A stretch of DNA of 64,000 bases from Thermodesulfovibrio sp. 3907-1M (GTDB lineage Bacteria; Nitrospirota; Thermodesulfovibrionia; Thermodesulfovibrionales; Thermodesulfovibrionaceae). Shown in pieces: positions 1 to 64,000 of the stretch (its first letter is position 1; each line of letters opens with the position of its first letter). Where the stretch lies: positions 910,486-974,485 of the forward strand of contig NZ_CP144373.1 of the NCBI RefSeq assembly GCF_040450955.1. The letters run 5' to 3'. Below the pieces are notes generated by a model. It was not told the origin of the DNA and ran no database searches. It saw nothing but the letters and a program-made list of their open reading frames with translations. The position numbers were made by a program, and so were the translations under genes.

Positions 1-1119
1 CTCCTCCTTAAAAATTTTTGTCAGAGCCTCAGAATTATACTCATCAGGAACTATGTCAGCATTTATTCCATAAGCTTTTAAGCTCTTTTCTGTTTCTCTG
101 CCAATTGCACAGACTGTAATTCCCTTTAAATCTCTCATATCCCTGCCAATAGCTAAAAATCTTTCAAAGAAAAATTTAACTGCCCGTGGTGATGGAAATA
201 CTATGAAGTTGTAAGTCTCTATCTCTTTTATTGCTCTGTCAAGCTCTGAAAAATCCTCAGGAGGCAAAAAATCAATTGTAGGGAAAACAAACAACTCTGC
301 TCCCATGTCTTCCAGTTTCAGATACTCATCACTTAGTTGCCTTGTAACAAGAATTCTCTGCCCGTGAAGGGGCTTTTTCTCATACCAGTTGAGTTTCTCC
401 CTGAGTCTTACAACATCACCAATAACAAGAATTGCAGGTGGTGAGATTTTATGCTCCTTTGCAAGTGATGCAATCTCTGATATTGTTCCAGTAATCACCT
501 TCTGCTCAGGTCTTGTTCCCCAGCGAATTATAGCTGAAGGTGTCTCTGCAGACAATCCTTCATCAATTAATTTATTCGTAATTGTATCAAGATTCTTAAC
601 ACACATGAGAAAAATCATGGTTTCAGACTGATTTGATGCCCTTATGTGTGTGAAAATCCTATGCTGTTTTGAAAGATCTTCATTCCCTGTGATAACTGTA
701 AAGGCTGAAGCAACTCTGCGATGGGTAACAGGAATTCCTGCATATGCTGGAACCGCAATAACTGAGCTTATTCCCGGAACTATCTCAAAATCAATTCCCT
801 CTTGTACAAGAATTTCTACCTCTTCACCACCTCTGCCAAATACAAAGGGGTCACCACCTTTGAGTCTACATACGGTTTTGCCTTCCTTTGCTCTATTCAC
901 CAAAACAGCATTTATCTCATCCTGAGTCATCTCATGGTGTCCGCCTCTTTTCCCAGCGTAGACAAACTCCGCATCTTTCCTTGCATAGGTTAAAAGTCTT
1001 GGATTTATATGAAAATCATAAACAATGCAGTCTGCCTGCTGAATTGCCCTTATACCTTTAAGGGTAATCAATCCAGCATCTCCAGGTCCTGCACCAACAA
1101 GATAAACTTTACCTTTCAC
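1..1119 (-). CDS. cobA-hemD: Fused uroporphyrinogen-III C-methyltransferase / uroporphyrinogen-III synthase, partial
   Basis: The reading frame enters from the left edge, so the C-terminus is missing; 373 codons are visible. I chose the GTG at 1119 because GGAGGT lies just upstream and the protein then begins MKGKVYLVGAGPGD, the start of the SAM-binding SUMT domain. Residues about 1-240 are the methyltransferase (further motifs GKRGG, RLKGGDPFVFGRGGEE, VPGISS) that makes precorrin-2. From about residue 255 (HGQRILVTR) the uroporphyrinogen-III synthase domain follows. The fusion closes linear hydroxymethylbilane to uroporphyrinogen III and then methylates it, committing it to siroheme or alternative heme synthesis. 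It lies directly downstream of hemA and hemC in the same operon. Both domains are clear; only the end is unseen. Confidence 0.93.
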   Translation of the reverse strand, partial: MKGKVYLVGAGPGDAGLITLKGIRAIQQADCIVYDFHINPRLLTYARKDAEFVYAGKRGGHHEMTQDEINAVLVNRAKEGKTVCRLKGGDPFVFGRGGEEVEILVQEGIDFEIVPGISSVIAVPAYAGIPVTHRRVASAFTVITGNEDLSKQHRIFTHIRASNQSETMIFLMCVKNLDTITNKLIDEGLSAETPSAIIRWGTRPEQKVITGTISEIASLAKEHKISPPAILVIGDVVRLREKLNWYEKKPLHGQRILVTRQLSDEYLKLEDMGAELFVFPTIDFLPPEDFSELDRAIKEIETYNFIVFPSPRAVKFFFERFLAIGRDMRDLKGITVCAIGRETEKSLKAYGINADIVPDEYNSEALTKIFKEE

Positions 1120-1151
1120 TTGTTTACCTCCGCTTTTTCAAATGAAACTGT

Positions 1152-2093
1152 TTAAAAATTTGTAATTTCAAGTATCCTGCTTCCGCCCCTTTCAAGTAGT
1201 TCTTTTGCAAGCTCTACACCGAGATTTTGAGCCTGAGATATGCTCCCTTCACGAAATCCTCTTATTATGGGGATTTTACCTTCAGGGTCACCTATCATGC
1301 CTGCTATTTTTATAAATTTTGTTCCATCATCATGTATAATCTTTGCATGACAGGCAAGAGGAACCTGACATCCTCCTCCCACAACAGATAAAAAAGCTCT
1401 CTCTGCAATAACGCAGATTGCTGTCTCTTCATGATTAAGGGGTTTTATAATCTCATTTACAAAATCATCATCAATTCTTGTTTCAATGCCGATTGCTCCC
1501 TGACCTATGGCAGGAATCATTAAATCCTCTGAAAGACTCTCTGTAACCAAATGCTCAAAGCCCATTCTTTTTAAGCCAGCCATAGCAAGAATAATTGCAT
1601 GAAACTTGCCTTCTTTAAGCTTTCTTAATCTTGTATCCACATTGCCTCTCAGTGAAGCTATATTTAAATCACTTCTTAATGCTTTAAGCTGAACAGCTCT
1701 TCTGAGACTGCTTGTTCCCACAGTAGCTCCCACTTCAAGCTCTTTTAAAGACTTCCCATCAATGCTTATGAAGGCATCTTTCGGGTCCTCTCTCTCACAT
1801 ATGGCTGAAATATGTAATCCTTCTGGAATCTCTACGGGAACATCTTTCATGCTATGCACTGCGATGTCAACTCTGCCTGAAAGCAATGCCTCCTCTATCT
1901 CCTTTACAAACAAGCCTTTGCCACCAATCTTTGCCAAAGGTGCATCAAGTATTTTGTCTCCTGTTGTTTTAATCTTTTCTATCTCAATCTTTAAATCTGG
2001 ATAAAGATTTTCAAGCTTTTCCTTAACCCAGTTTGCCTGCCACACTGCAAGTTTACTACCCCGAGTGCCAATGATTAACTTATTCCTCTTCAC
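1152..2093 (-). CDS. hemC: Hydroxymethylbilane synthase (porphobilinogen deaminase)
   Basis: Polymerises four porphobilinogens into hydroxymethylbilane in the cytosol. The protein begins LIIGTRGSKLAVWQA, carries GGKGLFVKEIEEALL and the RGNVDTRL arginine motif, and ends with the cofactor-cysteine region VVGGGCQVPLACHA, where the first Cys should carry the dipyrromethane cofactor. Length about 313 residues is normal. The start is ambiguous: the GTG at 2093 gives MKRNKLIIGTRG, while a TTG at 2099 sits at a better distance from the AGGAGG inside hemA. Either start overlaps the hemA end (2080) by 14-20 bases, which implies translational coupling. A longer frame to 2147 would add residues unlike the family. 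Confidence 0.95.
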   Translation of the reverse strand: MKRNKLIIGTRGSKLAVWQANWVKEKLENLYPDLKIEIEKIKTTGDKILDAPLAKIGGKGLFVKEIEEALLSGRVDIAVHSMKDVPVEIPEGLHISAICEREDPKDAFISIDGKSLKELEVGATVGTSSLRRAVQLKALRSDLNIASLRGNVDTRLRKLKEGKFHAIILAMAGLKRMGFEHLVTESLSEDLMIPAIGQGAIGIETRIDDDFVNEIIKPLNHEETAICVIAERAFLSVVGGGCQVPLACHAKIIHDDGTKFIKIAGMIGDPEGKIPIIRGFREGSISQAQNLGVELAKELLERGGSRILEITNF

Positions 2094-3354
2094 TGTCAAG
2101 TCCGAATAACCTCCTTGCTGCAAAAATAAGAATCTCCTTGCTATCACAGTTGTTTTTCAATGCAACAGTTGGAGAATGCATTATCTTGTTTATTATGCTT
2201 TGAGTGAGATAATCCACAGAGGCTAAAACCTCTGGTGAAAGTTCTTTAAAACGGGCTTTAAATTTTTCAAGTTCTTCCTGCCTTACCTGTTCAGCCTTAT
2301 TTCTGATTGAAACAATAACTGGCACGCTTTGAAGTGAGTTAAGCCATTGAAAGAACTTTTCTGTTTCTTCCTCTATAATACTTAAAGCCTTATCTGCCTC
2401 CTTTTTTCTTTCAAGAATGTTGGAGTCCACCACATCCTGAAGGTCATCTATGTTGTAAAGATAGACATTATCAAGCTCATTACATGCAGGATCAATGTTT
2501 CTTGGCACTGATATATCAATTAAGAAAAGAGGCTTATGCTTTCTTAAAAGCATAACTTCTTTAATCATCTGCTCTGTTATAACATAGTTGGGAGCACCTG
2601 TGGAGCATATAATGATGTCAGACCTTGCAATATGCTCTTTAAGGTTTTCAAATGGAACTGCTGTGCCGCTGAACTCTCTTGCAAGCTCTTCTGCACGAGC
2701 ATATGTTCTGTTTGTAACATAAACATTTTTTATTCCACTTCCTATGAGATGACGTATTGCAAGCTCTGCCATCTCACCAGCTCCCACAAGAAGTATGAAT
2801 TTCTTTGAAAGCTCATCAAAGACTTTTTTAATAAGTCCTACTGCTGCATAGCTTACAGATACTGGGTTTTCTCCAATTCTTGTTTCATTTCTCACTCTTT
2901 TAGCTGTAAAAAGTGCTCTGTTCATTAAGTGATTGAGTATTAAGGAAGTAGCCCTCTCTGAAAGTGCTATCTCATAAGAGTCTTTCACCTGTCCTGTAAT
3001 CTGGGGCTCTCCAACAATCATTGAGTCAAGGCTTGATGCGACCTTAAAAAGATGACTTACTGCATCTCTGTCAATGTAAATGTAAAGATACTCTTCAAAA
3101 TCCTTTATAGGAATATTGTGAAAATCTGAGAGAAAATGCTTTATCTTTTCTATAATGCTTTCATTTTCCTCGTTAGAGTAAGCATAGACTTCAACCCTGT
3201 TACATGTTGAAAAAATTACAGCTTCATTAATGCCCTCAGTCTGAATTAATCTCTTTAAACCTTCCCTGATAGTTTCCTGTGTATTAAAGGCAAGCTTTTC
3301 TCTTATCTCAACAGGTGCTGTCTTATGATTCAGTCCTAAAACTATTAAGCTCAT
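2080..3354 (-). CDS. hemA: Glutamyl-tRNA reductase
   Basis: First enzyme of C5-pathway tetrapyrrole synthesis: reduces glutamyl-tRNA(Glu) to glutamate-1-semialdehyde with NADPH. 424 residues, normal length. Visible motifs are LGLNHKTAPVEIREK at the N-terminus, the catalytic cysteine C51 in FSTCNRVEVYA, SLDSMIVGEPQITGQVK, and the NADPH-binding VGAGEMAELAIRHL near residue 190. A helical dimerisation domain follows. It overlaps the upstream ccsA-like gene by 4 bases (start at 3354, ccsA stop at 3351) and overlaps hemC downstream, so the block is one transcript. Classic hemA-hemC-hemD order. Confidence 0.97.
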   Translation of the reverse strand: MSLIVLGLNHKTAPVEIREKLAFNTQETIREGLKRLIQTEGINEAVIFSTCNRVEVYAYSNEENESIIEKIKHFLSDFHNIPIKDFEEYLYIYIDRDAVSHLFKVASSLDSMIVGEPQITGQVKDSYEIALSERATSLILNHLMNRALFTAKRVRNETRIGENPVSVSYAAVGLIKKVFDELSKKFILLVGAGEMAELAIRHLIGSGIKNVYVTNRTYARAEELAREFSGTAVPFENLKEHIARSDIIICSTGAPNYVITEQMIKEVMLLRKHKPLFLIDISVPRNIDPACNELDNVYLYNIDDLQDVVDSNILERKKEADKALSIIEEETEKFFQWLNSLQSVPVIVSIRNKAEQVRQEELEKFKARFKELSPEVLASVDYLTQSIINKIMHSPTVALKNNCDSKEILIFAARRLFGLDSEEE

Positions 3355-4157
3355 AACGGTTTATGAAAACTCTCTGTTAAAAGATTTATACCAAAAAAGC
3401 CAAATATAACAAGAAGAAAACCCACTATTGTAAGATAGGCTGCTTTTTTCTTTCTCCAGTCACCCTTTACCCTGAGATAAAAAATTGTAAGATAAACAAT
3501 CCATATTAAGAAACTCCATATTTCCTTAGGATCAAAACGAAAACCCAGTAAACTGACATATTTAATCATACCTATGACAAGGGCAAAGGTATAAATTGGG
3601 AATCCCCAGAATACAAGACGGTAGTTTATTCTGTCAAGAATCTCAAGGCTTGGCAAGATTCTGTCAATGCCTCCGAATTTTTTGTATTTTATTGCCCTTT
3701 CCTGAATAAGATAAAGAACGCTGAAAATAAATGCTATGCTGAATAAAGCTATGCCAAAAACTGCCATCAGAGCATGAAAATCAATTAAAAGACTTTTTAA
3801 CTCAGGTTTAACAGAAGGAATGCTTCTCGGGAAAAAGGCACTTACAAACATGAAGGCAAAACTCAGAATCACTCCAAAATTCAAAACCCTTGCTTTATAT
3901 GAAAATCTGATGCAGAGAGATATTAAAAGAATGCTCCACGCAAAAAATGAGGTTGCCTCATGCATTGAAAAAACAGGTGCCTGCCCTGATTTTATGTATC
4001 TTACGGCAAGATAAACCGTATGAAGTGCCAAACCTCCCACGCTCAGTAAGAAAACAGCCTCGTCAAGGTCATCCTTTTTTCTTACAATTCCAGCAAGGCT
4101 TAAAAGAAAACCAGCGAAATAAAGCGTAAGTGCAAGCTCAAAAAAAATAGTTCCCAT
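3351..4157 (-). CDS. CcsA/HemX-like cytochrome c assembly membrane protein
   Basis: 268-residue integral membrane protein with about eight hydrophobic helices. Near residues 220-245 it has FDPKEIWSFLIWIVYL, matching the DPKE-W segment that follows the tryptophan-rich heme-handling motif of CcsA/ResC/CcmC proteins. Position directly before hemA matches the HemX arrangement of many bacteria, where a CcsA-like protein may influence GluTR level or heme export. The tryptophan-rich loop itself is weak (GFRF instead of WGxxWxWD), so I read it as a HemX-type rather than a proven cytochrome c synthase subunit. Its start touches the MobB-like gene stop by one base. Confidence 0.85.
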   Translation of the reverse strand: MGTIFFELALTLYFAGFLLSLAGIVRKKDDLDEAVFLLSVGGLALHTVYLAVRYIKSGQAPVFSMHEATSFFAWSILLISLCIRFSYKARVLNFGVILSFAFMFVSAFFPRSIPSVKPELKSLLIDFHALMAVFGIALFSIAFIFSVLYLIQERAIKYKKFGGIDRILPSLEILDRINYRLVFWGFPIYTFALVIGMIKYVSLLGFRFDPKEIWSFLIWIVYLTIFYLRVKGDWRKKKAAYLTIVGFLLVIFGFFGINLLTESFHKPL

Positions 4158-4843
4158 CAGAAACAGCCAAGCTCACACTTACGGATTTTTATCTTGAGTT
4201 CATTCGCTGCTCTTCCAACTTCAATGTAGGGAACTCCTACTTCTTCAGCAATCTTTCTTGCTTCTGCACATGTAATCTTTCCGCTATTACTTCTTTCTTT
4301 AAGAAGTTTTTCAATAAGTTTTTTCTGCTGAATTTTTTCAATCTCTTCCATAACTTCCTCCATAGAGTATTTTCCTTCAATAACTATGTCAGCTATCTCT
4401 AAAATAGCCTTACCTGAAGGTTTTATGTGCTCATCATTTTGACCTTTAAGAAATATTATAACATCAGGCTGCATAATTCTTACCAGAGAATTACCCTCAA
4501 TGATGACAACCGCTTTTTTTTTATTATTCTGAGACATATGCCCAAAAAACTCCTCTTTTAACCTTTCAGAAATCTCTGGCAGATCATTTTCTGTAGCCTT
4601 TAACCAGTAAACATTGTCTGCTCCAGCTTTTTTTAATCGGGACGTATCTTTTCCTTCCTCTTCAATAATTGAAGGCTCTGTTACGATTGAGGAATAGAGA
4701 GATGTTTTTGTGTATTTTATTGCAATGATATTAATTTGAGCAGAAAATTGTTTTTTTATACTCTTTATAAAACTCTCTATGAAAGAGGTCTTACCAATCC
4801 CGCTTTTACTTCCACTAACTCCTATGCTTAGAGGAAAAAACAT
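4157..4843 (-). CDS. MobB-like P-loop NTPase
   Basis: 228 residues. The N-terminus PLSIGVSGSKSGIGKTS is a Walker A motif of the MobB / molybdopterin-guanine dinucleotide B type. The middle (VVIIEGNSLVRIMQPDVIIFL) resembles the MobB strand carrying the Walker B-like acid. The C-terminal ~60 residues (GKITCAEARKIAEEVGVPYIEVGRAANELKIKIRKCELGCF) look like a small helix-turn-helix-like DUF domain with a Cys pair at the end. Family knowledge suggests a GTPase helping molybdenum-cofactor handling, but the tetrapyrrole operon context and the extra tail make the real role open. Sits between ccsA-like (1-base overlap) and a coiled-coil gene (2-base gap). Confidence 0.72.
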   Translation of the reverse strand: MFFPLSIGVSGSKSGIGKTSFIESFIKSIKKQFSAQINIIAIKYTKTSLYSSIVTEPSIIEEEGKDTSRLKKAGADNVYWLKATENDLPEISERLKEEFFGHMSQNNKKKAVVIIEGNSLVRIMQPDVIIFLKGQNDEHIKPSGKAILEIADIVIEGKYSMEEVMEEIEKIQQKKLIEKLLKERSNSGKITCAEARKIAEEVGVPYIEVGRAANELKIKIRKCELGCF

Positions 4844-4845
4844 TC

Positions 4846-5208
4846 TTATGAACTCTTTAACATAGCCCCGATCTCTTCTAATCTGGTTTCATGTTCTTTA
4901 AGTTTATTTGATATGACCGTTTTTTCCTCATAAATCTTTATTATCGTATCATTCTGTCTTGCTATGTAATCAAAGTCATAGAATCTTAATTTACTTTTTA
5001 TTTCAACTATCTGTCTCTCCAATTCATACAGATAAAGCCTTACTCCTTCTCTTATTTTTTCAATAGCATCACTCAATCGCCTTTCAAACTCAAGAAAGTC
5101 CTCCTTGGTGGCAAAGGCTTTCAGATTCTCCCTCAATTCCTCTTTTAAAAGCTTGATTCCCTGCCTTACTGCCTCTCTTATTAAATTTGATAAGGTTTTC
5201 TCATCCAT
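4846..5208 (-). CDS. Small coiled-coil protein, unknown function
   Basis: 120 residues, strongly charged heptad-rich sequence throughout (REAVRQGIKLLKEELRENLKAF and later EEKTVISNKLKEHETRLEEI), predicted to be almost wholly alpha-helical coiled coil without signal peptide or membrane helix. AAGGAG lies 6 bases before the ATG. First gene of the tetrapyrrole operon on this strand; gap to the MobB-like gene is 2 bases. It has the style of small chromosomal coiled-coil proteins of this genus, of which decayed relatives appear at 35219 and 44184. No function can be assigned. Confidence 0.75.
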   Translation of the reverse strand: MDEKTLSNLIREAVRQGIKLLKEELRENLKAFATKEDFLEFERRLSDAIEKIREGVRLYLYELERQIVEIKSKLRFYDFDYIARQNDTIIKIYEEKTVISNKLKEHETRLEEIGAMLKSS

Positions 5209-5430
5209 GACAGTCTCCTTGAATTAGAGTTAGACTACGTAATTATAATAAAGTCATGCTATAAATCGTCAATGGTGGGGGACGTTATTCATCCCTCCTA
5301 ATTTAAATCCTCTATTTTCACTTAATCCTAAATCTTGATTTTTTCTGGAGAATTCATTTAACTTATCATCGTTAATATCATCCAGACTTTGAAGCCTGAT
5401 GTTCCGTTCAGGAAGAGGAAAGGGAATATA

Positions 5431-6426
5431 ATGAATCTCATTCGCAGGAAATTTCTTTTGATTTTACTTCTTCTTCTTATAGTGCTTGTTTTCGGAACAG
5501 TAGGATACATCATTATTGAAGATATGAATTTTATTGATGCAGTTTATATGACTGTAATCACTCTTGCAACAGTTGGTTTTAAAGAGGTTAAAGAACTTGA
5601 TGAGCCCGGTAAAATTTTTACAATTATTCTGATTTTGAGTGGTTTTGGAGTCTTTACCTATACTCTTACAACAGGGGCTAAAATAATAATTGAAGGAGAA
5701 ATAAAGGAGGTTTTCAAAAAAAGAAAAATGAGAAAAAAGATTGAGGGATTAGCACAACACTACATTGTATGTGGCTATGGAAGAATGGGGAGCATCATAG
5801 TTAAAGAACTCAAGACTAACAATATGCCAGTGGTAGTTATTGAAAAAAATAAAGTTAATCTCCCGGAAGATGAAGAGTTTACATATGTTGAAGGTGATGC
5901 AACTCATGACGATATTTTAAAATCTGCAGGTATACAAAAAGCTAAGGGACTTATTACAGTGCTGCCATCAGATGCAGAAAATCTTTATGTAGTTTTAAGT
6001 GCACGAGAACTAAACCCTGATCTATTTATAGTAGCAAGGGCAGTTGACAAAGAAGCAGAACCTAAACTTAAGAGAGCTGGAGCAAACAGAGTGGTATCTC
6101 CATATTTTATCGGTGGACTCAGAATTGCACATACAGTTTTAAGACCAACAGTAGTAGATTTTCTTGAATTTGCAACCCGTTCTGAACACATTGAGATTCA
6201 GATAGAGGAAATAGAAGTTTCTTCAGGTTCAAGTCTTATTGGAAAAACAATTGCCCAGAGTGGTATAGGTAGAGACATTGGAGTAATCATACTTGGAATA
6301 AAAAGAGCAGATGGAAGAATGAAATTCAATCCAACATCGCAAACTCTGATTAAAGAAGGAGATACATTAATTGTAATAGGACAGATTGACAAACTCGCCC
6401 TGCTTGAAAAACTTGCTAAGGGATAA
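5431..6426 (+). CDS. Potassium channel family protein with RCK (TrkA-N/TrkA-C) domains
   Basis: I chose the ATG at 5431 (MNLIRRKFLLI) because AAAGGGA precedes it; an upstream in-frame ATG at 5389 adds a polar stretch before the membrane helix. About 331 residues. Two membrane helices (about 7-27 and 60-85) flank a pore helix with filter MTVITLATVGFKEV. A cytosolic RCK domain follows with YIVCGYGRMGSIIVKEL (Rossmann fold, NAD/ATP type) near residue 110, then a TrkA-C domain ending SLIKEGDTLIVIG. Probably a ligand-gated K+ channel of the MthK/YugO layout. The filter reads TVGF-KE rather than TVGYGD, a variant that occurs in the family. Its end overlaps waaA tail to tail by 11 bases. Confidence 0.9.
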   Translation: MNLIRRKFLLILLLLLIVLVFGTVGYIIIEDMNFIDAVYMTVITLATVGFKEVKELDEPGKIFTIILILSGFGVFTYTLTTGAKIIIEGEIKEVFKKRKMRKKIEGLAQHYIVCGYGRMGSIIVKELKTNNMPVVVIEKNKVNLPEDEEFTYVEGDATHDDILKSAGIQKAKGLITVLPSDAENLYVVLSARELNPDLFIVARAVDKEAEPKLKRAGANRVVSPYFIGGLRIAHTVLRPTVVDFLEFATRSEHIEIQIEEIEVSSGSSLIGKTIAQSGIGRDIGVIILGIKRADGRMKFNPTSQTLIKEGDTLIVIGQIDKLALLEKLAKG

Positions 6427-7681
6427 CTTTCTCAATCAACCTTAAGGTTTTTTCTGTAGCACCTGATTTATTCAAAAAAAGCTGATAGGCTCTATTGCCT
6501 ATTGTTTGTCTTAGTTCTGAATTTTCTGCTAATTCTTTCAAAATTTCTAATAAAGAAGCTTTATCAATCATTATGCATGCTTCGTGATTTAAAAATTCTT
6601 CTATAAATGGAAAATTATACATAAAGGGACCGCAGATTATAGGTTTCCTCCAGTAAGCTGGCTCCAGTGGATTTTGTCCTCCATGTGCAATAAAGCTTCC
6701 TCCTATAATTGCAATATCACAGATACGGTAAAGACTGCCGAGTATTCCCATCTGATCAACAAGGACAACAGAGGTTGAAGACTTAAAGCTAAAGGCTGAA
6801 GGCATTTCAGTTAATTTTGAAAAAGAGATTTCTCTACTTGATTCAGAAATTTTTCTCTTTATAAGAGTTTCAACTGCTTGAAATCTTTCTGGATGTCTTG
6901 GTGCAATTATAAGACTGCCGGTAATATTAAGCTTGAGGAAAGCATCTAAAATAATTTCCTCTTCTGGCTCATGGGTGCTTCCTGCAAGGATAACAGGTTG
7001 GGCAATAGCATTTTCCCAGGGAAAGTGAATCTCTCTTAACTCTATGTCAAACTTCATATTCCCTGTGATATGGATTTTTTGTTCCTCTGCGCCAAGATTG
7101 AAAAATCTCTCTTTGTATTGCTCTTCCTGAACACAAAGTAGAGTCAATCTTTTAAGTAAAGGCTTCATGAAGAACTTAATCTTACTGTAGCCGTTAAAAG
7201 ATTTATCACTCATTCTTCCATTTACGAGGATTACAGGCATTTTTTTTGAAGCGATTCTTATTAAATTAGGCCAGAGTTCTGTTTCAGTAAGAATCACTGC
7301 AAGAGGTTTAAAATGTTTTAAAGCTTTATTAATTGCAAATGGAATATCAAAAGGGATATAAATTACTTTCACATTGTAGTTCTTGAATCTGTCATTGGCT
7401 ATCTTCTGTCCAGTGTCAGTGATTGTGCTTAGAATTATCTCACATTTACTGGAAAGCTCTTTAATCAGTCTTGATACAGCCACTACTTCTCCAACTGAGA
7501 CAGCATGAATCCATATTTTAGGCTTAAATGTCTCAATTTGCTCATTTTTCTTAAAAAAGCCAAATTTTTCTCTTATCCATCTTTTTCTTAAAGAAGCAGG
7601 TCTTTTAAAGTATTCAAAGGGAAGCAGAAATATCAGAACGATTAAATATAAAAAACTGTAAATTAAAAAAGTTGCTTGCAT
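6416..7681 (-). CDS. waaA: 3-deoxy-D-manno-octulosonic-acid (Kdo) transferase
   Basis: GT30 glycosyltransferase adding Kdo to lipid IVA at the inner face of the cytoplasmic membrane. 421 residues: N-terminal membrane anchor (IYSFLYLIVLIFLLPFEYF), then IWIHAVSVGEVVAVSRLI typical of KdtA, LTETELWPNLI, LVNGRMSDKSF, and the C-terminal nucleotide-binding half with GGSFIAHGGQNPLEPAYWRKPIICGP. Overlaps lpxB by 19 bases, so these are co-translated. A stretch near residues 292-300 (PSAFSFKSSTS) is encoded by a string resembling small dispersed repeats seen elsewhere in the window. Confidence 0.96.
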   Translation of the reverse strand: MQATFLIYSFLYLIVLIFLLPFEYFKRPASLRKRWIREKFGFFKKNEQIETFKPKIWIHAVSVGEVVAVSRLIKELSSKCEIILSTITDTGQKIANDRFKNYNVKVIYIPFDIPFAINKALKHFKPLAVILTETELWPNLIRIASKKMPVILVNGRMSDKSFNGYSKIKFFMKPLLKRLTLLCVQEEQYKERFFNLGAEEQKIHITGNMKFDIELREIHFPWENAIAQPVILAGSTHEPEEEIILDAFLKLNITGSLIIAPRHPERFQAVETLIKRKISESSREISFSKLTEMPSAFSFKSSTSVVLVDQMGILGSLYRICDIAIIGGSFIAHGGQNPLEPAYWRKPIICGPFMYNFPFIEEFLNHEACIMIDKASLLEILKELAENSELRQTIGNRAYQLFLNKSGATEKTLRLIEKVIP

Positions 7682-8793
7682 ATCTCTGCAACTTCCTGGG
7701 AAGCTTTTTTCCCAACAAAATATTTTCTAATGCTGTCAAGAAAATTAATAATTTTTTCTCTGTAAACATCGTCGTAAAGTAAAAGACTAACCTGTTGTGC
7801 AATTCTTTCCACATCAATTTTCTGAATAAATTCAGGTACTCTGACCTCGCCCAGATTCATAAAATCAGCAATCACATTGGGCAGAGTAATGTGTTTCACG
7901 CCTTTAATGATAGCTTTACCAATAATGTATGATAGAGGATTTAACTTATAAACAACAACCATGGGAGTTTTAAGCAAAGTTGCCTGAAGTGTGGATGTTC
8001 CTGATGTAATTACTGCAACATCGCTCATTGCCAGTGCAGTAAAAGATTTTTCTTTCAAAATTGTTACATTTCCTGAAGATGTGATTTTCTTAAGAATGCT
8101 TTCACTGAATTCAATATTTGGTGCTTTTGGAATAATGAAATGATAGGAAGGGAAAATCTTTATAAGTTCTAACATTAATGGCATTTTTTTCTTTATTTCA
8201 GAAGGTCTGCTACCAGGCATTAACGTTACTACTGTATCCTGATTAATTCCGTATTTTTCTCTTAAAAATCTTTTACACTGTGTAGGTTCTTTATCTTGCA
8301 ATTCCTCTATCATGGCTTCAAACATGGGATGACCAACAAATTTCACAGGAACACATGCTTTTTTATATATAGTTTCTTCAAATGGTAAGACAACAGCCAT
8401 AAAATCAACAACTTTCTTGATGATATTTATTCTTCCCTGTCTCCATGCCCAGATCTGAGGACTCACATAATAAAGAACCTTTTTCCCAATTTCCTTAGCT
8501 TTTCTGGCAAGAGTGAGATTAAAGTCAGGAAAATCAATTAATATAACACCCTGAACTTCCTTCAAGGCTTTTGTAGCAGCTTCCATATTTTTTCTTAATT
8601 TTTTTATATGTCCGAGCACCTCAAAGCCACCAAAAGAATGCGTAATCTCTCCGATAAGCTTAACTCCAGATTGAGCCATGTATTTGCCGCCTATTCCGAT
8701 AAGTTCAAAATCTTCTTTAAGATATGAAGCAAGCAAAGAGCCGTAAAGCTCTCCTGATGATTCACCTGCAACTATTAAGAGTTTTGGAGACAT
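7663..8793 (-). CDS. lpxB: Lipid-A-disaccharide synthase
   Basis: GT19 enzyme joining UDP-2,3-diacyl sugar and lipid X to form the lipid A disaccharide. 376 residues with the family's N-terminal LLIVAGESSGELYGSLL, GIGGKYMAQSG, LIDFPDFNLTLA, YYVSPQIWAWRQGRI, VGHPMFE, LMPGSRPSEIKKKMPLML and SGTSTLQATLLKTPMVVVYKL. Overlaps the aminotransferase gene upstream by 19 bases and waaA downstream by 19, forming a tight lipid A cassette. Together with the gnnA/gnnB-like genes it points to lipid A built on a 2,3-diamino-2,3-dideoxyglucose backbone. Confidence 0.97.
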   Translation of the reverse strand: MSPKLLIVAGESSGELYGSLLASYLKEDFELIGIGGKYMAQSGVKLIGEITHSFGGFEVLGHIKKLRKNMEAATKALKEVQGVILIDFPDFNLTLARKAKEIGKKVLYYVSPQIWAWRQGRINIIKKVVDFMAVVLPFEETIYKKACVPVKFVGHPMFEAMIEELQDKEPTQCKRFLREKYGINQDTVVTLMPGSRPSEIKKKMPLMLELIKIFPSYHFIIPKAPNIEFSESILKKITSSGNVTILKEKSFTALAMSDVAVITSGTSTLQATLLKTPMVVVYKLNPLSYIIGKAIIKGVKHITLPNVIADFMNLGEVRVPEFIQKIDVERIAQQVSLLLYDDVYREKIINFLDSIRKYFVGKKASQEVAEICKQLF

Positions 8794-9875
8794 CTCAATA
8801 TAATCTGGGATATTTCATAAACTTCCTCATCTGGAAGTTCAGGATACATGGGCAAAGAGAGAATCTCTCCTGCAACAGCCTCTGCAACAGGCAAGTCTCC
8901 TTCTTTATAACCAAGAAAACTTAAGGCTTTCTGCAAATGCATTGGTTGAGGATAGTAAACTACTGAAGGAATTCCATAATTTGATAAAGTTTCTTTTATT
9001 TTATCTCTCTTTGAAGAGCGAATACTGTAAAGATGATATACATGATAGAAATTATCCTTCTCTTTCGGCGTTATTACGGCATCACTTAAAAGTTTGGTAT
9101 AAAGAGATGCTTTTTTTCTTCTTTGCTCGTTGTATTCTTCTATGTGTTTCATTTTAATTCTTAAAATTCCTGCTTGAATTTCATCAAGCCTTGAATTTAA
9201 ACCGATGGTTTCATGGAGATATCTTCCTCTGGAACCATGATTCCTGAGTATCCTTATTTTTTCTGCTACTTTTATATCATTTGTAACAACCATTCCACCA
9301 TCGCCAAAACATCCGAGGTTTTTGCTTGGATAGAAACTAAAACAACCAGCATCACCAAAGCTTCCTACCTTTTTATTGCCAATTTTTGCGCCAAAAGCCT
9401 GTGCAGCATCTTCAATTACTTTTAAGTCGTATTTCCTGGCAATTTCATTTATCTTTATCATATCTGCTGGAGCTCCGAATATATGAACTGGAATGACTGC
9501 CTTAGTTCTTGGAGTAATCTTTTCTTCAATTTTCTCAGGATCAATATTGTAAGTATCCTCTTCAATGTCAACAAAAACAGGCTTTGCTCCTACATAAAGA
9601 ATTGCTTCAACTGTGGCAAAAAAAGTAAAAGGAGTTGTTATTACTTCATCTCCATGACCTATGTCTAAAGCTCTAAGAGCAAGATGAAGGGCATCTGTTC
9701 CTGAGGCAACTCCAATTGCATTCTCTACGCCAAGATATGATTTAACTTCCTCTTCAAAGGCTTTTACATTTTTGCCAAGAATGTAATGGGAACTTTCAAG
9801 AATTTCATTTATGCATGTGATGACCTCATCCTTGATATTTCTGTATTGTGTTTGCAGGTCAATAAATGGTTTCAT
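8775..9875 (-). CDS. gnnB: DegT/DnrJ/EryC1 aminotransferase, probable GnnB (UDP-3-keto-GlcNAc 3-aminotransferase)
   Basis: 366 residues, PLP-dependent sugar aminotransferase fold. Motifs: FIDLQTQYRNIKDEV at the start, GVASGTDALHLALRAL (phosphate site), EDAAQAFGAKIGNKKVGSFGDAGCFSFYPSKNLGCFGDGG containing the Schiff-base lysine in PSKNLG, and NSRLDEIQAGILRIKMKH. DegT proteins have many sugar substrates; the choice of GnnB rests on context. It is sandwiched between a Gfo/Idh oxidoreductase and lpxB, the arrangement known for gnnA-gnnB in Acidithiobacillus lipid A loci, where the pair converts UDP-GlcNAc to UDP-GlcNAc3N. Overlaps both neighbours by 17-19 bases. An ArnB/WecE-type role is the alternative. 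Confidence 0.85.
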   Translation of the reverse strand: MKPFIDLQTQYRNIKDEVITCINEILESSHYILGKNVKAFEEEVKSYLGVENAIGVASGTDALHLALRALDIGHGDEVITTPFTFFATVEAILYVGAKPVFVDIEEDTYNIDPEKIEEKITPRTKAVIPVHIFGAPADMIKINEIARKYDLKVIEDAAQAFGAKIGNKKVGSFGDAGCFSFYPSKNLGCFGDGGMVVTNDIKVAEKIRILRNHGSRGRYLHETIGLNSRLDEIQAGILRIKMKHIEEYNEQRRKKASLYTKLLSDAVITPKEKDNFYHVYHLYSIRSSKRDKIKETLSNYGIPSVVYYPQPMHLQKALSFLGYKEGDLPVAEAVAGEILSLPMYPELPDEEVYEISQIILRCLQNS

Positions 9876-10806
9876 CCTGTCTCCCTTCGTTTATTTTATC
9901 TATTATTTTCAGCACTTCAATTATTTCCTGCGGAGATGCTGCCTGTTGAGAAGGCTTTCTCTGTTTTACTGAGTTTAAAAAATCTCTTATTTCCTCATAC
10001 AGAGGATGACTGTCTACATTCTTTACAGGAATTTCATTAATCTTACCATCTTTATCAACTTCTCTTAATTTTTTATTTATCAAATCAGCATAAACTACAC
10101 TGTTTTGTTGCACAACAGAGATTTCTCTGCAAAACTCCGAGGAAACTCTACTTGCTGTAAGATGAGCTTTAATAATTCCTTTCTGCGTCTCAAACTCCAT
10201 CCAGACAGAGGCATAATCAATTCTTGAAGTGATAATGCTTTGTGTGAACACTTTTAGATCTCTCAATTCAAAATCTCCAGATTTTTTAAGCATCATCCAT
10301 ATTAAATCAAGGTCATGTATCATAAGATCATAAGTAACATCTGTATCAGTTGCCCTTCCAAGAAAGGGAGATACTCTTTTTGTTTGAATAAAAAGAGGCT
10401 CTTTTAAATATGCAAAGAGAGTTTGCACCACAGGATTATATCTTTCTATCAATCCAGCCTGAATTATTACATCTCTTTTTTTTGCCTCATCAAGAAGCAT
10501 CTCTGCAAAGGCAGGTCTTTCAGTTAAAGGCTTTTCTATAAAAATTGCTTTACCATGTTTTATTAAATCCATTCCTATATCAAAATGAGTTATTGTTGGT
10601 GTTACAACAAAGAAAACAGGAGTAAGTTTCAACAAATCCGCATAATCCACATAATATTTCAATTTATACTGCTGTGCAACTTCTTTAGCTTTTTCTAAAT
10701 CTTTATCCACAATACCAACAATTTCTACATCAGGCATTTGAGTAAGCATTTTTATATGTCTTTGCCCAAAATATCCAGCACCTATCACTGCTACCTTAAA
10801 TTTCAT
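9859..10806 (-). CDS. gnnA: Gfo/Idh/MocA oxidoreductase, probable GnnA (UDP-GlcNAc 3-dehydrogenase)
   Basis: 315 residues. N-terminal Rossmann motif VAVIGAGYFGQRHIKML, VTPTITHFDIGMDLIKHGKAIFIEKPL (the EKP catalytic-lysine signature of the family), and a C-terminal beta domain with YDLMIHDLDLIWMML. Expected reaction by family and context: NAD+-dependent oxidation of UDP-GlcNAc at C3, giving the keto sugar for the aminotransferase next door (17-base overlap). The upstream precorrin-2 dehydrogenase gene overlaps it by 11 bases. The specific substrate is inferred from neighbours, not from residues I can see. Confidence 0.83.
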   Translation of the reverse strand: MKFKVAVIGAGYFGQRHIKMLTQMPDVEIVGIVDKDLEKAKEVAQQYKLKYYVDYADLLKLTPVFFVVTPTITHFDIGMDLIKHGKAIFIEKPLTERPAFAEMLLDEAKKRDVIIQAGLIERYNPVVQTLFAYLKEPLFIQTKRVSPFLGRATDTDVTYDLMIHDLDLIWMMLKKSGDFELRDLKVFTQSIITSRIDYASVWMEFETQKGIIKAHLTASRVSSEFCREISVVQQNSVVYADLINKKLREVDKDGKINEIPVKNVDSHPLYEEIRDFLNSVKQRKPSQQAASPQEIIEVLKIIDKINEGRQDETIY

Positions 10807-11431
10807 TCAGGATTTTTTCAACCTCCTGTTTTGCTTTTTTAAAACCATACTGTTTCAAAATTGACACAACTTCCTTTGAAGCAATCTTTCTAAAAAGTTG
10901 CTGTCTTTTTTTAGTTTCAGGGATTTTTTTCTGAATTTCTTTTCTAAGCCTTTTAAGATATCTCAAATATAATGCAAATTCTTTGCCATATGATTTTGAG
11001 ATTTCCTCCCTGAGGAGTTTACTCAATGCAGGAAAATCAGTGGAAATAGCTATGGTTAAATCTGCTTTGTTAAAAATCGCTGGAACATTATACAACAAAC
11101 CGTTAATTTCTGAGACAGCTGTAGCAGTAACACAGTTTACCAAAAACTTAGCATTCTTTGCTATCTGCGTATTAAGTTTCTCATCTGATGTAGCAGCCAC
11201 AACTAAAAGCGCATCCTCAATGTCTTCTTTACTGAATTGTTTTTTTATATATTCTATCTGACCTTTTTCAACGATTTTTCTGATATTCTTATTAATCTCA
11301 GGACTTATTAATGTTATTCTGGCTCCATAATGAAGCAGTGTTTTTATCTTTCTTTCAGCAACCCTTCCACCACCCACTACAACACACTTTTTACCTTTTA
11401 TGTCAATAAAAGCTGGAAAAAGCTTAGCCAT
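10796..11431 (-). CDS. Precorrin-2 dehydrogenase / sirohydrochlorin ferrochelatase (CysG N-terminal type)
   Basis: 211 residues. Starts LFPAFIDIKGKKCVVVGGGRVAERKIKTLL, the NAD-binding glycine motif of Met8p/CysG-N, followed by ITLISPEIN and VVAATSDEKLN. NCVTATAVSEINGLLYNVPAIFNKADLTIAISTDFPALSKLLREEI matches the substrate/dimer region. It oxidises precorrin-2 to sirohydrochlorin, completing the step after the CobA half of the fusion at the left edge; siroheme would serve sulfite reductases. It sits one base after bamD's start side and overlaps gnnA, so a tetrapyrrole enzyme is embedded in an envelope operon. Confidence 0.92.
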   Translation of the reverse strand: MAKLFPAFIDIKGKKCVVVGGGRVAERKIKTLLHYGARITLISPEINKNIRKIVEKGQIEYIKKQFSKEDIEDALLVVAATSDEKLNTQIAKNAKFLVNCVTATAVSEINGLLYNVPAIFNKADLTIAISTDFPALSKLLREEISKSYGKEFALYLRYLKRLRKEIQKKIPETKKRQQLFRKIASKEVVSILKQYGFKKAKQEVEKILNEI

Positions 11432-12178
11432 CTATTGAATTTTAAGTCCTTCTGCTTTTTTTGCAAAATGGCTGTCTGGAAATTTTTCCTTTAAAAGCTG
11501 GACATACTGCTTTGCCAGATCTATCATATTAAGATTTTTATATGAATCTGCAAGTAAATAAAGGGTTTCATCAAGATTTTTAAAATCTGGATAGTTTTTC
11601 AAGATTCCCTCAAATCTTCCAATAGCAGCTTTATAAGAGCCTTTTTTGTAATAAAATTTACCGATTAAAAGCTCGCCCTCTGCAATAATGTTCCTGCATT
11701 TCTGAATTCTCAAAGGAAGAATTTCTCCATAAGGATGTCTTGGATACATCTTTTCAAGCTTTAAAAATTCATTCAGTGCTTTTTGAGCAGTGCCTGCTCC
11801 TTTTTCAGGACCTTCTATCTGTCTGAAATATGCCATTCCGATGCTGTATTGAGCGTAGGGAGCATAGGTGGATTCAGGGTAAAGTTCCAAGAATCTTCTG
11901 TATTCAGTAATTGCAAGCTCAGGTTCATCTTCCTTTAAATACGAATCAGCTATCTTGAGTTGAGCAAGTGGAGCATACTCCTTAGCTGATTCTCTATTTT
12001 TTATCTCAAGAAGAAGTTTTCTTGCCTCTTCATACTCTTTTTTACTTATAAGTTCATCGGCTTTCTTAAGATAAACCACAGGATCAAACTCTTCTTTTTT
12101 AACAGCTTCTTTCCCACCACAGCTAAGGAGTAAAGAAAAAATAACAATAAAAACAAATAATTTAGTGAGTGTTTTCAT
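11432..12178 (-). CDS. bamD: BamD/ComL-family outer-membrane assembly lipoprotein
   Basis: 248 residues. Lipoprotein signal FVFIVIFSLLLSCGGKEA with lipobox LLSC, then TPR repeats: YLKKADELISKKEYEEARKLL, LAQLKIADSYLKEDEPELAITEYRRFLELYPESTYAPYAQYSIGMAYF, YPRHPYGE. The sequence pattern (YPRHPYG; tandem TPR with R-x-Fl-elYP) is that of BamD, which works with BamA to insert beta-barrel proteins. Ends one base before the precorrin-2 dehydrogenase gene. Confidence is high for the family, slightly lower for being the only BamD of the cell. Confidence 0.88.
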   Translation of the reverse strand: MKTLTKLFVFIVIFSLLLSCGGKEAVKKEEFDPVVYLKKADELISKKEYEEARKLLLEIKNRESAKEYAPLAQLKIADSYLKEDEPELAITEYRRFLELYPESTYAPYAQYSIGMAYFRQIEGPEKGAGTAQKALNEFLKLEKMYPRHPYGEILPLRIQKCRNIIAEGELLIGKFYYKKGSYKAAIGRFEGILKNYPDFKNLDETLYLLADSYKNLNMIDLAKQYVQLLKEKFPDSHFAKKAEGLKIQ

Positions 12179-12231
12179 TGGGATACCTCTTGTTCTTTAG
12201 CATTTATTAAAACTCTTAAGTTTCAATTTAG

Positions 12232-12507
12232 TCAAGCTGTTCTTCTTATTTCAAATCCCTTCAATCCTTCAGGTTCTTCCCATACTATCTCAATATTGTC
12301 AACCCTTGCATGAGGTGGTCCTTCCTTGCATCTTTGAATGGCATAAGAGATCGCATTTTCATCACCTTCAAACACTGCCTCAACTCTTCCGTCTCTTAAA
12401 TTTCTCACCCATCCATTTAATTTTAAAGAGTGAGCAACTTCCTGTGTGAATGCTCTGTAAAATACTCCCTGAACTCTTCCGCTTATAAAGAGATGAGCTC
12501 TTTTCAT
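12232..12507 (-). CDS. acyP: Acylphosphatase
   Basis: 91 residues, full length. KRAHLFISGRVQGVFYRAFTQEVAHSLKLNGWVRNLRDGRVEAVFEGDENAI shows the phosphate-binding loop GRVQGVFYR with the catalytic arginine and the conserved asparagine in GWVRNL. Hydrolyses acyl phosphates in the cytosol and is common in thermophiles. Separated by 53 bases from bamD downstream and 13 bases from the M48 peptidase upstream. Confidence 0.96.
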   Translation of the reverse strand: MKRAHLFISGRVQGVFYRAFTQEVAHSLKLNGWVRNLRDGRVEAVFEGDENAISYAIQRCKEGPPHARVDNIEIVWEEPEGLKGFEIRRTA

Positions 12508-12520
12508 AGTTTTACTCCTT

Positions 12521-13801
12521 TTAATATCCTCTTAAAACTCTCAATCGTCTCTGTGCATCTGCCTCCCAGCCACGCTTCCCATCAGTAAGCTGCAGTGCTG
12601 TGGAGAGATTTTCTACAGCTTTAGCTCTATTTCCCACTGCCTGATAATCAACACCGAGATAGTAATAAGTATCTGGATTCTCACTGACCAATTTCTTTGC
12701 TTTTTCAAGAGTATTTATGCTTTCATTCAATCTTCCTGTCTGCATCAGAGCAACTCCTTTTATGAGCAATGGATAGAAATAAAGACTGTCAAGTTTTATA
12801 GCTCTATTGGCATCGTTTATTGCGTCAGAGTATCTTTTTAAGTTTAAATTCACAACTGCTCTGTAAGTGTATGCCTGATTGCTTCCATAAAGAGATATTG
12901 CTTTATCAAGGAGACTTAAAGCCTCTGAGTAATTACGGGATTTTATGTATTTCTTTGCTCTTTCAACATAATCATAGGATTCTTTAGTAGATTTAAGAAT
13001 TGATTGAATCCTGTGAAAACTCTCACTGTCTTGCCTCAGTCTATAAGAATCAGGATACTGTCTTGAAATTATTTCGTGAACATTTTTTATTCTTGTGTCA
13101 GGCAGAGGATGGGTGCTAAGCCATTCCACGGTTCCAACTCTTTCCATTGCTTTAAACTTGTTAAACATACTTATAAGACCTTCTGGATCATATCCAGCAT
13201 GATAACTGAATCTTACTCCAAGTGAGTCTGCTTCATTTTCCTGCTCCCTGCTAAATTTGAGCTGAAGAAGTCCTGATGAAACCTCAGCAAGGCTCATTAT
13301 TGCACCAGCATATTTAGTTTCATGCAATGCTATACCAAGAATGTTTAAAAGTATATTCATTCCATAAGTTTTTTCAAGAAATCTGGCATGATGTCTTGCA
13401 TTGATGTGTCCAAGTTCATGGGCAAGAACTCCTGCGAGCTCACTTTCTTTATCCATTTTAAGTAAAATCCCTCTTGTTATAAAAACAGGTCCTCCATGCA
13501 GGGCAAAGGCATTTACCTCAGAAGAGTTTACAACATAAAAACGGTAGTCAACTTTTCTTGGTGTAACTGAGGCAATCTTTTCTCCAATCTCTCTTATATA
13601 GCTCTGAACTTCTCTGTCAGGATATAAACCATCATTTTCATTTATTGCAGAGGGAATGATCTGATGTCCAATGGATATCTCCTGGTCAGTAGAAAGCAGG
13701 GTATAAACTTTCTTACCAGAAAGAGGATCTATCTCCTGAATACAGGCAAAAACTAAAAAAGGTAAAAAGAGAATAAAAAACTTAAAAAATCTCTTCTTCA
13801 T
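12521..13801 (-). CDS. M48 metalloprotease with TPR repeats, BepA-like lipoprotein
   Basis: About 426 residues from the ATG at 13801; a TTG at 13807 would add two residues. Signal peptide FFKFFILFLPFLVFAC with possible lipidation at the Cys, the DREVQSYIREIGEKIA region, then zinc site LAGVLAHELGHINARHHARF (HExxH) with the third ligand in EQENEADSLGVRFSYHAGYDPEG. THPLPDTRI is typical of the family. The C-terminal ~140 residues are TPRs. BepA (YfgC) acts in the periplasm on stalled outer-membrane proteins, and here it sits in the same operon as bamD. An ordinary M48 Zn protease role is the alternative. Confidence 0.9.
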   Translation of the reverse strand: MKKRFFKFFILFLPFLVFACIQEIDPLSGKKVYTLLSTDQEISIGHQIIPSAINENDGLYPDREVQSYIREIGEKIASVTPRKVDYRFYVVNSSEVNAFALHGGPVFITRGILLKMDKESELAGVLAHELGHINARHHARFLEKTYGMNILLNILGIALHETKYAGAIMSLAEVSSGLLQLKFSREQENEADSLGVRFSYHAGYDPEGLISMFNKFKAMERVGTVEWLSTHPLPDTRIKNVHEIISRQYPDSYRLRQDSESFHRIQSILKSTKESYDYVERAKKYIKSRNYSEALSLLDKAISLYGSNQAYTYRAVVNLNLKRYSDAINDANRAIKLDSLYFYPLLIKGVALMQTGRLNESINTLEKAKKLVSENPDTYYYLGVDYQAVGNRAKAVENLSTALQLTDGKRGWEADAQRRLRVLRGY

Positions 13802-14132
13802 AGACAACTTCGTTTTTTATTTTGCTTACAAGCTCCTGTAACGCAGGGAAAACATCAGTGCGAAGCCTGCCTGCCACGAGCACCTTCATTATATCATCCC
13901 CAATTTTTAATTCTCCCTCATTTATCCAGACCTTAACTTCTACAATTCCTTGTCGCTTTTTAATCTCTTCAATGATTACATTTAATTTTTGAGCATTATA
14001 AGAAAGACGCATACCCTTCACAAGCTTTCCACACTTGGAAGTTGCCCTTACAATTCCATTATGGATAAGAATCATTCCTATGGAACTGCTCTCAGGATGT
14101 CTTTTTATTTCACTAATCCAGTTCTCAATCAT
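13782..14132 (-). CDS. MoaE-like protein (divergent molybdopterin synthase large subunit)
   Basis: About 116 residues from the ATG at 14132; a GTG at 14153 would add seven. The layout follows MoaE: ESSSIGMILIHNGIVRATS (phosphate-binding start), VIIEEIKKRQGIVEVKVWINEGELKIGDDIMKVLVAGRLRTDVFPALQELVSKIK. The family's H-R-x-G motif is replaced by WINEGELKIG, and the C-terminal active-site segment (usually W-K-K/R-E) reads VVYEEEIF, so the second catalytic lysine is absent. Either a degenerate paralog or a different function. Overlaps the M48 gene by 20 bases. No clear ribosome site. Confidence 0.6.
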   Translation of the reverse strand: MIENWISEIKRHPESSSIGMILIHNGIVRATSKCGKLVKGMRLSYNAQKLNVIIEEIKKRQGIVEVKVWINEGELKIGDDIMKVLVAGRLRTDVFPALQELVSKIKNEVVYEEEIF

Positions 14133-14153
14133 TTTGATAAAATATATTATCAC

Positions 14154-14499
14154 AAAAATAATGAAGCTTTAAAGTCAGATAGAAAATCCTGAAATTGCCG
14201 ATAGAAAGTGTTACTGTGAGCCTGTCTCCTTTATCATTTCAAGCCTTTTTCCTCTGTCATTCCAAGCCTCTCTACTTTGTCATTCCGAGCCCTTCGGCTA
14301 CGCTCAGGGTAAACTCCGCGAGGAATCCCCTCTCCTTTAGCTTTCAGTGTGTCATTCCGAGGCATTAGCTGAGGAATCTCCTACTTAATAAAAAACAGTA
14401 ATGATACTGCCACGCAACTTACGGGTCCTCTTCAATTACCAGTGAGACAATAGTCTTATTCTCCTTGCAAATCTGGTGAGATTAAGATTTTCATTGAGA
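14154..14499. other. Intergenic region with dispersed repeats, no gene
   Basis: Gap of about 410 bases between the MoaE-like gene and trmO. It holds one copy of the TCCTGAAATTGCCGAT element (14187-14203) and several copies of the ATTCCGAG / GAGGAATC palindromic family (14240-14385). The end nearest trmO is AT-rich and carries that gene's promoter. I see no convincing reading frame in it. Confidence 0.7.
14270..14385. repeat. Cluster of ATTCCGAG...GAGGAATC palindromic repeats
   Basis: Copies share GTCATTCCGAG on one side and GAGGAATC(T/C)CC on the other, so that ATTCC pairs with GGAAT around a variable loop. The copy at 14280-14332 differs in only about four of 53 positions from the copy embedded in the ABC ATPase gene at 58029-58082. 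Confidence 0.85.
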
Positions 14500-14528
14500 T
14501 TGTTTAAAATGTTTAAAAATGATATACT
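14500..14528 (+). promoter_or_regulatory. Promoter for trmO and probably the cas operon
   Basis: TTGTTT at 14500-14505, 17-base spacer, TATACT at 14523-14528. The next gene is trmO with its own AGGAGG site, and cas6 starts only 20 bases after trmO ends, so this is the best visible promoter for the whole cas block. Confidence 0.6.
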
Positions 14529-14567
14529 GGAATTAAAAATTTTTAATGCTTGAACAGGAGGAGATTT

Positions 14568-14975
14568 ATGCAAGAGTATAAGTTCAAGCCAATCGGGTAT
14601 GTAAAAACGAAAGCGGAAAGCCTGCCAAGACACTGGAGTGTTTCAGACATAGAAGGAGAGATTGTTATTGAGCCAGAATACAAACTCGGCTTAAGAGATA
14701 TAAAGCCAGGAGATAAAATCGTTGTCATATTTTGCTTTCATAAGGCTTCTGCATTCAGCCCTGAAAAACTTATTCAAAAGCCTCCGCATTTAAATGAAAC
14801 AAGAGGAGTTTTCAGCACCTGCTCACCTCACAGACCAAATCCAATTGGACTTTCTGTGCTTGAGGTTATTGATGTAAGAGACAACATAATCAAAGTAAGA
14901 AGACTTGATATGTACGATGGAACACCGATTCTTGATATAAAACCCTACATTGAATACAGACCAGTGGGAGGATAA
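14568..14975 (+). CDS. trmO: tRNA (N6-threonylcarbamoyladenosine37-N6)-methyltransferase, TsaA/TrmO family
   Basis: 135 residues from the ATG at 14568, which has AGGAGG six bases upstream; an in-frame TTG at 14550 would read through that ribosome site. Motifs: YKFKPIGYVKTKAE, GDKIVVIFCFHKA, and the signature RGVFSTCSPHRPNPIGLSVLEV, then YDGTPILDIKPYI. These define the SAM-dependent TrmO fold that methylates t6A37 of certain tRNAs. It is the first gene after the promoter at 14500 and lies just before cas6; TrmO is not known as a Cas protein, so the link is probably transcriptional only. Confidence 0.93.
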   Translation: MQEYKFKPIGYVKTKAESLPRHWSVSDIEGEIVIEPEYKLGLRDIKPGDKIVVIFCFHKASAFSPEKLIQKPPHLNETRGVFSTCSPHRPNPIGLSVLEVIDVRDNIIKVRRLDMYDGTPILDIKPYIEYRPVGG

Positions 14976-14995
14976 AATGAATCAGGGAGTTAAAA

Positions 14996-15760
14996 ATGCG
15001 GCTAAAAATTAATTTCTATCATCCTGAAAAATCCTTCATCACCCTACCCTGCCATTACAACGAAGCTGTTCAGGGATTTATTTATCATCATCTTGAAGTT
15101 CACATTGCAAGAGAACTTCACGACAGAGGCTTTAAAGACCCAGAGACAAAGCGAAGATTTAAATTTTTTACATTTTCAAGGCTTATACCTGAGGATGGCT
15201 CTCAGATTAAAGATGGAAGAATATACTTGCATGGTAATATAAACCTCGTTATTTCATCTCCATTGAACGATTTTATACAGTCCTTTGCAATGAATTTAAT
15301 GAAATCTGGTGAGTTTATGCTTGCTGGAGAAAGAATGATTCTTGCCTCTGTGCAAGTTGAAGCATTACCTGAATACAGAGAAAAGATCTATGTAAAAACT
15401 CTTTCGCCAATAACTGTTTACAGCACCCTTAATACACCCGATGGAAGGAAGAAAACCTACTACTACAGCCCCTTTGAAAGGGAGTTTGAAAAGCTTATTA
15501 TTGATAACTTAAACAAAAAAATGAGAACATTAATGGAAAAGACAGCTCAGTCAGGCTCTGTAAAGCCATTCAGAGTAAGTTCCGGAAATCAGAGAGTTGT
15601 AATGTATAAACATACCGTAATCAAAGGCTGGGATGGAGTTTTTGAGCTGGCTTTGCCACCTGAGCTATTCGCCCTTGCCTTTGACACAGGGCTTGGAGCA
15701 AAAAACTCCCTCGGCTTTGGATGCATTGAGCTTTGGAGAAGTGAGAGAGGTGGGAAGTGA
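14996..15760 (+). CDS. cas6: CRISPR repeat endoribonuclease Cas6
   Basis: 254 residues. RAMP fold with N-terminal RLKINFYHPEKSFITLPCHYNEAVQGFIYHHL and the C-terminal glycine-rich loop GLGAKNSLGFGCIEL, the hallmark of Cas6. A histidine is available in the N-terminal half (residue about 20 or 31), as in other Cas6 enzymes. It should cut the pre-crRNA within the 30-base repeat to leave the ATTGAAAC 5' handle. GGGAG precedes the ATG. First cas gene of the operon, 40 bases before cas8b. Confidence 0.95.
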   Translation: MRLKINFYHPEKSFITLPCHYNEAVQGFIYHHLEVHIARELHDRGFKDPETKRRFKFFTFSRLIPEDGSQIKDGRIYLHGNINLVISSPLNDFIQSFAMNLMKSGEFMLAGERMILASVQVEALPEYREKIYVKTLSPITVYSTLNTPDGRKKTYYYSPFEREFEKLIIDNLNKKMRTLMEKTAQSGSVKPFRVSSGNQRVVMYKHTVIKGWDGVFELALPPELFALAFDTGLGAKNSLGFGCIELWRSERGGK

Positions 15761-15800
15761 ATTTGAGATTTGATATAATTTGTGAAAGGAGGTATATAAA

Positions 15801-17507
15801 ATGCTTTCAGCGGTTAAAGAAATAGGTAATTTGGTAGCTCAACCGACATTAAAAATAGAAGGAAAAATTATTTTTCTAGTTCTATGTTCTGATTTCTCGT
15901 TTAAAGGAATAGAAATTGAAGATTTCATTCCAGAAAAAATAGACAGATATCTTTACAAACCCGGAGAAAGCAAAGGAAACAGACCTTCTCCTTTTGCACC
16001 AATTAACCGTAAGGAACCAGAAAAGAGCTTTGAAAAAATTGCTAAGTGGCTCAAAAACTCTGAAAAAATTATAAATCTTACTGAGCAAGAACTTGATAAA
16101 GTGAAAAAGATTAACGATACCCTTCAAAGAGAAAAAGTAAAGATTTTACAAGTAATAAGCAATAAGTCAAAAGAAATATCAAAGAAAACATCATTGTTTC
16201 TTGGTTTGAAAATAGGAGATAAATATCTTGGAGATTTTGATCTTTTTAAAAACATATTCAACTTAAAGATTTCTCAAAGAATCGGTAAATCATCATCCAG
16301 GGACAAAACCTGCTCTATCTGTGGTGAAGTAAAAGATACAGTATCTGCAAGAACATATGTTTATCAGTTTGATACTGACGATAAGCCTGGTTTTATTACA
16401 GGATTTAAAAAAGAGAATTACTGGAAAAATATTCCAGTTTGTCAGGATTGTCGTGATCTCCTACAAAGAGGAAGAAATTTTATTGAGGATAAACTCACTT
16501 TTAAGTTTTATGGACTAAAATATCAACTGATACCAAAATTTTTATTAGGTGGACAGGATATTATAAAAGAAATACTGGATATTTTATCGGATACTCATAA
16601 AAATATTTCTCTTAAAGAAAGAAAGATAAATAGACTGACAGATGATGAACAGGAAATACTTGAATATATCTCTGAAAAGGAGGACGCCTTAACTTTAAAC
16701 TTTCTTTTTCTTAGAAGGCAGCAAAGCGCTGAGAGGATTTTACTTCTTATAGAGGATGTTTTTCCATCCAGATTGCGTGAAATTTTCAATGCAAAAAGAT
16801 ATGTTGATGAACTTTTTAATGAAGAATTTAATTTTGGCAAAATTAGGGTATTTTTTTCCAAATCTGATGATGAAAAGAGAGAAACTGATCTTGATAAATA
16901 CTTTCTTGAAATAGTTAATTCTGTTTTTAAAGATAAAAAGATTGATTTTAATTTTTTGTTAAAGTTTTTTATGAATGGTATAAGAAAAGATTTTATTAAT
17001 GATAACTTTTATAAATTAAAAATACGTGATGCCATGATGTGTGTATCTTTTTTTGAAAATTTAGGTTTAATAAAGTTTAAGGAGGTTCCTATGGAGCAAA
17101 ATATTTTTGAAGAAGTATTTAACAAATATGGCAAGTCTTTAAATACTCCTGAAAAAAGAGGTATATTTTTACTTGGTGCACTGACACAGATGTTATTAAA
17201 TAAACAATATTCTGAAAGAGAGTCAAAACCATTTATGAAAAAGTTAAAAAGCCTTAAAATGGATGAAAAAGACATAAAGGCTCTGTTGCCTGAGGTTCAG
17301 AATAAATTAGAGGAGTATGAAGCCTTTGACAAAGGAAAAAGATTAATTGCTCAGGAAGCCTCAAAGTATTTACTTCAAGCTGGAGATGGCTGGAAAATGT
17401 CTGTTTATGAAATAAATTTTTACTTTGCTTGCGGAATGAATATGAGTGAGGAAGTTGCTAAAATAGTATATCGAATTTCGCCATCTGTTGAGGATGAGAA
17501 AAAATAA
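15801..17507 (+). CDS. cas8b: Cas8b large subunit (TM1802/Csh1 family)
   Basis: 568 residues; type I-B Cascade large subunit, expected to recognise the PAM and help load Cas3. A zinc-ribbon-like pair is visible: C171-SI-C174 and C214-QD-C217. The rest is long, charged and helical with the low similarity usual for Cas8. Position between cas6 and cas7, AGGAGG ribosome site and length identify it. Its AT content is visibly higher than that of the envelope genes, in line with fast-evolving cas genes. Exact subfamily (TM1802 versus Csh1) needs a profile search. Confidence 0.88.
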   Translation: MLSAVKEIGNLVAQPTLKIEGKIIFLVLCSDFSFKGIEIEDFIPEKIDRYLYKPGESKGNRPSPFAPINRKEPEKSFEKIAKWLKNSEKIINLTEQELDKVKKINDTLQREKVKILQVISNKSKEISKKTSLFLGLKIGDKYLGDFDLFKNIFNLKISQRIGKSSSRDKTCSICGEVKDTVSARTYVYQFDTDDKPGFITGFKKENYWKNIPVCQDCRDLLQRGRNFIEDKLTFKFYGLKYQLIPKFLLGGQDIIKEILDILSDTHKNISLKERKINRLTDDEQEILEYISEKEDALTLNFLFLRRQQSAERILLLIEDVFPSRLREIFNAKRYVDELFNEEFNFGKIRVFFSKSDDEKRETDLDKYFLEIVNSVFKDKKIDFNFLLKFFMNGIRKDFINDNFYKLKIRDAMMCVSFFENLGLIKFKEVPMEQNIFEEVFNKYGKSLNTPEKRGIFLLGALTQMLLNKQYSERESKPFMKKLKSLKMDEKDIKALLPEVQNKLEEYEAFDKGKRLIAQEASKYLLQAGDGWKMSVYEINFYFACGMNMSEEVAKIVYRISPSVEDEKK

Positions 17508-17540
17508 AATTAATAAAACTAAATTAACAAGGAGGTTAAA

Positions 17541-18590
17541 ATGTCAGAAATAATCAAAAACCGTTCAGAAATTTTATTTCTTTATGATGTCAAGGACGCT
17601 AATCCAAATGGAGATCCTGTTGATGAAAACAAGCCAAGGATTGATGAGGAAACAGGGGTAAACATTGTCACAGATGTTAGGTTAAAAAGAACTATAAGGG
17701 ATTATTTCTTATCTCTCGTTGAAAACAAAGATGTACGGTTAAAAGATGAAGATATCTTTGTAAAAGAACGAAGAGATGAGGAGGGATTTCTGTATGACGC
17801 AAAAACGAGAGCAAAAGAATTTTTACATAAAGAAGGTAAGTTTCAAGAAATGAGAGATTTTATAAAAGAGGATATTTGTAAGAAATGCATAGATGTCAGG
17901 CTTTTTGGCGCAGTTATCCCTTTAGATTTGAAGGTGCAAAAAGGATCTAAAATGGAAGCAAATAGTGAACAACAAGAAAAAGAAAAAGAAAAAAGCGGTT
18001 CAATAACTCTTACTGGACCCGTCCAGTTTAAATTTGGACGCTCAATTCATAAGGTAGATGGCCCTGTATTTATAAAAGGAACCGGAGCTTTCGCTGATAA
18101 ATATGACGAGAAAAATAAGAAGTTGCAGTTTACTTTTAGAGAAGAGTATGTCTTGCCCTATTCACTTATTTGCTTTTATGGAATTGTTAATGAAAACGTG
18201 GCAAAAAATACAGAATTAAAACAGTCAGACATCGAGTTACTACTTGAAGGAATATGGATAGGAACAAAAAATCTAATAAGTAGAAGCAAATTCGGTCAGA
18301 TGCCAAGATTTCTTATGCAAATTGTTTACAAAGAAGGTCAAAATTTTCATATTGGAGAACTTGATAAGCTTATTTCTCTAAAATCAGAGATTCCTGATGA
18401 AGCCATAAGGGACATTTCAGATGTAAAGATAGATGTGTCAGAGCTCTTGAATGTTATTAATAAGCACAAGGATAAAATAGAAAAAATCAGAATAAAGGTT
18501 GACGATAGAGTCCAATTTATCAAAGATGATAAAGAAACCGATTTAAAGACTGCCTTAAACGGATTTACTATAGAAGAACTTACTTTTTAG
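17541..18590 (+). CDS. cas7: Cas7 backbone protein (Csh2/DevR family)
   Basis: 349 residues. Starts NRSEILFLYDVKDANPNGDPVDENKPR followed by TDVRLKRTIRDYFL, the N-terminal signature of Csh2/Csd2-type Cas7. GSITLTGPVQFKFGRSIHKV and REEYVLPYSLICFYG are further family segments. Multiple copies coat the crRNA spacer in Cascade. GGAGG precedes the ATG; 9-base gap to cas5. Confidence 0.95.
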   Translation: MSEIIKNRSEILFLYDVKDANPNGDPVDENKPRIDEETGVNIVTDVRLKRTIRDYFLSLVENKDVRLKDEDIFVKERRDEEGFLYDAKTRAKEFLHKEGKFQEMRDFIKEDICKKCIDVRLFGAVIPLDLKVQKGSKMEANSEQQEKEKEKSGSITLTGPVQFKFGRSIHKVDGPVFIKGTGAFADKYDEKNKKLQFTFREEYVLPYSLICFYGIVNENVAKNTELKQSDIELLLEGIWIGTKNLISRSKFGQMPRFLMQIVYKEGQNFHIGELDKLISLKSEIPDEAIRDISDVKIDVSELLNVINKHKDKIEKIRIKVDDRVQFIKDDKETDLKTALNGFTIEELTF

Positions 18591-18599
18591 GGTCTTACC

Positions 18600-19319
18600 A
18601 TGAAGGTGCTTGTTTTTGATATATACGGAGATTTTGCCCATTTTAGAAAATATTACACTACTACCTCTCCATTAACCTTCTCTTTTCCTCCGCCACCTAC
18701 AATTGCTGGAATTTTGGGTGCTATCTATGGAGCTCAGAAGGATGAATATTTAAATGTTTTTGGTTATGATAATTGCAAAGTAGCCTTGAGAGTGCTAAAT
18801 CCAATTAAAAAAATGCGTTTGGGAATAAATCTCATTAACACCAAAGACAATAGGTACTTTCTTCTTCTCAAGAAGAAAAATCATGAACCTCGGACTCAGA
18901 TACTGACTGAATTTGTTAAATCGCCAAAATACAGAATTTATCTCTGGCATCCTGATGCAGATGTTTTCAATAAACTTGCTTCTATGATTCAATCTCATCA
19001 ATCTTTCTACACAGTCTCCTTAGGGTTAAGTGAGCTTCTTGCTGATTTCAGTTTTATTGGAGTCTATGAAGGTAAGGAGATATCAAATGAAAAATCTGAA
19101 ATATCAACTGTGGTCTCTATTAGTAAACTTATTGAAAAAGGCATAGAAATACAGCCAGAAAGAAAATATTTTAAAGAAAAAATACCGATAAAAATGACTG
19201 AGGGAAGAGTGGTTGAAATCTATGACGATGTTATATATGAACCAGATGGTAAAACAATTAAGGCTATTCTAAAAACTTTCTGCCAGCTTGAAAATGGAGA
19301 ACACATTTCCTTCTTCTAA
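18600..19319 (+). CDS. cas5: Cas5 (Hmari/I-B subtype)
   Basis: 239 residues. N-terminus KVLVFDIYGDFAHFRKYYTTTSPLTFSFPPPPTIAGILGAIYG is the Cas5 RAMP signature (F-x-x-P-PPPT-x-x-G-hLGA-hhG). It should bind the 5' handle of crRNA in Cascade. The 3' end overlaps the possible cas3 starts by 26-32 bases. The upstream ribosome site is weak (AGGG). Confidence 0.94.
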   Translation: MKVLVFDIYGDFAHFRKYYTTTSPLTFSFPPPPTIAGILGAIYGAQKDEYLNVFGYDNCKVALRVLNPIKKMRLGINLINTKDNRYFLLLKKKNHEPRTQILTEFVKSPKYRIYLWHPDADVFNKLASMIQSHQSFYTVSLGLSELLADFSFIGVYEGKEISNEKSEISTVVSISKLIEKGIEIQPERKYFKEKIPIKMTEGRVVEIYDDVIYEPDGKTIKAILKTFCQLENGEHISFF

Positions 19320-21636
19320 TTTATACTCCCATCCAGATAAATTGCTTGAAGACCATCTTATAAATGTAGCTAATTTGATGGAATCTTTTATTTTGGAAAA
19401 ACCTCAGTTTATCAAAGATGAACTTAAAGGAGTTGCACGTATAATCGGACTCACACACGATATAGGTAAAGCAACCAGATATTTTCAGGAGTATCTCTTT
19501 GCAGAAGAATCAGAAAAGTTAAAATTAAAATCTGAATATTCTGCCCACAGCCTTTTTTCTTCTATATGCACTTATTTTTCAGTAAAAGAGTTTTGTCAAA
19601 GGACGGGCAATAATAACGAACTTTTGCCTCTTTTTGCTTACATTATTGTAAGAAGACATCACGATGACCTTATAGATGTGATGGATGAATTATCTCTGTT
19701 TAATGATAAAAATCTTCAAATACTTCAAAAACAGTTGGAAAGTATTGATGATAATTCTTTTTCTATGCTATGTGAGACCCTTTATCAGCAGGGAATTCCT
19801 GTTTTAATTAATAAACAGATTCTCCAGATTTGGTTTAATGAATTTGAAAGTGAATTGAAACAATACAGGAAGTCCATAAGAAAGATAAAAGACTTTATAC
19901 CATATCTCACTTTAAACATCCTTTATTCAATACTTCTTGATGCCGATAAAAACGAAGTTGTCCTCGGAAATTCAAACTTTCCAGAAAGAAAAGATTATAA
20001 TGAGAAAGACTGGGTTGATAAATATATAACTTACCTTAACCCAATAAGCTCTCAAATAAATGAGCTCAGGAATAATGCTTACAGGGAAGTAAATGAAAAA
20101 AACTTTGATCCTAAGCAGAAGATTTATTCTATCAACCTTCCAACTGGATTCGGAAAAACTCTAACGGGTTTTTCCTTCGCTTTAAAATTAAAAAACGAGC
20201 TTAAAAAAGGTGGAGTCAATCCAAGGATAATTTATTCCTTACCTTTCCTGAGCATAATTGAGCAAAATTCTCAGGTCATTGAAGAGGTGCTTGAAATAAA
20301 CGGAATTGCATCAACTTCTAATATTGTTTTAAAGCATCATCATCTTGCAGAAATTTTTTACAAAACGCAAGAAAAAGAGTATAAACCTGATGAGGCGGAA
20401 ATATTAATAGAGGGATGGAACTCAGAAATAATAATAACTACATTCGTTCAGCTATTTCATACACTGTTTTCTAATAAAAATAGCAGTTTACGAAAATTTC
20501 ACCGTTTAGCCAACTCAATTATCATACTTGACGAAATACAGACCATACCGATCAAATACTGGAAACTAATAAAGACCATACTAATGCTTCTTGTAGAGAA
20601 ATTTAACTCTTATATTATTCTAATGACAGCTACAGAACCGTTGATATTTAATAAAAATGAGATATTGAGCATGACAGAGTCGTCTAAATATTATGACAGA
20701 ATTGATAGAATAGAACTGATTTCAGAAGTAGACAATCCTGTTAAAATTGAAGACCTTGCAAATCAAGTAAATGAAAATCAAGGGTATTCTAAACTTTTTA
20801 TTTTCAATACAATTTCATCAGCTAAAGAATTTTATTATCTTATCAAAGACACCCCTTTACCAAAAACCTTCTTAAGCACCCATATTCTTCCAGTAGAAAG
20901 GCAAAAAAGAATTGATGAGATTAGAAAAGGAAAATATAAATTGGTTGTTTCCACCCAGCTTGTGGAAGCCGGGGTGGATATTGATTTTGACATGGTTTAC
21001 AGAGATATTGCTCCCTTAGACAGTATTATACAGTCTGCTGGAAGATGTAATAGAAATGCAGCTAATAAAAAAGGGACTGTAAGGGTATTCACTTTAATAG
21101 ACGAAAAGAACAGGCGCTACGCATCTTATATTTATGATATTGTTTTGATCGACATTACAGAGAAACTCATATCTACCCAAAAAATTTTTAATGAGAAGGA
21201 GCTTTACCAGCTACTTGATAAATATTTTCAGCAAACCTCTGAAAGACTGAACCAAACAGAATCTGCAGAAATTTTAGACGCGATTTCCAGGCTTAGATAT
21301 GACAGACAGGACTCAGATGGATTAGCAATCTCTGATTTTAAATTGATACAGGAAGACTATCCAAAAATAGATGTATTTGTTGAATATGATGAAACCGCAG
21401 TGAAAGTCTGGAAAGAATTTGAAAAAATTAAAATGATAAAAAACTTCTTTGAACGCAAAAAAGAATTCCTGCAAATACGCAAAAATTTTTATGATTATAT
21501 AATCTCTATTCCAGTAAATACTGAAAATCTACCACCGAAAATTATGGATACTTATTACATCTCTCAAAATCAAATTGAAGATTATTATGATCAGGAAACA
21601 GGATTTAAAACTAAAGCAGAGGTATTGTTATGGTGA
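19294..21636 (+). CDS. cas3: Cas3 nuclease-helicase
   Basis: About 780 residues. N-terminal HD nuclease with H-D at 55-56 in GLTHDIGKATRYFQ and later RRHHDDL; superfamily 2 helicase with Walker A LPTGFGKT (about 282-289), DEIQ box at 413-416, MTATEP, and STQLVEAGVDIDFD plus QSAGRCNRN for motifs V and VI. It degrades the displaced target strand after Cascade binding. The start lies inside cas5: ATG 19294 chosen, TTG 19288 possible. Overlaps cas4 by 7 bases. Confidence 0.95.
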   Translation: MENTFPSSNLYSHPDKLLEDHLINVANLMESFILEKPQFIKDELKGVARIIGLTHDIGKATRYFQEYLFAEESEKLKLKSEYSAHSLFSSICTYFSVKEFCQRTGNNNELLPLFAYIIVRRHHDDLIDVMDELSLFNDKNLQILQKQLESIDDNSFSMLCETLYQQGIPVLINKQILQIWFNEFESELKQYRKSIRKIKDFIPYLTLNILYSILLDADKNEVVLGNSNFPERKDYNEKDWVDKYITYLNPISSQINELRNNAYREVNEKNFDPKQKIYSINLPTGFGKTLTGFSFALKLKNELKKGGVNPRIIYSLPFLSIIEQNSQVIEEVLEINGIASTSNIVLKHHHLAEIFYKTQEKEYKPDEAEILIEGWNSEIIITTFVQLFHTLFSNKNSSLRKFHRLANSIIILDEIQTIPIKYWKLIKTILMLLVEKFNSYIILMTATEPLIFNKNEILSMTESSKYYDRIDRIELISEVDNPVKIEDLANQVNENQGYSKLFIFNTISSAKEFYYLIKDTPLPKTFLSTHILPVERQKRIDEIRKGKYKLVVSTQLVEAGVDIDFDMVYRDIAPLDSIIQSAGRCNRNAANKKGTVRVFTLIDEKNRRYASYIYDIVLIDITEKLISTQKIFNEKELYQLLDKYFQQTSERLNQTESAEILDAISRLRYDRQDSDGLAISDFKLIQEDYPKIDVFVEYDETAVKVWKEFEKIKMIKNFFERKKEFLQIRKNFYDYIISIPVNTENLPPKIMDTYYISQNQIEDYYDQETGFKTKAEVLLW

Positions 21637-22133
21637 GTTCAATGCACCCCACTGGAACCCTCATCTGGTATTACTACATCTGCCCTCGGGAAGTGTGGCT
21701 TATGTCAAGGCATCTCACACCGTGGCAGGAAAATCCATTCATTGAAATTGGAAGACTTATCTCAAAGGAATCCTACCAGAGGGATAGGAAAGAGATTCGT
21801 CTTGAAAACATTGTTATAGACCTCTTAAAAACCGAAGGTGAAAATGTAGTGATTGGTGAGGTCAAGAAGAGCTCTCGTTTTGAAAAGAGTGCAAGGATGC
21901 AACTTGCCTTTTACCTATGGAAACTAAACCATCTTGGTATTGAAGCAACAGGAAAACTTCTTTTTCCAAGAGAAAAGAAAAAAATCACTGTGATGCTCAC
22001 TAAGGAGATTGAAGATGAACTTGAGGAGGCTCAGCAGAAAATAATCTCAATCGTTCAAATGGAAACACCACCGCCTGCAAGAAGAATAAAATTTTGCTCA
22101 AAATGCGGCTATCAGGAGTTTTGCTGGTCATGA
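21630..22133 (+). CDS. cas4: Cas4 exonuclease
   Basis: 167 residues, RecB-like nuclease with Fe-S cluster. First cysteine in YYYICPREVWLMSRHL, the other three in the C-terminal CSKCGYQEFCW. Nuclease residues lie in VIDLLKTEG (Asp) and VIGEVKKSSRFEK (E-x-K). Cas4 trims prespacers and enforces PAM choice with Cas1-Cas2. Starts before the cas3 stop. Followed by a 76-base gap before cas1. Confidence 0.95.
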   Translation: MVSSMHPTGTLIWYYYICPREVWLMSRHLTPWQENPFIEIGRLISKESYQRDRKEIRLENIVIDLLKTEGENVVIGEVKKSSRFEKSARMQLAFYLWKLNHLGIEATGKLLFPREKKKITVMLTKEIEDELEEAQQKIISIVQMETPPPARRIKFCSKCGYQEFCWS

Positions 22134-22209
22134 TTTTATACGATAATTTTGGATACCAAAGTTATTACCATGCCCTTCTACAGGCTTTTTGAGTATAATT
22201 AGCATAGTC

Positions 22210-23202
22210 ATGAAAAGAAGCATTTACATATTCTCAGATGGTGAACTGAAAAGAAAAGACAAAACCCTTTGTTTTGAAACAAAGGAAGGTAAAAAATACA
22301 TCCCGGTGGAAAACACTCATGAGATATTGATATTTGGCGAAGTAACAATAAACAAGCGTTTGCTTGAATTTCTTACAGAATCTGAAATAATACTTCACTT
22401 CTTTAACTACTATGGCTATTATGTGGGCTCCTTTTATCCAAGAGAACATCTCAATTCAGGATATATGATTCTCAAGCAGGCAGAGCATTATCTTGACCAT
22501 AAAAAAAGACTAAACCTTGCAGAAAATTTTGTCTCTGGTGCGATTGAAAACATCAAAAGGGTGCTCATATATTATGCAAACAGGGGAAAGCCTCTCAATG
22601 AAACCATTGATAAAATAAACTCAATAGCCCTGTCAATCAAAGATTGCGAAAGCACAGAAGAGCTTATGGCAGTAGAGGGAAATATCCGTGATGAGTATTA
22701 TCAAGCCTTTGACATTATCCTTGACAGTGAACACTTTGTATTTGAGGCAAGAACAAAAAGACCACCCAAAAACAGGCTCAACGCTCTCATCAGTTTTGCA
22801 AACTCACTTGTCTATACAACAGTCTTAAGTGAGATTTATCATACCCATCTTGACCCACGAATAGGATACTTACATACAACCAATTTCAGGAGATTCACCC
22901 TTAATCTTGATGTAGCTGAAATCTTCAAGCCCATAATTGCAGACAGAGTTATATTCAACCTTGTAAATAAATCTATTATAAAACCTAATCACTTTGAAAA
23001 AAAACTTGATGGAATTGTTCTCAACGACAAAGGTAAACAACTCCTTATTCAGCATATGGATGAAAGACTTCGTAGCACAATTCAGCATAAAAGAATTGGT
23101 AGACACGTATCCTATCGGCAGCTAATAAGGCTTGAGCTTTACAAAATTCAGAAACATCTAATTGGTGAGGAAGAATACAGACCTTTTCAGAGTGGCTGGT
23201 GA
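22210..23202 (+). CDS. cas1: Cas1 integrase
   Basis: 330 residues from the ATG at 22210 (MKRSIYIFSDGELKRKDKT); an in-frame TTG at 22189 adds seven residues. Metal-site residues by family pattern: E156 in AVEGNIRDEYY, H222 in GYLHTTNFRRF, D234 and E237 in LNLDVAEIFKPIIADRV. Integrates spacers at the leader end of the array. No ribosome site is visible, but TATAAT at 22194-22199 lies 10 bases upstream, so cas1-cas2 may also be expressed separately from the interference genes. Its stop overlaps the cas2 start. Confidence 0.96.
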   Translation: MKRSIYIFSDGELKRKDKTLCFETKEGKKYIPVENTHEILIFGEVTINKRLLEFLTESEIILHFFNYYGYYVGSFYPREHLNSGYMILKQAEHYLDHKKRLNLAENFVSGAIENIKRVLIYYANRGKPLNETIDKINSIALSIKDCESTEELMAVEGNIRDEYYQAFDIILDSEHFVFEARTKRPPKNRLNALISFANSLVYTTVLSEIYHTHLDPRIGYLHTTNFRRFTLNLDVAEIFKPIIADRVIFNLVNKSIIKPNHFEKKLDGIVLNDKGKQLLIQHMDERLRSTIQHKRIGRHVSYRQLIRLELYKIQKHLIGEEEYRPFQSGW

Positions 23203-23465
23203 TGAAGGTTATTCTCGTATACGATATAAATGAAAAGAGGGTGACAAAGGTGTTAAAGACCTGCAGAAAATATCTTAACTGGGTTCAGAACTCTGTTTTT
23301 GAAGGAGAGATTTCAGAGGCAAAGCTTGTAAAGCTCAAGATGGAGCTTAAAAAAATAATTCACGAAGATGAGGACTCAGTAATAATTTACACATTCAGGT
23401 CTGCATGGTATACAAACAGGGAAACAATAGGAGTTAAAAAGGGTGTACAGGAGCTGATAATTTAA
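23202..23465 (+). CDS. cas2: Cas2
   Basis: 87 residues from the ATG at 23202; a GTG at 23199 is also possible. KVILVYDINEKRVTKVLKTCRKYLNWVQNSVFEGEI gives the ferredoxin-like fold with the conserved aspartate after the first strand (YDI), and SVIIYTFRS is the last strand. Forms the bridge of the Cas1-Cas2 adaptation complex. Overlaps the cas1 stop; last cas gene before the array. Confidence 0.96.
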   Translation: MKVILVYDINEKRVTKVLKTCRKYLNWVQNSVFEGEISEAKLVKLKMELKKIIHEDEDSVIIYTFRSAWYTNRETIGVKKGVQELII

Positions 23466-23876
23466 ACTTTGAATTTTGAACTTTGAATCCCCGAAGGTGT
23501 TTGAATTTTGAATAAGCCGAAGGCGTCGGTTTAGCAGTGGTAGTTTCAAATTCATTCCTGACTTTTCATTTGTAATTATTTGTAATTATGAGAAAGGCTT
23601 CATTTTTTCATCAGGCAAGACAACTTAGCTGTCAAACCTTTCCTTTGTCGTTACGAGCTCTGATATAGCAGAACAAGAGATAGCAGAGTTGATAGGCTTC
23701 TACCAAACTTTTCCTTTGTCGTTCCGAGCCTGCGGAGCAGCTGAGGAATCTCATCCTTTGAGAAATTTATTTTTCGGCTACCTCAAATAATGCAAAAATC
23801 CCTGAGGTACGACGACAAAATTTTTCTTGCAAAATCAATATAATTTTGATAAAATCAATAAAAATTCATACGCTCA
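23466..23876. other. Intergenic region between cas2 and array 1: repeats, then AT-rich leader
   Basis: No gene seen. The first part has a TTTGAATTTTGAACTTTGAA-type string (23466-23510) and degraded ATTCCGAG/GAGGAATC elements (23650-23765). From about 23770 the sequence becomes AT-rich and non-coding, as expected for a CRISPR leader. A second weak promoter-like pair, TTGCAA - 17 bases - TAAAAT, starts near 23827. Confidence 0.6.
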
Positions 23877-23906
23877 TTGACAAGGCTACTTTGTTGATTT
23901 TATTAT
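23877..23906 (+). promoter_or_regulatory. Candidate pre-crRNA promoter at the leader end
   Basis: TTGACA at 23877-23882, 18-base spacer, TATTAT at 23901-23906. Transcription would begin near 23913, only a few bases before the first repeat at 23917, so nearly the whole transcript would be repeat-spacer. Confidence 0.55.
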
Positions 23907-23916
23907 ATTTACACGG

Positions 23917-26900
23917 ATTGCGAGCCTACCTATGAGGAATTGAAACTTTATGCAGAAATGGCTAGACAAGTAACTGCACTTACATTGCGAGCCTACCTAT
24001 GAGGAATTGAAACCTTTATACATATATTTATTTTTTTTATACGTTTGGTTATTGCGAGCCTACCTATGAGGAATTGAAACCGGGGGGCCCTGGGGAGGAG
24101 CATCTGCTCAACCCTCATTGCGAGCCTACCTATGAGGAATTGAAACCAAATTTGGAGTTGATTTGACAGCAGAATTCGAGGAATTGCGAGCCTACCTATG
24201 AGGAATTGAAACAAAGAGGTATATGACAGATTCGGTCCCTCGATACAGATTGCGAGCCTACCTATGAGGAATTGAAACCTATTATGTGGACTACTATCAA
24301 GTGGATGATGTGGATTGATTGCGAGCCTACCTATGAGGAATTGAAACTCCCCCCGACCTGCTCTGCGTAGGTTCGGGGGAGGAAATTGCGAGCCTACCTA
24401 TGAGGAATTGAAACAGTATCAGGGCGAAAAAGTCGCCCTGATATCATTTGATTGCGAGCCTACCTATGAGGAATTGAAACTATGCCCGCAACGGCTTTTT
24501 TCCCAATTTAGGAAAGATTGCGAGCCTACCTATGAGGAATTGAAACCGTATAAAATTTCGCAATGAAAGCAATCCGTAGCTTTATTGCGAGCCTACCTAT
24601 GAGGAATTGAAACAACCCCTGCAGCAGCAAATGCTGCAGGGGTTTTTATATTGCGAGCCTACCTATGAGGAATTGAAACCCGGTGGCGAAAAATTATTAC
24701 AAGTTATTTAGTTAAAATTGCGAGCCTACCTATGAGGAATTGAAACAGTATCAGGGCGAAAAAGTCGCCCTGGTATCATTTATTGCGAGCCTACCTATGA
24801 GGAATTGAAACTAACAATTTTATAGAAAACGTAATTGATAGTTATAAATTGCGAGCCTACCTATGAGGAATTGAAACGTAAGCTTAATTTGAATTTATTG
24901 TTAGTATTTGTATGATTGCGAGCCTACCTATGAGGAATTGAAACACCTGTGCAACTCAACTGCTTTTTTGATAAGTGCCCTATTGCGAGCCTACCTATGA
25001 GGAATTGAAACTATGTCTTTGGTTACCAGCAGGATGGACTTGGACATCATTGCGAGCCTACCTATGAGGAATTGAAACAAGGATTACGTTTTTATTTTCC
25101 AGAGCGGGAAAATTTATTGCGAGCCTACCTATGAGGAATTGAAACTCTTTATTTTGCACAGGGGGTAAATCCTTACTGCTATATTGCGAGCCTACCTATG
25201 AGGAATTGAAACATATCCAATCAATCTGTAACAATGCCTGTGATCCGTATTGCGAGCCTACCTATGAGGAATTGAAACAAAATTTTGAAAACATTTATGG
25301 AATTATTTTATCCAACATTGCGAGCCTACCTATGAGGAATTGAAACCATCCAAATACAAACAAAAAGCCATACTATATATACACATTGCGAGCCTACCTA
25401 TGAGGAATTGAAACATTGGCAATCTTAATGTGTTGTGCCATTTAACAATATATTGCGAGCCTACCTATGAGGAATTGAAACCCGTGCCGACCTCTACGGG
25501 ATTGTCCTCGTCCCCCAATTGCGAGCCTACCTATGAGGAATTGAAACTTTTTGAGCTTGAATCAAGCCCGTCAAAGTATGTAAATTGCGAGCCTACCTAT
25601 GAGGAATTGAAACTTTTTGAGCTTGAATCAAGCCCGTCAAAGTATGTAAATTGCGAGCCTACCTATGAGGAATTGAAACACAATTGTCAGCATATGTGAT
25701 ATGATAGAAGTATAGAAAATTGCGAGCCTACCTATGAGGAATTGAAACCACAATCCCCAAAATCCAAAGTAAAATCAACTCCAAAATTGCGAGCCTACCT
25801 ATGAGGAATTGAAACAAATAATTTCGAGAAAAGGGGATATCAATATCCCCTATTGCGAGCCTACCTATGAGGAATTGAAACAGGGATTGACATTTTTAGG
25901 TGAAAGTTTGAAAAGTGGATTGCGAGCCTACCTATGAGGAATTGAAACCAGGAGAGATATTGAGTCAGAGGCTCAATTAGTGCAGGATTGCGAGCCTACC
26001 TATGAGGAATTGAAACTGGAAAGAGTGAGAGTTCGTATTATGTGGCAAATACATTGCGAGCCTACCTATGAGGAATTGAAACAGCTATGTTTTTTACTGC
26101 TTCCACAGGTTTCATCGCATTGCGAGCCTACCTATGAGGAATTGAAACTTGTCAATGGGATGGGCAGGTGTATACAACATATCAAGATTGCGAGCCTACC
26201 TATGAGGAATTGAAACCGTCACCCTGAAAGTCCTTGAGAGCTTCCTTGGAGAAATTGCGAGCCTACCTATGAGGAATTGAAACTAGAGTTTTTCATATTC
26301 ACAAAATCTTGCCAAATATTATTGCGAGCCTACCTATGAGGAATTGAAACTTTTTCCTCATGTTTTTCCTGTTTATCCTGAGTCTGATTGCGAGCCTACC
26401 TATGAGGAATTGAAACCCACCTCACCAGCGGAATGCTTCTTAGAACAAATGAAATTGCGAGCCTACCTATGAGGAATTGAAACATGTATGAGATTCTAGA
26501 AGTGTTGTTAATGAAGGCTAATTGCGAGCCTACCTATGAGGAATTGAAACTATGCAGGCACATAACTATAAAAGACTAATTCTCATAATTGCGAGCCTAC
26601 CTATGAGGAATTGAAACTATGCAGGCACATAACTATAAAAGACTAATTCTCATAATTGCGAGCCTACCTATGAGGAATTGAAACTTTCTTATATCTCTTA
26701 TAGTGGGGTTGAAATGAAAAATTGCGAGCCTACCTATGAGGAATTGAAACTGGGGCAAAGGGGTGTACAGGTAGCTGTATGTCCTGATTGCGAGCCTACC
26801 TATGAGGAATTGAAACTATCTCAACATTTTTTGGCTACCAAAATAGTGTTGGATTGCGAGCCTACCTATGAGGAATTGAAACCAGAAATGGCTTGTTGGG

Positions 26901-29900
26901 CTTTCTCTCTTTCTCATATTGCGAGCCTACCTATGAGGAATTGAAACTCTTCAAATAAAAAGTTTCTCGGAATTTGGACAGGGAATTGCGAGCCTACCTA
27001 TGAGGAATTGAAACGAAGAAAAATATAAAGACATCAAAAGATGCTTAAAGTCATTGCGAGCCTACCTATGAGGAATTGAAACGACAAATAACTTTTTGAG
27101 ATTTGCCAATATGGAACTCATTGCGAGCCTACCTATGAGGAATTGAAACACATGATGTAAAAAACCGCATACCTTGATGGGTTTTGATTGCGAGCCTACC
27201 TATGAGGAATTGAAACATAGACCACTGAGATGTAATATATCCGAAGTAGGGGAAATTGCGAGCCTACCTATGAGGAATTGAAACAGTATGGAACTCCTTG
27301 CTGCTTTAGTAAGGAAGCAACAATTGCGAGCCTACCTATGAGGAATTGAAACTCAGAAACAGGTTTAAGAACGGTTTGTAAGTTTGAATTGCGAGCCTAC
27401 CTATGAGGAATTGAAACGGAGTTCCCGTGTGCAGAGAGAAACACGGGAACTCCATTGCGAGCCTACCTATGAGGAATTGAAACCGTCGTGGTCAGGGGTA
27501 TCTTGAAAAGTCTTAAACTGATTGCGAGCCTACCTATGAGGAATTGAAACGGAGTTCCCGTGTGCAGAGAGAAACACGGGAACTCCATTGCGAGCCTACC
27601 TATGAGGAATTGAAACGTGACTAACTCAACCAAAACTTACCCCGCCTAACTAATTGCGAGCCTACCTATGAGGAATTGAAACAGAAAAAAGCTAAGTTAT
27701 TGAAAAATCTACCTTTTTTTATTGCGAGCCTACCTATGAGGAATTGAAACAGAAAAAAGCTAAGTTATTGAAAAATCTACCTTTTTTTATTGCGAGCCTA
27801 CCTATGAGGAATTGAAACTCGTTTTTAGCAGGCATTATCTTGCAATGAAAACTGATTGCGAGCCTACCTATGAGGAATTGAAACACTGTAGCTCCTTTAG
27901 ATTCAAGAACTTTCAGGTATTCATTGCGAGCCTACCTATGAGGAATTGAAACGAGACTCAATCTCGTGGAGTTCCACATTATCACATTTTATTGCGAGCC
28001 TACCTATGAGGAATTGAAACTTTTCTCTCTTTTTTCTTTGTCAGCTATAGCTAATTCTATTGCGAGCCTACCTATGAGGAATTGAAACTCATACTGGAAA
28101 TGGGGGTTCTCTGGATTGAAAAGGGATTGCGAGCCTACCTATGAGGAATTGAAACTTCGTCCCGATATAATGCGATCTGCGAGCTTTTTCCATTGCGAGC
28201 CTACCTATGAGGAATTGAAACTAATACGTATATAGTTAATTCCGATGTTCTTTTGGATTGCGAGCCTACCTATGAGGAATTGAAACAAGAAGAGAAAAAT
28301 ATAAACAAAGATATAAAGTGTGTATTGCGAGCCTACCTATGAGGAATTGAAACAAGAAGAGAAAAATATAAACAAAGATATAAAGTGTGATTGCGAGCCT
28401 ACCTATGAGGAATTGAAACTACATAAATGCTAATAAAATGTCAAGAGCCATACACAAATTGCGAGCCTACCTATGAGGAATTGAAACCATGGACATTTTG
28501 GAGAACCATTCTCTCTTGAAGCATTGCGAGCCTACCTATGAGGAATTGAAACACTGGTAGTTTAGTAAATCGCAGGAAACATGAAGGCATTGCGAGCCTA
28601 CCTATGAGGAATTGAAACACTGGTAGTTTAGTAAATCGCAGGAAACATGAAGGCATTGCGAGCCTACCTATGAGGAATTGAAACTGTTTCTCTTCTTTAT
28701 TTTGAGTAGTCTGTTGTTGAAATTGCGAGCCTACCTATGAGGAATTGAAACTGACGATTGGAGAAATTTATGCGATGGTTCGTATGTAATTGCGAGCCTA
28801 CCTATGAGGAATTGAAACTCAGATTTTTTTAGCTTTATGGAAAATATTACATTGCATTGCGAGCCTACCTATGAGGAATTGAAACGTGAATGCTGTGAAT
28901 GCTGAGATATTAGGTGATTTAGTATTGCGAGCCTACCTATGAGGAATTGAAACTATACTTTTTTTCTATTTTCCTCTGACATACTGGCGCATTGCGAGCC
29001 TACCTATGAGGAATTGAAACTGAAGTTGAACCCCGTATAAAATAGATCAATCATTTAATTGCGAGCCTACCTATGAGGAATTGAAACACTTTTTTTTGAG
29101 AATGTGATATATATATGAATATGAATTGCGAGCCTACCTATGAGGAATTGAAACAAAAAACCTGCCAGTGTTGCTTGTGGCAATTAGTACAGATTGCGAG
29201 CCTACCTATGAGGAATTGAAACAGAAAGAAGTAGTTGATATGGATACGGGTGAAGTAAATTGCGAGCCTACCTATGAGGAATTGAAACAAGGTGTTCTGA
29301 CTAAATACAAGGCAGATATACTTGATTGCGAGCCTACCTATGAGGAATTGAAACTAGGTTTTCTTTTGCTTCGGTCTGGCTTTCTTTTTGGATTGCGAGC
29401 CTACCTATGAGGAATTGAAACCAAGTAGTAGAACAAGAGTTTATATCAGGCTTCAGAATTGCGAGCCTACCTATGAGGAATTGAAACGAGGCAGTGGCAA
29501 ACCATGAGATAGAGATATATGTAAATTGCGAGCCTACCTATGAGGAATTGAAACTGAGCCTCTTCAACTCAGCTCGTATTTGCTTTGGTGAATTGCGAGC
29601 CTACCTATGAGGAATTGAAACCCAATTCTAAGAGCAGGATAATTTTGGTGTGTGATAATTGCGAGCCTACCTATGAGGAATTGAAACTGTTATAATTAAG
29701 TATGATAGAAATAATTGAAATGGATTGCGAGCCTACCTATGAGGAATTGAAACTCAAAATATGTACCATATCCTTCTATTTTATTCTTATATTGCGAGCC
29801 TACCTATGAGGAATTGAAACGTTCAGGAAATAATTCGGGATTTGGGGGAAGCCCCAGATTGCGAGCCTACCTATGAGGAATTGAAACTACGAAGCATATC

Positions 29901-30423
29901 ACCATCTCACAAAAGGAATAGACATTGCGAGCCTACCTATGAGGAATTGAAACTTATTTCTGGGTTTTAGAATTTCAGTCTCGTGGTGTGCATTGCGAGC
30001 CTACCTATGAGGAATTGAAACTCTTTAAAAGGAGTGATTAATGGGAGCAGTGATTTCTATTGCGAGCCTACCTATGAGGAATTGAAACTATGTTGCGTAT
30101 ATAGTCCAGTCAGATGTTCTTCTTGTATTGCGAGCCTACCTATGAGGAATTGAAACCCCCCAATGCCCCTTTTGGGGAATAATAAAAAAGGAGGATTGCG
30201 AGCCTACCTATGAGGAATTGAAACCATGGAACAGCAGTGTTATTTTTATGCTGTTGATTCTATTGCGAGCCTACCTATGAGGAATTGAAACAAAAACTCT
30301 CCTTCCCATGTTCCAGCTAGTCTTTTCATTGCGAGCCTACCTATGAGGAATTGAAACGAGTGGAAACAGGAGGGATATTGAGAATTGTGGAAAATTGCGA
30401 GCCTACCTATGAGGAATTGAAAC
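23917..30423 (+). CRISPR. CRISPR array 1, type I-B, 98 repeats and 97 spacers
   Basis: The 30-base repeat begins ATTGCGAGCC and ends GGAATTGAAAC. I counted 98 copies by eye and they look identical, including the last one. Spacers are mostly 34-38 bases. The ATTGAAAC end gives the standard 8-base 5' handle for Cas6-cut crRNAs, so transcription is on the plus strand, away from cas2, with the leader on the left. Five adjacent spacer pairs are duplicated, one pair is separated by a single spacer, and one pair differs by a base plus length. Several spacers are near-perfect hairpins. Short frames across the array with a repeated CEPTYEELK motif are artefacts. Confidence 0.99.
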
Positions 30424-30568
30424 CCTTGCCAATTTCTTAGGTATTTATTAAATAAAGGTTCTGATACCCCAATTTGGAGACCAGAACAGACACCCTTAGG
30501 GCATTGGTGGTGGCATCTTGAAAAGATTGCAAAAAGGCAATACCCGACAGAGCTTCTGCCTGAGCACC

Positions 30569-31012
30569 TTAGTAATCTCCCTTGTCTTTATACACTTCTG
30601 CTATATTGTTTAATGCAATTGCTTCTGCATCTCTATCATTGAGTTTTCTTGCAAGGTTCAATTGTTTGCTATAATAAAAAATGCATTATCCAGGTCCCCA
30701 ATCTTGTGATATGCTAAACCTAAACGGTTATATGCTACCCCGAGCTCATCATCATTTTTAGCCAGCCTTTCCATTTTCTGTGCATACTTTAAAGAGCTTT
30801 TTAAGTCACCCAGTGAGTAGTACGCATATGCAAGACAGCTGTAAGCCAGGAAATTTGAAGGATTTCTTTTTATTAATTTATTGCCGATTTCTATAGCTTT
30901 TTGGTATTCTCCTGCATTTACAAGACTTAAGCATCTTTCTTCCGGAGTATTTTGTGCCAGGCTTATACCTGCCATCATCAGAACTTGCAATGGCTAAAAG
31001 GATTTTTTTCAT
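30569..31012 (-). pseudogene. Exported TPR protein, frameshifted twice
   Basis: AGGAGG and an ATG at 31012 give MKKILLAI, then the frame breaks; the intact-looking signal peptide resumes in another frame as VLMMAGISLAQNTPEE. A TPR core follows (NAGEYQKAIEIGNKLIKRNPSNFLAYSCLAYAYYSLGD, GVAYNRLGLAYHKIGDLDNA), then a second break near 30660, after which NLARKLNDRDAEAIALNNIAEVYKDKGDY continues to a stop at 30569. Two frameshifts in about 440 bases indicate a dead gene. It lies right after the distal end of array 1. Confidence 0.7.
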
Positions 31013-31124
31013 AGCTGTCCTCCTGCAATTTTTCAGTTCAACTCAAAAAGTGTTGTTACTTATAAATTCTCCTTAAGAAATAAATCAACTAAAAAGACTC
31101 TTTATATAATCACTTTCACTGTAT

Positions 31125-31850
31125 TTGCCCGTCTTCCTCTTTTTTATCTTGAGATGCTTAGTTATAAGTTTTGGTATGGCTGCATTTATTGCAATGGCAT
31201 CTCTTATGAATGGATTCCAGAAGTATTTTATTGAACAAGCTTTAGATTTAAATGCTCATGTAACCCTAAAAGTAAAGGATGAAACTGACAAAGGAAAAAT
31301 ACTGAAGAAAGTCTATGGCGAAGAAGTCTATTTTCATGTTTATGGTGCAAAGCTTAAGGAGTTGAAAAACAAAGTGGTAGATTATAAGTTTTTAATAGCA
31401 AAATATGAAAAAGATGCCGAAATAATTGGTATTGCCCCTCATCTTACATGACAGGGAATAGTAAGATACGGAACAGTTGATAAATCTGCCTCTATTGTAG
31501 GTATAGACCCACAACTGGAAAGAAAAGCCTCTGTTATTGATAAATTTGTCTCAAATAAAAAACTTGATGTCCTTATCTATGACAGAGATAGCGTTATCAT
31601 AGGAAAACTGCTTGCCAGGGACTTAGGAATGGTGTTATCCATCTTTTTAAGGCAGTAGATTTTTTTTGATTCAAGTATAACAATGCCTGATCAAACAAGA
31701 GTATATATGAATTTGAAAATGCTTCAAACTATTCTCAACAAACCAAATGAGGTAAATGAGATAATTTTTAAAGTTAGAGATATTGACAGAGCAAATGAGA
31801 TTGCAGAGTCTGTTTTCTTAGTTTATTTATTTCTTGAGGAGAATGTATAG
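31125..31850 (+). pseudogene. LolC/LolE-type ABC permease remnant
   Basis: One frame gives ISFGMAAFIAMASLMNGFQKYFIEQALDLNAHVTLK, the N-terminal helix and start of the periplasmic domain of lipoprotein-release permeases. TGA at 31449 interrupts it, then QGIVRYGTVDKSASIVGIDPQ continues in the same frame to LLARDLGMVLS and a TAG near 31656, then FFDSSITMPDQTRVYMNLKMLQ and NEIIFKVRDIDRANEIAES. The part between LARDLG and FFDS is shorter than usual. Promoter-side sequence and later membrane helices are missing. A broken gene, not a selenoprotein. Confidence 0.72.
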
Positions 31851-31957
31851 ATAACATAGAGAGATTTATGTTGATTGTAAAATGTCATTACGGATTATGA
31901 TAAAGTTGACTTTTTCAACAACTGTATGCTTTAATTTTAAAAATACTGATCTTTGAC

Positions 31958-31987
31958 AATGCGAGCTTTACTTTAAGGGAATGGAAA
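31958..31987 (+). repeat. Degenerate copy of the array 1 repeat
   Basis: AATGCGAGC at 31958 and GGGAATGGAAA at the end line up without gaps with the 30-base array 1 repeat: 20 of 30 positions agree, with runs of seven identical bases near the start. It stands alone between the two arrays, in the same orientation. Confidence 0.5.
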
Positions 31988-32043
31988 TTTATTGAAAAAT
32001 CTTGATTTTAAGAACGTTAAAAATCTTGCATTAATAACACTTT

Positions 32044-32073
32044 TTGACTTGATCGGTAATAGGAATGTATTAA
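32044..32073 (+). promoter_or_regulatory. Candidate promoter for array 2
   Basis: TTGACT at 32044-32049, 18-base spacer, TATTAA at 32068-32073; about 60 bases before the first repeat. Supports transcription of array 2 on the plus strand, which would leave an ATTGCGAC handle. Confidence 0.4.
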
Positions 32074-32132
32074 AAAATTTGCACAACCTTCCTTATAACT
32101 TATTGAAAAATAAAAAAAAAGTAAGCGACTCA

Positions 32133-32852
32133 GTAGGAAACTTGACCTCATTTAAAAGGGATTGCGACTTTGAACACTTGCAGCAGTTTGCCGCTTAAAA
32201 CTAACATGTAGGAAACTTGACCTCATTTAAAAGGGATTGCGACTCAAACTTAGCATTGTGAGATATTAAATACGAATGATTGCTTGTAGGAAACTTGACC
32301 TCATTTAAAAGGGATTGCGACGCGACCTGATTCACCCTGAAATATCCTACTGTTGTCTTTTCGTAGGAAACTTGACCTCATTTAAAAGGGATTGCGACTT
32401 TTTTCGATAGACTCTGATATTATCATTTTTCAAAGTAGGAAACTTGACCTCATTTAAAAGGGATTGCGACCTTGCCCTCCTCCCGTTTTTCAATTTTTCC
32501 CACCCTTCGTTTAGTAGGAAACTTGACCTCATTTAAAAGGGATTGCGACAAAAACCCCGGCAATTTTCTAATTGCCGGGGTAATAAAAAGTAGGAAACTT
32601 GACCTCATTTAAAAGGGATTGCGACCAAACTTCCCGCAAACAGGACAAAGATCCACTCCACCCACCTGTAGGAAACTTGACCTCATTTAAAAGGGATTGC
32701 GACCAACCAGCAGCAAAGTCCTCGTCTGCCCAGTCCCAGAATGTAGGAAACTTGACCTCATTTAAAAGGGATTGCGACTATCTATTACTTTGCTCGCTTC
32801 TGCTTTAGTTAGATCAGTAGGAAACTTGACCTCATTTAAAAGGGATTGCGAC
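32133..32852 (+). CRISPR. CRISPR array 2, 10 repeats and 9 spacers, no adjacent cas genes
   Basis: The 36-base repeat begins GTAGGAAACTTG and ends AAAGGGATTGCGAC; the ten copies start at 32133, 32208, 32286, 32363, 32435, 32514, 32590, 32668, 32743 and 32817 and look identical. Spacers are 36-43 bases. The repeat is unrelated in length and sequence to array 1, so it should be served by a different effector, perhaps type III or another type I system elsewhere in the genome. One spacer (32550-32589) is a hairpin with an 11-base stem. Confidence 0.98.
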
Positions 32853-32954
32853 CGCACGCCTTCGGCGTGAAGTGAGTTAGTGAATTAGTGAGTTAGAAAT
32901 CATGAAAATCAATAAAAAAGAACAATTTTATAATTTTGCATATTTTTATTAAAA

Positions 32955-32972
32955 AAGGAATGAAAATTCCTT
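32955..32972. promoter_or_regulatory. Palindromic operator candidate of the HigA-type regulator
   Basis: Perfect inverted repeat AAGGAAT-GAAA-ATTCCTT about 40 bases before the HTH gene. TATAAT lies at 32929-32934. Antitoxins of this class usually repress their own promoter, so this is a plausible binding site. An 18-codon frame (32960-33016) starts inside the palindrome and ends in an ATGA overlap with the HTH gene. Confidence 0.45.
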
Positions 32973-33012
32973 CAAAAGAAATTGAAATTGGCAGAAAAAG
33001 GAGAGATGAAAT

Positions 33013-33462
33013 ATGAAAAATTTCAGAGATTTTTTAAAGGAACAATTTCAAGATAAGGATTTTGAGGCTGAATTTTATAGAGGACTTGAAAAAACCCGTC
33101 TTGCAGCTCAGATAGCCTATTACAGAGAAAAAAGAGGACTTACGCAGTCTAAACTTGCAGAGTTACTTAATACTTCCCAATCAACAATTGCAAGACTGGA
33201 AAATCCTAATTATCACAATTATTCAGTGAAAACTTTAAGAAAAATAGCAAAAATACTTAATCTTGAACTTGTTGTATCTTTAAGAGAAAAAAATATTGAA
33301 GAAGAAAAAATTGAACTGGATGATTATGAGTCTACAGGAAATTTTTATTATATTACCTGGATACCAAAGAATAGAAGTGATTACAGTCTTAAAATAAACA
33401 GGTTAATCAATAAGGATAAACATTCACAAAAATATCAAATAAAAAAAGAGAATGCAGCCTAA
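33013..33462 (+). CDS. XRE-family HTH protein, HigA-type antitoxin with C-terminal extension
   Basis: 149 residues. N-terminus FRDFLKEQFQDKDFEAEFYRGLEKTRLAAQIAYYREKRGLTQSKLAELLNTSQSTIARLENPNY is the HigA layout: a short helix then a Cro-type HTH (about 40-90). Residues 95-149 form an extra tail with aromatics (NFYYITWIPKNRSDYSLKI), reminiscent of the chaperone-addiction region of toxin-antitoxin-chaperone antitoxins. AGGAG precedes the ATG. The following SecB-like frame overlaps it by 11 bases, which supports the TAC reading. No toxin gene is visible on either side. Confidence 0.8.
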   Translation: MKNFRDFLKEQFQDKDFEAEFYRGLEKTRLAAQIAYYREKRGLTQSKLAELLNTSQSTIARLENPNYHNYSVKTLRKIAKILNLELVVSLREKNIEEEKIELDDYESTGNFYYITWIPKNRSDYSLKINRLINKDKHSQKYQIKKENAA

Positions 33463-33908
33463 TTTTAATCCTAAATTCAGCATAGAAACTATCAGACAGA
33501 TTGAATGTTTTTTTTCTTTAAATCCAAATTTTAAACCTGAAAAAGATAAAGAGTATAACATTGGTTTAAGTTTGAACATATAATAAAAAAGGGGGAAAGG
33601 TAAAAGTAATTTTAAAGTTTTCGTCTGAGGATAAAAAACAGCCTTTTGTTTTCAGAGTTATTTTTGAGGGAATATTTGTTTTTGATAAAATACCAGAAAA
33701 AGATGAACTTGAAAGAATAGTTCATATCAACTGTTCATCAATTATATTTCCATTTATTAGAGAATCTATAGCAGATTTAACCATAAAAGCAGGACTCCCT
33801 CCATTAATTCTTGATCCTGTAAATTTTGTTGCCATGTATGAATCATCAAAAGAAAAAGAGGAGAAAAATTACGATAAAAAACTTAAAAAAAAGCAGAGGT
33901 TAACTTGA
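33452..33908 (+). pseudogene. SecB-like chaperone, frameshifted (TAC module)
   Basis: ATG at 33452 inside the HTH gene opens MQPNFNPKFSIETIRQIECFFSLNPNF and stops at 33583 after LSLNI. In the +1 frame the sequence continues as KVKVILKFSSEDKKQPFVFRVIFEGIFVFDKIPEKDELERIVHINCSSIIFPFIRESIADLTIKAGLPPLILDPVNFVAMYE, which is the SecB fold end (RE-x-IADLT-x-AGLPPL-L-PVNF). The break lies between 33573 and 33583, next to a run of A and G. It matches the SecB-like chaperones that protect HigA antitoxins. Probably inactivated by one base; a programmed shift cannot be excluded by eye. Confidence 0.72.
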
Positions 33909-34205
33909 CAAAATTATTTCTATAGTAAAACTGTCAGTCTTAAGTTGATAAAAAAAGGGGACCCCATGTAACAGCAAAGGCGAAACGAAAAAGAATAAGT
34001 CATCGTAAGAAAACTCTTGAACATCCTTGTTACAAAACACAATGAAGTCATAATCGGGTAAAAGTTTATAAATTTTTTTGTTTAAATAGCTTATCTCAAC
34101 AACAAATGGATAATCATTACCTTTTGGAGGGAAACCAAAAGAAACATCAAACCCATTAGGTAAACTCGTTTTAGGGCAGTATAAATTTAACCAGTAAATT
34201 TTCAT
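33900..34205 (-). CDS. Hypothetical protein, 101 residues
   Basis: Starts MKIYWLNLYCPKTSLPNGFDVSFGFPPKGNDYPFVVEISYLN and ends IEIILSS. Rich in aromatic residues, no membrane helix, no family recognised. Overlaps the SecB-like remnant tail to tail by 9 bases. There is no ribosome site, but TAATAT lies 7 bases before the ATG within a perfect 16-base tandem repeat (34207-34238), so it could be a leaderless gene. It could also be a chance frame in a decayed region. Confidence 0.4.
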   Translation of the reverse strand: MKIYWLNLYCPKTSLPNGFDVSFGFPPKGNDYPFVVEISYLNKKIYKLLPDYDFIVFCNKDVQEFSYDDLFFFVSPLLLHGVPFFYQLKTDSFTIEIILSS

Positions 34206-34206
34206 G

Positions 34207-34238
34207 TATTAAATATTACTCATATTAAATATTACTCA
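34207..34238. repeat. Perfect tandem repeat, 2 x 16 bases
   Basis: TATTAAATATTACTCA twice with no gap, immediately upstream of the minus-strand gene that starts at 34205. Could be a duplicated -10 region or operator. Confidence 0.6.
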
Positions 34239-34306
34239 AACTGTCTAAGAATAGCTTAAACCAGAAGTAATATAAAATAGATAAAAATCTATTCTACTTT
34301 ATAATT

Positions 34307-34462
34307 AAGATAATTGCTAAGGCAGACCTGCCTGGCAGCTCTGTCTGTTCTGTGGCAAGAAAATACGGTATCGCACCAAACACCACATACCAATGGAGAC
34401 AGAAATACAAAGGCATGAATGCCTCTGAAGCAAAACGCCTCAAAAACCTTGAAGGGGTAAAC
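34307..34462 (+). pseudogene. IS3-type transposase OrfA fragment
   Basis: The frame reads KIIAKADLPGSSVCSVARKYGIAPNTTYQWRQKYKGMNASEAKRLKNLE, matching the helix-turn-helix and following helix of IS3-family OrfA proteins. The N-terminus, the zipper end and OrfB are missing, and no inverted repeats are seen. A scrap of a former insertion sequence. Confidence 0.7.
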
Positions 34463-34469
34463 TCGGGCT

Positions 34470-34793
34470 TTAGTTGGAGTTTTTATCTGTGATTGCTGTT
34501 TTATATGTTTCTGATGATGTTACATTTTGTTCAGGGTCATTTTTACTCACTTTTTCTTTTTCATTGTCTCCATTTTCAACTCCAATCACAGCATCAGGGC
34601 CATATTTTACATATTTTAGGTTAATTTCTGCAATGGCAGGCAGTGCGATCACAAAAGCTTTCTTAACATCAGACTCTTTAATAAGCAAATCTACAATACT
34701 GTTTGCCACATCAAGATACATTAATTTCATATACTGCAACCGCATCTGGTTTATATTCAAAATAACCAAGAAAAGCAAAAGTTTAATTTTCAT
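34470..34793 (-). CDS. Hypothetical protein, possibly a remnant
   Basis: 107 residues: a hydrophobic start (MKIKLLLFLVILNINQ) then ANSIVDLLIKESDVKKAFVIALPAIAEINLKYVKYGPDAVIGVENGD and a polar tail. The middle looks like real protein, but the transition after the first 20 residues is abrupt and could mark a frameshift or deletion. No family recognised. It abuts the transposase scrap. Confidence 0.35.
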   Translation of the reverse strand: MKIKLLLFLVILNINQMRLQYMKLMYLDVANSIVDLLIKESDVKKAFVIALPAIAEINLKYVKYGPDAVIGVENGDNEKEKVSKNDPEQNVTSSETYKTAITDKNSN

Positions 34794-35218
34794 ATTTTAC
34801 CTAACCATTTTGTTTATGAGACTGTTTAAAAACTTACAAGTTCTTGAAAATCAAGAACTTGCAAGTTTCTTTAATTTTCAATTGCCTCTACTCTTCATTC
34901 CAAGTTCTTTTCTCTGTCATTCCATGTATTTTTCTCTGTCATTCCGAGCGAAGCGAGGAATCCCCTCCACTTTTTTCAGCATCGGAAGACTCAGAGATTC
35001 CGCGGGGTGGGATGCCACCCTCGGAATGACAATGAAAATGGCATTGAGCCCCTCGGAATGACAAAGTAACCCTTTATTCATATTAAACAGCCTCTGTTTA
35101 TTTTTATTTTAACAGATGAGGGTTTGGGGAAAATCTTGGATTAACTTCTTTTTAAAAAATCTCATCTATTGATTTTCCCTTTGTGCTATTGTAAAATAAA
35201 ATACTAATTGTAACCTCA
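34794..35218. other. Intergenic stretch with palindromic repeats, no gene
   Basis: Holds several ATTCCGAG/GAGGAATC elements (34915-35065), including one with GGCATTGAGCCCCTCGG-ATGACA that recurs at 43993 and, reversed, at 57212. The rest is AT-rich without a convincing frame. Confidence 0.65.
34915..35065. repeat. Palindromic repeat cluster (ATTCCGAG / GAGGAATC)
   Basis: At least three elements in both orientations: GTCATTCCGAGCGAAGCGAGG at 34937, a GGGTGGGAT-GCCACCC hairpin, and two ends of the GGAATGACA form. Confidence 0.8.
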
Positions 35219-35469
35219 ATTCTGTTGAGTTTACTTACAGCAGTAGCCTCTTTTGCAAAAGAAGTTCCATTTCCTCAAAATGACAGGGACAGGCTTATAA
35301 GGCTTGAAGAAGGGCAAAAATCCTTACAAGAACAACTGGATGATATGAAAATCTTTATTCTTTGGGGATAAGGAACTGGAGGAAAGACAAGTTAGAGAAA
35401 GCTTTAAAAGAAATTGCAAAGGTTGACTCCAGAGTAGCAAAGATACTAAAGAGTGTCGGGCTACTGTGA
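35219..35469 (+). pseudogene. Small exported coiled-coil protein, broken
   Basis: Signal-peptide-like LLSLLTAVASFAKEVPFPQNDRDRLIRLEEGQKSLQEQLDDMK, then a stop at about 35371 and, in another frame, KLEKALKEIAKVDSRVAKILKSVGLL to a TGA at 35469. No start codon is visible in the first frame. Looks like a family member with an internal deletion. Confidence 0.55.
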
Positions 35470-35606
35470 TAAAAAGATGAATAAAAATTGATTTTATATA
35501 TGCAAAAATAAGGGTAGTTTTATAAAAACTATTACTCTGGAAATTTTTGATAAAGTAGAGTGATTACAAGTCGCAGCCCCTGACGTCATGGATTCCTGTT
35601 TGGACT

Positions 35607-35849
35607 ATGAGTGATATGCAAAACGAAATTCAAAACTTCAGATTCCACGACCTAAGACACAAGTTTGCAAGCCAAATTGTTATGAACGGTGTTGACCTTA
35701 GAACAGTTCAGGAACTGTTAGGACATAAAGACATCAAAATGACCTTAAAATACAGCCACTTATCAAAAGCACATAAAAAAAATGCAGTAAATAAGCTAAA
35801 TATCACAATTTATCACAAATTTATCACAGTAAGGGAAAATCAGAGATAA
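35607..35849 (+). pseudogene. C-terminal fragment of a tyrosine recombinase (integrase)
   Basis: 80 codons: FRFHDLRHKFASQIVMNGVDLRTVQELLGHKDIKMTLKYSHLS. This shows the HxxR box (HDLR), the GH box (LLGHKD) and the tyrosine nucleophile (YSHLS). The N-terminal DNA-binding domain and the first catalytic arginine are absent, so it is a remnant. It ends 30 bases from the 3' end of tRNA-Ala, the usual place for an integrase of an element inserted in a tRNA gene. Confidence 0.75.
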
Positions 35850-35879
35850 AAGACTTTCACAAAGCCTTGATTTTACTTA

Positions 35880-35952
<73 letters not shown>

Positions 35953-36005
35953 GATTTTTTAAAAATAACACATACATATGTTATTTTGTCAATTCCTATT
36001 AATTT

Positions 36006-36070
36006 CCCGAATTTGCCGATATAAAACTACTGCTTCATCGGGATGAAAACTTATATCGGCAATTTCAGGA
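36006..36070. repeat. Inverted pair of the TCCTGAAATTGCCGAT element
   Basis: CCGAATTTGCCGATATAA at 36008 and its near-complement TTATATCGGCAATTTCAG near 36051 match at 16 of 18 positions around a 25-base centre. Single copies occur at 14187 and 43711. Confidence 0.7.
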
Positions 36071-36094
36071 TTAATTTTTCTTGCTTTTTTAAGG

Positions 36095-36100
36095 TATAAT
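36095..36100 (+). promoter_or_regulatory. -10 element of the LapA/LapB fusion gene
   Basis: GG-TATAAT 32 bases before the ATG at 36132; the -35 region is poor (TAATTT), so the call rests mainly on the -10. Confidence 0.4.
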
Positions 36101-36131
36101 TAAAAAACTGCACAGGTGAGAGGTATTTGAA

Positions 36132-37445
36132 ATGTCAAAGCTTTTGATTTTTCTGCTACTTGTTTTTCTCACAGTTATCGGACTTTTTGCCATGGAAAAT
36201 AAAGAGATGGTAATTCTTAAACTGCCATTTGGTGCATCCTATGAAATGCCTAAAATAGGATTAATGCTTCTTTCTCTAAGTTTTGGAGCTTTTTTTGTTT
36301 TTATCGTCTTTTTTATCAGAGACACGAGCAATTTAATAAGTAAATTTCAGTTGCAGAAAAAGCAGAAGAAAGAAGAAAAAATAAAGGACTACTATGCAAA
36401 GGCTTTAAGAGACATTATGAGAGATAAAGTGCAAGAGGCAAAGGAGGCATTACAGGAAATATTAAAAGAAGAACCAGAACATGTAGATGCTCTCATAAGG
36501 CTTGGAGACCTGTCAATGAAGGAGGAAGACTATAAAACTGCACTTAAATATTACAAAAAAGCCTATGAACTTGATCCTAAAAATATTGTTCCTCTTTTTT
36601 CTCTGGAAAACGTTATGGAAAAAATGAATGAAAATGAACTTGCCCTTAAATATATTGAACAGATCATAAATCTTGAACCAGATAGCCCTCTGGCACACTA
36701 CAAAATGAGAAATATTCTGGAACGACTTGAAAAATGGGAAGATCTGATCAGTCTTCAGAAAAAGATTCTAAAACTCGTTCCTGCATATAAAAAAGCAGAG
36801 GAAGAAAAAAGGCTTGTAGGATATACATACGAGTACGGAAGAATAAATATTGAATCAGGTGAGATTGAACAGGCAGAAAGGGTTTTTTCAAGCCTTATTA
36901 GTAATTATCCTCAGTTTGTGCCTGCTTATCTTGGAATGACAGAGGTCATTCTTTCAAAAGAGGGGGTTGAGGAAGCAATTGAGTTTCTTCAGAAATCATA
37001 CGAGGATTTAAAATCAAAGATTTTGCTCATAAGACTTGAAGACTTACTTATCAGCATAGGTGATCCTAAAAGACTAATTCAATTTTATCTAAAAGCAATA
37101 AATGAGCAGCCAGATGATGTGGAGCTTAAGTTCCTCCTTGGCAGACTTTATTATCGTCTGGAAATGATTGATGATGCTATAGAAATTTTGTCTTCTATAG
37201 ATCCAGCCATATGTTCAACTCCAAAACTACATTGCATCAAAGGATATCTTTATCTTAGAAGAAATCAGATACCGAAAGCTGTCTCTGAATTTAAAGAACT
37301 CTGTCCTGAAACAAAGGTATCAACTCTGTCTTATCTATGCAGGGAATGTCATTCAAAATTTGAAGAATGGGCAGGAAGATGCCCTGTTTGCGGAACTTGG
37401 AGCAGCTTTGATGTTGACCTGAGAGGCTGTGAAATCCTGAAATGA
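36132..37445 (+). CDS. lapB: LapA-LapB fusion: membrane-anchored TPR protein with rubredoxin-type zinc ribbon
   Basis: 437 residues. Residues 1-62 hold two membrane helices in the LapA (DUF1049) pattern: LLVFLTVIGLFAMENKEMVILKLPFG and a second helix, followed by a charged coil. TPRs fill about 85-390. The end has C403-x2-C406 and C417-x2-C420 in YLCRECHSKFEEWAGRCPVCGTWSSF, the rubredoxin-like domain of LapB/YciM. In E. coli LapA and LapB are separate neighbours that control LpxC turnover and LPS assembly; here the LapA-like part appears fused to LapB. Overlaps the PIN gene by 4 bases. Confidence 0.87.
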   Translation: MSKLLIFLLLVFLTVIGLFAMENKEMVILKLPFGASYEMPKIGLMLLSLSFGAFFVFIVFFIRDTSNLISKFQLQKKQKKEEKIKDYYAKALRDIMRDKVQEAKEALQEILKEEPEHVDALIRLGDLSMKEEDYKTALKYYKKAYELDPKNIVPLFSLENVMEKMNENELALKYIEQIINLEPDSPLAHYKMRNILERLEKWEDLISLQKKILKLVPAYKKAEEEKRLVGYTYEYGRINIESGEIEQAERVFSSLISNYPQFVPAYLGMTEVILSKEGVEEAIEFLQKSYEDLKSKILLIRLEDLLISIGDPKRLIQFYLKAINEQPDDVELKFLLGRLYYRLEMIDDAIEILSSIDPAICSTPKLHCIKGYLYLRRNQIPKAVSEFKELCPETKVSTLSYLCRECHSKFEEWAGRCPVCGTWSSFDVDLRGCEILK

Positions 37446-38032
37446 TTGATTTTTTTTGTAGAAAACGAAAAATAGTTCTTGATACAAGCGTTTTTGTCAA
37501 TCCTGATATAAGAAATTTTTTTGGCGAAACTCCTCGGCAGGCAGTTGAAGAATTTATAAAGATAGCTAAAAAAGCTAAAAATCTTGAATTCTATATCCCT
37601 TCCACTGTTTTTAAGGAGTTAATGTATTTTGTTGATGAAAAAGAAATTCCGAAAGATTTCTATTTTTTAATCAGAATCAAATCTCCTGATAAACACAGAA
37701 GTCAGTGCCCAGCAATATTTTTTTATGAGCTCGTTGAAGAGATGAGGCATAGAATAAACAAAGGCTTGAGAGTTGCAGAGAATGCTGTAAGAAATGTTAC
37801 ACAGAAAGAGCCTGATGAAGTAATTAAAGATTTAAGAAAAAAATATAGGGAAGCACTCCGTGAAGGTATTATTGACAGTAAAGAAGATGTTGATCTCATA
37901 TTTCTTTCTATGGAACTTAAAGCAACATTAGTAACGGGAGATCAAGGTTTAATTAAATGGGCTGATAAACTCGGAATTGAATGGATTGTACCGGAAAAAT
38001 TTAAAGAGTTTCTACTTTCTGCTATGAGTTGA
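37442..38032 (+). CDS. PIN-domain protein, RNA ligase partner family
   Basis: 196 residues. [54 protein letters not shown] is the PIN nuclease start with its first acidic residue in LDTSVF; later acids lie in [30 protein letters not shown]. The long form with NFFG and [12 protein letters not shown] resembles the family named RNA ligase partner, which co-occurs with archaeal-type ATP-dependent RNA ligases. Probably a metal-dependent RNase in RNA repair or processing. Start codon overlaps the LapB stop; its end overlaps accA tail to tail by 21 bases. Confidence 0.85.
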
Positions 38033-38998
38033 ACTCCAGAAATTTCCAATTTTCCTGAATTTTTCGTATCTTTTTCTAATAAGTTCTTCTACTGGTATTT
38101 TACTTAATTCTTCTGCAGTGCTGATTATTTTGTTTTTAATTCTTTTACCTGTTTCCTGCGGTTCTCTGTGAGCTCCACCAGGTGGTTCAGGAATTATGTC
38201 ATCAATGATTCCGAATTTTTTCAAATCCTGGGCTGTAAGCTTGAGTTCCTCCGCTGCTCTCATGTAGTCTTCCACTCCTACATCAGAATTCTTTTTCCAC
38301 AGTATAGCCGCGCATCCTTCAGGAGAGATAACTGAATAAACAGAGTGTTCAAGCATAAAAATTTTGTCACACACACTGAGCGCAAGCGCACCTCCACTTC
38401 CACCCTCGCCTATTACAATTCCAATCAAAGGTGTTTTCAGCAAAGACATCTCCATAAGATTTGTTGCAATTGCCTCAGCCTGACCTCTTTCTTCAGCACC
38501 TATACCTGGAAAAGCACCCGGAGTATCAATCATTGTAATGACAGGCATTGAAAATCTTTCTGCCAGTTTCATAACTCTTAATGCTTTTCTGTATCCTTCA
38601 GGATGAGCCTGACCAAAGTTTCGGTAAATTCTTTCTTTTATTGTTCTACCTTTCTGATGCCCAATAACTGCATAAGAAGCACCATCAATTTTCCCGATTC
38701 CTGCTACTACAGCAGGATCGTCTCCAAAACGGCGATCTCCGTGAAGCTCAATAAAATCTTCAAAAATCATTGAAATATAATCAAGAGTGTAAGGTCTTTC
38801 AGGATGCCTCGCAATCTGGGTCTTCTGCCATGCTGTAAGATTTGAGTAAACTTCAGATTTTAATTCTTTTAATTTTTTATTGAGCCTTTTTATCTCCTGA
38901 CTGAGATCAATATCACTACCATCTGAAAGTTTTCTTAGCTCTTCAATTTTTGTTTCTAACTCCTGTATGGGTTTTTCAAAATCAAGATAATAGGTCAT
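38012..38998 (-). CDS. accA: Acetyl-CoA carboxylase carboxyltransferase subunit alpha
   Basis: 328 residues, full length. [105 protein letters not shown], and [14 protein letters not shown] are all canonical AccA motifs. Transfers the carboxyl group from biotin to acetyl-CoA for fatty acid synthesis. Overlaps dnaE by 4 bases, a common accA-dnaE pairing. Confidence 0.98.
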
Positions 38999-41900
38999 AG
39001 TATTCTCACCTGACAGTTTTCAATTTTTTGTATTTTTGTTTCAAAGTCAAGACACGGTTCAAAGGGACTTAAAATTATAACATGACAGTCAGGGAGATTT
39101 AAACATATATATACTTTACCTTCTCCATTACGGGTTTCTTCAAGACATTGTCTTATTTCTTTCAAAGTTTTGTAAGCTTTCTCAGTGTCTGAACAGTCAA
39201 TACTTAATTCATACTTTATTTTTAAATCCAGATTTTTCATATCTTCTATCTGTCTTGCAAGAAATTTTGTAGAATCAGGAGATTTAAATACAATGCCATT
39301 AATGATAATTGAGTTTTTTTCTGTTAGAATACTGCTACATTTTTTAAAAAGTTCAGGATAAATTACAACCTCAACCCTACCTGTCTCATCTTCTATTGTT
39401 ATGTAAGCAGTAACACCTTTTTCCTTTGCTTTACTCTTTACTTCCTCCACAATGCCTGCTATTTTTATCTCCTGCTCCTGTTCAGTTTCAATAATCTCAT
39501 CTTCCGCAGTATCAAAAATTTCAGCAATTGTGCAGATTCCCATCCTATTCAAAACTGCTCTGAGCGGTTTCATGGGATGACCCGTAAGATAAAGACCAAG
39601 CGCTGCCTTTTCCTCACTCAGTAAAGTTTCATTATCCCATGGCTCTATGATTTGTTCAGTAAGAAATAATCCACCCGGCAGTTTATTGCCTTTAAAGGAT
39701 AAAAGTTCATGCATTGCAACAGCTCTTGCCTGATTGGCAGTATATTGAGGATAAAGAGAATCAAATGCTCCTGCTTTAATTAGGGATTCTATCACTTTTT
39801 TATTAACTTTTCTTGTATCAACTCTACTGAGGAAATCAGTCATTGATGTAAATTTTTTCTTTTTCCTCTCATTGAGAATACATTGAAGAGCAGAGCCTCC
39901 TACTCCTTTTACAGCTTCAAGTCCAAATCTTATAGAATTTTCCCTTACAGTAAAGACTCTGTCGCTTTCATTTATGTCAGGTCCTTTGATCTCTATGCCC
40001 CAGGCTTTGCATTCATTGATAAATTTAACAATTTTGTTTGTATCTCCCATTTCATTTGAAAGGTTTGCGGCAAAGAATTCCTTAGGATAATGAACTTTTA
40101 AGTAAGCTGTAATGTATGCTAAATAAGCATAGGCTGCAGAATGGGATTTATTGAAACCATACTCAGCAAAGGCTGCCATTATATTGAATAAAGCTTCTGC
40201 TTTGTCCTGAGGAACTCCATTTCTTCGGGCTCCCTGAACAAACTCTTCCTTAAGACTCATCAGCAGTTCTGGAATCTTTTTACCCATTGCTTTTCTTAAA
40301 ACATCTGCCTGTCCCATTGTGAAACCTGCAATTTTATTAGCAATTTTCATAACCTGCTCTTGATAGAGAATTACTCCATAGGTTTCATCAAGTATTTCTT
40401 TGAGTTGCGGTAAATCATACTGAATGGGAACGACTCCTTTTTTTCTTTTAATAAAATCATCAACCATACCGCTGCCAAGGGGTCCGGGTCTGTATAAGGC
40501 TACAAGGGCAACGAGGTCTTCAAATCTCTGAGGCTCCATTCTCTTGAGTAATTCTCTCATGCCTCTACTTTCAAGCTGAAATACTCCTGTTGTCTGCCCT
40601 GAGCAAAGAAGTTGATATGTTTCCTCATCATCAAGAGGAATGTTTTCCAGTCTCAGATCTTTACCCTGAGCTTTAACATATTTTATCGTATCATCAATAA
40701 CAGTGAGGGTTTTAAGACCTAAAAAGTCAAATTTAAGTAGTCCAACATCTTCAAGAGCTTTCATATCAAACTGGCTTATTACAGTATCTTCACCTGGATT
40801 TTTATAAAGTGGCATTATGTCTTCAAGAGGTTCAGGAGATATAACAACTCCTGCAGCATGTTGAGATGCGTGTCTTACAAGTCCTTCAAGTCTTAAAGCT
40901 ATGTTAATTAATTCTTTTACCGTTTCAGATTTATCGTAAAGTTCCTTGAGTCTTGGTTCTAAATTTAAAGCCTGCTGCAAAGATGGACATGCAAATGGTA
41001 TCATTTTTGCAATTTTGTCTACCTCGCCATAGGGAATGTTTAAGGCTCTTCCCACATCTCTTACAACCGCTCTTGCAGCCATTGTTCCAAAAGTTATAAT
41101 ATGTGCAACTCTGTCAATCCCATATTTTTCTGTAACATATTTAATTACCTCCTCTCTTCTGTCCTTACAAAAGTCAACATCAATATCAGGCATGCTTATT
41201 CTTTCAGGATTTAAAAATCTTTCAAAAAGTAGCCCGTATTTTATGGGATCTATATCGGTAATCTTGAGTGCATAAGCAACAAGACTTCCTGCTGCTGACC
41301 CTCTTCCCGGTCCAACAGGGATTTTTTTTCGTCTTGCATAATTTATAAAATCCCATACAATGAGAAAATATGAAGCAAAACCCATTTCTGTTATAACTTT
41401 GAGTTCTTCTTCCAGACGATTTATATAATCTTCAGAAGGATTGCCATTAAATCTCTCTTTTAATCCTTCTTGAGCAAGTCGTTTTAAATATTCTTCTGCT
41501 GAGTATCCATCGGGAACATGGTATTTTGGAAGCTTGTATTCACCAAGTTTAAAATGGAAGTTACATCTCTCTGCAATCTCAAGAGTATTTTTCAGTGCCT
41601 CAGGGATTTCAATAAATGCTGAATACATCTCATCTGGAGATTTAAAGTAAAACTCATCTGTCTGAAACTTCAGTCTTTTTTCGTCTTTGATGGTTTTGCC
41701 GGTCTGAATGCAAAGCAGAATTTCATGTGCCCTTGCATCTGACCTGTAAAGATAGTGACAGTCATTGGTAGCAACCAGAGGAATGTTAAATTTTTTTGAA
41801 ATCTCAATTAATCCTTTATTTGCAATTTCCTGCTCAGCAAGGCTGTTTGACTGGATTTCAAGAAAAAAATTCTCTCCAAATAGGTCTTTTAATTTTTTTG

Positions 41901-42399
41901 CTGTATTTTCAGCCCTTTCAATGTTTTCACGAACAATGCTGTATGGGATTTCTCCTTTAAGACATCCAGAAAGAGCAATAAGCCCTTTATAGTGTTGGCT
42001 TAAAAGTTCCATATCAATTCTTGGTTTGTAGTAAAATCCTTCAGTATAAGCCAGAGTAACGAGCCGGGTAAGATTCCTGTATCCTTCCTCGTCTTCCACC
42101 AGCAAAGTAAGATGAAATGATGCTTCCTCTGGCATTCCTGGGTCTTTATCTATCTTTGTTTTATCAAAACGACTTTGAGGAGCTACATATACCTCGCAGC
42201 CTATAATAGGTTTTACACCTGCCTTTGTGGCTTTTTTATAAAACTCCACCACTCCAAAAAGATTTCCATGATCAGTTATTGCCACAGCAGGCATTTTATA
42301 TTTTTTTGCCTGTTCAATTAATTCATCAATTCTTATTGCTCCATCAAGGAGACTATATTCTGTATGCACATGAAGATGGACAAACTCCTGAATGCTCAT
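38995..42399 (-). CDS. dnaE: DNA polymerase III subunit alpha
   Basis: 1134 residues. PHP domain at the start ([23 protein letters not shown]), polymerase palm with [16 protein letters not shown] and the catalytic acids in PDIDVDF (404-410), [14 protein letters not shown] and [15 protein letters not shown] in the fingers, [15 protein letters not shown], HhH, and an OB fold near the end ([18 protein letters not shown]). The replicative polymerase, DnaE1 type. AccA follows with a 4-base overlap. Confidence 0.98.
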
Positions 42400-42502
42400 A
42401 TTATGAATGTTAAAATTTTGTTCTCTATTAAGTCAATTTCAGCAGTTTATAAAGCTGGTATACAATATAAAGGGAGGGTTATGTCCCCTCCCCTTCATAG
42501 TT

Positions 42503-42718
42503 TTAATTAATCAGTTCTGCATCAGACTTCCCTGTGGATAATCCCATTATTTGTTTATTGATAAGGAATCCGACTACTTCAACTATCCTGCATTCATCTT
42601 TAAATTCACATCCTGTACATTTACCACCGAGCTTAGGAGTATGAAGGCATTCAACGATCTCTGGAAAGTATGTAACAAGCACACGGAGGTTAACGGATAA
42701 ATTGTTTTCTTCTTCCAT
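42503..42718 (-). CDS. Small cysteine-containing protein, unknown function
   Basis: 71 residues from the ATG at 42718, which has AGGAGG six bases upstream. Four cysteines in CLHTPKLGGKCTGCEFKDEC suggest a bound metal or Fe-S cluster. The remainder (NLRVLVTYFPEIVE, VVGFLINKQIMGL) is unrecognised. Cytosolic, no signal. Lies alone upstream of dnaE with an 84-base non-coding tail. Confidence 0.75.
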   Translation of the reverse strand: MEEENNLSVNLRVLVTYFPEIVECLHTPKLGGKCTGCEFKDECRIVEVVGFLINKQIMGLSTGKSDAELIN

Positions 42719-43095
42719 AAAACCTCCTTTCTCAGGCATACTGCCTGATATTTTTTTAATTTTTAATTATTTTGGAATCCTTTAAATCCTCAGGAGGTTC
42801 CTTCTCGTGTGGAGCATCCTGGAAGGGAATTTTTTCGCTTTCAAATCCTTTTGAATAAACATTTAATTATACAAAAACTATTTTATCAACTATCTCATGA
42901 TAATTTCAAGTCAATGCTTTGCCTCAAAAATCTAAAAGGAAAGTAAGAGCTTCTGAGAAAAGTTCCTAAGATTTGTGAATTTGTTGATTTTTTTCTATAC
43001 GACAGTGATGGTCTGCAATATTTTTGCAATATTGTTTTTTATCACAACCTTACCTTTGAGAGATTACAATAAAAATAAAAAAAGGAGGTTAGTGT
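42719..43095. other. Intergenic region between the Cys protein and the PEGA lipoprotein gene
   Basis: Mostly AT-rich. On the minus strand one frame (ending near 42761) reads YSKGFESEKIPFQDAPHEKEPPEDLKDSK without a usable start, perhaps a remnant or a tiny gene. A CAATATT-TTTGC-AATATTG dyad with a T run lies at 43017-43042. GGAGG at 43083 serves the next gene. Confidence 0.45.
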
Positions 43096-43650
43096 ATGAG
43101 AAAAGTTTTATCAGGACTTATTGGACTAACATTAATAGCTTCGGGTTGTGGAACGATTGTTCATGGAACGAAACAGGAGCTCTCTATCAACACCGAACCA
43201 CCTGGTGCAACGGCTATTGTTGAGACTCAATCTTGTGTAACTCCATGCACGATGACAGTATCAAGAAAAGCTGAAAAGATTACGATTAAAAAGGATGGCT
43301 TTGAGAAAACCTATGATCTTTCAAAACATTTTAATGCTGGTGCTACAATTCTTGGAAATATTCTGTGGTTACTCCCTGGTGTTGTCATTGATGCCATTTC
43401 AGGTGGAGCTATGACAATTGATCCTGTAAATATCAAACTTGATGAGAAAAAGCAATCAGGAATACTTTTTGAAAAAGGTAAAACCACAGTTTTTGAGATT
43501 GAAAACCTCTGGGGCAAACCAATAAAAATCAGCCAAAACGATAACATGATGACCTATCACTACATAGGCAAAGTGACCACAAAAAATGGAATTCAAGAAA
43601 TAAAAGTTGTAGTAAACAGAGAAGGCAAAGTACAGGATATACAATTTTAA
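43096..43650 (+). CDS. Lipoprotein with PEGA-like and BamE-like parts
   Basis: 184 residues. Lipoprotein signal VLSGLIGLTLIASGCGTIVHGTKQ; then SINTEPPGATAIVETQSCVTPCTMTVSRKAEKITIKKDGFEKTYDL, a PEGA-type beta domain with a probable disulfide. A hydrophobic glycine segment (ATILGNILWLLPGVVIDAISGGAMTI) follows. The C-terminus (LFEKGKTTVFEIENLWGKPIKISQNDNMMTYHYIG) resembles the BamE/SmpA repeat. GGAGG precedes the ATG. Monocistronic, ended by a strong terminator. Function unknown. Confidence 0.8.
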   Translation: MRKVLSGLIGLTLIASGCGTIVHGTKQELSINTEPPGATAIVETQSCVTPCTMTVSRKAEKITIKKDGFEKTYDLSKHFNAGATILGNILWLLPGVVIDAISGGAMTIDPVNIKLDEKKQSGILFEKGKTTVFEIENLWGKPIKISQNDNMMTYHYIGKVTTKNGIQEIKVVVNREGKVQDIQF

Positions 43651-43661
43651 AAAACTTTTAA

Positions 43662-43697
43662 AGAGAGCCTCTGGGGGGGTGGGGCTCTCTTTTTTTC
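43662..43697 (+). terminator. Rho-independent terminator
   Basis: Stem AGAGAGCC with GGCTCTCT around a G-rich loop, followed by a run of T, 12 bases after the lipoprotein stop. Confidence 0.9.
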
Positions 43698-44183
43698 ACA
43701 ATTAAACGAGTTCCTGAAAATGCCGATTAAAACTGTAATTCCAAGCCTCTTTCCCTTGTCATTCCAATCCTTTTTTATTTGGCACCAATCCTGCTTTTTA
43801 TTTATCATTCCAAACCTTCTCCTGGCATTCCATTCTCTGTCATTCCGACATTTTTTTGTCATTCCGAGGAGCGTTAGCGACGAGGAATCTCCTCCTTTCT
43901 CACTATTTCAGAGATTCCTCGGGTGGGATTCCACCCTCGGAAGGCGAGGAATCTCCTTCGTTTTTTCTGTATTAAAGACTTAAAGATTCCTCGGGGCATT
44001 GAGCCCCTCGGGATGACAGAATAATATAATACTACCCTCTGAATGACCTTTCAATTTGCCATTATGAGCTTTCAATGTGTCATTCCGAGCGCGAGCGAGG
44101 AATCTCCTTCTTTTCTTTCGGCATTGTAAGTAGTCAGAGATTCCTCGGGTTGCAAAGGGTTTTCTCCTGAAAAGTGGGAAAAG
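43698..44183. repeat. Large cluster of palindromic repeats, no gene
   Basis: Begins with one TCCTGAAAATGCCGAT copy (43712-43727). From 43750 to about 44155 it is almost continuous ATTCC/GGAAT elements in both orientations, for example GTCATTCCGAGGAGCGTTAG at 43858 and AGATTCCTCGGGTGGGATTC at 43912 and GTCATTCCGAGCGCGAGCG at 44080. No intact gene. Confidence 0.8.
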
Positions 44184-44429
44184 GTAGTAGACAAAACAAG
44201 AGATTTGATTTTAGGGGAGATAAAATAGGAGTTAAGGGATTTTAAGGCAACAGTATCAGGGCAGCTTCAGGGATTTGCAATTGCCATTGAATCAATCAAT
44301 ACAAGAATGAATTCAATTGAGTCAAGGCAGGCAAATATTGAGTCAGAACTAAAAGACATAAGACGGACTATTGATTATATGAGATTGAGAATTCAAAGGC
44401 TGGAGGACAAAGTGTTGACTGCTGCATAA
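44184..44429 (+). pseudogene. Coiled-coil protein remnant
   Basis: One frame reads VVDKTRDLILGEIK, a TAG at 44226, then ELRDFKATVSGQLQGFAIAIESINTRMNSIESRQANIESELKDIRRTIDYMRLRIQRLEDKVLTAA and a TAA at 44427. The heptad pattern is that of a small coiled-coil protein related in style to the one at 4846. The internal stop and missing start mark it as broken. Confidence 0.6.
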
Positions 44430-44460
44430 ATTCATTGAAGATTCTTCAGGTAATTTTCAC

Positions 44461-44489
44461 TTGACGACTAAAGATTCATGTGATAAACT
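44461..44489 (+). promoter_or_regulatory. Promoter, leaderless type
   Basis: TTGACG at 44461-44466, 17-base spacer, TAAACT at 44484-44489; ATG follows after 5 bases. No ribosome site is present. Confidence 0.55.
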
Positions 44490-44494
44490 TAGGC

Positions 44495-45406
44495 ATGAAC
44501 ATTAAAAAACTGATATTAACAGTTGCAGTGTTTCTTACTGTTTCAGGAGCCGGGACCCTTTACATGATTCCAAAAACTGTTCTTGTTTTGCCTGAACAGA
44601 GTGCCGTAAAGATTAACTGGATTTTGCTCCCCGGTCAAAAAGACAGCCCTCCTCAGGTCTCCAATGAAAATGTTCAGTTTGTGATTGATTATGAGAACAA
44701 GCCTATCATGATGTATAATGGCAAACTGCTTTTTAAACCTATCAATGCTTACTTAGTTAAATTTAAACAGAATATCAGGGATATAATATGCCTTGACAAC
44801 GGGATTTTGCTTTTTTCTGACGGTAAAAGTATTGGTTATGCTGAACTGGAGAAAAAAAGCAATGAAAATCTTCCAGTTGTTTCATTAAAACCGATTGCAA
44901 AGCTACCTCATAATAATTCAAGAATATTTAAAGGAGATGATTGCATTTATGCGCTTTCCTTAAATCCTAAGACAAAAAAATATGAAGCATATCTTTTTAA
45001 TCCAGTAAAAAAAGCCTTTGAAAAAATCATTTCTTTAAGCGAGCAGGTATCTTCTTTAAGTGGAAAAGGAAATCATATCTTCCTCAGCATTGGCAGACAG
45101 ATTAGAGAATATAAAAATGGCAGACTCAACATTGTTTATGAACATCCAAGACAGAGCATAAAAAAGATTTTCTATTCAGAAAGAGCTGGACTTCTCTATG
45201 AAACCGAAAATGGCATAGGCTTTGTAAAAGACGGCAGTGCCCTTGAGTTCCTTCAAAGTGAGAATTTTGAAGCATTTCTTAAAGCAAAAAGCATTTATGT
45301 CTTTTTCGTGCATGCTATGGCAGTAGCAGAGTTTGCCAACATTGACGATCTAAAGAATTACAGTTTTAAGATTGAAAGATTAATTGACATAAATAGAACT
45401 TTTTAG
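44495..45406 (+). CDS. Secreted or membrane-anchored protein, unknown function
   Basis: 303 residues from the ATG at 44495 (MNIKKLILTVAVFLTVSGAGTLYMIPKT). A GTG at 44480 is in frame but lies in the promoter. After the signal segment the protein is beta-rich with repeated blades such as NVQFVIDYENKPIMMYNGKLLFKP, DIICLDNGILLFSDGKSIGYAEL and GDDCIYALSLNPKTKKYEAYLF, suggesting a beta-propeller-like fold. First gene of a three-gene set with 45417 and 46511 (10-base gap and 2-base gap). Confidence 0.72.
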   Translation: MNIKKLILTVAVFLTVSGAGTLYMIPKTVLVLPEQSAVKINWILLPGQKDSPPQVSNENVQFVIDYENKPIMMYNGKLLFKPINAYLVKFKQNIRDIICLDNGILLFSDGKSIGYAELEKKSNENLPVVSLKPIAKLPHNNSRIFKGDDCIYALSLNPKTKKYEAYLFNPVKKAFEKIISLSEQVSSLSGKGNHIFLSIGRQIREYKNGRLNIVYEHPRQSIKKIFYSERAGLLYETENGIGFVKDGSALEFLQSENFEAFLKAKSIYVFFVHAMAVAEFANIDDLKNYSFKIERLIDINRTF

Positions 45407-45416
45407 GGAGTAATAG

Positions 45417-46508
45417 ATGGCTAAAAAAATAGTTTTATCAATTATTATCATATGTTTTTTCTTTTGTATTCAAGTTTATGCTGGAAGTATTCCTATGCCC
45501 ACAGGGATGTCATGTGATGGAAGCCAGCTTGCTGATGGAACATTCATTCCAAAAGGACAGGTTAAAGAAGTAACAATCAATGGTGTAAGATACAGGTGTG
45601 TTGGCTGTGGTGGATGCACTCCCATAAGCAGTGGCTCTTCTTCATACTCTCCTTCATCAGGTTTATCACCATCTCAGCAGATGGCAGTTGGAATAATGGG
45701 TGCTTTTCTTAGCGGCTTTTTCAGCGGTCTTTTCAGTGGAATGTTTGATATGGATGATAACTCTGCACAGAGACAGGCACAATACGAGGCAGAGCAAAAA
45801 AGAATAGCTGAAGAGAGGAAAAAAGAGGAAGAAAGAAAAAAACAGCTTCTTGCGCAGTATAATCAGCTGATTACACAGGCAAAACAGCAAGTTCAGAATC
45901 AACCATCAAATCCTGCCCAGAGTCCATTTTCTTTTCCAACTCTTGGAGGACAGCTTACAGCTTTTCAGTGGCAAAATCCCTCTCAAGCTCAGTTCAACTC
46001 AAATGATTCAACAGAACAGATTAGAGCTTCTTCAGAGTTGAATGCTTCTGATTTGAATCAGATCTTAGGCAATGTCATACAGGACAAAGTTACTGAGGCA
46101 ATAGAGGATAAGATTGATGACATGGGTGAAAAACTTTTTGATAAACTTGATGAGAAATACAAAAAAACATGGGGATCAAAGATAAGTGAACACGCTTTGC
46201 CGGTTTTGAAAATTGCAGTGACAGCAAAAACAGAAGGTGCAGCTTCAGCAAGTGCTCAGGCTACTGATGAATATCTTGTTTCTTTTATAACAAAGCCCAT
46301 GTCACCCCTTCAGGCTGGAGTGGCAGATATAAGTAGGAAAATATACACGGAGATTGCATTTTCAGCACTTGATAAATTTTTAACCAAGACAGAACAAGCA
46401 GCAGAGGCTTTTGGTTTTAACTTCAGCAAAGACGAGTTTATGAACAATTTTGAAAATGACATGACCTTTGGACAGAAAACAATATATAAATGGCTGAAAG
46501 GAGACTGA
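45417..46508 (+). CDS. Secreted protein with glycine-rich hydrophobic segment, unknown function
   Basis: 363 residues. Signal peptide VLSIIIICFFFCIQVYAGS. A small Cys cluster follows (YRCVGCGGCTPIS), then a Ser-rich spacer and the amphipathic stretch QQMAVGIMGAFLSGFFSGLFSGMFDMDD, which could insert in a membrane. After it comes a charged coil (EQKRIAEERKKEEERKKQLL), a Gln-rich linker and a helical C-terminal half. AGGGAG precedes the ATG. No family recognised. The glycine-zipper-like segment resembles those of pore or scaffold proteins, but this is only analogy. Confidence 0.72.
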   Translation: MAKKIVLSIIIICFFFCIQVYAGSIPMPTGMSCDGSQLADGTFIPKGQVKEVTINGVRYRCVGCGGCTPISSGSSSYSPSSGLSPSQQMAVGIMGAFLSGFFSGLFSGMFDMDDNSAQRQAQYEAEQKRIAEERKKEEERKKQLLAQYNQLITQAKQQVQNQPSNPAQSPFSFPTLGGQLTAFQWQNPSQAQFNSNDSTEQIRASSELNASDLNQILGNVIQDKVTEAIEDKIDDMGEKLFDKLDEKYKKTWGSKISEHALPVLKIAVTAKTEGAASASAQATDEYLVSFITKPMSPLQAGVADISRKIYTEIAFSALDKFLTKTEQAAEAFGFNFSKDEFMNNFENDMTFGQKTIYKWLKGD

Positions 46509-46510
46509 CG

Positions 46511-48643
46511 ATGAGACTCTTAAGAATTTTTCTTTTTTTAGTTCTTGTTGCTTATCTTTCAGGATGCGAACCAATAAGAATAACCCATACAATTGAACTA
46601 ATGGACATGGAAACTTCAAAGGAGACAGTGCAAGCAAAAAAGATCTCTCGTGAAGTCTTATTCATTGTAGATGATACAAAAAAGTATAAAGCAACTCACG
46701 CAAATTACTCTGCAGGAGTTATACATGATTTTGTTTTTCCCACAGGACACTACATTAAGCAAGCTCTTCCAGTTATTTCATCATGTTTTGAAAAATTCAG
46801 GATTGAACCTTCTGTTTCCACAATACCCGATAAAGACGCTTTAGTAATCAATGCTAATGTGAGCAGTATGGATGTAAGGTTTGATTGTTGTCTTCCTCTT
46901 GTTTTTAATGCAAATACAACGCTTCAGTTTATTCTCTATGATAATGACTTTATAATGTTGTCTCTTCCTGTTTATTCAGATGGAAAGGGAAGCCTTTCAA
47001 AACCAGGGCTTTTTGCAACAATGAGTGATAAAGATTATGCTCAGGTAGCTTATCAATCAATTAGAGAAGCAGTTAAAAACTCTGTTGATGTAATCTACGA
47101 TGCAATAAACAATCCTAAAAAAGTAATCGCTGATGCAAAGCAAATAATTAATAAAAATCCATCAAATACCGGTGCATATAAAGTTATAGCTAATCGTGCA
47201 TTAAAGACTGGTGATTATGCTGAAGCTCTGGCTGCAGCTCAGATGCTCACTCAGCTTGCTCCAAAGGATACAGATGGTTACTTTCTGCTTTATAAGATTT
47301 ACAAAGCCCAGAAAAAAATTAAGGATGCAGTAACTCAACTTGAACATGCAGTGAGTTTAAATCCGGGTAATGCCATTTTATTTGTTCATCTTTATGATTT
47401 CTACATTGAGCAGGATAAATTTGATAAGGCTATTAATGCATTGAAGAGGTACATGGAAGCAAGACCTGATGATAAAAATGCAGCAGTTCGTCTTGGACTG
47501 CTTTACCTGAAAGCAGGGAAATATGACGATGCCGTATCCATTGCTAATAAGATGATTGATGCTTTAAAATTTTATGGAATTGGAGCCCCCATTGTAAAGA
47601 AGGATGACTCTATAGTTATCACCTCCGTTGAGCCAGGAGGTCCTGCAGAAAAAGCAGGGATAAAACCAGGAGATGAAATTACTGAGATAGATGGAAGATC
47701 AACTGAGGAATTAAAATTTGAAGATGTAATAAAGAAATTAAGAGGCAGCGAAGGCACAAATGTTACTCTAACCATAAAAAGAAAAGAGGTTGAAGAGCCA
47801 TTTAAAATAGTCATTGAAAGACAGAAATTTTACAGTAATCCAGCCCTTGTAGCAGATTATATGGCAATTATTGCAATGGCTGAAATCCAGAAAGGAAATA
47901 TCAATGAAGCAAAAAGAGCAATGGATGAAGCTTTAAATATAGCAAAATCTACCAATGTATATGCAAGCACACTGAAAGCTCATGCCTGTCTTTTAATGGC
48001 TCTTAATGAATATGACAGAGTTATTGAGAATTATTCAAAACGGAATGAAGGTTATCTGCAGCTTATGGTTGCCATTGCCTATGCTAAAAAAGGCATGTAT
48101 GAAAACGCAATCAAAGTTTATAAAAATCTCAACAAAAAAGACCTGCCAATCTCGGATAACACACTTAAAGCTTTCTACGAAGCTATGAAACCATATGTAG
48201 AGGAGATGGAAAAGGAGGCTTTAAATTACGAAAAATCAGGCGATGCTATATCCGCCCTTAAAATCTATGCAGGAATTTTAGGTATAGTCTCAGAAGAAAA
48301 AGCTTCATCGATAAGAAGTAAAATAGCAAGAATCATTGCCAAGAATCCATCCATTATTGAAATTTCAGGCATTGCAAGAGAGCACTTCTTGAAATCTGAA
48401 GTTTTATACAATGCCGGCAGATACGAAGAAGCTCTACAGGAACTTGAAATGGCAAAATCTTACATCCCCTTTAATCCTCAGATTTATTTCAGCTCTTCTC
48501 TTGTTTGTGAAAAGTTGGGTGATTACAGCTGCGCAATAAAAAATATGGAAATAGTTCTGCAGTTACAGCCCAATCATCCTCAGGCACAGACAATCAGAGA
48601 TCAGATTTATAAATGGAAGTTTATTCTTGAAAAAGAGCTTTAA
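46511..48643 (+). CDS. Lipoprotein with TPR repeats and a PDZ domain
   Basis: 710 residues from the ATG at 46511 (AAGGAG upstream; the earlier ATG at 46490 would read through it). Lipobox VAYLSGCEP. Residues about 25-190 are an unfamiliar domain. TPRs follow (NTGAYKVIANRALKTGDYAEALAAAQML, LFVHLYDFYIEQDKFDKAINALKRYME). A PDZ domain near 355-435 shows IVITSVEPGGPAEKAGIKPGDEITEIDG. More TPRs reach the end. Probably a periplasmic scaffold tethered to a membrane. Coupled to the secreted protein upstream. No known family for the whole. Confidence 0.8.
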   Translation: MRLLRIFLFLVLVAYLSGCEPIRITHTIELMDMETSKETVQAKKISREVLFIVDDTKKYKATHANYSAGVIHDFVFPTGHYIKQALPVISSCFEKFRIEPSVSTIPDKDALVINANVSSMDVRFDCCLPLVFNANTTLQFILYDNDFIMLSLPVYSDGKGSLSKPGLFATMSDKDYAQVAYQSIREAVKNSVDVIYDAINNPKKVIADAKQIINKNPSNTGAYKVIANRALKTGDYAEALAAAQMLTQLAPKDTDGYFLLYKIYKAQKKIKDAVTQLEHAVSLNPGNAILFVHLYDFYIEQDKFDKAINALKRYMEARPDDKNAAVRLGLLYLKAGKYDDAVSIANKMIDALKFYGIGAPIVKKDDSIVITSVEPGGPAEKAGIKPGDEITEIDGRSTEELKFEDVIKKLRGSEGTNVTLTIKRKEVEEPFKIVIERQKFYSNPALVADYMAIIAMAEIQKGNINEAKRAMDEALNIAKSTNVYASTLKAHACLLMALNEYDRVIENYSKRNEGYLQLMVAIAYAKKGMYENAIKVYKNLNKKDLPISDNTLKAFYEAMKPYVEEMEKEALNYEKSGDAISALKIYAGILGIVSEEKASSIRSKIARIIAKNPSIIEISGIAREHFLKSEVLYNAGRYEEALQELEMAKSYIPFNPQIYFSSSLVCEKLGDYSCAIKNMEIVLQLQPNHPQAQTIRDQIYKWKFILEKEL

Positions 48644-48646
48644 ATG

Positions 48647-48675
48647 TTGAAAAAATAAATCTTTTATGGTATAAA
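48647..48675 (+). promoter_or_regulatory. Promoter, leaderless type, of the pilin-like gene
   Basis: TTGAAA at 48647-48652, 17-base spacer, TATAAA at 48670-48675; the ATG begins 5 bases later at 48681. No ribosome site. Confidence 0.6.
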
Positions 48676-48680
48676 AAAGT

Positions 48681-49760
48681 ATGCTAATTCAATCAAAAAA
48701 AGGGCTAACCCTGGTAGAGATTGCCATAGTCCTTGTAATTCTAGGCTTGCTTTTAGGGCTTGGAGTAAGTCTTATAGGACCTCTCACAAAGCGAGCAAAG
48801 TTAACTGAAACGAGGGAAACAGTAAAGCAAGCAAAAGAAGCAGTTCTTGGATATGCAGTGAAAAACGGTTATCTTCCATCAGATCTTGACTCTGCAGGTG
48901 CAAGAAAACTTGATGCATGGGGAAGGGCTTTGCAGTATTATCCAGTGAGTGAACTTCTCGGTTCTTCAAAATATGTTTGTGCTGTAAATTCAACATCTTA
49001 TGAAGTCAGAGAATGCACTGATACTCAATGCTCAACATACAATACAAAGTCAAATATTGCTTTTATTGTGTATTCAAAGGGTGAGGATTCTGATGGAAGC
49101 TGTACAGGAGTGAGCTCCCCTTTTTATATAAGAGAACAGGGGATGCCATATATTAGCCCTTGCACCTATACTCCAACAAATCCTCAGTATTATTATGATG
49201 ATGTTGTTGCCTATGTATCTCTTGATGAGATAAGAGATCTGGTAGGATGTCCAAAATTTAGAATAACAACAGAGTTTTTACATTATGGTTATCAGGGTTT
49301 GCGTTATGGTGCTCAGATAAGTGTTACAGGAGGATTTCCAAATTTTACTTGGAATATAACAGGACTTCCTTCAGGACTTTTTTTACAGGATTCAGGAAGC
49401 TGCACCTATGATGCTGTTAGCCTGCCATGCAGTAATGCCTCTCCATGCATATGCGGAACTCCTTTAAATTATGGAACATTTCCAATTACAATTAATGTAA
49501 CAGACAGTAAAAATCAGATTGCATCAAAAACACTTTCATTAACCATTTATCCGTCTGAAACTACGACAACAACAACAACAACTACTACTACTACCACTAC
49601 TACCACTACAACTACTACAACTACTACCACAACATTGTCCTGTGCCTCCTGTGGAATGTATAACACTTACGGACAATGTAGGAGTAATTGCAGAGGAATA
49701 GGAAGGAGCTGTGTTTTTGCTTATTGTGGCCCACTTTGGTGCTGGCAATGTGTTCCTTAA
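48681..49760 (+). CDS. Pilin-like protein with putative-Ig domain, poly-threonine linker and Cys-rich tail
   Basis: 359 residues. Type IV prepilin start IQSKKG-LTLVEIAIVLVILGLL with cleavage after Gly8 and Glu at mature position 5. A pseudopilin-like domain follows to about residue 190 (AWGRALQYYPVSELLG). Then comes an Ig-like He_PIG-type domain (ISVTGGFPNFTWNITGLPSGLFLQ). At 49560-49634 lie 25 consecutive threonine codons in mixed use (ACT, ACA, ACC, ACG), so this is a selected linker rather than simple slippage. The last 39 residues contain eight cysteines (CASC, GQC, SNC, RSC, AYC, LWC, WQC). Likely a surface-exposed, glycosylatable minor pilin. Confidence 0.83.
   Translation: MLIQSKKGLTLVEIAIVLVILGLLLGLGVSLIGPLTKRAKLTETRETVKQAKEAVLGYAVKNGYLPSDLDSAGARKLDAWGRALQYYPVSELLGSSKYVCAVNSTSYEVRECTDTQCSTYNTKSNIAFIVYSKGEDSDGSCTGVSSPFYIREQGMPYISPCTYTPTNPQYYYDDVVAYVSLDEIRDLVGCPKFRITTEFLHYGYQGLRYGAQISVTGGFPNFTWNITGLPSGLFLQDSGSCTYDAVSLPCSNASPCICGTPLNYGTFPITINVTDSKNQIASKTLSLTIYPSETTTTTTTTTTTTTTTTTTTTTTTTTLSCASCGMYNTYGQCRSNCRGIGRSCVFAYCGPLWCWQCVP
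49560..49634 (+). repeat. 25-codon threonine tract
   Basis: 75 bases of in-frame ACN codons joining the Ig-like part of the pilin-like protein to its Cys-rich tail. The codons vary (mostly ACT and ACA, some ACC, one ACG). Confidence 0.95.
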
Positions 49761-49761
49761 C

Positions 49762-51720
49762 TTACTTCCATTTTACCCTTACATAATTTTTCTCTGGAAA
49801 AACCACCATAAAAGAAGGAGAAATAAGATAGGGACCCTGTGCACCTTCTGCTTTCCATTTCGGGAAATATGAAACCTTTATAATGTGGGGTATACCTATT
49901 CCTTCGGTGTAAAAGATTATTTCATTATGTTCAAATTTTATGAGTACACATTTTACATTTTTAATTTCAGGCTTCTTAAAATTTTTTTCAGTAAAAATTA
50001 TAGGTTTCCATAATTCTCCTTTTTTAAACCATTCAACGGATTTAATTAGCCAGTCTTCTTTTTTTTGAATTTCAAAATCAAAAATTGGCTCAACAAGTTT
50101 TACATCAGGAATTTGATATATTTTAAATCTTCCAACATAACCAATAACCTGTAAAAATCTATCTGCCTCTTCTTTTACATCGTCTGTATAGGCAATAAAA
50201 TATCTTATTCCAAGGAGCTTCATATGCTCAACTGCTTTTTTCATATTAAAGGATGGATATTGAAAGCCAAAATCAGGAGATGTGGGAGTATGAGTTGTCT
50301 CTGCCTGAACAATAAAATGCAATGCAGCTGATACTGAAGATTCAATTAAAAGTCCTTCCATTGTTGGCTTGCCAGAAAAAAAAGGAATTAATTCAAGAAT
50401 TCTTGGTGTACCAAATCTTCCGTAATCAGATGTGTACTGCCACATCACTCTTCCATAAGGAAGAGATTTTAAAAACTCAAAAAGTTCATTTACTTCATTC
50501 CATGCCTGCTTTTTTTCAAAGCCTTCATAATTCCACTTTACCCATGAAGGAATATATTTAAGTTGGCTATTTATGAAAAAAATTGAACCCGTGGCAATCA
50601 ATGTGAGAACAACAAGAAGTTTAACCCTTAAACTTTGAATTTTGAAGTTTGAATGGCTGAGAGACAGAGCTGAAGGCTTTTGACTCAGAAGAGTGATTTT
50701 TAATACACATCCCAGAAAATATGCTGCCAGCATTACACAGCTCATTGCAAAAAATGGAAGAAATCGTGTATTCCATATTTTTGAATTATCAAGGAAAAGA
50801 TAGATAAAAAAGCTAATAATCGCAACAAATAAAAAAAGCATAATATTTTTATCCCTTTTAACTAGGCCATAAACAGTACCAGCCAGTGCAACAATCTGAA
50901 TGGGAAGGAAAGTGGAAGGAAAAAGATCTGAAACTCTTATAAATCTCCTCCATATCATGGCAGAGGTATAATCAAAATAAAGAACAAAAGGCAAGGACCA
51001 CCAGGAAGTAAAGATAAATGCAAGAACATAAACTTTCAGGATATAGGAGAAATTTTTTTTGAAATATAAAAGAACAAAAAATGGCATAATCAGAACAGAA
51101 ACCATAACAGGTATGGGATGAGAAAGAACCATTAATAAAAGTAAGAAAGTGTTTGAAATTAAACATTTTTTATCTTCCATGCCTTTTTTCATCAAGGCAA
51201 TAAAAAGCCAGAAAATAGAAAAACTAAAAGAATAAGAAAATTCTCCTGCAAGTGTGCTTGGAATGTTTCCTCCGTAGATACTGTATTGTTCAAGAAATAG
51301 AAAAAATAGACTCAGGATTGCTGCAACCTCAGGCATTACTTTTTCTTTACCTATTGTTTTTAAACAAAAGTAGCTGCTTAAAGGTAGAATAAAGGTTCCT
51401 AATAATGTAGCAATTTTGAAGGCAATGTTTGCAGGGATTAAATAACTTAAAAGAACAGAAAGCACATAAAGAAGAGGAGGATAGAAATAAAGAAATGGAA
51501 AGCCACAGTACCAGTCATTTGACCAGCCATGAATTGATGGAAAAATTCTTTTAAGATAGTAAAAAACATAGTTATGAGAGCCTGTATCTCCTCCTGAAAC
51601 CGTTGTATCAAGAAAAATTAAAGAAGGTTTGAAAATGTATAGAAGATAAAGATACAGGATGCAAAAAACAACAAAGGTTGACAAATTATGAAAGATAAGC
51701 TTTTTTAATTTTTCTAACAT
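49762..51720 (-). CDS. Polytopic membrane protein, PTPS-related / GT-C type glycosyltransferase
   Basis: 652 residues, about 10-12 membrane helices and a soluble C-terminal part. Segments GGDTGSHNYVFYYLKRIFPSIHGWSNDWYCGFPFLYFYPPLLYVL and EQYSIYGGNIPSTLAGEFSYSFSFSIF are typical of the membrane family annotated as 6-pyruvoyl-tetrahydropterin synthase-related (PF10131), which has a GT-C-like layout with acidic residues after the first helix. Overlaps the GT2 gene by 35 bases. It converges on the pilin-like gene with a 1-base gap. A loop near residues 351-368 is encoded by a dispersed-repeat-like string (50620-50665). Confidence 0.75.
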   Translation of the reverse strand: MLEKLKKLIFHNLSTFVVFCILYLYLLYIFKPSLIFLDTTVSGGDTGSHNYVFYYLKRIFPSIHGWSNDWYCGFPFLYFYPPLLYVLSVLLSYLIPANIAFKIATLLGTFILPLSSYFCLKTIGKEKVMPEVAAILSLFFLFLEQYSIYGGNIPSTLAGEFSYSFSFSIFWLFIALMKKGMEDKKCLISNTFLLLLMVLSHPIPVMVSVLIMPFFVLLYFKKNFSYILKVYVLAFIFTSWWSLPFVLYFDYTSAMIWRRFIRVSDLFPSTFLPIQIVALAGTVYGLVKRDKNIMLFLFVAIISFFIYLFLDNSKIWNTRFLPFFAMSCVMLAAYFLGCVLKITLLSQKPSALSLSHSNFKIQSLRVKLLVVLTLIATGSIFFINSQLKYIPSWVKWNYEGFEKKQAWNEVNELFEFLKSLPYGRVMWQYTSDYGRFGTPRILELIPFFSGKPTMEGLLIESSVSAALHFIVQAETTHTPTSPDFGFQYPSFNMKKAVEHMKLLGIRYFIAYTDDVKEEADRFLQVIGYVGRFKIYQIPDVKLVEPIFDFEIQKKEDWLIKSVEWFKKGELWKPIIFTEKNFKKPEIKNVKCVLIKFEHNEIIFYTEGIGIPHIIKVSYFPKWKAEGAQGPYLISPSFMVVFPEKNYVRVKWK

Positions 51721-52366
51721 CTATTAACATTCTCAGTAAGGCTTTCATATTTATGGTTGAAAACCCTGCTAACTTCTGTTTTACGTCTACTTTACAGATT
51801 TTATAGCCTTTTTTCAAGGCAAAACAGAAAATTTCCAGATCAAAGGCAAATCCATTTATAGTTAAACTTTTAAATATTTCATCTGCTATATCTGCTTTAA
51901 AACCTTTAAGTCCACATTGAGTATCCTTAAATGGAATTTTTAAATAGGTTCTTATAAAGAGATTAAAAATTTTGTGGCCAAGAAATCTTATTGGAGTTTG
52001 ACAATAGGGATTTACTCTATGCCCTACTGCAATCTCACATTCAGTTTTAAGTTTTTCAATAACTTTTTTAATACCTTCCACTCCGTAGGGAAGATCAGCA
52101 TCTGTAAAGATTTTATAAGAAGATTTTGCCATCAAAATACCTTTTTTTACGCTGTATCCTTTGCCCATGTTTTCAGAATTTTTAATATATATTATCTGAT
52201 CTCTGTAGTACTCAATTGCTTTTTCAGGATTATCAGTGCTTGCATCGTCTATAATTATAATTTCGCAACTGTTTCCGAAGGTTTCAACTATTTTTTTTAT
52301 GGTTTTCTTTAAAAAATTTCCCTGATTGTAAACAGGAATTATGATTGAAAATTCAGGTTTTTCCAT
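51686..52366 (-). CDS. Family 2 glycosyltransferase (dolichyl-phosphate sugar synthase type)
   Basis: 226 residues from the ATG at 52366 (MEKPEFSIIIPVYNQGNFLKKT); a TTG at 52405 would add 13. GT2 motifs: IIPVYNQG, IIIDDASTDNPEKAIEYY, SENMGKGYSVKKGILMAKSSYKIFTDADLPYG (the D-x-D), QCGLKGFKADIADEIF and FDLEIFCFALKKGYKI. This is the pattern of polyprenyl-phosphate glucosyl/mannosyltransferases, which supply lipid-linked sugars to GT-C enzymes such as the neighbour. Confidence 0.88.
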   Translation of the reverse strand: MEKPEFSIIIPVYNQGNFLKKTIKKIVETFGNSCEIIIIDDASTDNPEKAIEYYRDQIIYIKNSENMGKGYSVKKGILMAKSSYKIFTDADLPYGVEGIKKVIEKLKTECEIAVGHRVNPYCQTPIRFLGHKIFNLFIRTYLKIPFKDTQCGLKGFKADIADEIFKSLTINGFAFDLEIFCFALKKGYKICKVDVKQKLAGFSTINMKALLRMLIDVRKIKKAYLS

Positions 52367-52418
52367 AGTATTATAGTATGGCTTTGTAGAGCCTGAGGTT
52401 GTCAAATAAAATTTTAAA

Positions 52419-52453
52419 ATTGTTTTACAATACTACTAAAATTGTTTTACAAT
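52419..52453. promoter_or_regulatory. Two ATTGTTTTACAAT palindromes overlapping a promoter
   Basis: The 13-base dyad ATTGT-TTT-ACAAT occurs at 52419-52431 and 52441-52453, 22 bases apart (two helical turns). The second contains the -10 TACAAT (52448-52453); TTTACA at 52424-52429 is an 18-base-spaced -35. The ATG of the next gene is at 52460. Looks like a repressor operator pair. Confidence 0.5.
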
Positions 52454-52459
52454 ATTACA

Positions 52460-53365
52460 ATGTTATTCATAACGAAAAAGGATATACCACCGGGACTTAT
52501 AACAGCTGTAAGAAAAGAGAAAGGTTCAAAAAAGTTTATTGTTTTAGTTGCATTATCTGCATTGATTGTTGCTTTAGGCTTTGTTTCAGTTTTGCTTTAT
52601 AATCATTATCTTATGCCGGAATTACAAAGAGCTTCTCAACAAACACTACCTATTGCTACACCACAGGCTTCTGTGTCTCAAACCCAGCCTTTTTATGCTC
52701 AGAGTGAAAGACCTTTTTCAGATACAAAACCTGAAGCAGTAAAACCTTCCGATCAGTCAAGAGAAACAAAGATTGCTGAAATTCCTAAAAAAGTAACAAA
52801 ATCTAAGGAAAAACAGAAATCTATGGCTAAGGAAAATCTGCAGTCCTCAACAAAAAAGCAGTCCAACAAATCTGCCGAAATTCCATTTGAGCAGTTTAAT
52901 ACAGAAACAGTCAAAGCAGCGGATTATCTTTACAGAGCTCAGGATTTTGAAGCAAGGGGAAATTACTCTGATGCCATCTCCGAATACAGGGAATATCTTA
53001 GAATTACAGGAAAGCAGGAGCCAAAAATTCTTGATAAAATTGCAACCCTTTATCTCATGATTGGTGACCTTAAAGAAGCTTCCCACTATTCTCAGCTGAG
53101 CCTGAATCAAGCTCCTGATAATGTCTCAATAATTATTAACTATGGCGTAATTCAGGCAAAGACGGGGAATCTCACAAAGGCTGAAGAATGTTTTAGAAAA
53201 GTTCTTTCTATGAATCCTGAAAACAAAACAGCGCTTTATAATCTCGCCCTTTTAAAAGAAAAGAAAAAACAATACGAAGAGGCACTGAAACTATATGAGA
53301 GGCTTTATCAGCTTGGTGATTCTCAGGCTGCAGAGGCAATTCAGCGGGTAAGGTTATATAAGTAA
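52460..53365 (+). CDS. Membrane-anchored TPR protein
   Basis: 301 residues from the ATG at 52460 (MLFITKKDIPPGLITAVRKEKG); the frame also has a TTG at 52442. One membrane helix at about 30-50 (FIVLVALSALIVALGFVSVLLY), a Ser/Gln/Pro-rich linker to about 150, then TPRs (AADYLYRAQDFEARGNYSDAISEYREYLRI, DNVSIIINYGVIQAKTGNLTKAEECFRKVLSMNPENKTALYNLALLKEKKKQYEEALKLYERL). The layout resembles PilF/PulC-like or MSHA-type assembly accessory proteins, but no motif decides. No ribosome site; leaderless promoter. Tail-to-tail overlap of 12 bases with the next gene. Confidence 0.75.
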   Translation: MLFITKKDIPPGLITAVRKEKGSKKFIVLVALSALIVALGFVSVLLYNHYLMPELQRASQQTLPIATPQASVSQTQPFYAQSERPFSDTKPEAVKPSDQSRETKIAEIPKKVTKSKEKQKSMAKENLQSSTKKQSNKSAEIPFEQFNTETVKAADYLYRAQDFEARGNYSDAISEYREYLRITGKQEPKILDKIATLYLMIGDLKEASHYSQLSLNQAPDNVSIIINYGVIQAKTGNLTKAEECFRKVLSMNPENKTALYNLALLKEKKKQYEEALKLYERLYQLGDSQAAEAIQRVRLYK

Positions 53366-54205
53366 TTTGAATGCATCGGGAATGAATTTTATAATCTCTG
53401 ATATCTGAGTTGATGGTTCTGGATTTGACAGCTGTCCCGCAATTCTGTTAATCATGGCTGCCATGCTACATGCTTTTTCTACTTCGTATCCTGAATCAAT
53501 TAAAGCAGAGACTATACCTGTGAGACTGTCTCCTGTTCCACCAATTGGTTCAAGAGCTTCAATGCATGGTTCTGATACAATATCTATGATTCTGCCCTGC
53601 TTTACAATGTAGTCTGCCCTGCCTTTAACAAGAAGATATTTTGCTGCATTTTCATGTTTATAGGCTCTCTCAATGAGTTCTTCTACTCTGCTTTCATCAT
53701 GAAGAAGAAAACCTCTTGTGTAAAAGGGATGGGGTGCTTCTTCGTCAGCTAAAAAGGCAAGCTCTCCAGGGTCTGGTGTAAAAAGGTCAAAACAACTGGC
53801 GTTCCCGCTCATCTTTGCTGCATACATGAATCCTGCATCAGCTATCAAAAAAGGTTGTTTGTTTAACTCTCGGATGGCAAGCAAAATTTTATTACACCAG
53901 TCAGCATCTGGCATTAAGTAGTGAAATGTCAGTGTATCAAACTCATGATTTTTAATCTCTCTGACGAAAAATTCATATAATCTTCTGCTTCCATAGCCTT
54001 TTCCTGTATCTCCTGCAAGATAAACATATGGTTCAGCTTTACCTGATATTTCAAGGAGTTTGCATGCTGATGCAATCAGAGCAGGTGTGCCCCTCTGTAT
54101 GGAAATTTTTCTACCCTTTACAATTAAAAAATTATCTTCCAGCTGAGCCTTTCCAGAAATAACAGAAAAATCCTCTTCTGGGACAGTTCCTATGACTGCA
54201 AGCAT
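53354..54205 (-). CDS. Ribokinase-like / NAD(P)HX dehydratase-like protein
   Basis: 283 residues. The C-terminal LEPIGGTGDSLTGIVSALIDSGYEVEKACSMAAMINRIAGQ carries the GGTGDxLTG anion-hole motif of the YjeF-C / carbohydrate kinase superfamily. YVYLAGDTGKGYGSRRLYEFFVREI and FDLFTPDPGELAFLADEEAPHPFYTRG fit the same fold. It is shorter and different from housekeeping NnrD. Overlaps the DUF3343 gene by 16 bases, so its role should be tied to sulfur or selenium trafficking with YedE and YedF. Substrate unknown. Confidence 0.75.
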   Translation of the reverse strand: MLAVIGTVPEEDFSVISGKAQLEDNFLIVKGRKISIQRGTPALIASACKLLEISGKAEPYVYLAGDTGKGYGSRRLYEFFVREIKNHEFDTLTFHYLMPDADWCNKILLAIRELNKQPFLIADAGFMYAAKMSGNASCFDLFTPDPGELAFLADEEAPHPFYTRGFLLHDESRVEELIERAYKHENAAKYLLVKGRADYIVKQGRIIDIVSEPCIEALEPIGGTGDSLTGIVSALIDSGYEVEKACSMAAMINRIAGQLSNPEPSTQISEIIKFIPDAFKLLI

Positions 54206-54729
54206 AGTTCTTTTATTTTATCATAGGCCAACTGAAGGGCATATCCACAAAGAGTATGCCCGAGCATTCTTGGCTGTGTTGCTTCATTAATTTTTTTACC
54301 CACAAGGCAGGCAGCTAAATAAGGAACATCCGGGCAGCCTCCGCCTGAAATATTAACAATAGTAAGGCTACCTTTGTGAACAGTTATCTTCATGTTTGCT
54401 GCTCTTACCATGATAAATCTTCCGTAGTCTTTAACATGAAAGAGGTCAACAGGTTTTAAGTTGCCATCATTGGAAGGCAAAAAATCAAGGGGGATAAGCC
54501 CCTGAGCTTCAAGAACATTCAAGATTCCCATTGCTTCCACAACAGGAAATTCTATTGCGAGATCACATCCTTTTCTTACATGTGGAGGCGGTCCTACAAC
54601 TTTTATCTCATATCCGTGCTCTTTTAAGATGTTTTCTGCTCTTATTACTTCTGATGTGTTTTCAAAGATAAGAATTCCTCTGTAAGTAGAAGCAGTCTTT
54701 TGTTTGAATAATTTTTTCAATATCTTCAT
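54190..54729 (-). CDS. DUF3343 protein with extra C-terminal domain (putative Se/S carrier-like)
   Basis: 179 residues. Residues about 17-80 (YRGILIFENTSEVIRAENILKEHGYEIKVVGPPPHVRKGCDLAIEFPVV) match DUF3343, often found next to YedF-type sulfurtransferases. The cysteine in RKGCDLAIEF may be the carrier residue. The C-terminal ~90 residues (LTIVNISGGGCPDVPYLAACLVGKKINEA) have a second Cys motif, GGGCPDVP, that I do not recognise. 11-base gap from the TusA-like gene. Confidence 0.75.
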   Translation of the reverse strand: MKILKKLFKQKTASTYRGILIFENTSEVIRAENILKEHGYEIKVVGPPPHVRKGCDLAIEFPVVEAMGILNVLEAQGLIPLDFLPSNDGNLKPVDLFHVKDYGRFIMVRAANMKITVHKGSLTIVNISGGGCPDVPYLAACLVGKKINEATQPRMLGHTLCGYALQLAYDKIKELCLQS

Positions 54730-54740
54730 TATTCACCTGC

Positions 54741-54959
54741 TCATTCCTTCTTAATTCTCACTCTGTAGCCCGTTGTCTCTTCAGCTATCTCTATAATCTG
54801 CCATCCCATTGAAGTGGCAGCACGGGACACATTCTCCTTTGATGTATCAGTATCGACAAGAATCTCTATCTCACCTTTACCAAATTTTTTAATTGCCTCA
54901 AGTGTTAAAAGAACAGGCTCAGGACATGAAAGTCCTCTTGCATCAACAATCTCAGCCAT
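54741..54959 (-). CDS. TusA/YedF-family sulfurtransferase
   Basis: 72 residues, normal TusA size. DARGLSCPEPVLLTLEAIKKFGKGEIEILVDTDTSKENVSRAATSMGW shows the active cysteine in the CPEP motif that carries persulfide or selenide. GGAGG lies just before the ATG. It follows the YedE-like transporter by 3 bases, giving the usual YedE-YedF pair. Confidence 0.93.
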   Translation of the reverse strand: MAEIVDARGLSCPEPVLLTLEAIKKFGKGEIEILVDTDTSKENVSRAATSMGWQIIEIAEETTGYRVRIKKE

Positions 54960-54962
54960 CTT

Positions 54963-56051
54963 TTACCTCCTTCTCATTGTTAAGCCAATTATTATGCAAA
55001 CTATTAATCCAATTATTGTTGCTACAGCTGTATTTGGACCAATTCCTGAGGGACTGCTTGCCAATCCAAAGTTATGTGCTACTCCTGCACCAACAATCAT
55101 ACCAGAGGCAAATATTGCAGCATCTGCATCTCCTTCACCTGACATGAAAAGCTGTCTGCCAGGACAACCCCCTGCAAGAGTAAAAGCCAGCCCGGCAAGC
55201 GTCATTCCAAGAAAGTTCCACAGCTGCACTGTATGGGCAATTGGTTGCTTTTCAAAGCCAGGATTAAATTGTCCGAGTATAAGATTTGTAATTAAAGCAG
55301 CGATGAAAAATGCAGCCACGCCTGAAAATAAATGCCCCTGCTTGAAAAGTATCAGGTCTCTGAAGGCTCCCATTGTGCAGAATCTGCTTCTCTGAGCAAG
55401 AACACCGATTAACATGGCAACTCCAAGAGAGATAAATAAAGGAGCATGCTGTGAGCCAGGACCTTTTATGCTATAAAAAAGCAGCATTCCTCTGCCTTCA
55501 CCTGCTGGCTGAGGGTCAATAAGTAAAAGTAAAAGAAATCCAAGCATTAAAAGAGGGAAGGCAACTCCAGCTGCCTTTGATGGAGCTGATTGAGTTCTTC
55601 CCAGTGAATAACCAGCCTTAAGAAACCTCGTTCCAATCCATATACCAAAAATCAAACCAAGTAAACCAAAAATAGCGTTTCCGTCTCCACCTGCAAGCCT
55701 TAGAATTGTTCTCCACGGACACCCTAAAAACACCAGTGCACCTATCATTGCAAAAACACCAAGAATGAATCTTATAAAAGGTGCTGAGCCTCCACGAGGT
55801 CTGTATTCTTTAAAGGCAAGGGCAGAAAGAAAAGCTCCAAGAACAAAGCCTATAATTTCAGGTCTCATATACTGAACAACTGCTGCCCTGTGAAGTCCAA
55901 GAGCGCCTGCAATGTCTCTTTCCATACAGGCAACACATATACCCATGTTTGGTGGATTTCCGAGCTTTTGAAGCACAGGAGCAAGTACACCGATAATTAA
56001 ACCAACAAAAATAATGCCACTTCTTGTGGCAAAGAAATTCTTAAGCTCCAT
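54963..56051 (-). CDS. YedE-family sulfur/selenium transporter
   Basis: 362 residues from the ATG at 56051 (MELKNFFATRSGIIFVGLIIGVLAPVL), which has GGAGG upstream; the frame runs on to 56156 without a ribosome site. Two YeeE/YedE halves: NPPNMGICVACMERDIAGALGLHRA and QRSRFCTMGAFRDLILF with conserved Cys in each, and FLGCPWRTILRLAGGDGNA and LAGGCPGRQLFMSGEGDADA (the GCP-GR signature). About ten membrane helices. Known relatives import thiosulfate (YeeE) or are linked to selenium metabolism (YedE). With YedF, DUF3343 and the kinase-like gene this forms one cassette. Confidence 0.9.
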   Translation of the reverse strand: MELKNFFATRSGIIFVGLIIGVLAPVLQKLGNPPNMGICVACMERDIAGALGLHRAAVVQYMRPEIIGFVLGAFLSALAFKEYRPRGGSAPFIRFILGVFAMIGALVFLGCPWRTILRLAGGDGNAIFGLLGLIFGIWIGTRFLKAGYSLGRTQSAPSKAAGVAFPLLMLGFLLLLLIDPQPAGEGRGMLLFYSIKGPGSQHAPLFISLGVAMLIGVLAQRSRFCTMGAFRDLILFKQGHLFSGVAAFFIAALITNLILGQFNPGFEKQPIAHTVQLWNFLGMTLAGLAFTLAGGCPGRQLFMSGEGDADAAIFASGMIVGAGVAHNFGLASSPSGIGPNTAVATIIGLIVCIIIGLTMRRR

Positions 56052-56196
56052 CTGCCTTCCTCCAGAATTTTTTGAATATTTTACTTTAGTAATGGCGATA
56101 TGTAAAATTGTTTTTTTCAATAAATCATTGGATATTGATAGATTTTTCCAATGCACTTTTTGCTGTTCCGAGTAAAAAGATTACCTTCTCAGGTTA

Positions 56197-56226
56197 TTGA
56201 AATCCTTGAAAAACAAACTCTATAAT
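56197..56226 (+). promoter_or_regulatory. Promoter, leaderless type, of the exporter operon
   Basis: TTGAAA at 56197-56202, 18-base spacer, TATAAT at 56221-56226; the GTG start is 7 bases later at 56234 with no ribosome site. Confidence 0.65.
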
Positions 56227-56233
56227 AAAAGCA

Positions 56234-57184
56234 GTGAAAATTAATTTCAAAAAGCTGATAATAGTTGTCGTTATTCTAATTCTTGTGTTTGTTTTATCAT
56301 ATTTGATAATCAAAGGCTCTGAAAAAACTACTCAGGGAATCATTATTTTAAGCGGAAGAATTGAAGGAAGAGAAACGAATGTATCTCCAAAAATTCAGGG
56401 CAGAATTATCAAACTTTACAAAGATGAAGGAGATACTGTAAGGATGGGAGAAATTCTATGTGAGATTGATTCAGAGCAACTAACTGCAAGATACAAAGCT
56501 GCATTTGAAACTGCAGAGGCTTCCTATTCTGCAATTGCTCAGGCTCAGGCAAATCTAATGAAAGCCCATGCCACATATGATAAAGCAAAAAAAGATTATG
56601 AGCGATACACAAACCTTCTTAAAGAAGAACTTGTCTCAAAAAGCGATTTTGATAGAATTAAGATGCAGTATGAATCAGCACAGGCTGAGGTTGAAGCTGC
56701 TTCCAAGGCTATATCTCAGGCAGAGGCAAACTTCAGAGCATCACAGCAAAGGCTGAAGGAGACACAGGCTGATTTAAATGAAACAAAGATTTTTTCACCC
56801 ATTGAAGGAATTATTCTCAGCAGACCTGTTGAATTGGGAGAGGTTGTAAATCCAGGAACTGTTTTGTATGTTATAGTTGACTTAAACAGACTTTATGTTA
56901 AAGTTTATGTGCCTGAACCCGATATTGGCAAGTTAAAGCTTGGACTGCCTGCAAGAGTTTACATTGATGCCTATCCTGATAAGTTTTTCAACGGAAGGGT
57001 TACAAAGATTTATGAGCAGGCTGAGTTTACTCCAAAAAATGTGGAAACAAAAGAAGAGCGAGTTAAACTTGTATTCGGCGTGGAGATTTCAGTAGATAAT
57101 CCAGAGGGACTTCTTAAACCCGGAATGCCTGCTGACGTTGTAATAAAATGGAAAGATGAAGCACCTTGGATAAAGCCACAATAG
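56234..57184 (+). CDS. ybhG: HlyD-family membrane fusion protein (YbhG-like)
   Basis: 316 residues. N-terminal membrane helix (LIIVVVILILVFVLSYLII), first biotinyl-lipoyl half GRIEGRETNVSPKIQGRIIKLYKDEGDTVRMGEILCEID, a long coiled coil (about 75-180) and second half KIFSPIEGIILSRPVELGEVVNPGTVLYVIVD, then the beta-barrel part. It links an inner-membrane pump to a TolC-type channel. Gene order (fusion protein, tandem ATPase, two ABC-2 permeases) matches E. coli ybhGFSR. GTG start at a leaderless promoter. Confidence 0.87.
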   Translation: MKINFKKLIIVVVILILVFVLSYLIIKGSEKTTQGIIILSGRIEGRETNVSPKIQGRIIKLYKDEGDTVRMGEILCEIDSEQLTARYKAAFETAEASYSAIAQAQANLMKAHATYDKAKKDYERYTNLLKEELVSKSDFDRIKMQYESAQAEVEAASKAISQAEANFRASQQRLKETQADLNETKIFSPIEGIILSRPVELGEVVNPGTVLYVIVDLNRLYVKVYVPEPDIGKLKLGLPARVYIDAYPDKFFNGRVTKIYEQAEFTPKNVETKEERVKLVFGVEISVDNPEGLLKPGMPADVVIKWKDEAPWIKPQ

Positions 57185-57202
57185 CTTTTAGATATAATAC
57201 CG

Positions 57203-57246
57203 GAAAATGTCATTCCGAGGGGCTCAATGCCCCGAGGAATCTCTCA
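57203..57246. repeat. Palindromic repeat element between ybhG and ybhF
   Basis: GTCATTCCGAGGGGCTCAAT... closing with GCCCCGAGGAATCTC: GGGGC pairs with GCCCC and ATTCC with GGAAT. Sits within the exporter operon, between stop and next start. Confidence 0.75.
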
Positions 57247-57297
57247 TGAGAAAGGATTCTTAGGGTTTGTATTATTAGCTGATATAAAAAGCATATC

Positions 57298-59007
57298 ATG
57301 ATAAATGAAAAATTCATTATAAAAGTTGAAAATCTCTGCAAAAACTATAAAAAAATCAAAGCAGTTGACAATGTCTCCTTCTCTGTAAACAAAGGTGAAG
57401 TTTTTGGTCTTATTGGTCCTGATGGTGCTGGAAAAACATCAATAATACAGATTCTTGCAGGAGTACTTAAGGCAAGCTCAGGGAAGGCTTTTATAAATAA
57501 CATAGATGTTACAAAAAATCCAGAGGCTGTTAAATCAATCATTGGCTATATGCCTCAAGGTCTTGGACTTAATCTTTATGATTCTCTCTCTATTGAGGAG
57601 AATATTGAATTTTTCAGAGGCTTAAGGCTTATTCCTGATGAAGTATTTGAAAAAAATAAAAAAACACTTCTTGATATAACAAGGCTCACACCATTTCTTC
57701 AGAGACAGGCAAGAGCTCTTTCAGGAGGAATGAGGCAGAAGCTTGCTCTTGTTTGCACATTGCTACATCTTCCAGATATTATTCTGCTTGACGAGCCTAC
57801 AACGGGAGTTGACCCCCTTTCAAGGCAGGATTTCTGGAACATCATTCACGGACTTGTAAGACAAAGGGGCGTGACTGTTTTACTTAGCACATCGTATATG
57901 GATGAAGCAGAAAGATGCCACAGGGTTGCACTCATGCATGAAGGAAGAATTCTTCTTCAGGGAAGCCCTGATGAACTTGGCAATTTAGAGGAAGTTTTTA
58001 TAGAAAAAGTATCAACTTCTCATTCCGAACCTTTTCTTTGTCATTCCGAGTCCTTCGTCTATGCTCAGGGTAAACTCCGCGAGGAATCTCCTGTTATCTT
58101 ATGCAAATCAGTGACAAAACTCTTTGGAAAATTTAAAGCTGTTGACTCTGTTACGCTTGATGTAAAAAAAGGAGAGATTTTAGGACTTCTTGGTCCGAAT
58201 GGAGCAGGCAAGACAACTCTAATAAAAATGATGTGCGGACTTCTTGAACCATCAGAGGGAAGTATCACCATAAATGGATTTGATGTTCAGAAGAAAAAGA
58301 AAAAAATATGGTCAACAATCGGTTACATGTCACAGAGATTTTCCCTTTACAGAGACCTGACAGTAATGGAAAACATGAAGCTTTATGCTGGACTTTACAG
58401 TGTAAAAAGCGGTGATTTCAAAGGAATAATTAAACTGCTCGGACTTGAAGGAGTTGAGGGAAGAATCACAAAAGACCTCCCTCTTGGAATAAGACAGAGA
58501 GTTGCCCTTGCCTGCGCTCTGGTTCATGAGCCACCTATTTTATTCCTTGATGAGCCGACAAGCGGAGTTGATCCTGTTGCAAGAAGAAGTTTCTGGAAGA
58601 TAATTTTTGAGCTATCAAGGAATAAAAATGTAACAGTAATTGTATCAACCCACTACATGGATGAAGCTGAAAACTGTGACAGACTCTGTCTTATGCATCA
58701 TGGAAGGGTTATTGGATTAGGAAGCCCTGAAGAAATTAAGAAAAACTCTGAAAAGCTTTCAGGAAGTCTTATTCAGGTGAAAACAGAAAGGTTTACAGAA
58801 ATCTATGATTTGCTTATAAAGAACTTCAAAGACATATCAATTTACGGAAGCAAGATATTTATAAGAAGCTTTGAGCCAGAAAAGACAAAGCAAAAATTAA
58901 GCGAAATATTAATTAATGCAGAAATCAAACAGTTTGAAATTACCCAGACTCCAATTCCCCTTCAGGAAGCTTTTGTTAACTATATAAGGGAAAGGGAAAA
59001 GAATTAA
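57298..59007 (+). CDS. ybhF: Tandem ABC-2 transporter ATPase (YbhF-like) with a repeat-encoded linker
   Basis: 569 residues, two ATPase domains. Domain 1: Walker A GPDGAGKTS (from residue 40), signature LSGGMRQK (141), LLDEPTTGVDP. Domain 2: Walker A GPNGAGKTT (299), degenerate signature LPLGIRQR (394), FLDEPTSGVDP. Such a second signature is usual for YbhF-type fusions. Between them, residues about 241-265 (SHSEPFLCHSESFVYAQGKLRE) are encoded by a dispersed palindromic element inserted in frame (58018-58093). It powers the two permeases that follow. The stop codon overlaps the next ATG. Confidence 0.93.
   Translation: MINEKFIIKVENLCKNYKKIKAVDNVSFSVNKGEVFGLIGPDGAGKTSIIQILAGVLKASSGKAFINNIDVTKNPEAVKSIIGYMPQGLGLNLYDSLSIEENIEFFRGLRLIPDEVFEKNKKTLLDITRLTPFLQRQARALSGGMRQKLALVCTLLHLPDIILLDEPTTGVDPLSRQDFWNIIHGLVRQRGVTVLLSTSYMDEAERCHRVALMHEGRILLQGSPDELGNLEEVFIEKVSTSHSEPFLCHSESFVYAQGKLREESPVILCKSVTKLFGKFKAVDSVTLDVKKGEILGLLGPNGAGKTTLIKMMCGLLEPSEGSITINGFDVQKKKKKIWSTIGYMSQRFSLYRDLTVMENMKLYAGLYSVKSGDFKGIIKLLGLEGVEGRITKDLPLGIRQRVALACALVHEPPILFLDEPTSGVDPVARRSFWKIIFELSRNKNVTVIVSTHYMDEAENCDRLCLMHHGRVIGLGSPEEIKKNSEKLSGSLIQVKTERFTEIYDLLIKNFKDISIYGSKIFIRSFEPEKTKQKLSEILINAEIKQFEITQTPIPLQEAFVNYIREREKN
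58015..58093. repeat. Palindromic repeat inserted in frame in the ATPase gene
   Basis: From CATTCCGAACC through CTCAGGGTAAACTCCGC to GAGGAATCTCC. Nearly identical to the intergenic copy at 14280-14332, and here it is translated as an inter-domain linker. Confidence 0.85.
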
Positions 59008-60134
59008 TGAATAAAAGACTTCTTACAATAATTAAAAAAGAATTCAGGGAACTGCTGAGAGATCCTCTTTATCTTAGTTTTACTATTATCGTTCCTGTAA
59101 TTATACTGATACTTATGGGTTATGGACTAATACTTGATGTGAAAAACATTCCTGTGGCTTTTCTTGATTTTGACCGTTCAGCTTTAAGCAGGGATTACAG
59201 ACACTCATTCACAAACTCTGAGTATTTCAGATTTTATTCAATGATAAACAGCTATGATGAAGCATATGAACTGATTCAATCAGGGAGATGTAGAGTCATT
59301 GTTGTAATCCCTCCTGATTTTTCAAGAAAGCTTTATAGCGGGCAGAAAACTCAAGTTCAGTTTCTCATTGATGGCTCTTTCCCATCCCGTGCAGAGATAA
59401 TAAAGGGATATGTCTCTGCAATCAATAATCAGTTCAATCAAAAACTTCTTGAAGATTTCACCTCAATGCAGGGCAGACACATAAGTTTTCCAGTAGAAAC
59501 TGAAATGAGAGCCTGGTATAACCCTGCACTTGAAAGCAAAAACTTTGTACTACCAGGGATGCTTGTTATAACTTTGATGTTTTATCCTGTTTTGATTGCG
59601 TCTCTGGTTGTTGTAAGGGAAAAAGAATCAGGCAGCATATTTAATCTTTACTGTTCACCTGTTAAAGCCTGGGAGGTTGTTTTAGGTAAGGCAATTCCTT
59701 ATATAACCATATCTTTTACCACTTACATAATTCTTTTTATCATTACAGTTGTTTTTTTTAAAACAAAGTTTATCGGCAACTTTTTAGTTCTAACAATTGC
59801 TACTTTGCTTTATCTAACATGCACAATTGGAATAGGAATATTTATATCAATGATAGCAAAAACTCAGATAACAGCAATGCTTATGGCATTTTTAGGCACA
59901 ATAACTCCATCTTTTATGTATTCAGGGTTTTTCTCACCTGTAACGAGTATGGAGATTATAGGACAGATAATGAGCAAATTTATTACTGCAACATATTTTA
60001 TAGGCGTTGTAAGAGGGGTTTATCTTAAGGGGCTCGGGCTTGGTTATTATCTGCCTAATATTCTATCTCTTTTACTTTATGCCTTGATTGTATATTCGCT
60101 TTCAATGTTATTTTTCAGGAAAAGAATAGGATGA
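59007..60134 (+). CDS. ybhS: ABC-2 type permease (YbhS-like)
   Basis: 375 residues. Cytosolic start KRLLTIIKKEFRELLRDPLYL, helix 1 (FTIIVPVIILILMGYGLIL), a periplasmic domain to about 175 (NIPVAFLDFDRSALSRDYRHSF, VIPPDFSRKLYSGQ) and five more helices with VVREKESGSIFNLYCSPV, the conserved ABC-2 coupling segment. Starts within the ATPase stop and overlaps the next permease by 4 bases. Confidence 0.92.
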   Translation: MNKRLLTIIKKEFRELLRDPLYLSFTIIVPVIILILMGYGLILDVKNIPVAFLDFDRSALSRDYRHSFTNSEYFRFYSMINSYDEAYELIQSGRCRVIVVIPPDFSRKLYSGQKTQVQFLIDGSFPSRAEIIKGYVSAINNQFNQKLLEDFTSMQGRHISFPVETEMRAWYNPALESKNFVLPGMLVITLMFYPVLIASLVVVREKESGSIFNLYCSPVKAWEVVLGKAIPYITISFTTYIILFIITVVFFKTKFIGNFLVLTIATLLYLTCTIGIGIFISMIAKTQITAMLMAFLGTITPSFMYSGFFSPVTSMEIIGQIMSKFITATYFIGVVRGVYLKGLGLGYYLPNILSLLLYALIVYSLSMLFFRKRIG

Positions 60135-61255
60135 GGTTGTTTTCACTCATAAAAAAAGAGATGACTCAGCTTATGCGAGATAAAGTTTTAATTTTCATTC
60201 TTTTGTGGGGATTTACTGGAATGATTTACACTGCAGGTCATGGAGTTTCTATGGAAGTAAGGAACTTCCCAACAATTATATATGATATGAGTCATAGCCC
60301 TGAAGGCAGAGAAATTGTCAGCAGATTTCAAAAGCCTTACTTTAAAATCCTTGCCTTTGTTGATAATGACAGGGAAGTGGTAGAATGGCTTGACAGCGGT
60401 AAAGCATCAATGGCTATTGTTATTCCTCCAGATTTCAAAAGAAAGCTTAAAGGTTCAGGAGCAAAAATACAGGTAATAATTGATGGAACAATGTCCATGT
60501 CTGCAACAATGGCTGTTGCCTATGTATCATCAATAACATATAACTATGCAATAGAAGTTTTTGAAAGAAAGATGGGTATAACGAGTAGATTTTTTAATGA
60601 AATCCCGATCATTGATGAAAGAGTAAGGGTTCAATTCAATCCAAACATACTTACATCATGGTTTATGAGTTTGCTTGAGCTTTTCAACGTAACAACAATG
60701 GTTTCTCTTCTTGTAACTGCGGCAGCACTTGTAAGAGAAAAGGAATATGGAACAGTTGAACAACTTCTTGTTACACCTGTCAGAACATGGGAGATATTTG
60801 TTGCTAAAATAATTCCAACAATTTTTGCAGTAGGAGTCCTTTCCCTTTTAAGCATATTTTTGATGATTAAAGGGGTATTTAAAGTTCCAATAAGAGGAAG
60901 CTTGCTGCTTTTTTATCCTGTTATGATTTTTTATGTTTTTACCATGTCTTCTCTTGGAATAGCAATTGCTACTGTGGCAAGAAATCTTGCGCAATCAATG
61001 ATGCTCATGCTCGTAATTCTTACACCAATGCTCATGCTCTCAGGTGCATGGACACCACCTGAGTCAATGCAACCTTTTATGCGCTATTTAAGCCTTATCT
61101 CTCCAATGCGATATTTTATTGACTTTGGTTACAGCGTTCTTTTTAAAGGTAATGGAATAAAGTATGTCTGGTATGATATTTTTGGAATAATTATTCTTGG
61201 CAGCATACTGTTTAGCTTTTCAGTTTACCGTTTCAGAAAAATTTTTGCAAAGTAG
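60131..61255 (+). CDS. ybhR: ABC-2 type permease (YbhR-like)
   Basis: 374 residues, paralog of the preceding gene: LFSLIKKEMTQLMRDKVLIFI, periplasmic region with VIPPDFKRKLKGSG, VREKEYGTVEQLLVTPVRTWEIFVAK and membrane helices ending in LSGAWTPPESMQPFMRYLSLISPMRYF. Likely a heterodimer with YbhS. Last gene of the exporter operon; it meets the minus-strand tolC-type gene 18 bases later, with no clear hairpin terminator between. Confidence 0.92.
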   Translation: MRLFSLIKKEMTQLMRDKVLIFILLWGFTGMIYTAGHGVSMEVRNFPTIIYDMSHSPEGREIVSRFQKPYFKILAFVDNDREVVEWLDSGKASMAIVIPPDFKRKLKGSGAKIQVIIDGTMSMSATMAVAYVSSITYNYAIEVFERKMGITSRFFNEIPIIDERVRVQFNPNILTSWFMSLLELFNVTTMVSLLVTAAALVREKEYGTVEQLLVTPVRTWEIFVAKIIPTIFAVGVLSLLSIFLMIKGVFKVPIRGSLLLFYPVMIFYVFTMSSLGIAIATVARNLAQSMMLMLVILTPMLMLSGAWTPPESMQPFMRYLSLISPMRYFIDFGYSVLFKGNGIKYVWYDIFGIIILGSILFSFSVYRFRKIFAK

Positions 61256-61273
61256 CATGGAATAAATCTAATT

Positions 61274-62662
61274 TTATTCTCCTCCTCCAAGGACTTTATA
61301 AAGCGTTGATAAGTTTGCATATTTTGCAAGTTTGAGATTGTTAAGCTGTTGTTCTGTCTGAAAAAGTGCTCTCTGAGCATCAAGAACACTCAGGTAACTG
61401 TCAACTCCTCTCTCATATCTTATCTTTGCAAGTTTGTATGTTTCTCTTAATGAGTTAACAAGACCGTTCAATGCATCTATCTGCTCATCAATTGTTCCTT
61501 TCACTGCCAGTGCATCAGCAACTTCCTTAAAAGCTGTCTGTATTGTTTTTTCATAGTTTGTAACAGCAATTTCTCTTTCAACTTTTGCAGCCTCATGAGC
61601 AGCCCATACCCTTGCATCAAATATGGGCATTATTGCCTGAGGCTGAAATGTCCATATTCTTGAACCACCTCCGAAAAGCCCTGAAAGTTCACTGGATGCT
61701 GTTCCAATAGCTGTTGTAAGTGAGATTCTCGGGAAAAATGCTGCCCTTGCAGCACCTATCTGAGCATTGTATGCTTTAAGTGTATGCTCTGCTGCAATAA
61801 TATCAGGACGATTTAGCAATACTTCTGAGGAAAGTCCTGGAGATATGTCCTTGGGTGGTTTAATATTACTCAGTCCTTCAGGTAAAAGCTCATCTTTAAG
61901 AGGCTCACCTGATAGAAGTTCCAGTGTGTTTCTATCCTGAGCTAAAGCCTGTGTGTATCTTGCCAAAGCTTCTCTTGCAGTTTCAACCTGTGTTTTTGCT
62001 CTGTGAAGGTCTATCTCTGAAGCAACTCCCACTTCATATCTTTTTTTAATTAATTCATAGCTTTCTTCCTGAGTTTTGAGGGTTTGTTTTGCAAGATTAA
62101 GATTTTCTTTATCTGTTGCATATGTATAATAGGCAATAGCAACTGCTGAAATAAGAGAAAGTCTCACAGCTCTGTATGTGGCTTCCTGTGCAAGGTATTG
62201 CTCTAAAGCCATCTCCTTTAGACTCTGAAGTCTTCCAAAAAAATCAATCTCCCATGATGTGATTCCGAAAGTAACACTATACTGAGATAATGTTTCTGCT
62301 TTTCCTGTGTTTGACAGTTCTACTGGAACTCTCTGCCTTAATCCAGAACCAGTTGTATCAACTGCTGGAATAAGCTCTGCTCTTTGAATTCCGTAGTATG
62401 CTCTTGCTCTCTCAACATTTAATGCTGCAAGCCTCAGGTCGCGATTATTTGAGAGGGCTTTTTTAACAATCTCCTGCAGTTTTTCATCTACGAGAAAATC
62501 ATTCCATTTAAGGATTGTAGATTTTTCCGATAACTTAAGGCTTTCGTAAGCTTCTCCCTTAGGCCATTCCTTTGGAATAGGAACTTCAGGTCTTTTATAC
62601 TCAGGTATCATCGTGCATGATGTAAGCAGTAAAAGCATTATAGGAATAATGAGATTTTTCAT
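61274..62662 (-). CDS. Outer-membrane efflux lipoprotein, TolC/NodT family
   Basis: 462 residues. Lipoprotein signal LIIPIMLLLLTSCTMIPEYKRPEVPIP, then two OEP repeats with long helices (RDLRLAALNVERARAYYGIQRAELIPAVD; LLNRPDIIAAEHTLKAYNAQIGAARAAFFPRISL) typical of OprM/NodT channels. Completes the RND pump encoded upstream (4-base overlap) and could also serve the convergent ABC exporter. Confidence 0.94.
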   Translation of the reverse strand: MKNLIIPIMLLLLTSCTMIPEYKRPEVPIPKEWPKGEAYESLKLSEKSTILKWNDFLVDEKLQEIVKKALSNNRDLRLAALNVERARAYYGIQRAELIPAVDTTGSGLRQRVPVELSNTGKAETLSQYSVTFGITSWEIDFFGRLQSLKEMALEQYLAQEATYRAVRLSLISAVAIAYYTYATDKENLNLAKQTLKTQEESYELIKKRYEVGVASEIDLHRAKTQVETAREALARYTQALAQDRNTLELLSGEPLKDELLPEGLSNIKPPKDISPGLSSEVLLNRPDIIAAEHTLKAYNAQIGAARAAFFPRISLTTAIGTASSELSGLFGGGSRIWTFQPQAIMPIFDARVWAAHEAAKVEREIAVTNYEKTIQTAFKEVADALAVKGTIDEQIDALNGLVNSLRETYKLAKIRYERGVDSYLSVLDAQRALFQTEQQLNNLKLAKYANLSTLYKVLGGGE

Positions 62663-64000
62663 TTTACTTCCCTGACTTTAAAAATTTTCAAAATCAACAC
62701 AAAAAACAGTGGAACAAACAGAATGTTAATAAATGTTCCTGCAATAACTCCGCCTTCAATGGCAACGCCGATTGCGTTCATTGCTCCAGAGCCAGCTCCC
62801 TTTGAAATGGCAAGAGGAAGAACTCCGAAGAAAAGCGCCAGGGAAGTCATAATAACAGGTCTGTATCTTATTCTTGCAGCCTCAACTGTTGCCTTATGAA
62901 GCTCTACACCCTGCCTTATTCTGTCTCTTGCAAACTGAATAATAAGTATTGCATTTTTTGACGAAAGTCCCATTGTAACAAGAAATCCTATCTGGAAGTA
63001 AACATCATTATTAAGACCCATCAACCATGTTGCCAGAGCTGCACCAAATATACCAAAAGGAAGAAGTATAAGATTTGTAATCGGAATTGTCCATGACTCA
63101 TAAAGTGCTGCGAGACAGAGGAATATAACAAAAACAGAGAATGCATAAAGAATCGGAGCCTGCCCTGTTGCAAGCTTTTCTTGATAACTGAGACCTGTCC
63201 ATGAATATCCTATTCCTTTACCAAGCTTTGATATAATTTCCTCGATTGCTTTCATTGCATCACCAGAGCTGTATCCTTTCGCAGGCTCTCCCCAGATGTT
63301 TATTGAAGGAAAGGCATTGTAACGCTCAAGCCTTGGTGAGCCATAAATCCATCTACCTTGGGCAACTGATGAAAATGGGACCATCTTGCCTTCATTGTTT
63401 CTTACATAAAGCCTGTTCATGTCCTCAGGAAGCATTCTGTATGGTATGTCTGCCTGAACAAAAACCCTTTTTACTCTACCTCCTTTTATGAAGTCATTTA
63501 CATAGGCGCTTCCAAAAGCTGCTGAAATTGTATTATTAATTGATGTAATTGGAACTCCAAGTGCACCTGCTTTTTCCCAGTCCACATCAACTTTGTATTC
63601 TGGTATGTCATCCATTCCATTTGGTCTTACATTTTTAAGTCTTGGATCCTGACTTGCCATATAAAGAAGTTTATTTCTTGCTTCCATAAGCTTTTGATGT
63701 CCAAGCCCTCCCATGTCCATAAGCTGAAGGTCAAAGCCTGTTGCATTTCCAAGTTCAATAATTGATGGAGGAGGAAAAACAAATATCATGGCTTTTTTAT
63801 TTGGAAGAAAGTATCTCATTGCCCTTTCCTGAATTGCCTTAACTCTTAATTCTGCTCTGTCCCTTAAATGCCAGTCTTTTAGCTTTATAAATGCCATTCC
63901 ATTTGACTGAGTTCTTCCAGCAAAGCTAATTCCAGAGACCGTCATTACAGTATCCACAGCGTCTTTTTCTTTTGTTAAAAAATAATTCTGGACTTCTTTT
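62659..64000 (-). CDS. RND-family multidrug efflux permease (AcrB/MexB type), partial
   Basis: The start is beyond the right edge; 447 C-terminal residues are visible, roughly the last 43 percent. At the edge: NYFLTKEKDAVDTVMTVSGISFAGRTQSNGMAF (porter domain), then VDWEKAGALGVPITSINNTISAAFGSAYVNDF, the docking region, and membrane helices with ALYESWTIPITNLILLPFGIFGAAL and QIGFLVTMGLSSKNAILIIQFA. Proton-driven efflux across the envelope with a fusion protein presumably upstream. An internal GTG at 63957 is not the true start. Confidence 0.95.
   Translation of the reverse strand, partial: KEVQNYFLTKEKDAVDTVMTVSGISFAGRTQSNGMAFIKLKDWHLRDRAELRVKAIQERAMRYFLPNKKAMIFVFPPPSIIELGNATGFDLQLMDMGGLGHQKLMEARNKLLYMASQDPRLKNVRPNGMDDIPEYKVDVDWEKAGALGVPITSINNTISAAFGSAYVNDFIKGGRVKRVFVQADIPYRMLPEDMNRLYVRNNEGKMVPFSSVAQGRWIYGSPRLERYNAFPSINIWGEPAKGYSSGDAMKAIEEIISKLGKGIGYSWTGLSYQEKLATGQAPILYAFSVFVIFLCLAALYESWTIPITNLILLPFGIFGAALATWLMGLNNDVYFQIGFLVTMGLSSKNAILIIQFARDRIRQGVELHKATVEAARIRYRPVIMTSLALFFGVLPLAISKGAGSGAMNAIGVAIEGGVIAGTFINILFVPLFFVLILKIFKVREVK

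Follow-up and report, generated by a model that had tools for sequence, protein, structure and literature searches.

A repeated DNA hairpin that appears to be translated as an inter-domain linker in an ABC ATPase from Thermodesulfovibrio

Most of what is known about palindromic repeats that encode protein comes from obligate intracellular bacteria, and in these it is easy to explain them by weak selection. The Thermodesulfovibrio are thermophiles of the phylum Nitrospirota and are presumably free-living. In-frame palindromic elements have been described for Rickettsia and Wolbachia (PMC2229807, PMC10969869), and in the gmk gene of Rickettsia the palindromic insert is translated and the protein is still functional (PMC2229807). 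Also, other small repeats are fused to genes in enterics and in Neisseria (PMC2229807, PMC10969869, PMC3733652). REPs seldom overlap coding regions, according to a survey that gives counts for T. yellowstonii (PMC12306157); a search of its text turned up neither "in-frame" nor "intragenic". Among open-access titles and the beginnings of abstracts, a scope that lies mostly outside the subscription literature, we found no report of such elements for Thermodesulfovibrio or for Nitrospirota as a whole.

We examined a window of 64,000 nucleotides from the genome of Thermodesulfovibrio sp. 3907-1M (G000), along with other genomes of the genus (G001 to G015). In one operon of this window, a repeated DNA hairpin seems to encode a floppy linker between two ATPase domains. 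The relevant features of the window are:

14282-14327, forward strand: sister copy between genes, whose core is of the same type as that of the copy in the ABC gene (repeat families; pattern match)
43733-44110, forward strand: intergenic array of the repeat family, with half units as well as palindromes, in either orientation
56234-57184, forward strand: gene for an HlyD-type adaptor, in the same operon as the ABC ATPase
57212-57241, forward strand: intergenic copy of the element between the HlyD-type adaptor and ABC genes, with core GGGGCTCAATGCCCC (family pattern match)
57298-59007, forward strand: gene for the tandem ABC ATPase that hosts the element, 569 amino acids with two nucleotide-binding domains (unbroken open reading frame; two ABC_tran stretches)
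58018-58092, forward strand: linker peptide SHSEPFLCHSESFVYAQGKLREESP encoded by the element, codons 241-265 (translation of the reading frame; low pLDDT)
58020-58040, forward strand: 21-nt half unit TCATTCCGAACCTTTTCTTTG, 5' of the palindrome (sequence; repeat families D6, D7, and D11)
58041-58091, forward strand: palindromic element, whose arms TCATTCCGAG and CGAGGAATCTCC enclose a core of 29-30 nt (genome place G000:C1:968528-968573)
59007-61255, forward strand: two genes for permeases of the ABC-2 type, at 59007-60134 and 60131-61255, also in this operon

The copy in the ABC gene is complete and in frame. Its 72 nt (58020-58091) consist of one 21-nt half unit and one 51-nt palindrome. Over 62 nt, it matches the intergenic copy at 14270-14331 with 90% identity (repeat family D8). 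The first-pass annotation had described a complete palindromic copy that is nearly identical to one at 14280 and lies in frame between the ATPase domains. Both points held up: the reading frame of 569 amino acids is unbroken, and the element is flanked by two ABC_tran domains. The best curated model for this protein is RbbA (NF033858), with a score under the model's cut-off. In an AlphaFold2 model of the ABC ATPase, built from an alignment of 11 sequences, the mean pLDDT is 88, and values below 50 are found only at residues 1-4 and 242-262; the latter lie within the element peptide and are flanked by confident ATPase domains. The suggestion that the insertion was tolerated in an inter-domain loop agrees with the element's position in the linker of an unbroken, conserved reading frame. 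We infer that the linker peptide is made in the cell and is near neutral for the transporter.

The intergenic copy at the junction of the HlyD-type adaptor and ABC genes is also present in G015, and there is none in the seven other orthologous loci that we examined. In all seven of these loci, the adaptor gene either adjoins the ABC gene directly or overlaps it (the corresponding region is 57184-57298), and in G000 and G015 the ABC gene appears to begin at a new ATG. G001 is without the junction element, though it is nearer to G000 in the tree. An Rfam scan of the window found nothing above threshold except one tRNA. The window also contains two CRISPR-like arrays (23917-30236 and 32132-32866). 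The repeat of the first array, ATTGCGAGCCTACCTATGAGGAATTGAAAC, resembles the arms of the palindrome (ATTCCGAG...GAGGAATC), which could be a coincidence.

The pattern ATTCCGAG N(4-34) CGAGGAATC has 130 matches in the 1,935,540-base genome of G000, with nested matches counted, and the reversed pattern, as a control, has 0. The arms of the copies are ATTCC/GGAAT, with a GA/GA mismatch inside the palindrome; the core varies and is usually self-complementary. The unit is about 26-51 nt long, or 72 nt with the half unit in the ABC gene. Copies often occur in inverted pairs or after half units of about 21-25 nt; these half units also precede intergenic copies (for instance, in the array at 14208-14331). 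At the flank of 105 copies with longer exact ends, position -1 is G in all 105 and position -2 is T in 103, giving TGTC. The three forward frames are free of stop codons in 96, 97, and 99 of these 105 copies, as compared to 67, 82, and 33 for the reverse frames and 45% for simulated AT-rich sequences of matched lengths.

A related pattern matches 126 times in G000, 32 times in G015, 18 times in G004, 16 times in G003, and 9 times in G001; three more genomes have 5, 3, and 1 matches, and no match was found in the remaining 8 of the genus's 16 genomes. In our genome collection, the taxonomic family consists of this genus alone. In a sample of the phylum, the repeat pattern is found in 30 of 245 genomes and in 14 of 116 genera. 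The profile for Y1 (REP-type, RAYT-type) transposases, PF01797, has no match in G000; among the genus's 16 genomes, two have matches, G011 and G014.

Nine genomes of the genus encode ten full-length copies of the ABC ATPase. The element-bearing linkers have 28 (G000), 33 (G001), and 41 (G015) amino acids. The element was not detected in the other six of the nine genomes, whose linkers are short and unrelated: 22 amino acids in G007 and G011, 23 in G005 and G012, 24 in G004, and 27 in G006 (counted by hand from the alignment). The outgroup ortholog from Thermodesulfobacterium thermophilum (65% identical) has a linker of about 21 amino acids, again by hand count; the outgroup scan retained the 13 of 80 loci that have both domains in one open frame. 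About 25 residues had been said to be added. This is correct for what the element encodes (residues 241-265), but on balance the G000 linker is longer by about 5 residues (28 versus 22-27 amino acids). Because the net gain is this small, most of the former linker would have been displaced (lost or rewritten), which is an extra step.

The closest sampled relative with the gene is G001 (84% identical). Its linker has the same half unit, arms, and frame as that of G000, with a different core, so the recent insertion that was first proposed is doubtful. The G001 linker copy is the sole copy found in its 4.7-kb locus and is one of 9 exact matches in the genome. An ortholog with the same linker and without nearby repeats had been named beforehand as the observation that would count against an insertion. 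G001 has the isolated linker, but this linker is itself the repeat. It therefore points to inheritance from an insertion that predates the split of G000 and G001, and is not an argument against insertion. In G015, the ABC gene is present in two copies, and the element is in another frame (SFRAEAKRSPEPQAKGLRGIS) and deeper into the linker; we read it as an insertion independent of the G000/G001 copy. G007 has a weak arm match at the same place (14/20, not significant), which is possibly an old relic. The simplest reading is that the same linker was hit by at least two insertions. In the tree, G000, G002, and G001 form a well-supported clade and the remaining backbone of the genus is poorly supported, so counts of independent events are rough.

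A genome scan for further in-frame copies, as the first-pass annotation had proposed, turned up GT9 in G000 and several more genes in the sister species. For G000, we surveyed the stretches around the listed copies, the earlier loci, and the window, which together make up 12% of the genome. The survey yielded 125 non-overlapping copies, for a copy number of about 125. By reading, two conserved genes have an interior copy in frame: the ABC ATPase and a GT9 glycosyltransferase. Most stop-to-stop reading frames that overlap copies were rejected as intragenic cases, as they span intergenic repeat arrays or lie upstream of the likely start. At least 11 such reading frames were judged by eye, and Pfam searches covered GT9 and one fn3 protein:

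G000:C1:1856057-1857307: GT9 glycosyltransferase gene with an in-frame copy, insert RHSEPHLCHSEQMRGIP in mid-protein (Pfam)
G000:C1:1891705-1892937: fn3-domain, lipoprotein-like reading frame (L166) with in-frame 21-nt half units and an element

Judging from the fold family, the GT9 insert probably sits between two Rossmann domains. This first GT9 site has a decayed form in G002 (CYSDHSFCHSEQKQKIS), loops of 4-10 amino acids in G003, G005, G012, and G013, and other element-like sequence in G015 and G008. In a second loop of GT9, G008 carries a fresh copy (FCHSERGEESP); the G000 loop holds a relic (CHYEPFGYSQDGSS). In the fn3 reading frame, SFRAFLL repeats and then SFRAKRGISS lead in frame to a hydrophobic stretch that ends in LTGC. 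Translation could begin at the TTG right before the element, and the element and half units may encode the start region of the signal peptide of this lipoprotein-like protein.

Our scan of the sister species covered 79 copies in 40 loci (L192-L230 and L032). HypF has three interior in-frame copies in G015 and two, matched by the same search pattern, in G004. In-frame copies are also found in acetyl-CoA synthase, CobN, NuoC, and the ABC ATPase of G015, in LeuRS and the ABC ATPase of G001, in NuoC of G004, and in a radical SAM protein of G010. For CobN and NuoC, the element is probably in frame: the CobN-like reading frame of G015 (L199:68-2536) is incomplete, at 823 amino acids versus about 1270 for the family, and this gene may be split or run on past a stop, and the NuoC copy is in an N-terminal extension with an uncertain start codon. 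A 225-amino-acid reading frame common to G015 and G004 and a 167-amino-acid reading frame in L194 matched no family and are excluded from the counts. Copies in frame in recognised genes number 5 of 32 in G015 versus 2 of 125 in G000 (Fisher p 0.004), a comparison on which we place no weight, as the patterns are slightly different. Judged from these copies, the element is confined neither to the ABC gene nor to this species, and the phenomenon is wider than first claimed.

Comparison of orthologs shows that the loops of LeuRS, HypF, and acetyl-CoA synthase are filled, decayed, or short, depending on the species. LeuRS has forward copies in G001, G005, and G015 and reverse-strand copies or relics in G000, G005, and G015; without a significant copy, the loop has 16-22 amino acids in G002, G003, G004, G013, and G014 and 35 in G011. 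One reverse-strand copy in HypF is common to G015, G004, and G005. When aligned to the solved structure 3vth, the HypF query leaves residues 316-377 (62 in all) unmatched and is 11 residues longer near 735-745. PDB alignments of acetyl-CoA synthase and CobN have no clean single gap at the element, because adjacent loops vary too; in the structure alignment of LeuRS, the element is within a poorly aligned loop. In-gene copies have lost arms in several species.

G015 also has an exact tandem duplication of 51,203 bp (L283, L281, and L282; G015:C1 near 1497053, 1548256, and 1599459), which contains both copies of the ABC gene. All three boundaries carry a 79-nt segment with a palindromic element. 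This is as expected from recombination between element copies, which it suggests, or from an assembly artefact. Within L283 (5967-6593), a TetR-like reading frame ends in GDSSPSLCSRSE; it looks like a reverse-strand element provides its C-terminus and stop codon.

To compare the arms with chance, we searched 51 ortholog reading frames from five genes for arms of 10+10 nt with a gap of 4-40, and did the same for 30 codon shuffles of each. (The 51 rows omit the ABC ATPase of G006, LeuRS of G009, HypF of G003, G006, and G012, and GT9 of G004.) The ABC gene of G000 scores 20/20, versus a maximum of 16 across its 30 shuffles. The floor of p = 1/31 was reached by 16 of the 51 rows, where about 1.6 are expected, and 15 of these 16 fall in element loops; the exception is GT9 of G003. 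Other rows scored lower: the ABC gene of G015 (16/20, p 0.10), whose core is longer than the largest gap allowed; acetyl-CoA synthase of G005 (16, p 0.10); and LeuRS (17, p 0.06) and HypF (15, p 0.52) of G000. There are ten loci that are read forward: ABC in G000/G001, ABC in G015, LeuRS, HypF site 2, acetyl-CoA synthase, GT9 sites 1 and 2, NuoC, radical SAM, and the fn3 lipoprotein. Seven of them use the polar HSE..EES frame, two use SFR, and one uses IPS, with one third expected for each. The preference for HSE..EES is only suggestive, as these loci are a non-random sample.

We conclude that the linker stretch is very probably a short, non-autonomous, REP-like palindrome that was inserted in frame into the ABC linker in the ancestor of G000 and G001. 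At the level of sequence, its in-frame position, its identity with a repeat family, the orthologs with, without, or with different elements, and the decay of copies are all documented. A chance or convergent likeness between linker and repeat, or a repeat that derived from the ancestral linker, is hardly credible, even though the linker is a region of low constraint in which G007 has its weak, non-significant arm match (14/20). The arms in G000 are exact, the 90% identity over 62 nt is to another copy, and the control pattern had 0 matches; furthermore, G001 and G015 have different elements in that loop, and the linkers of the other six genomes are unrelated. We rejected this explanation based on the repeat identity, the ortholog comparison, and the arms test.

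The copy might instead be retained for a role as nucleic acid: a hairpin in the mRNA could slow translation for co-translational folding, attenuate expression, or guide processing. The element is a hairpin located exactly between two independently folding domains, and in the second copy, at the HlyD/ABC junction of G000 and G015, both stem arms were altered together (GGGGCTCAATGCCCC versus GGGACTAAATGTCCC). However, the linker element is undetected in six of the nine genomes with a full ABC ortholog. Also, the ABC-gene copy folds at -7.3 kcal/mol, which is weaker than its intergenic sister (-11.5 kcal/mol) or typical copies (-17.6 and -18.2 kcal/mol). Because of this weak folding, and because in-gene copies lose arms in several species, we think that an mRNA role is quite unlikely. 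Another explanation is that the core of an older linker element was swapped by recombination (for instance, with the copy at 14280), and that recombination, not transposition, is the main motor in the loops. This would fit with G000 and G001 agreeing in half unit, arms, and frame and differing in core, with PF01797 having no match in G000, and with the element-bearing 79-nt segment at all three boundaries of the G015 duplication. But separate insertions in each species would also yield different cores, and the first arrival of the element at new sites, such as the loops of LeuRS and HypF, is left unexplained. We view core swapping as possible, if on the doubtful side.

If the linker did arise by insertion in the common ancestor of G000 and G001, then a non-autonomous hairpin repeat with an interchangeable core would be spreading both between and within genes. 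Copies would be moved by an activity acting in trans, or else would recombine with one another. One of them would have inserted into the inter-domain linker of the ABC ATPase in that ancestor and displaced most of the old linker. We propose that this copy persists because its forward frames are nearly stop-free and because the linker accepts almost any soluble peptide. Copies that keep the frame in tolerant loops would survive, pass to descendants, and then decay, and other conserved proteins of the genus would likewise have taken copies into their loops, leaving inherited, decaying relics.

More tentatively, and with the balance slightly against it, we speculate that REP-like hairpins are a standing source of new linkers and surface loops in Thermodesulfovibrio. 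The loops of the ABC ATPase, LeuRS, HypF, and GT9 would have been refilled repeatedly in separate lineages, with nearly stop-free forward frames and the polar HSE..EES reading suiting translation. If true, protein-coding palindromes would be a way in which loops evolve in general, and would not be peculiar to intracellular bacteria. In-frame palindromes in the housekeeping enzymes of a thermophilic genus suggest that an intracellular lifestyle is not required. Also, since one and the same loop occurs filled, decayed, and empty among sister species, what becomes of an insertion can be measured. For genome annotation, HSERSEES-like or SFRAKRGIS-like peptides should not be dismissed as spurious.

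How does this element compare to known systems? As in ERIC, YPAL, and Correia/NEMIS, small mobile repeats are fused in frame to genes (PMC2229807). Those repeats are about 100-170 bp, have TA termini, and differ in sequence and in hosts (PMC2229807). Unlike them, the element affects several housekeeping enzymes of one genus, in the same loops. REP and BIME sequences are more similar in form: short imperfect palindromes (20-40 nt) with many copies and frequent inverted pairs. In contrast to REPs, the end of the element reads TTGTCATTCC, versus the GTAG/CGTC tags of two REP super-families (PMC3733652), and the host genome (G000) has no RAYT-type (PF01797) match. The first-pass annotation drew a parallel with Rickettsia in an unrelated lineage, and this parallel is borne out: like the RPE and the Wolbachia palindromes, the element is a genus-level repeat that is both intergenic and in frame in conserved protein genes, with several genes per genome. 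As is required of RPE-type insertions, there are orthologs that lack the insertion (for ABC, GT9, LeuRS, and HypF). RPEs are about 105-150 bp and are from obligate intracellular alphaproteobacteria, whereas this element is 26-51 nt (72 nt with the half unit), has an unrelated sequence, and is from Nitrospirota. By analogy, the Thermodesulfovibrio element is not an RPE but works like one; it is a shorter hairpin of REP-like form, from a lineage distant to Rickettsia.
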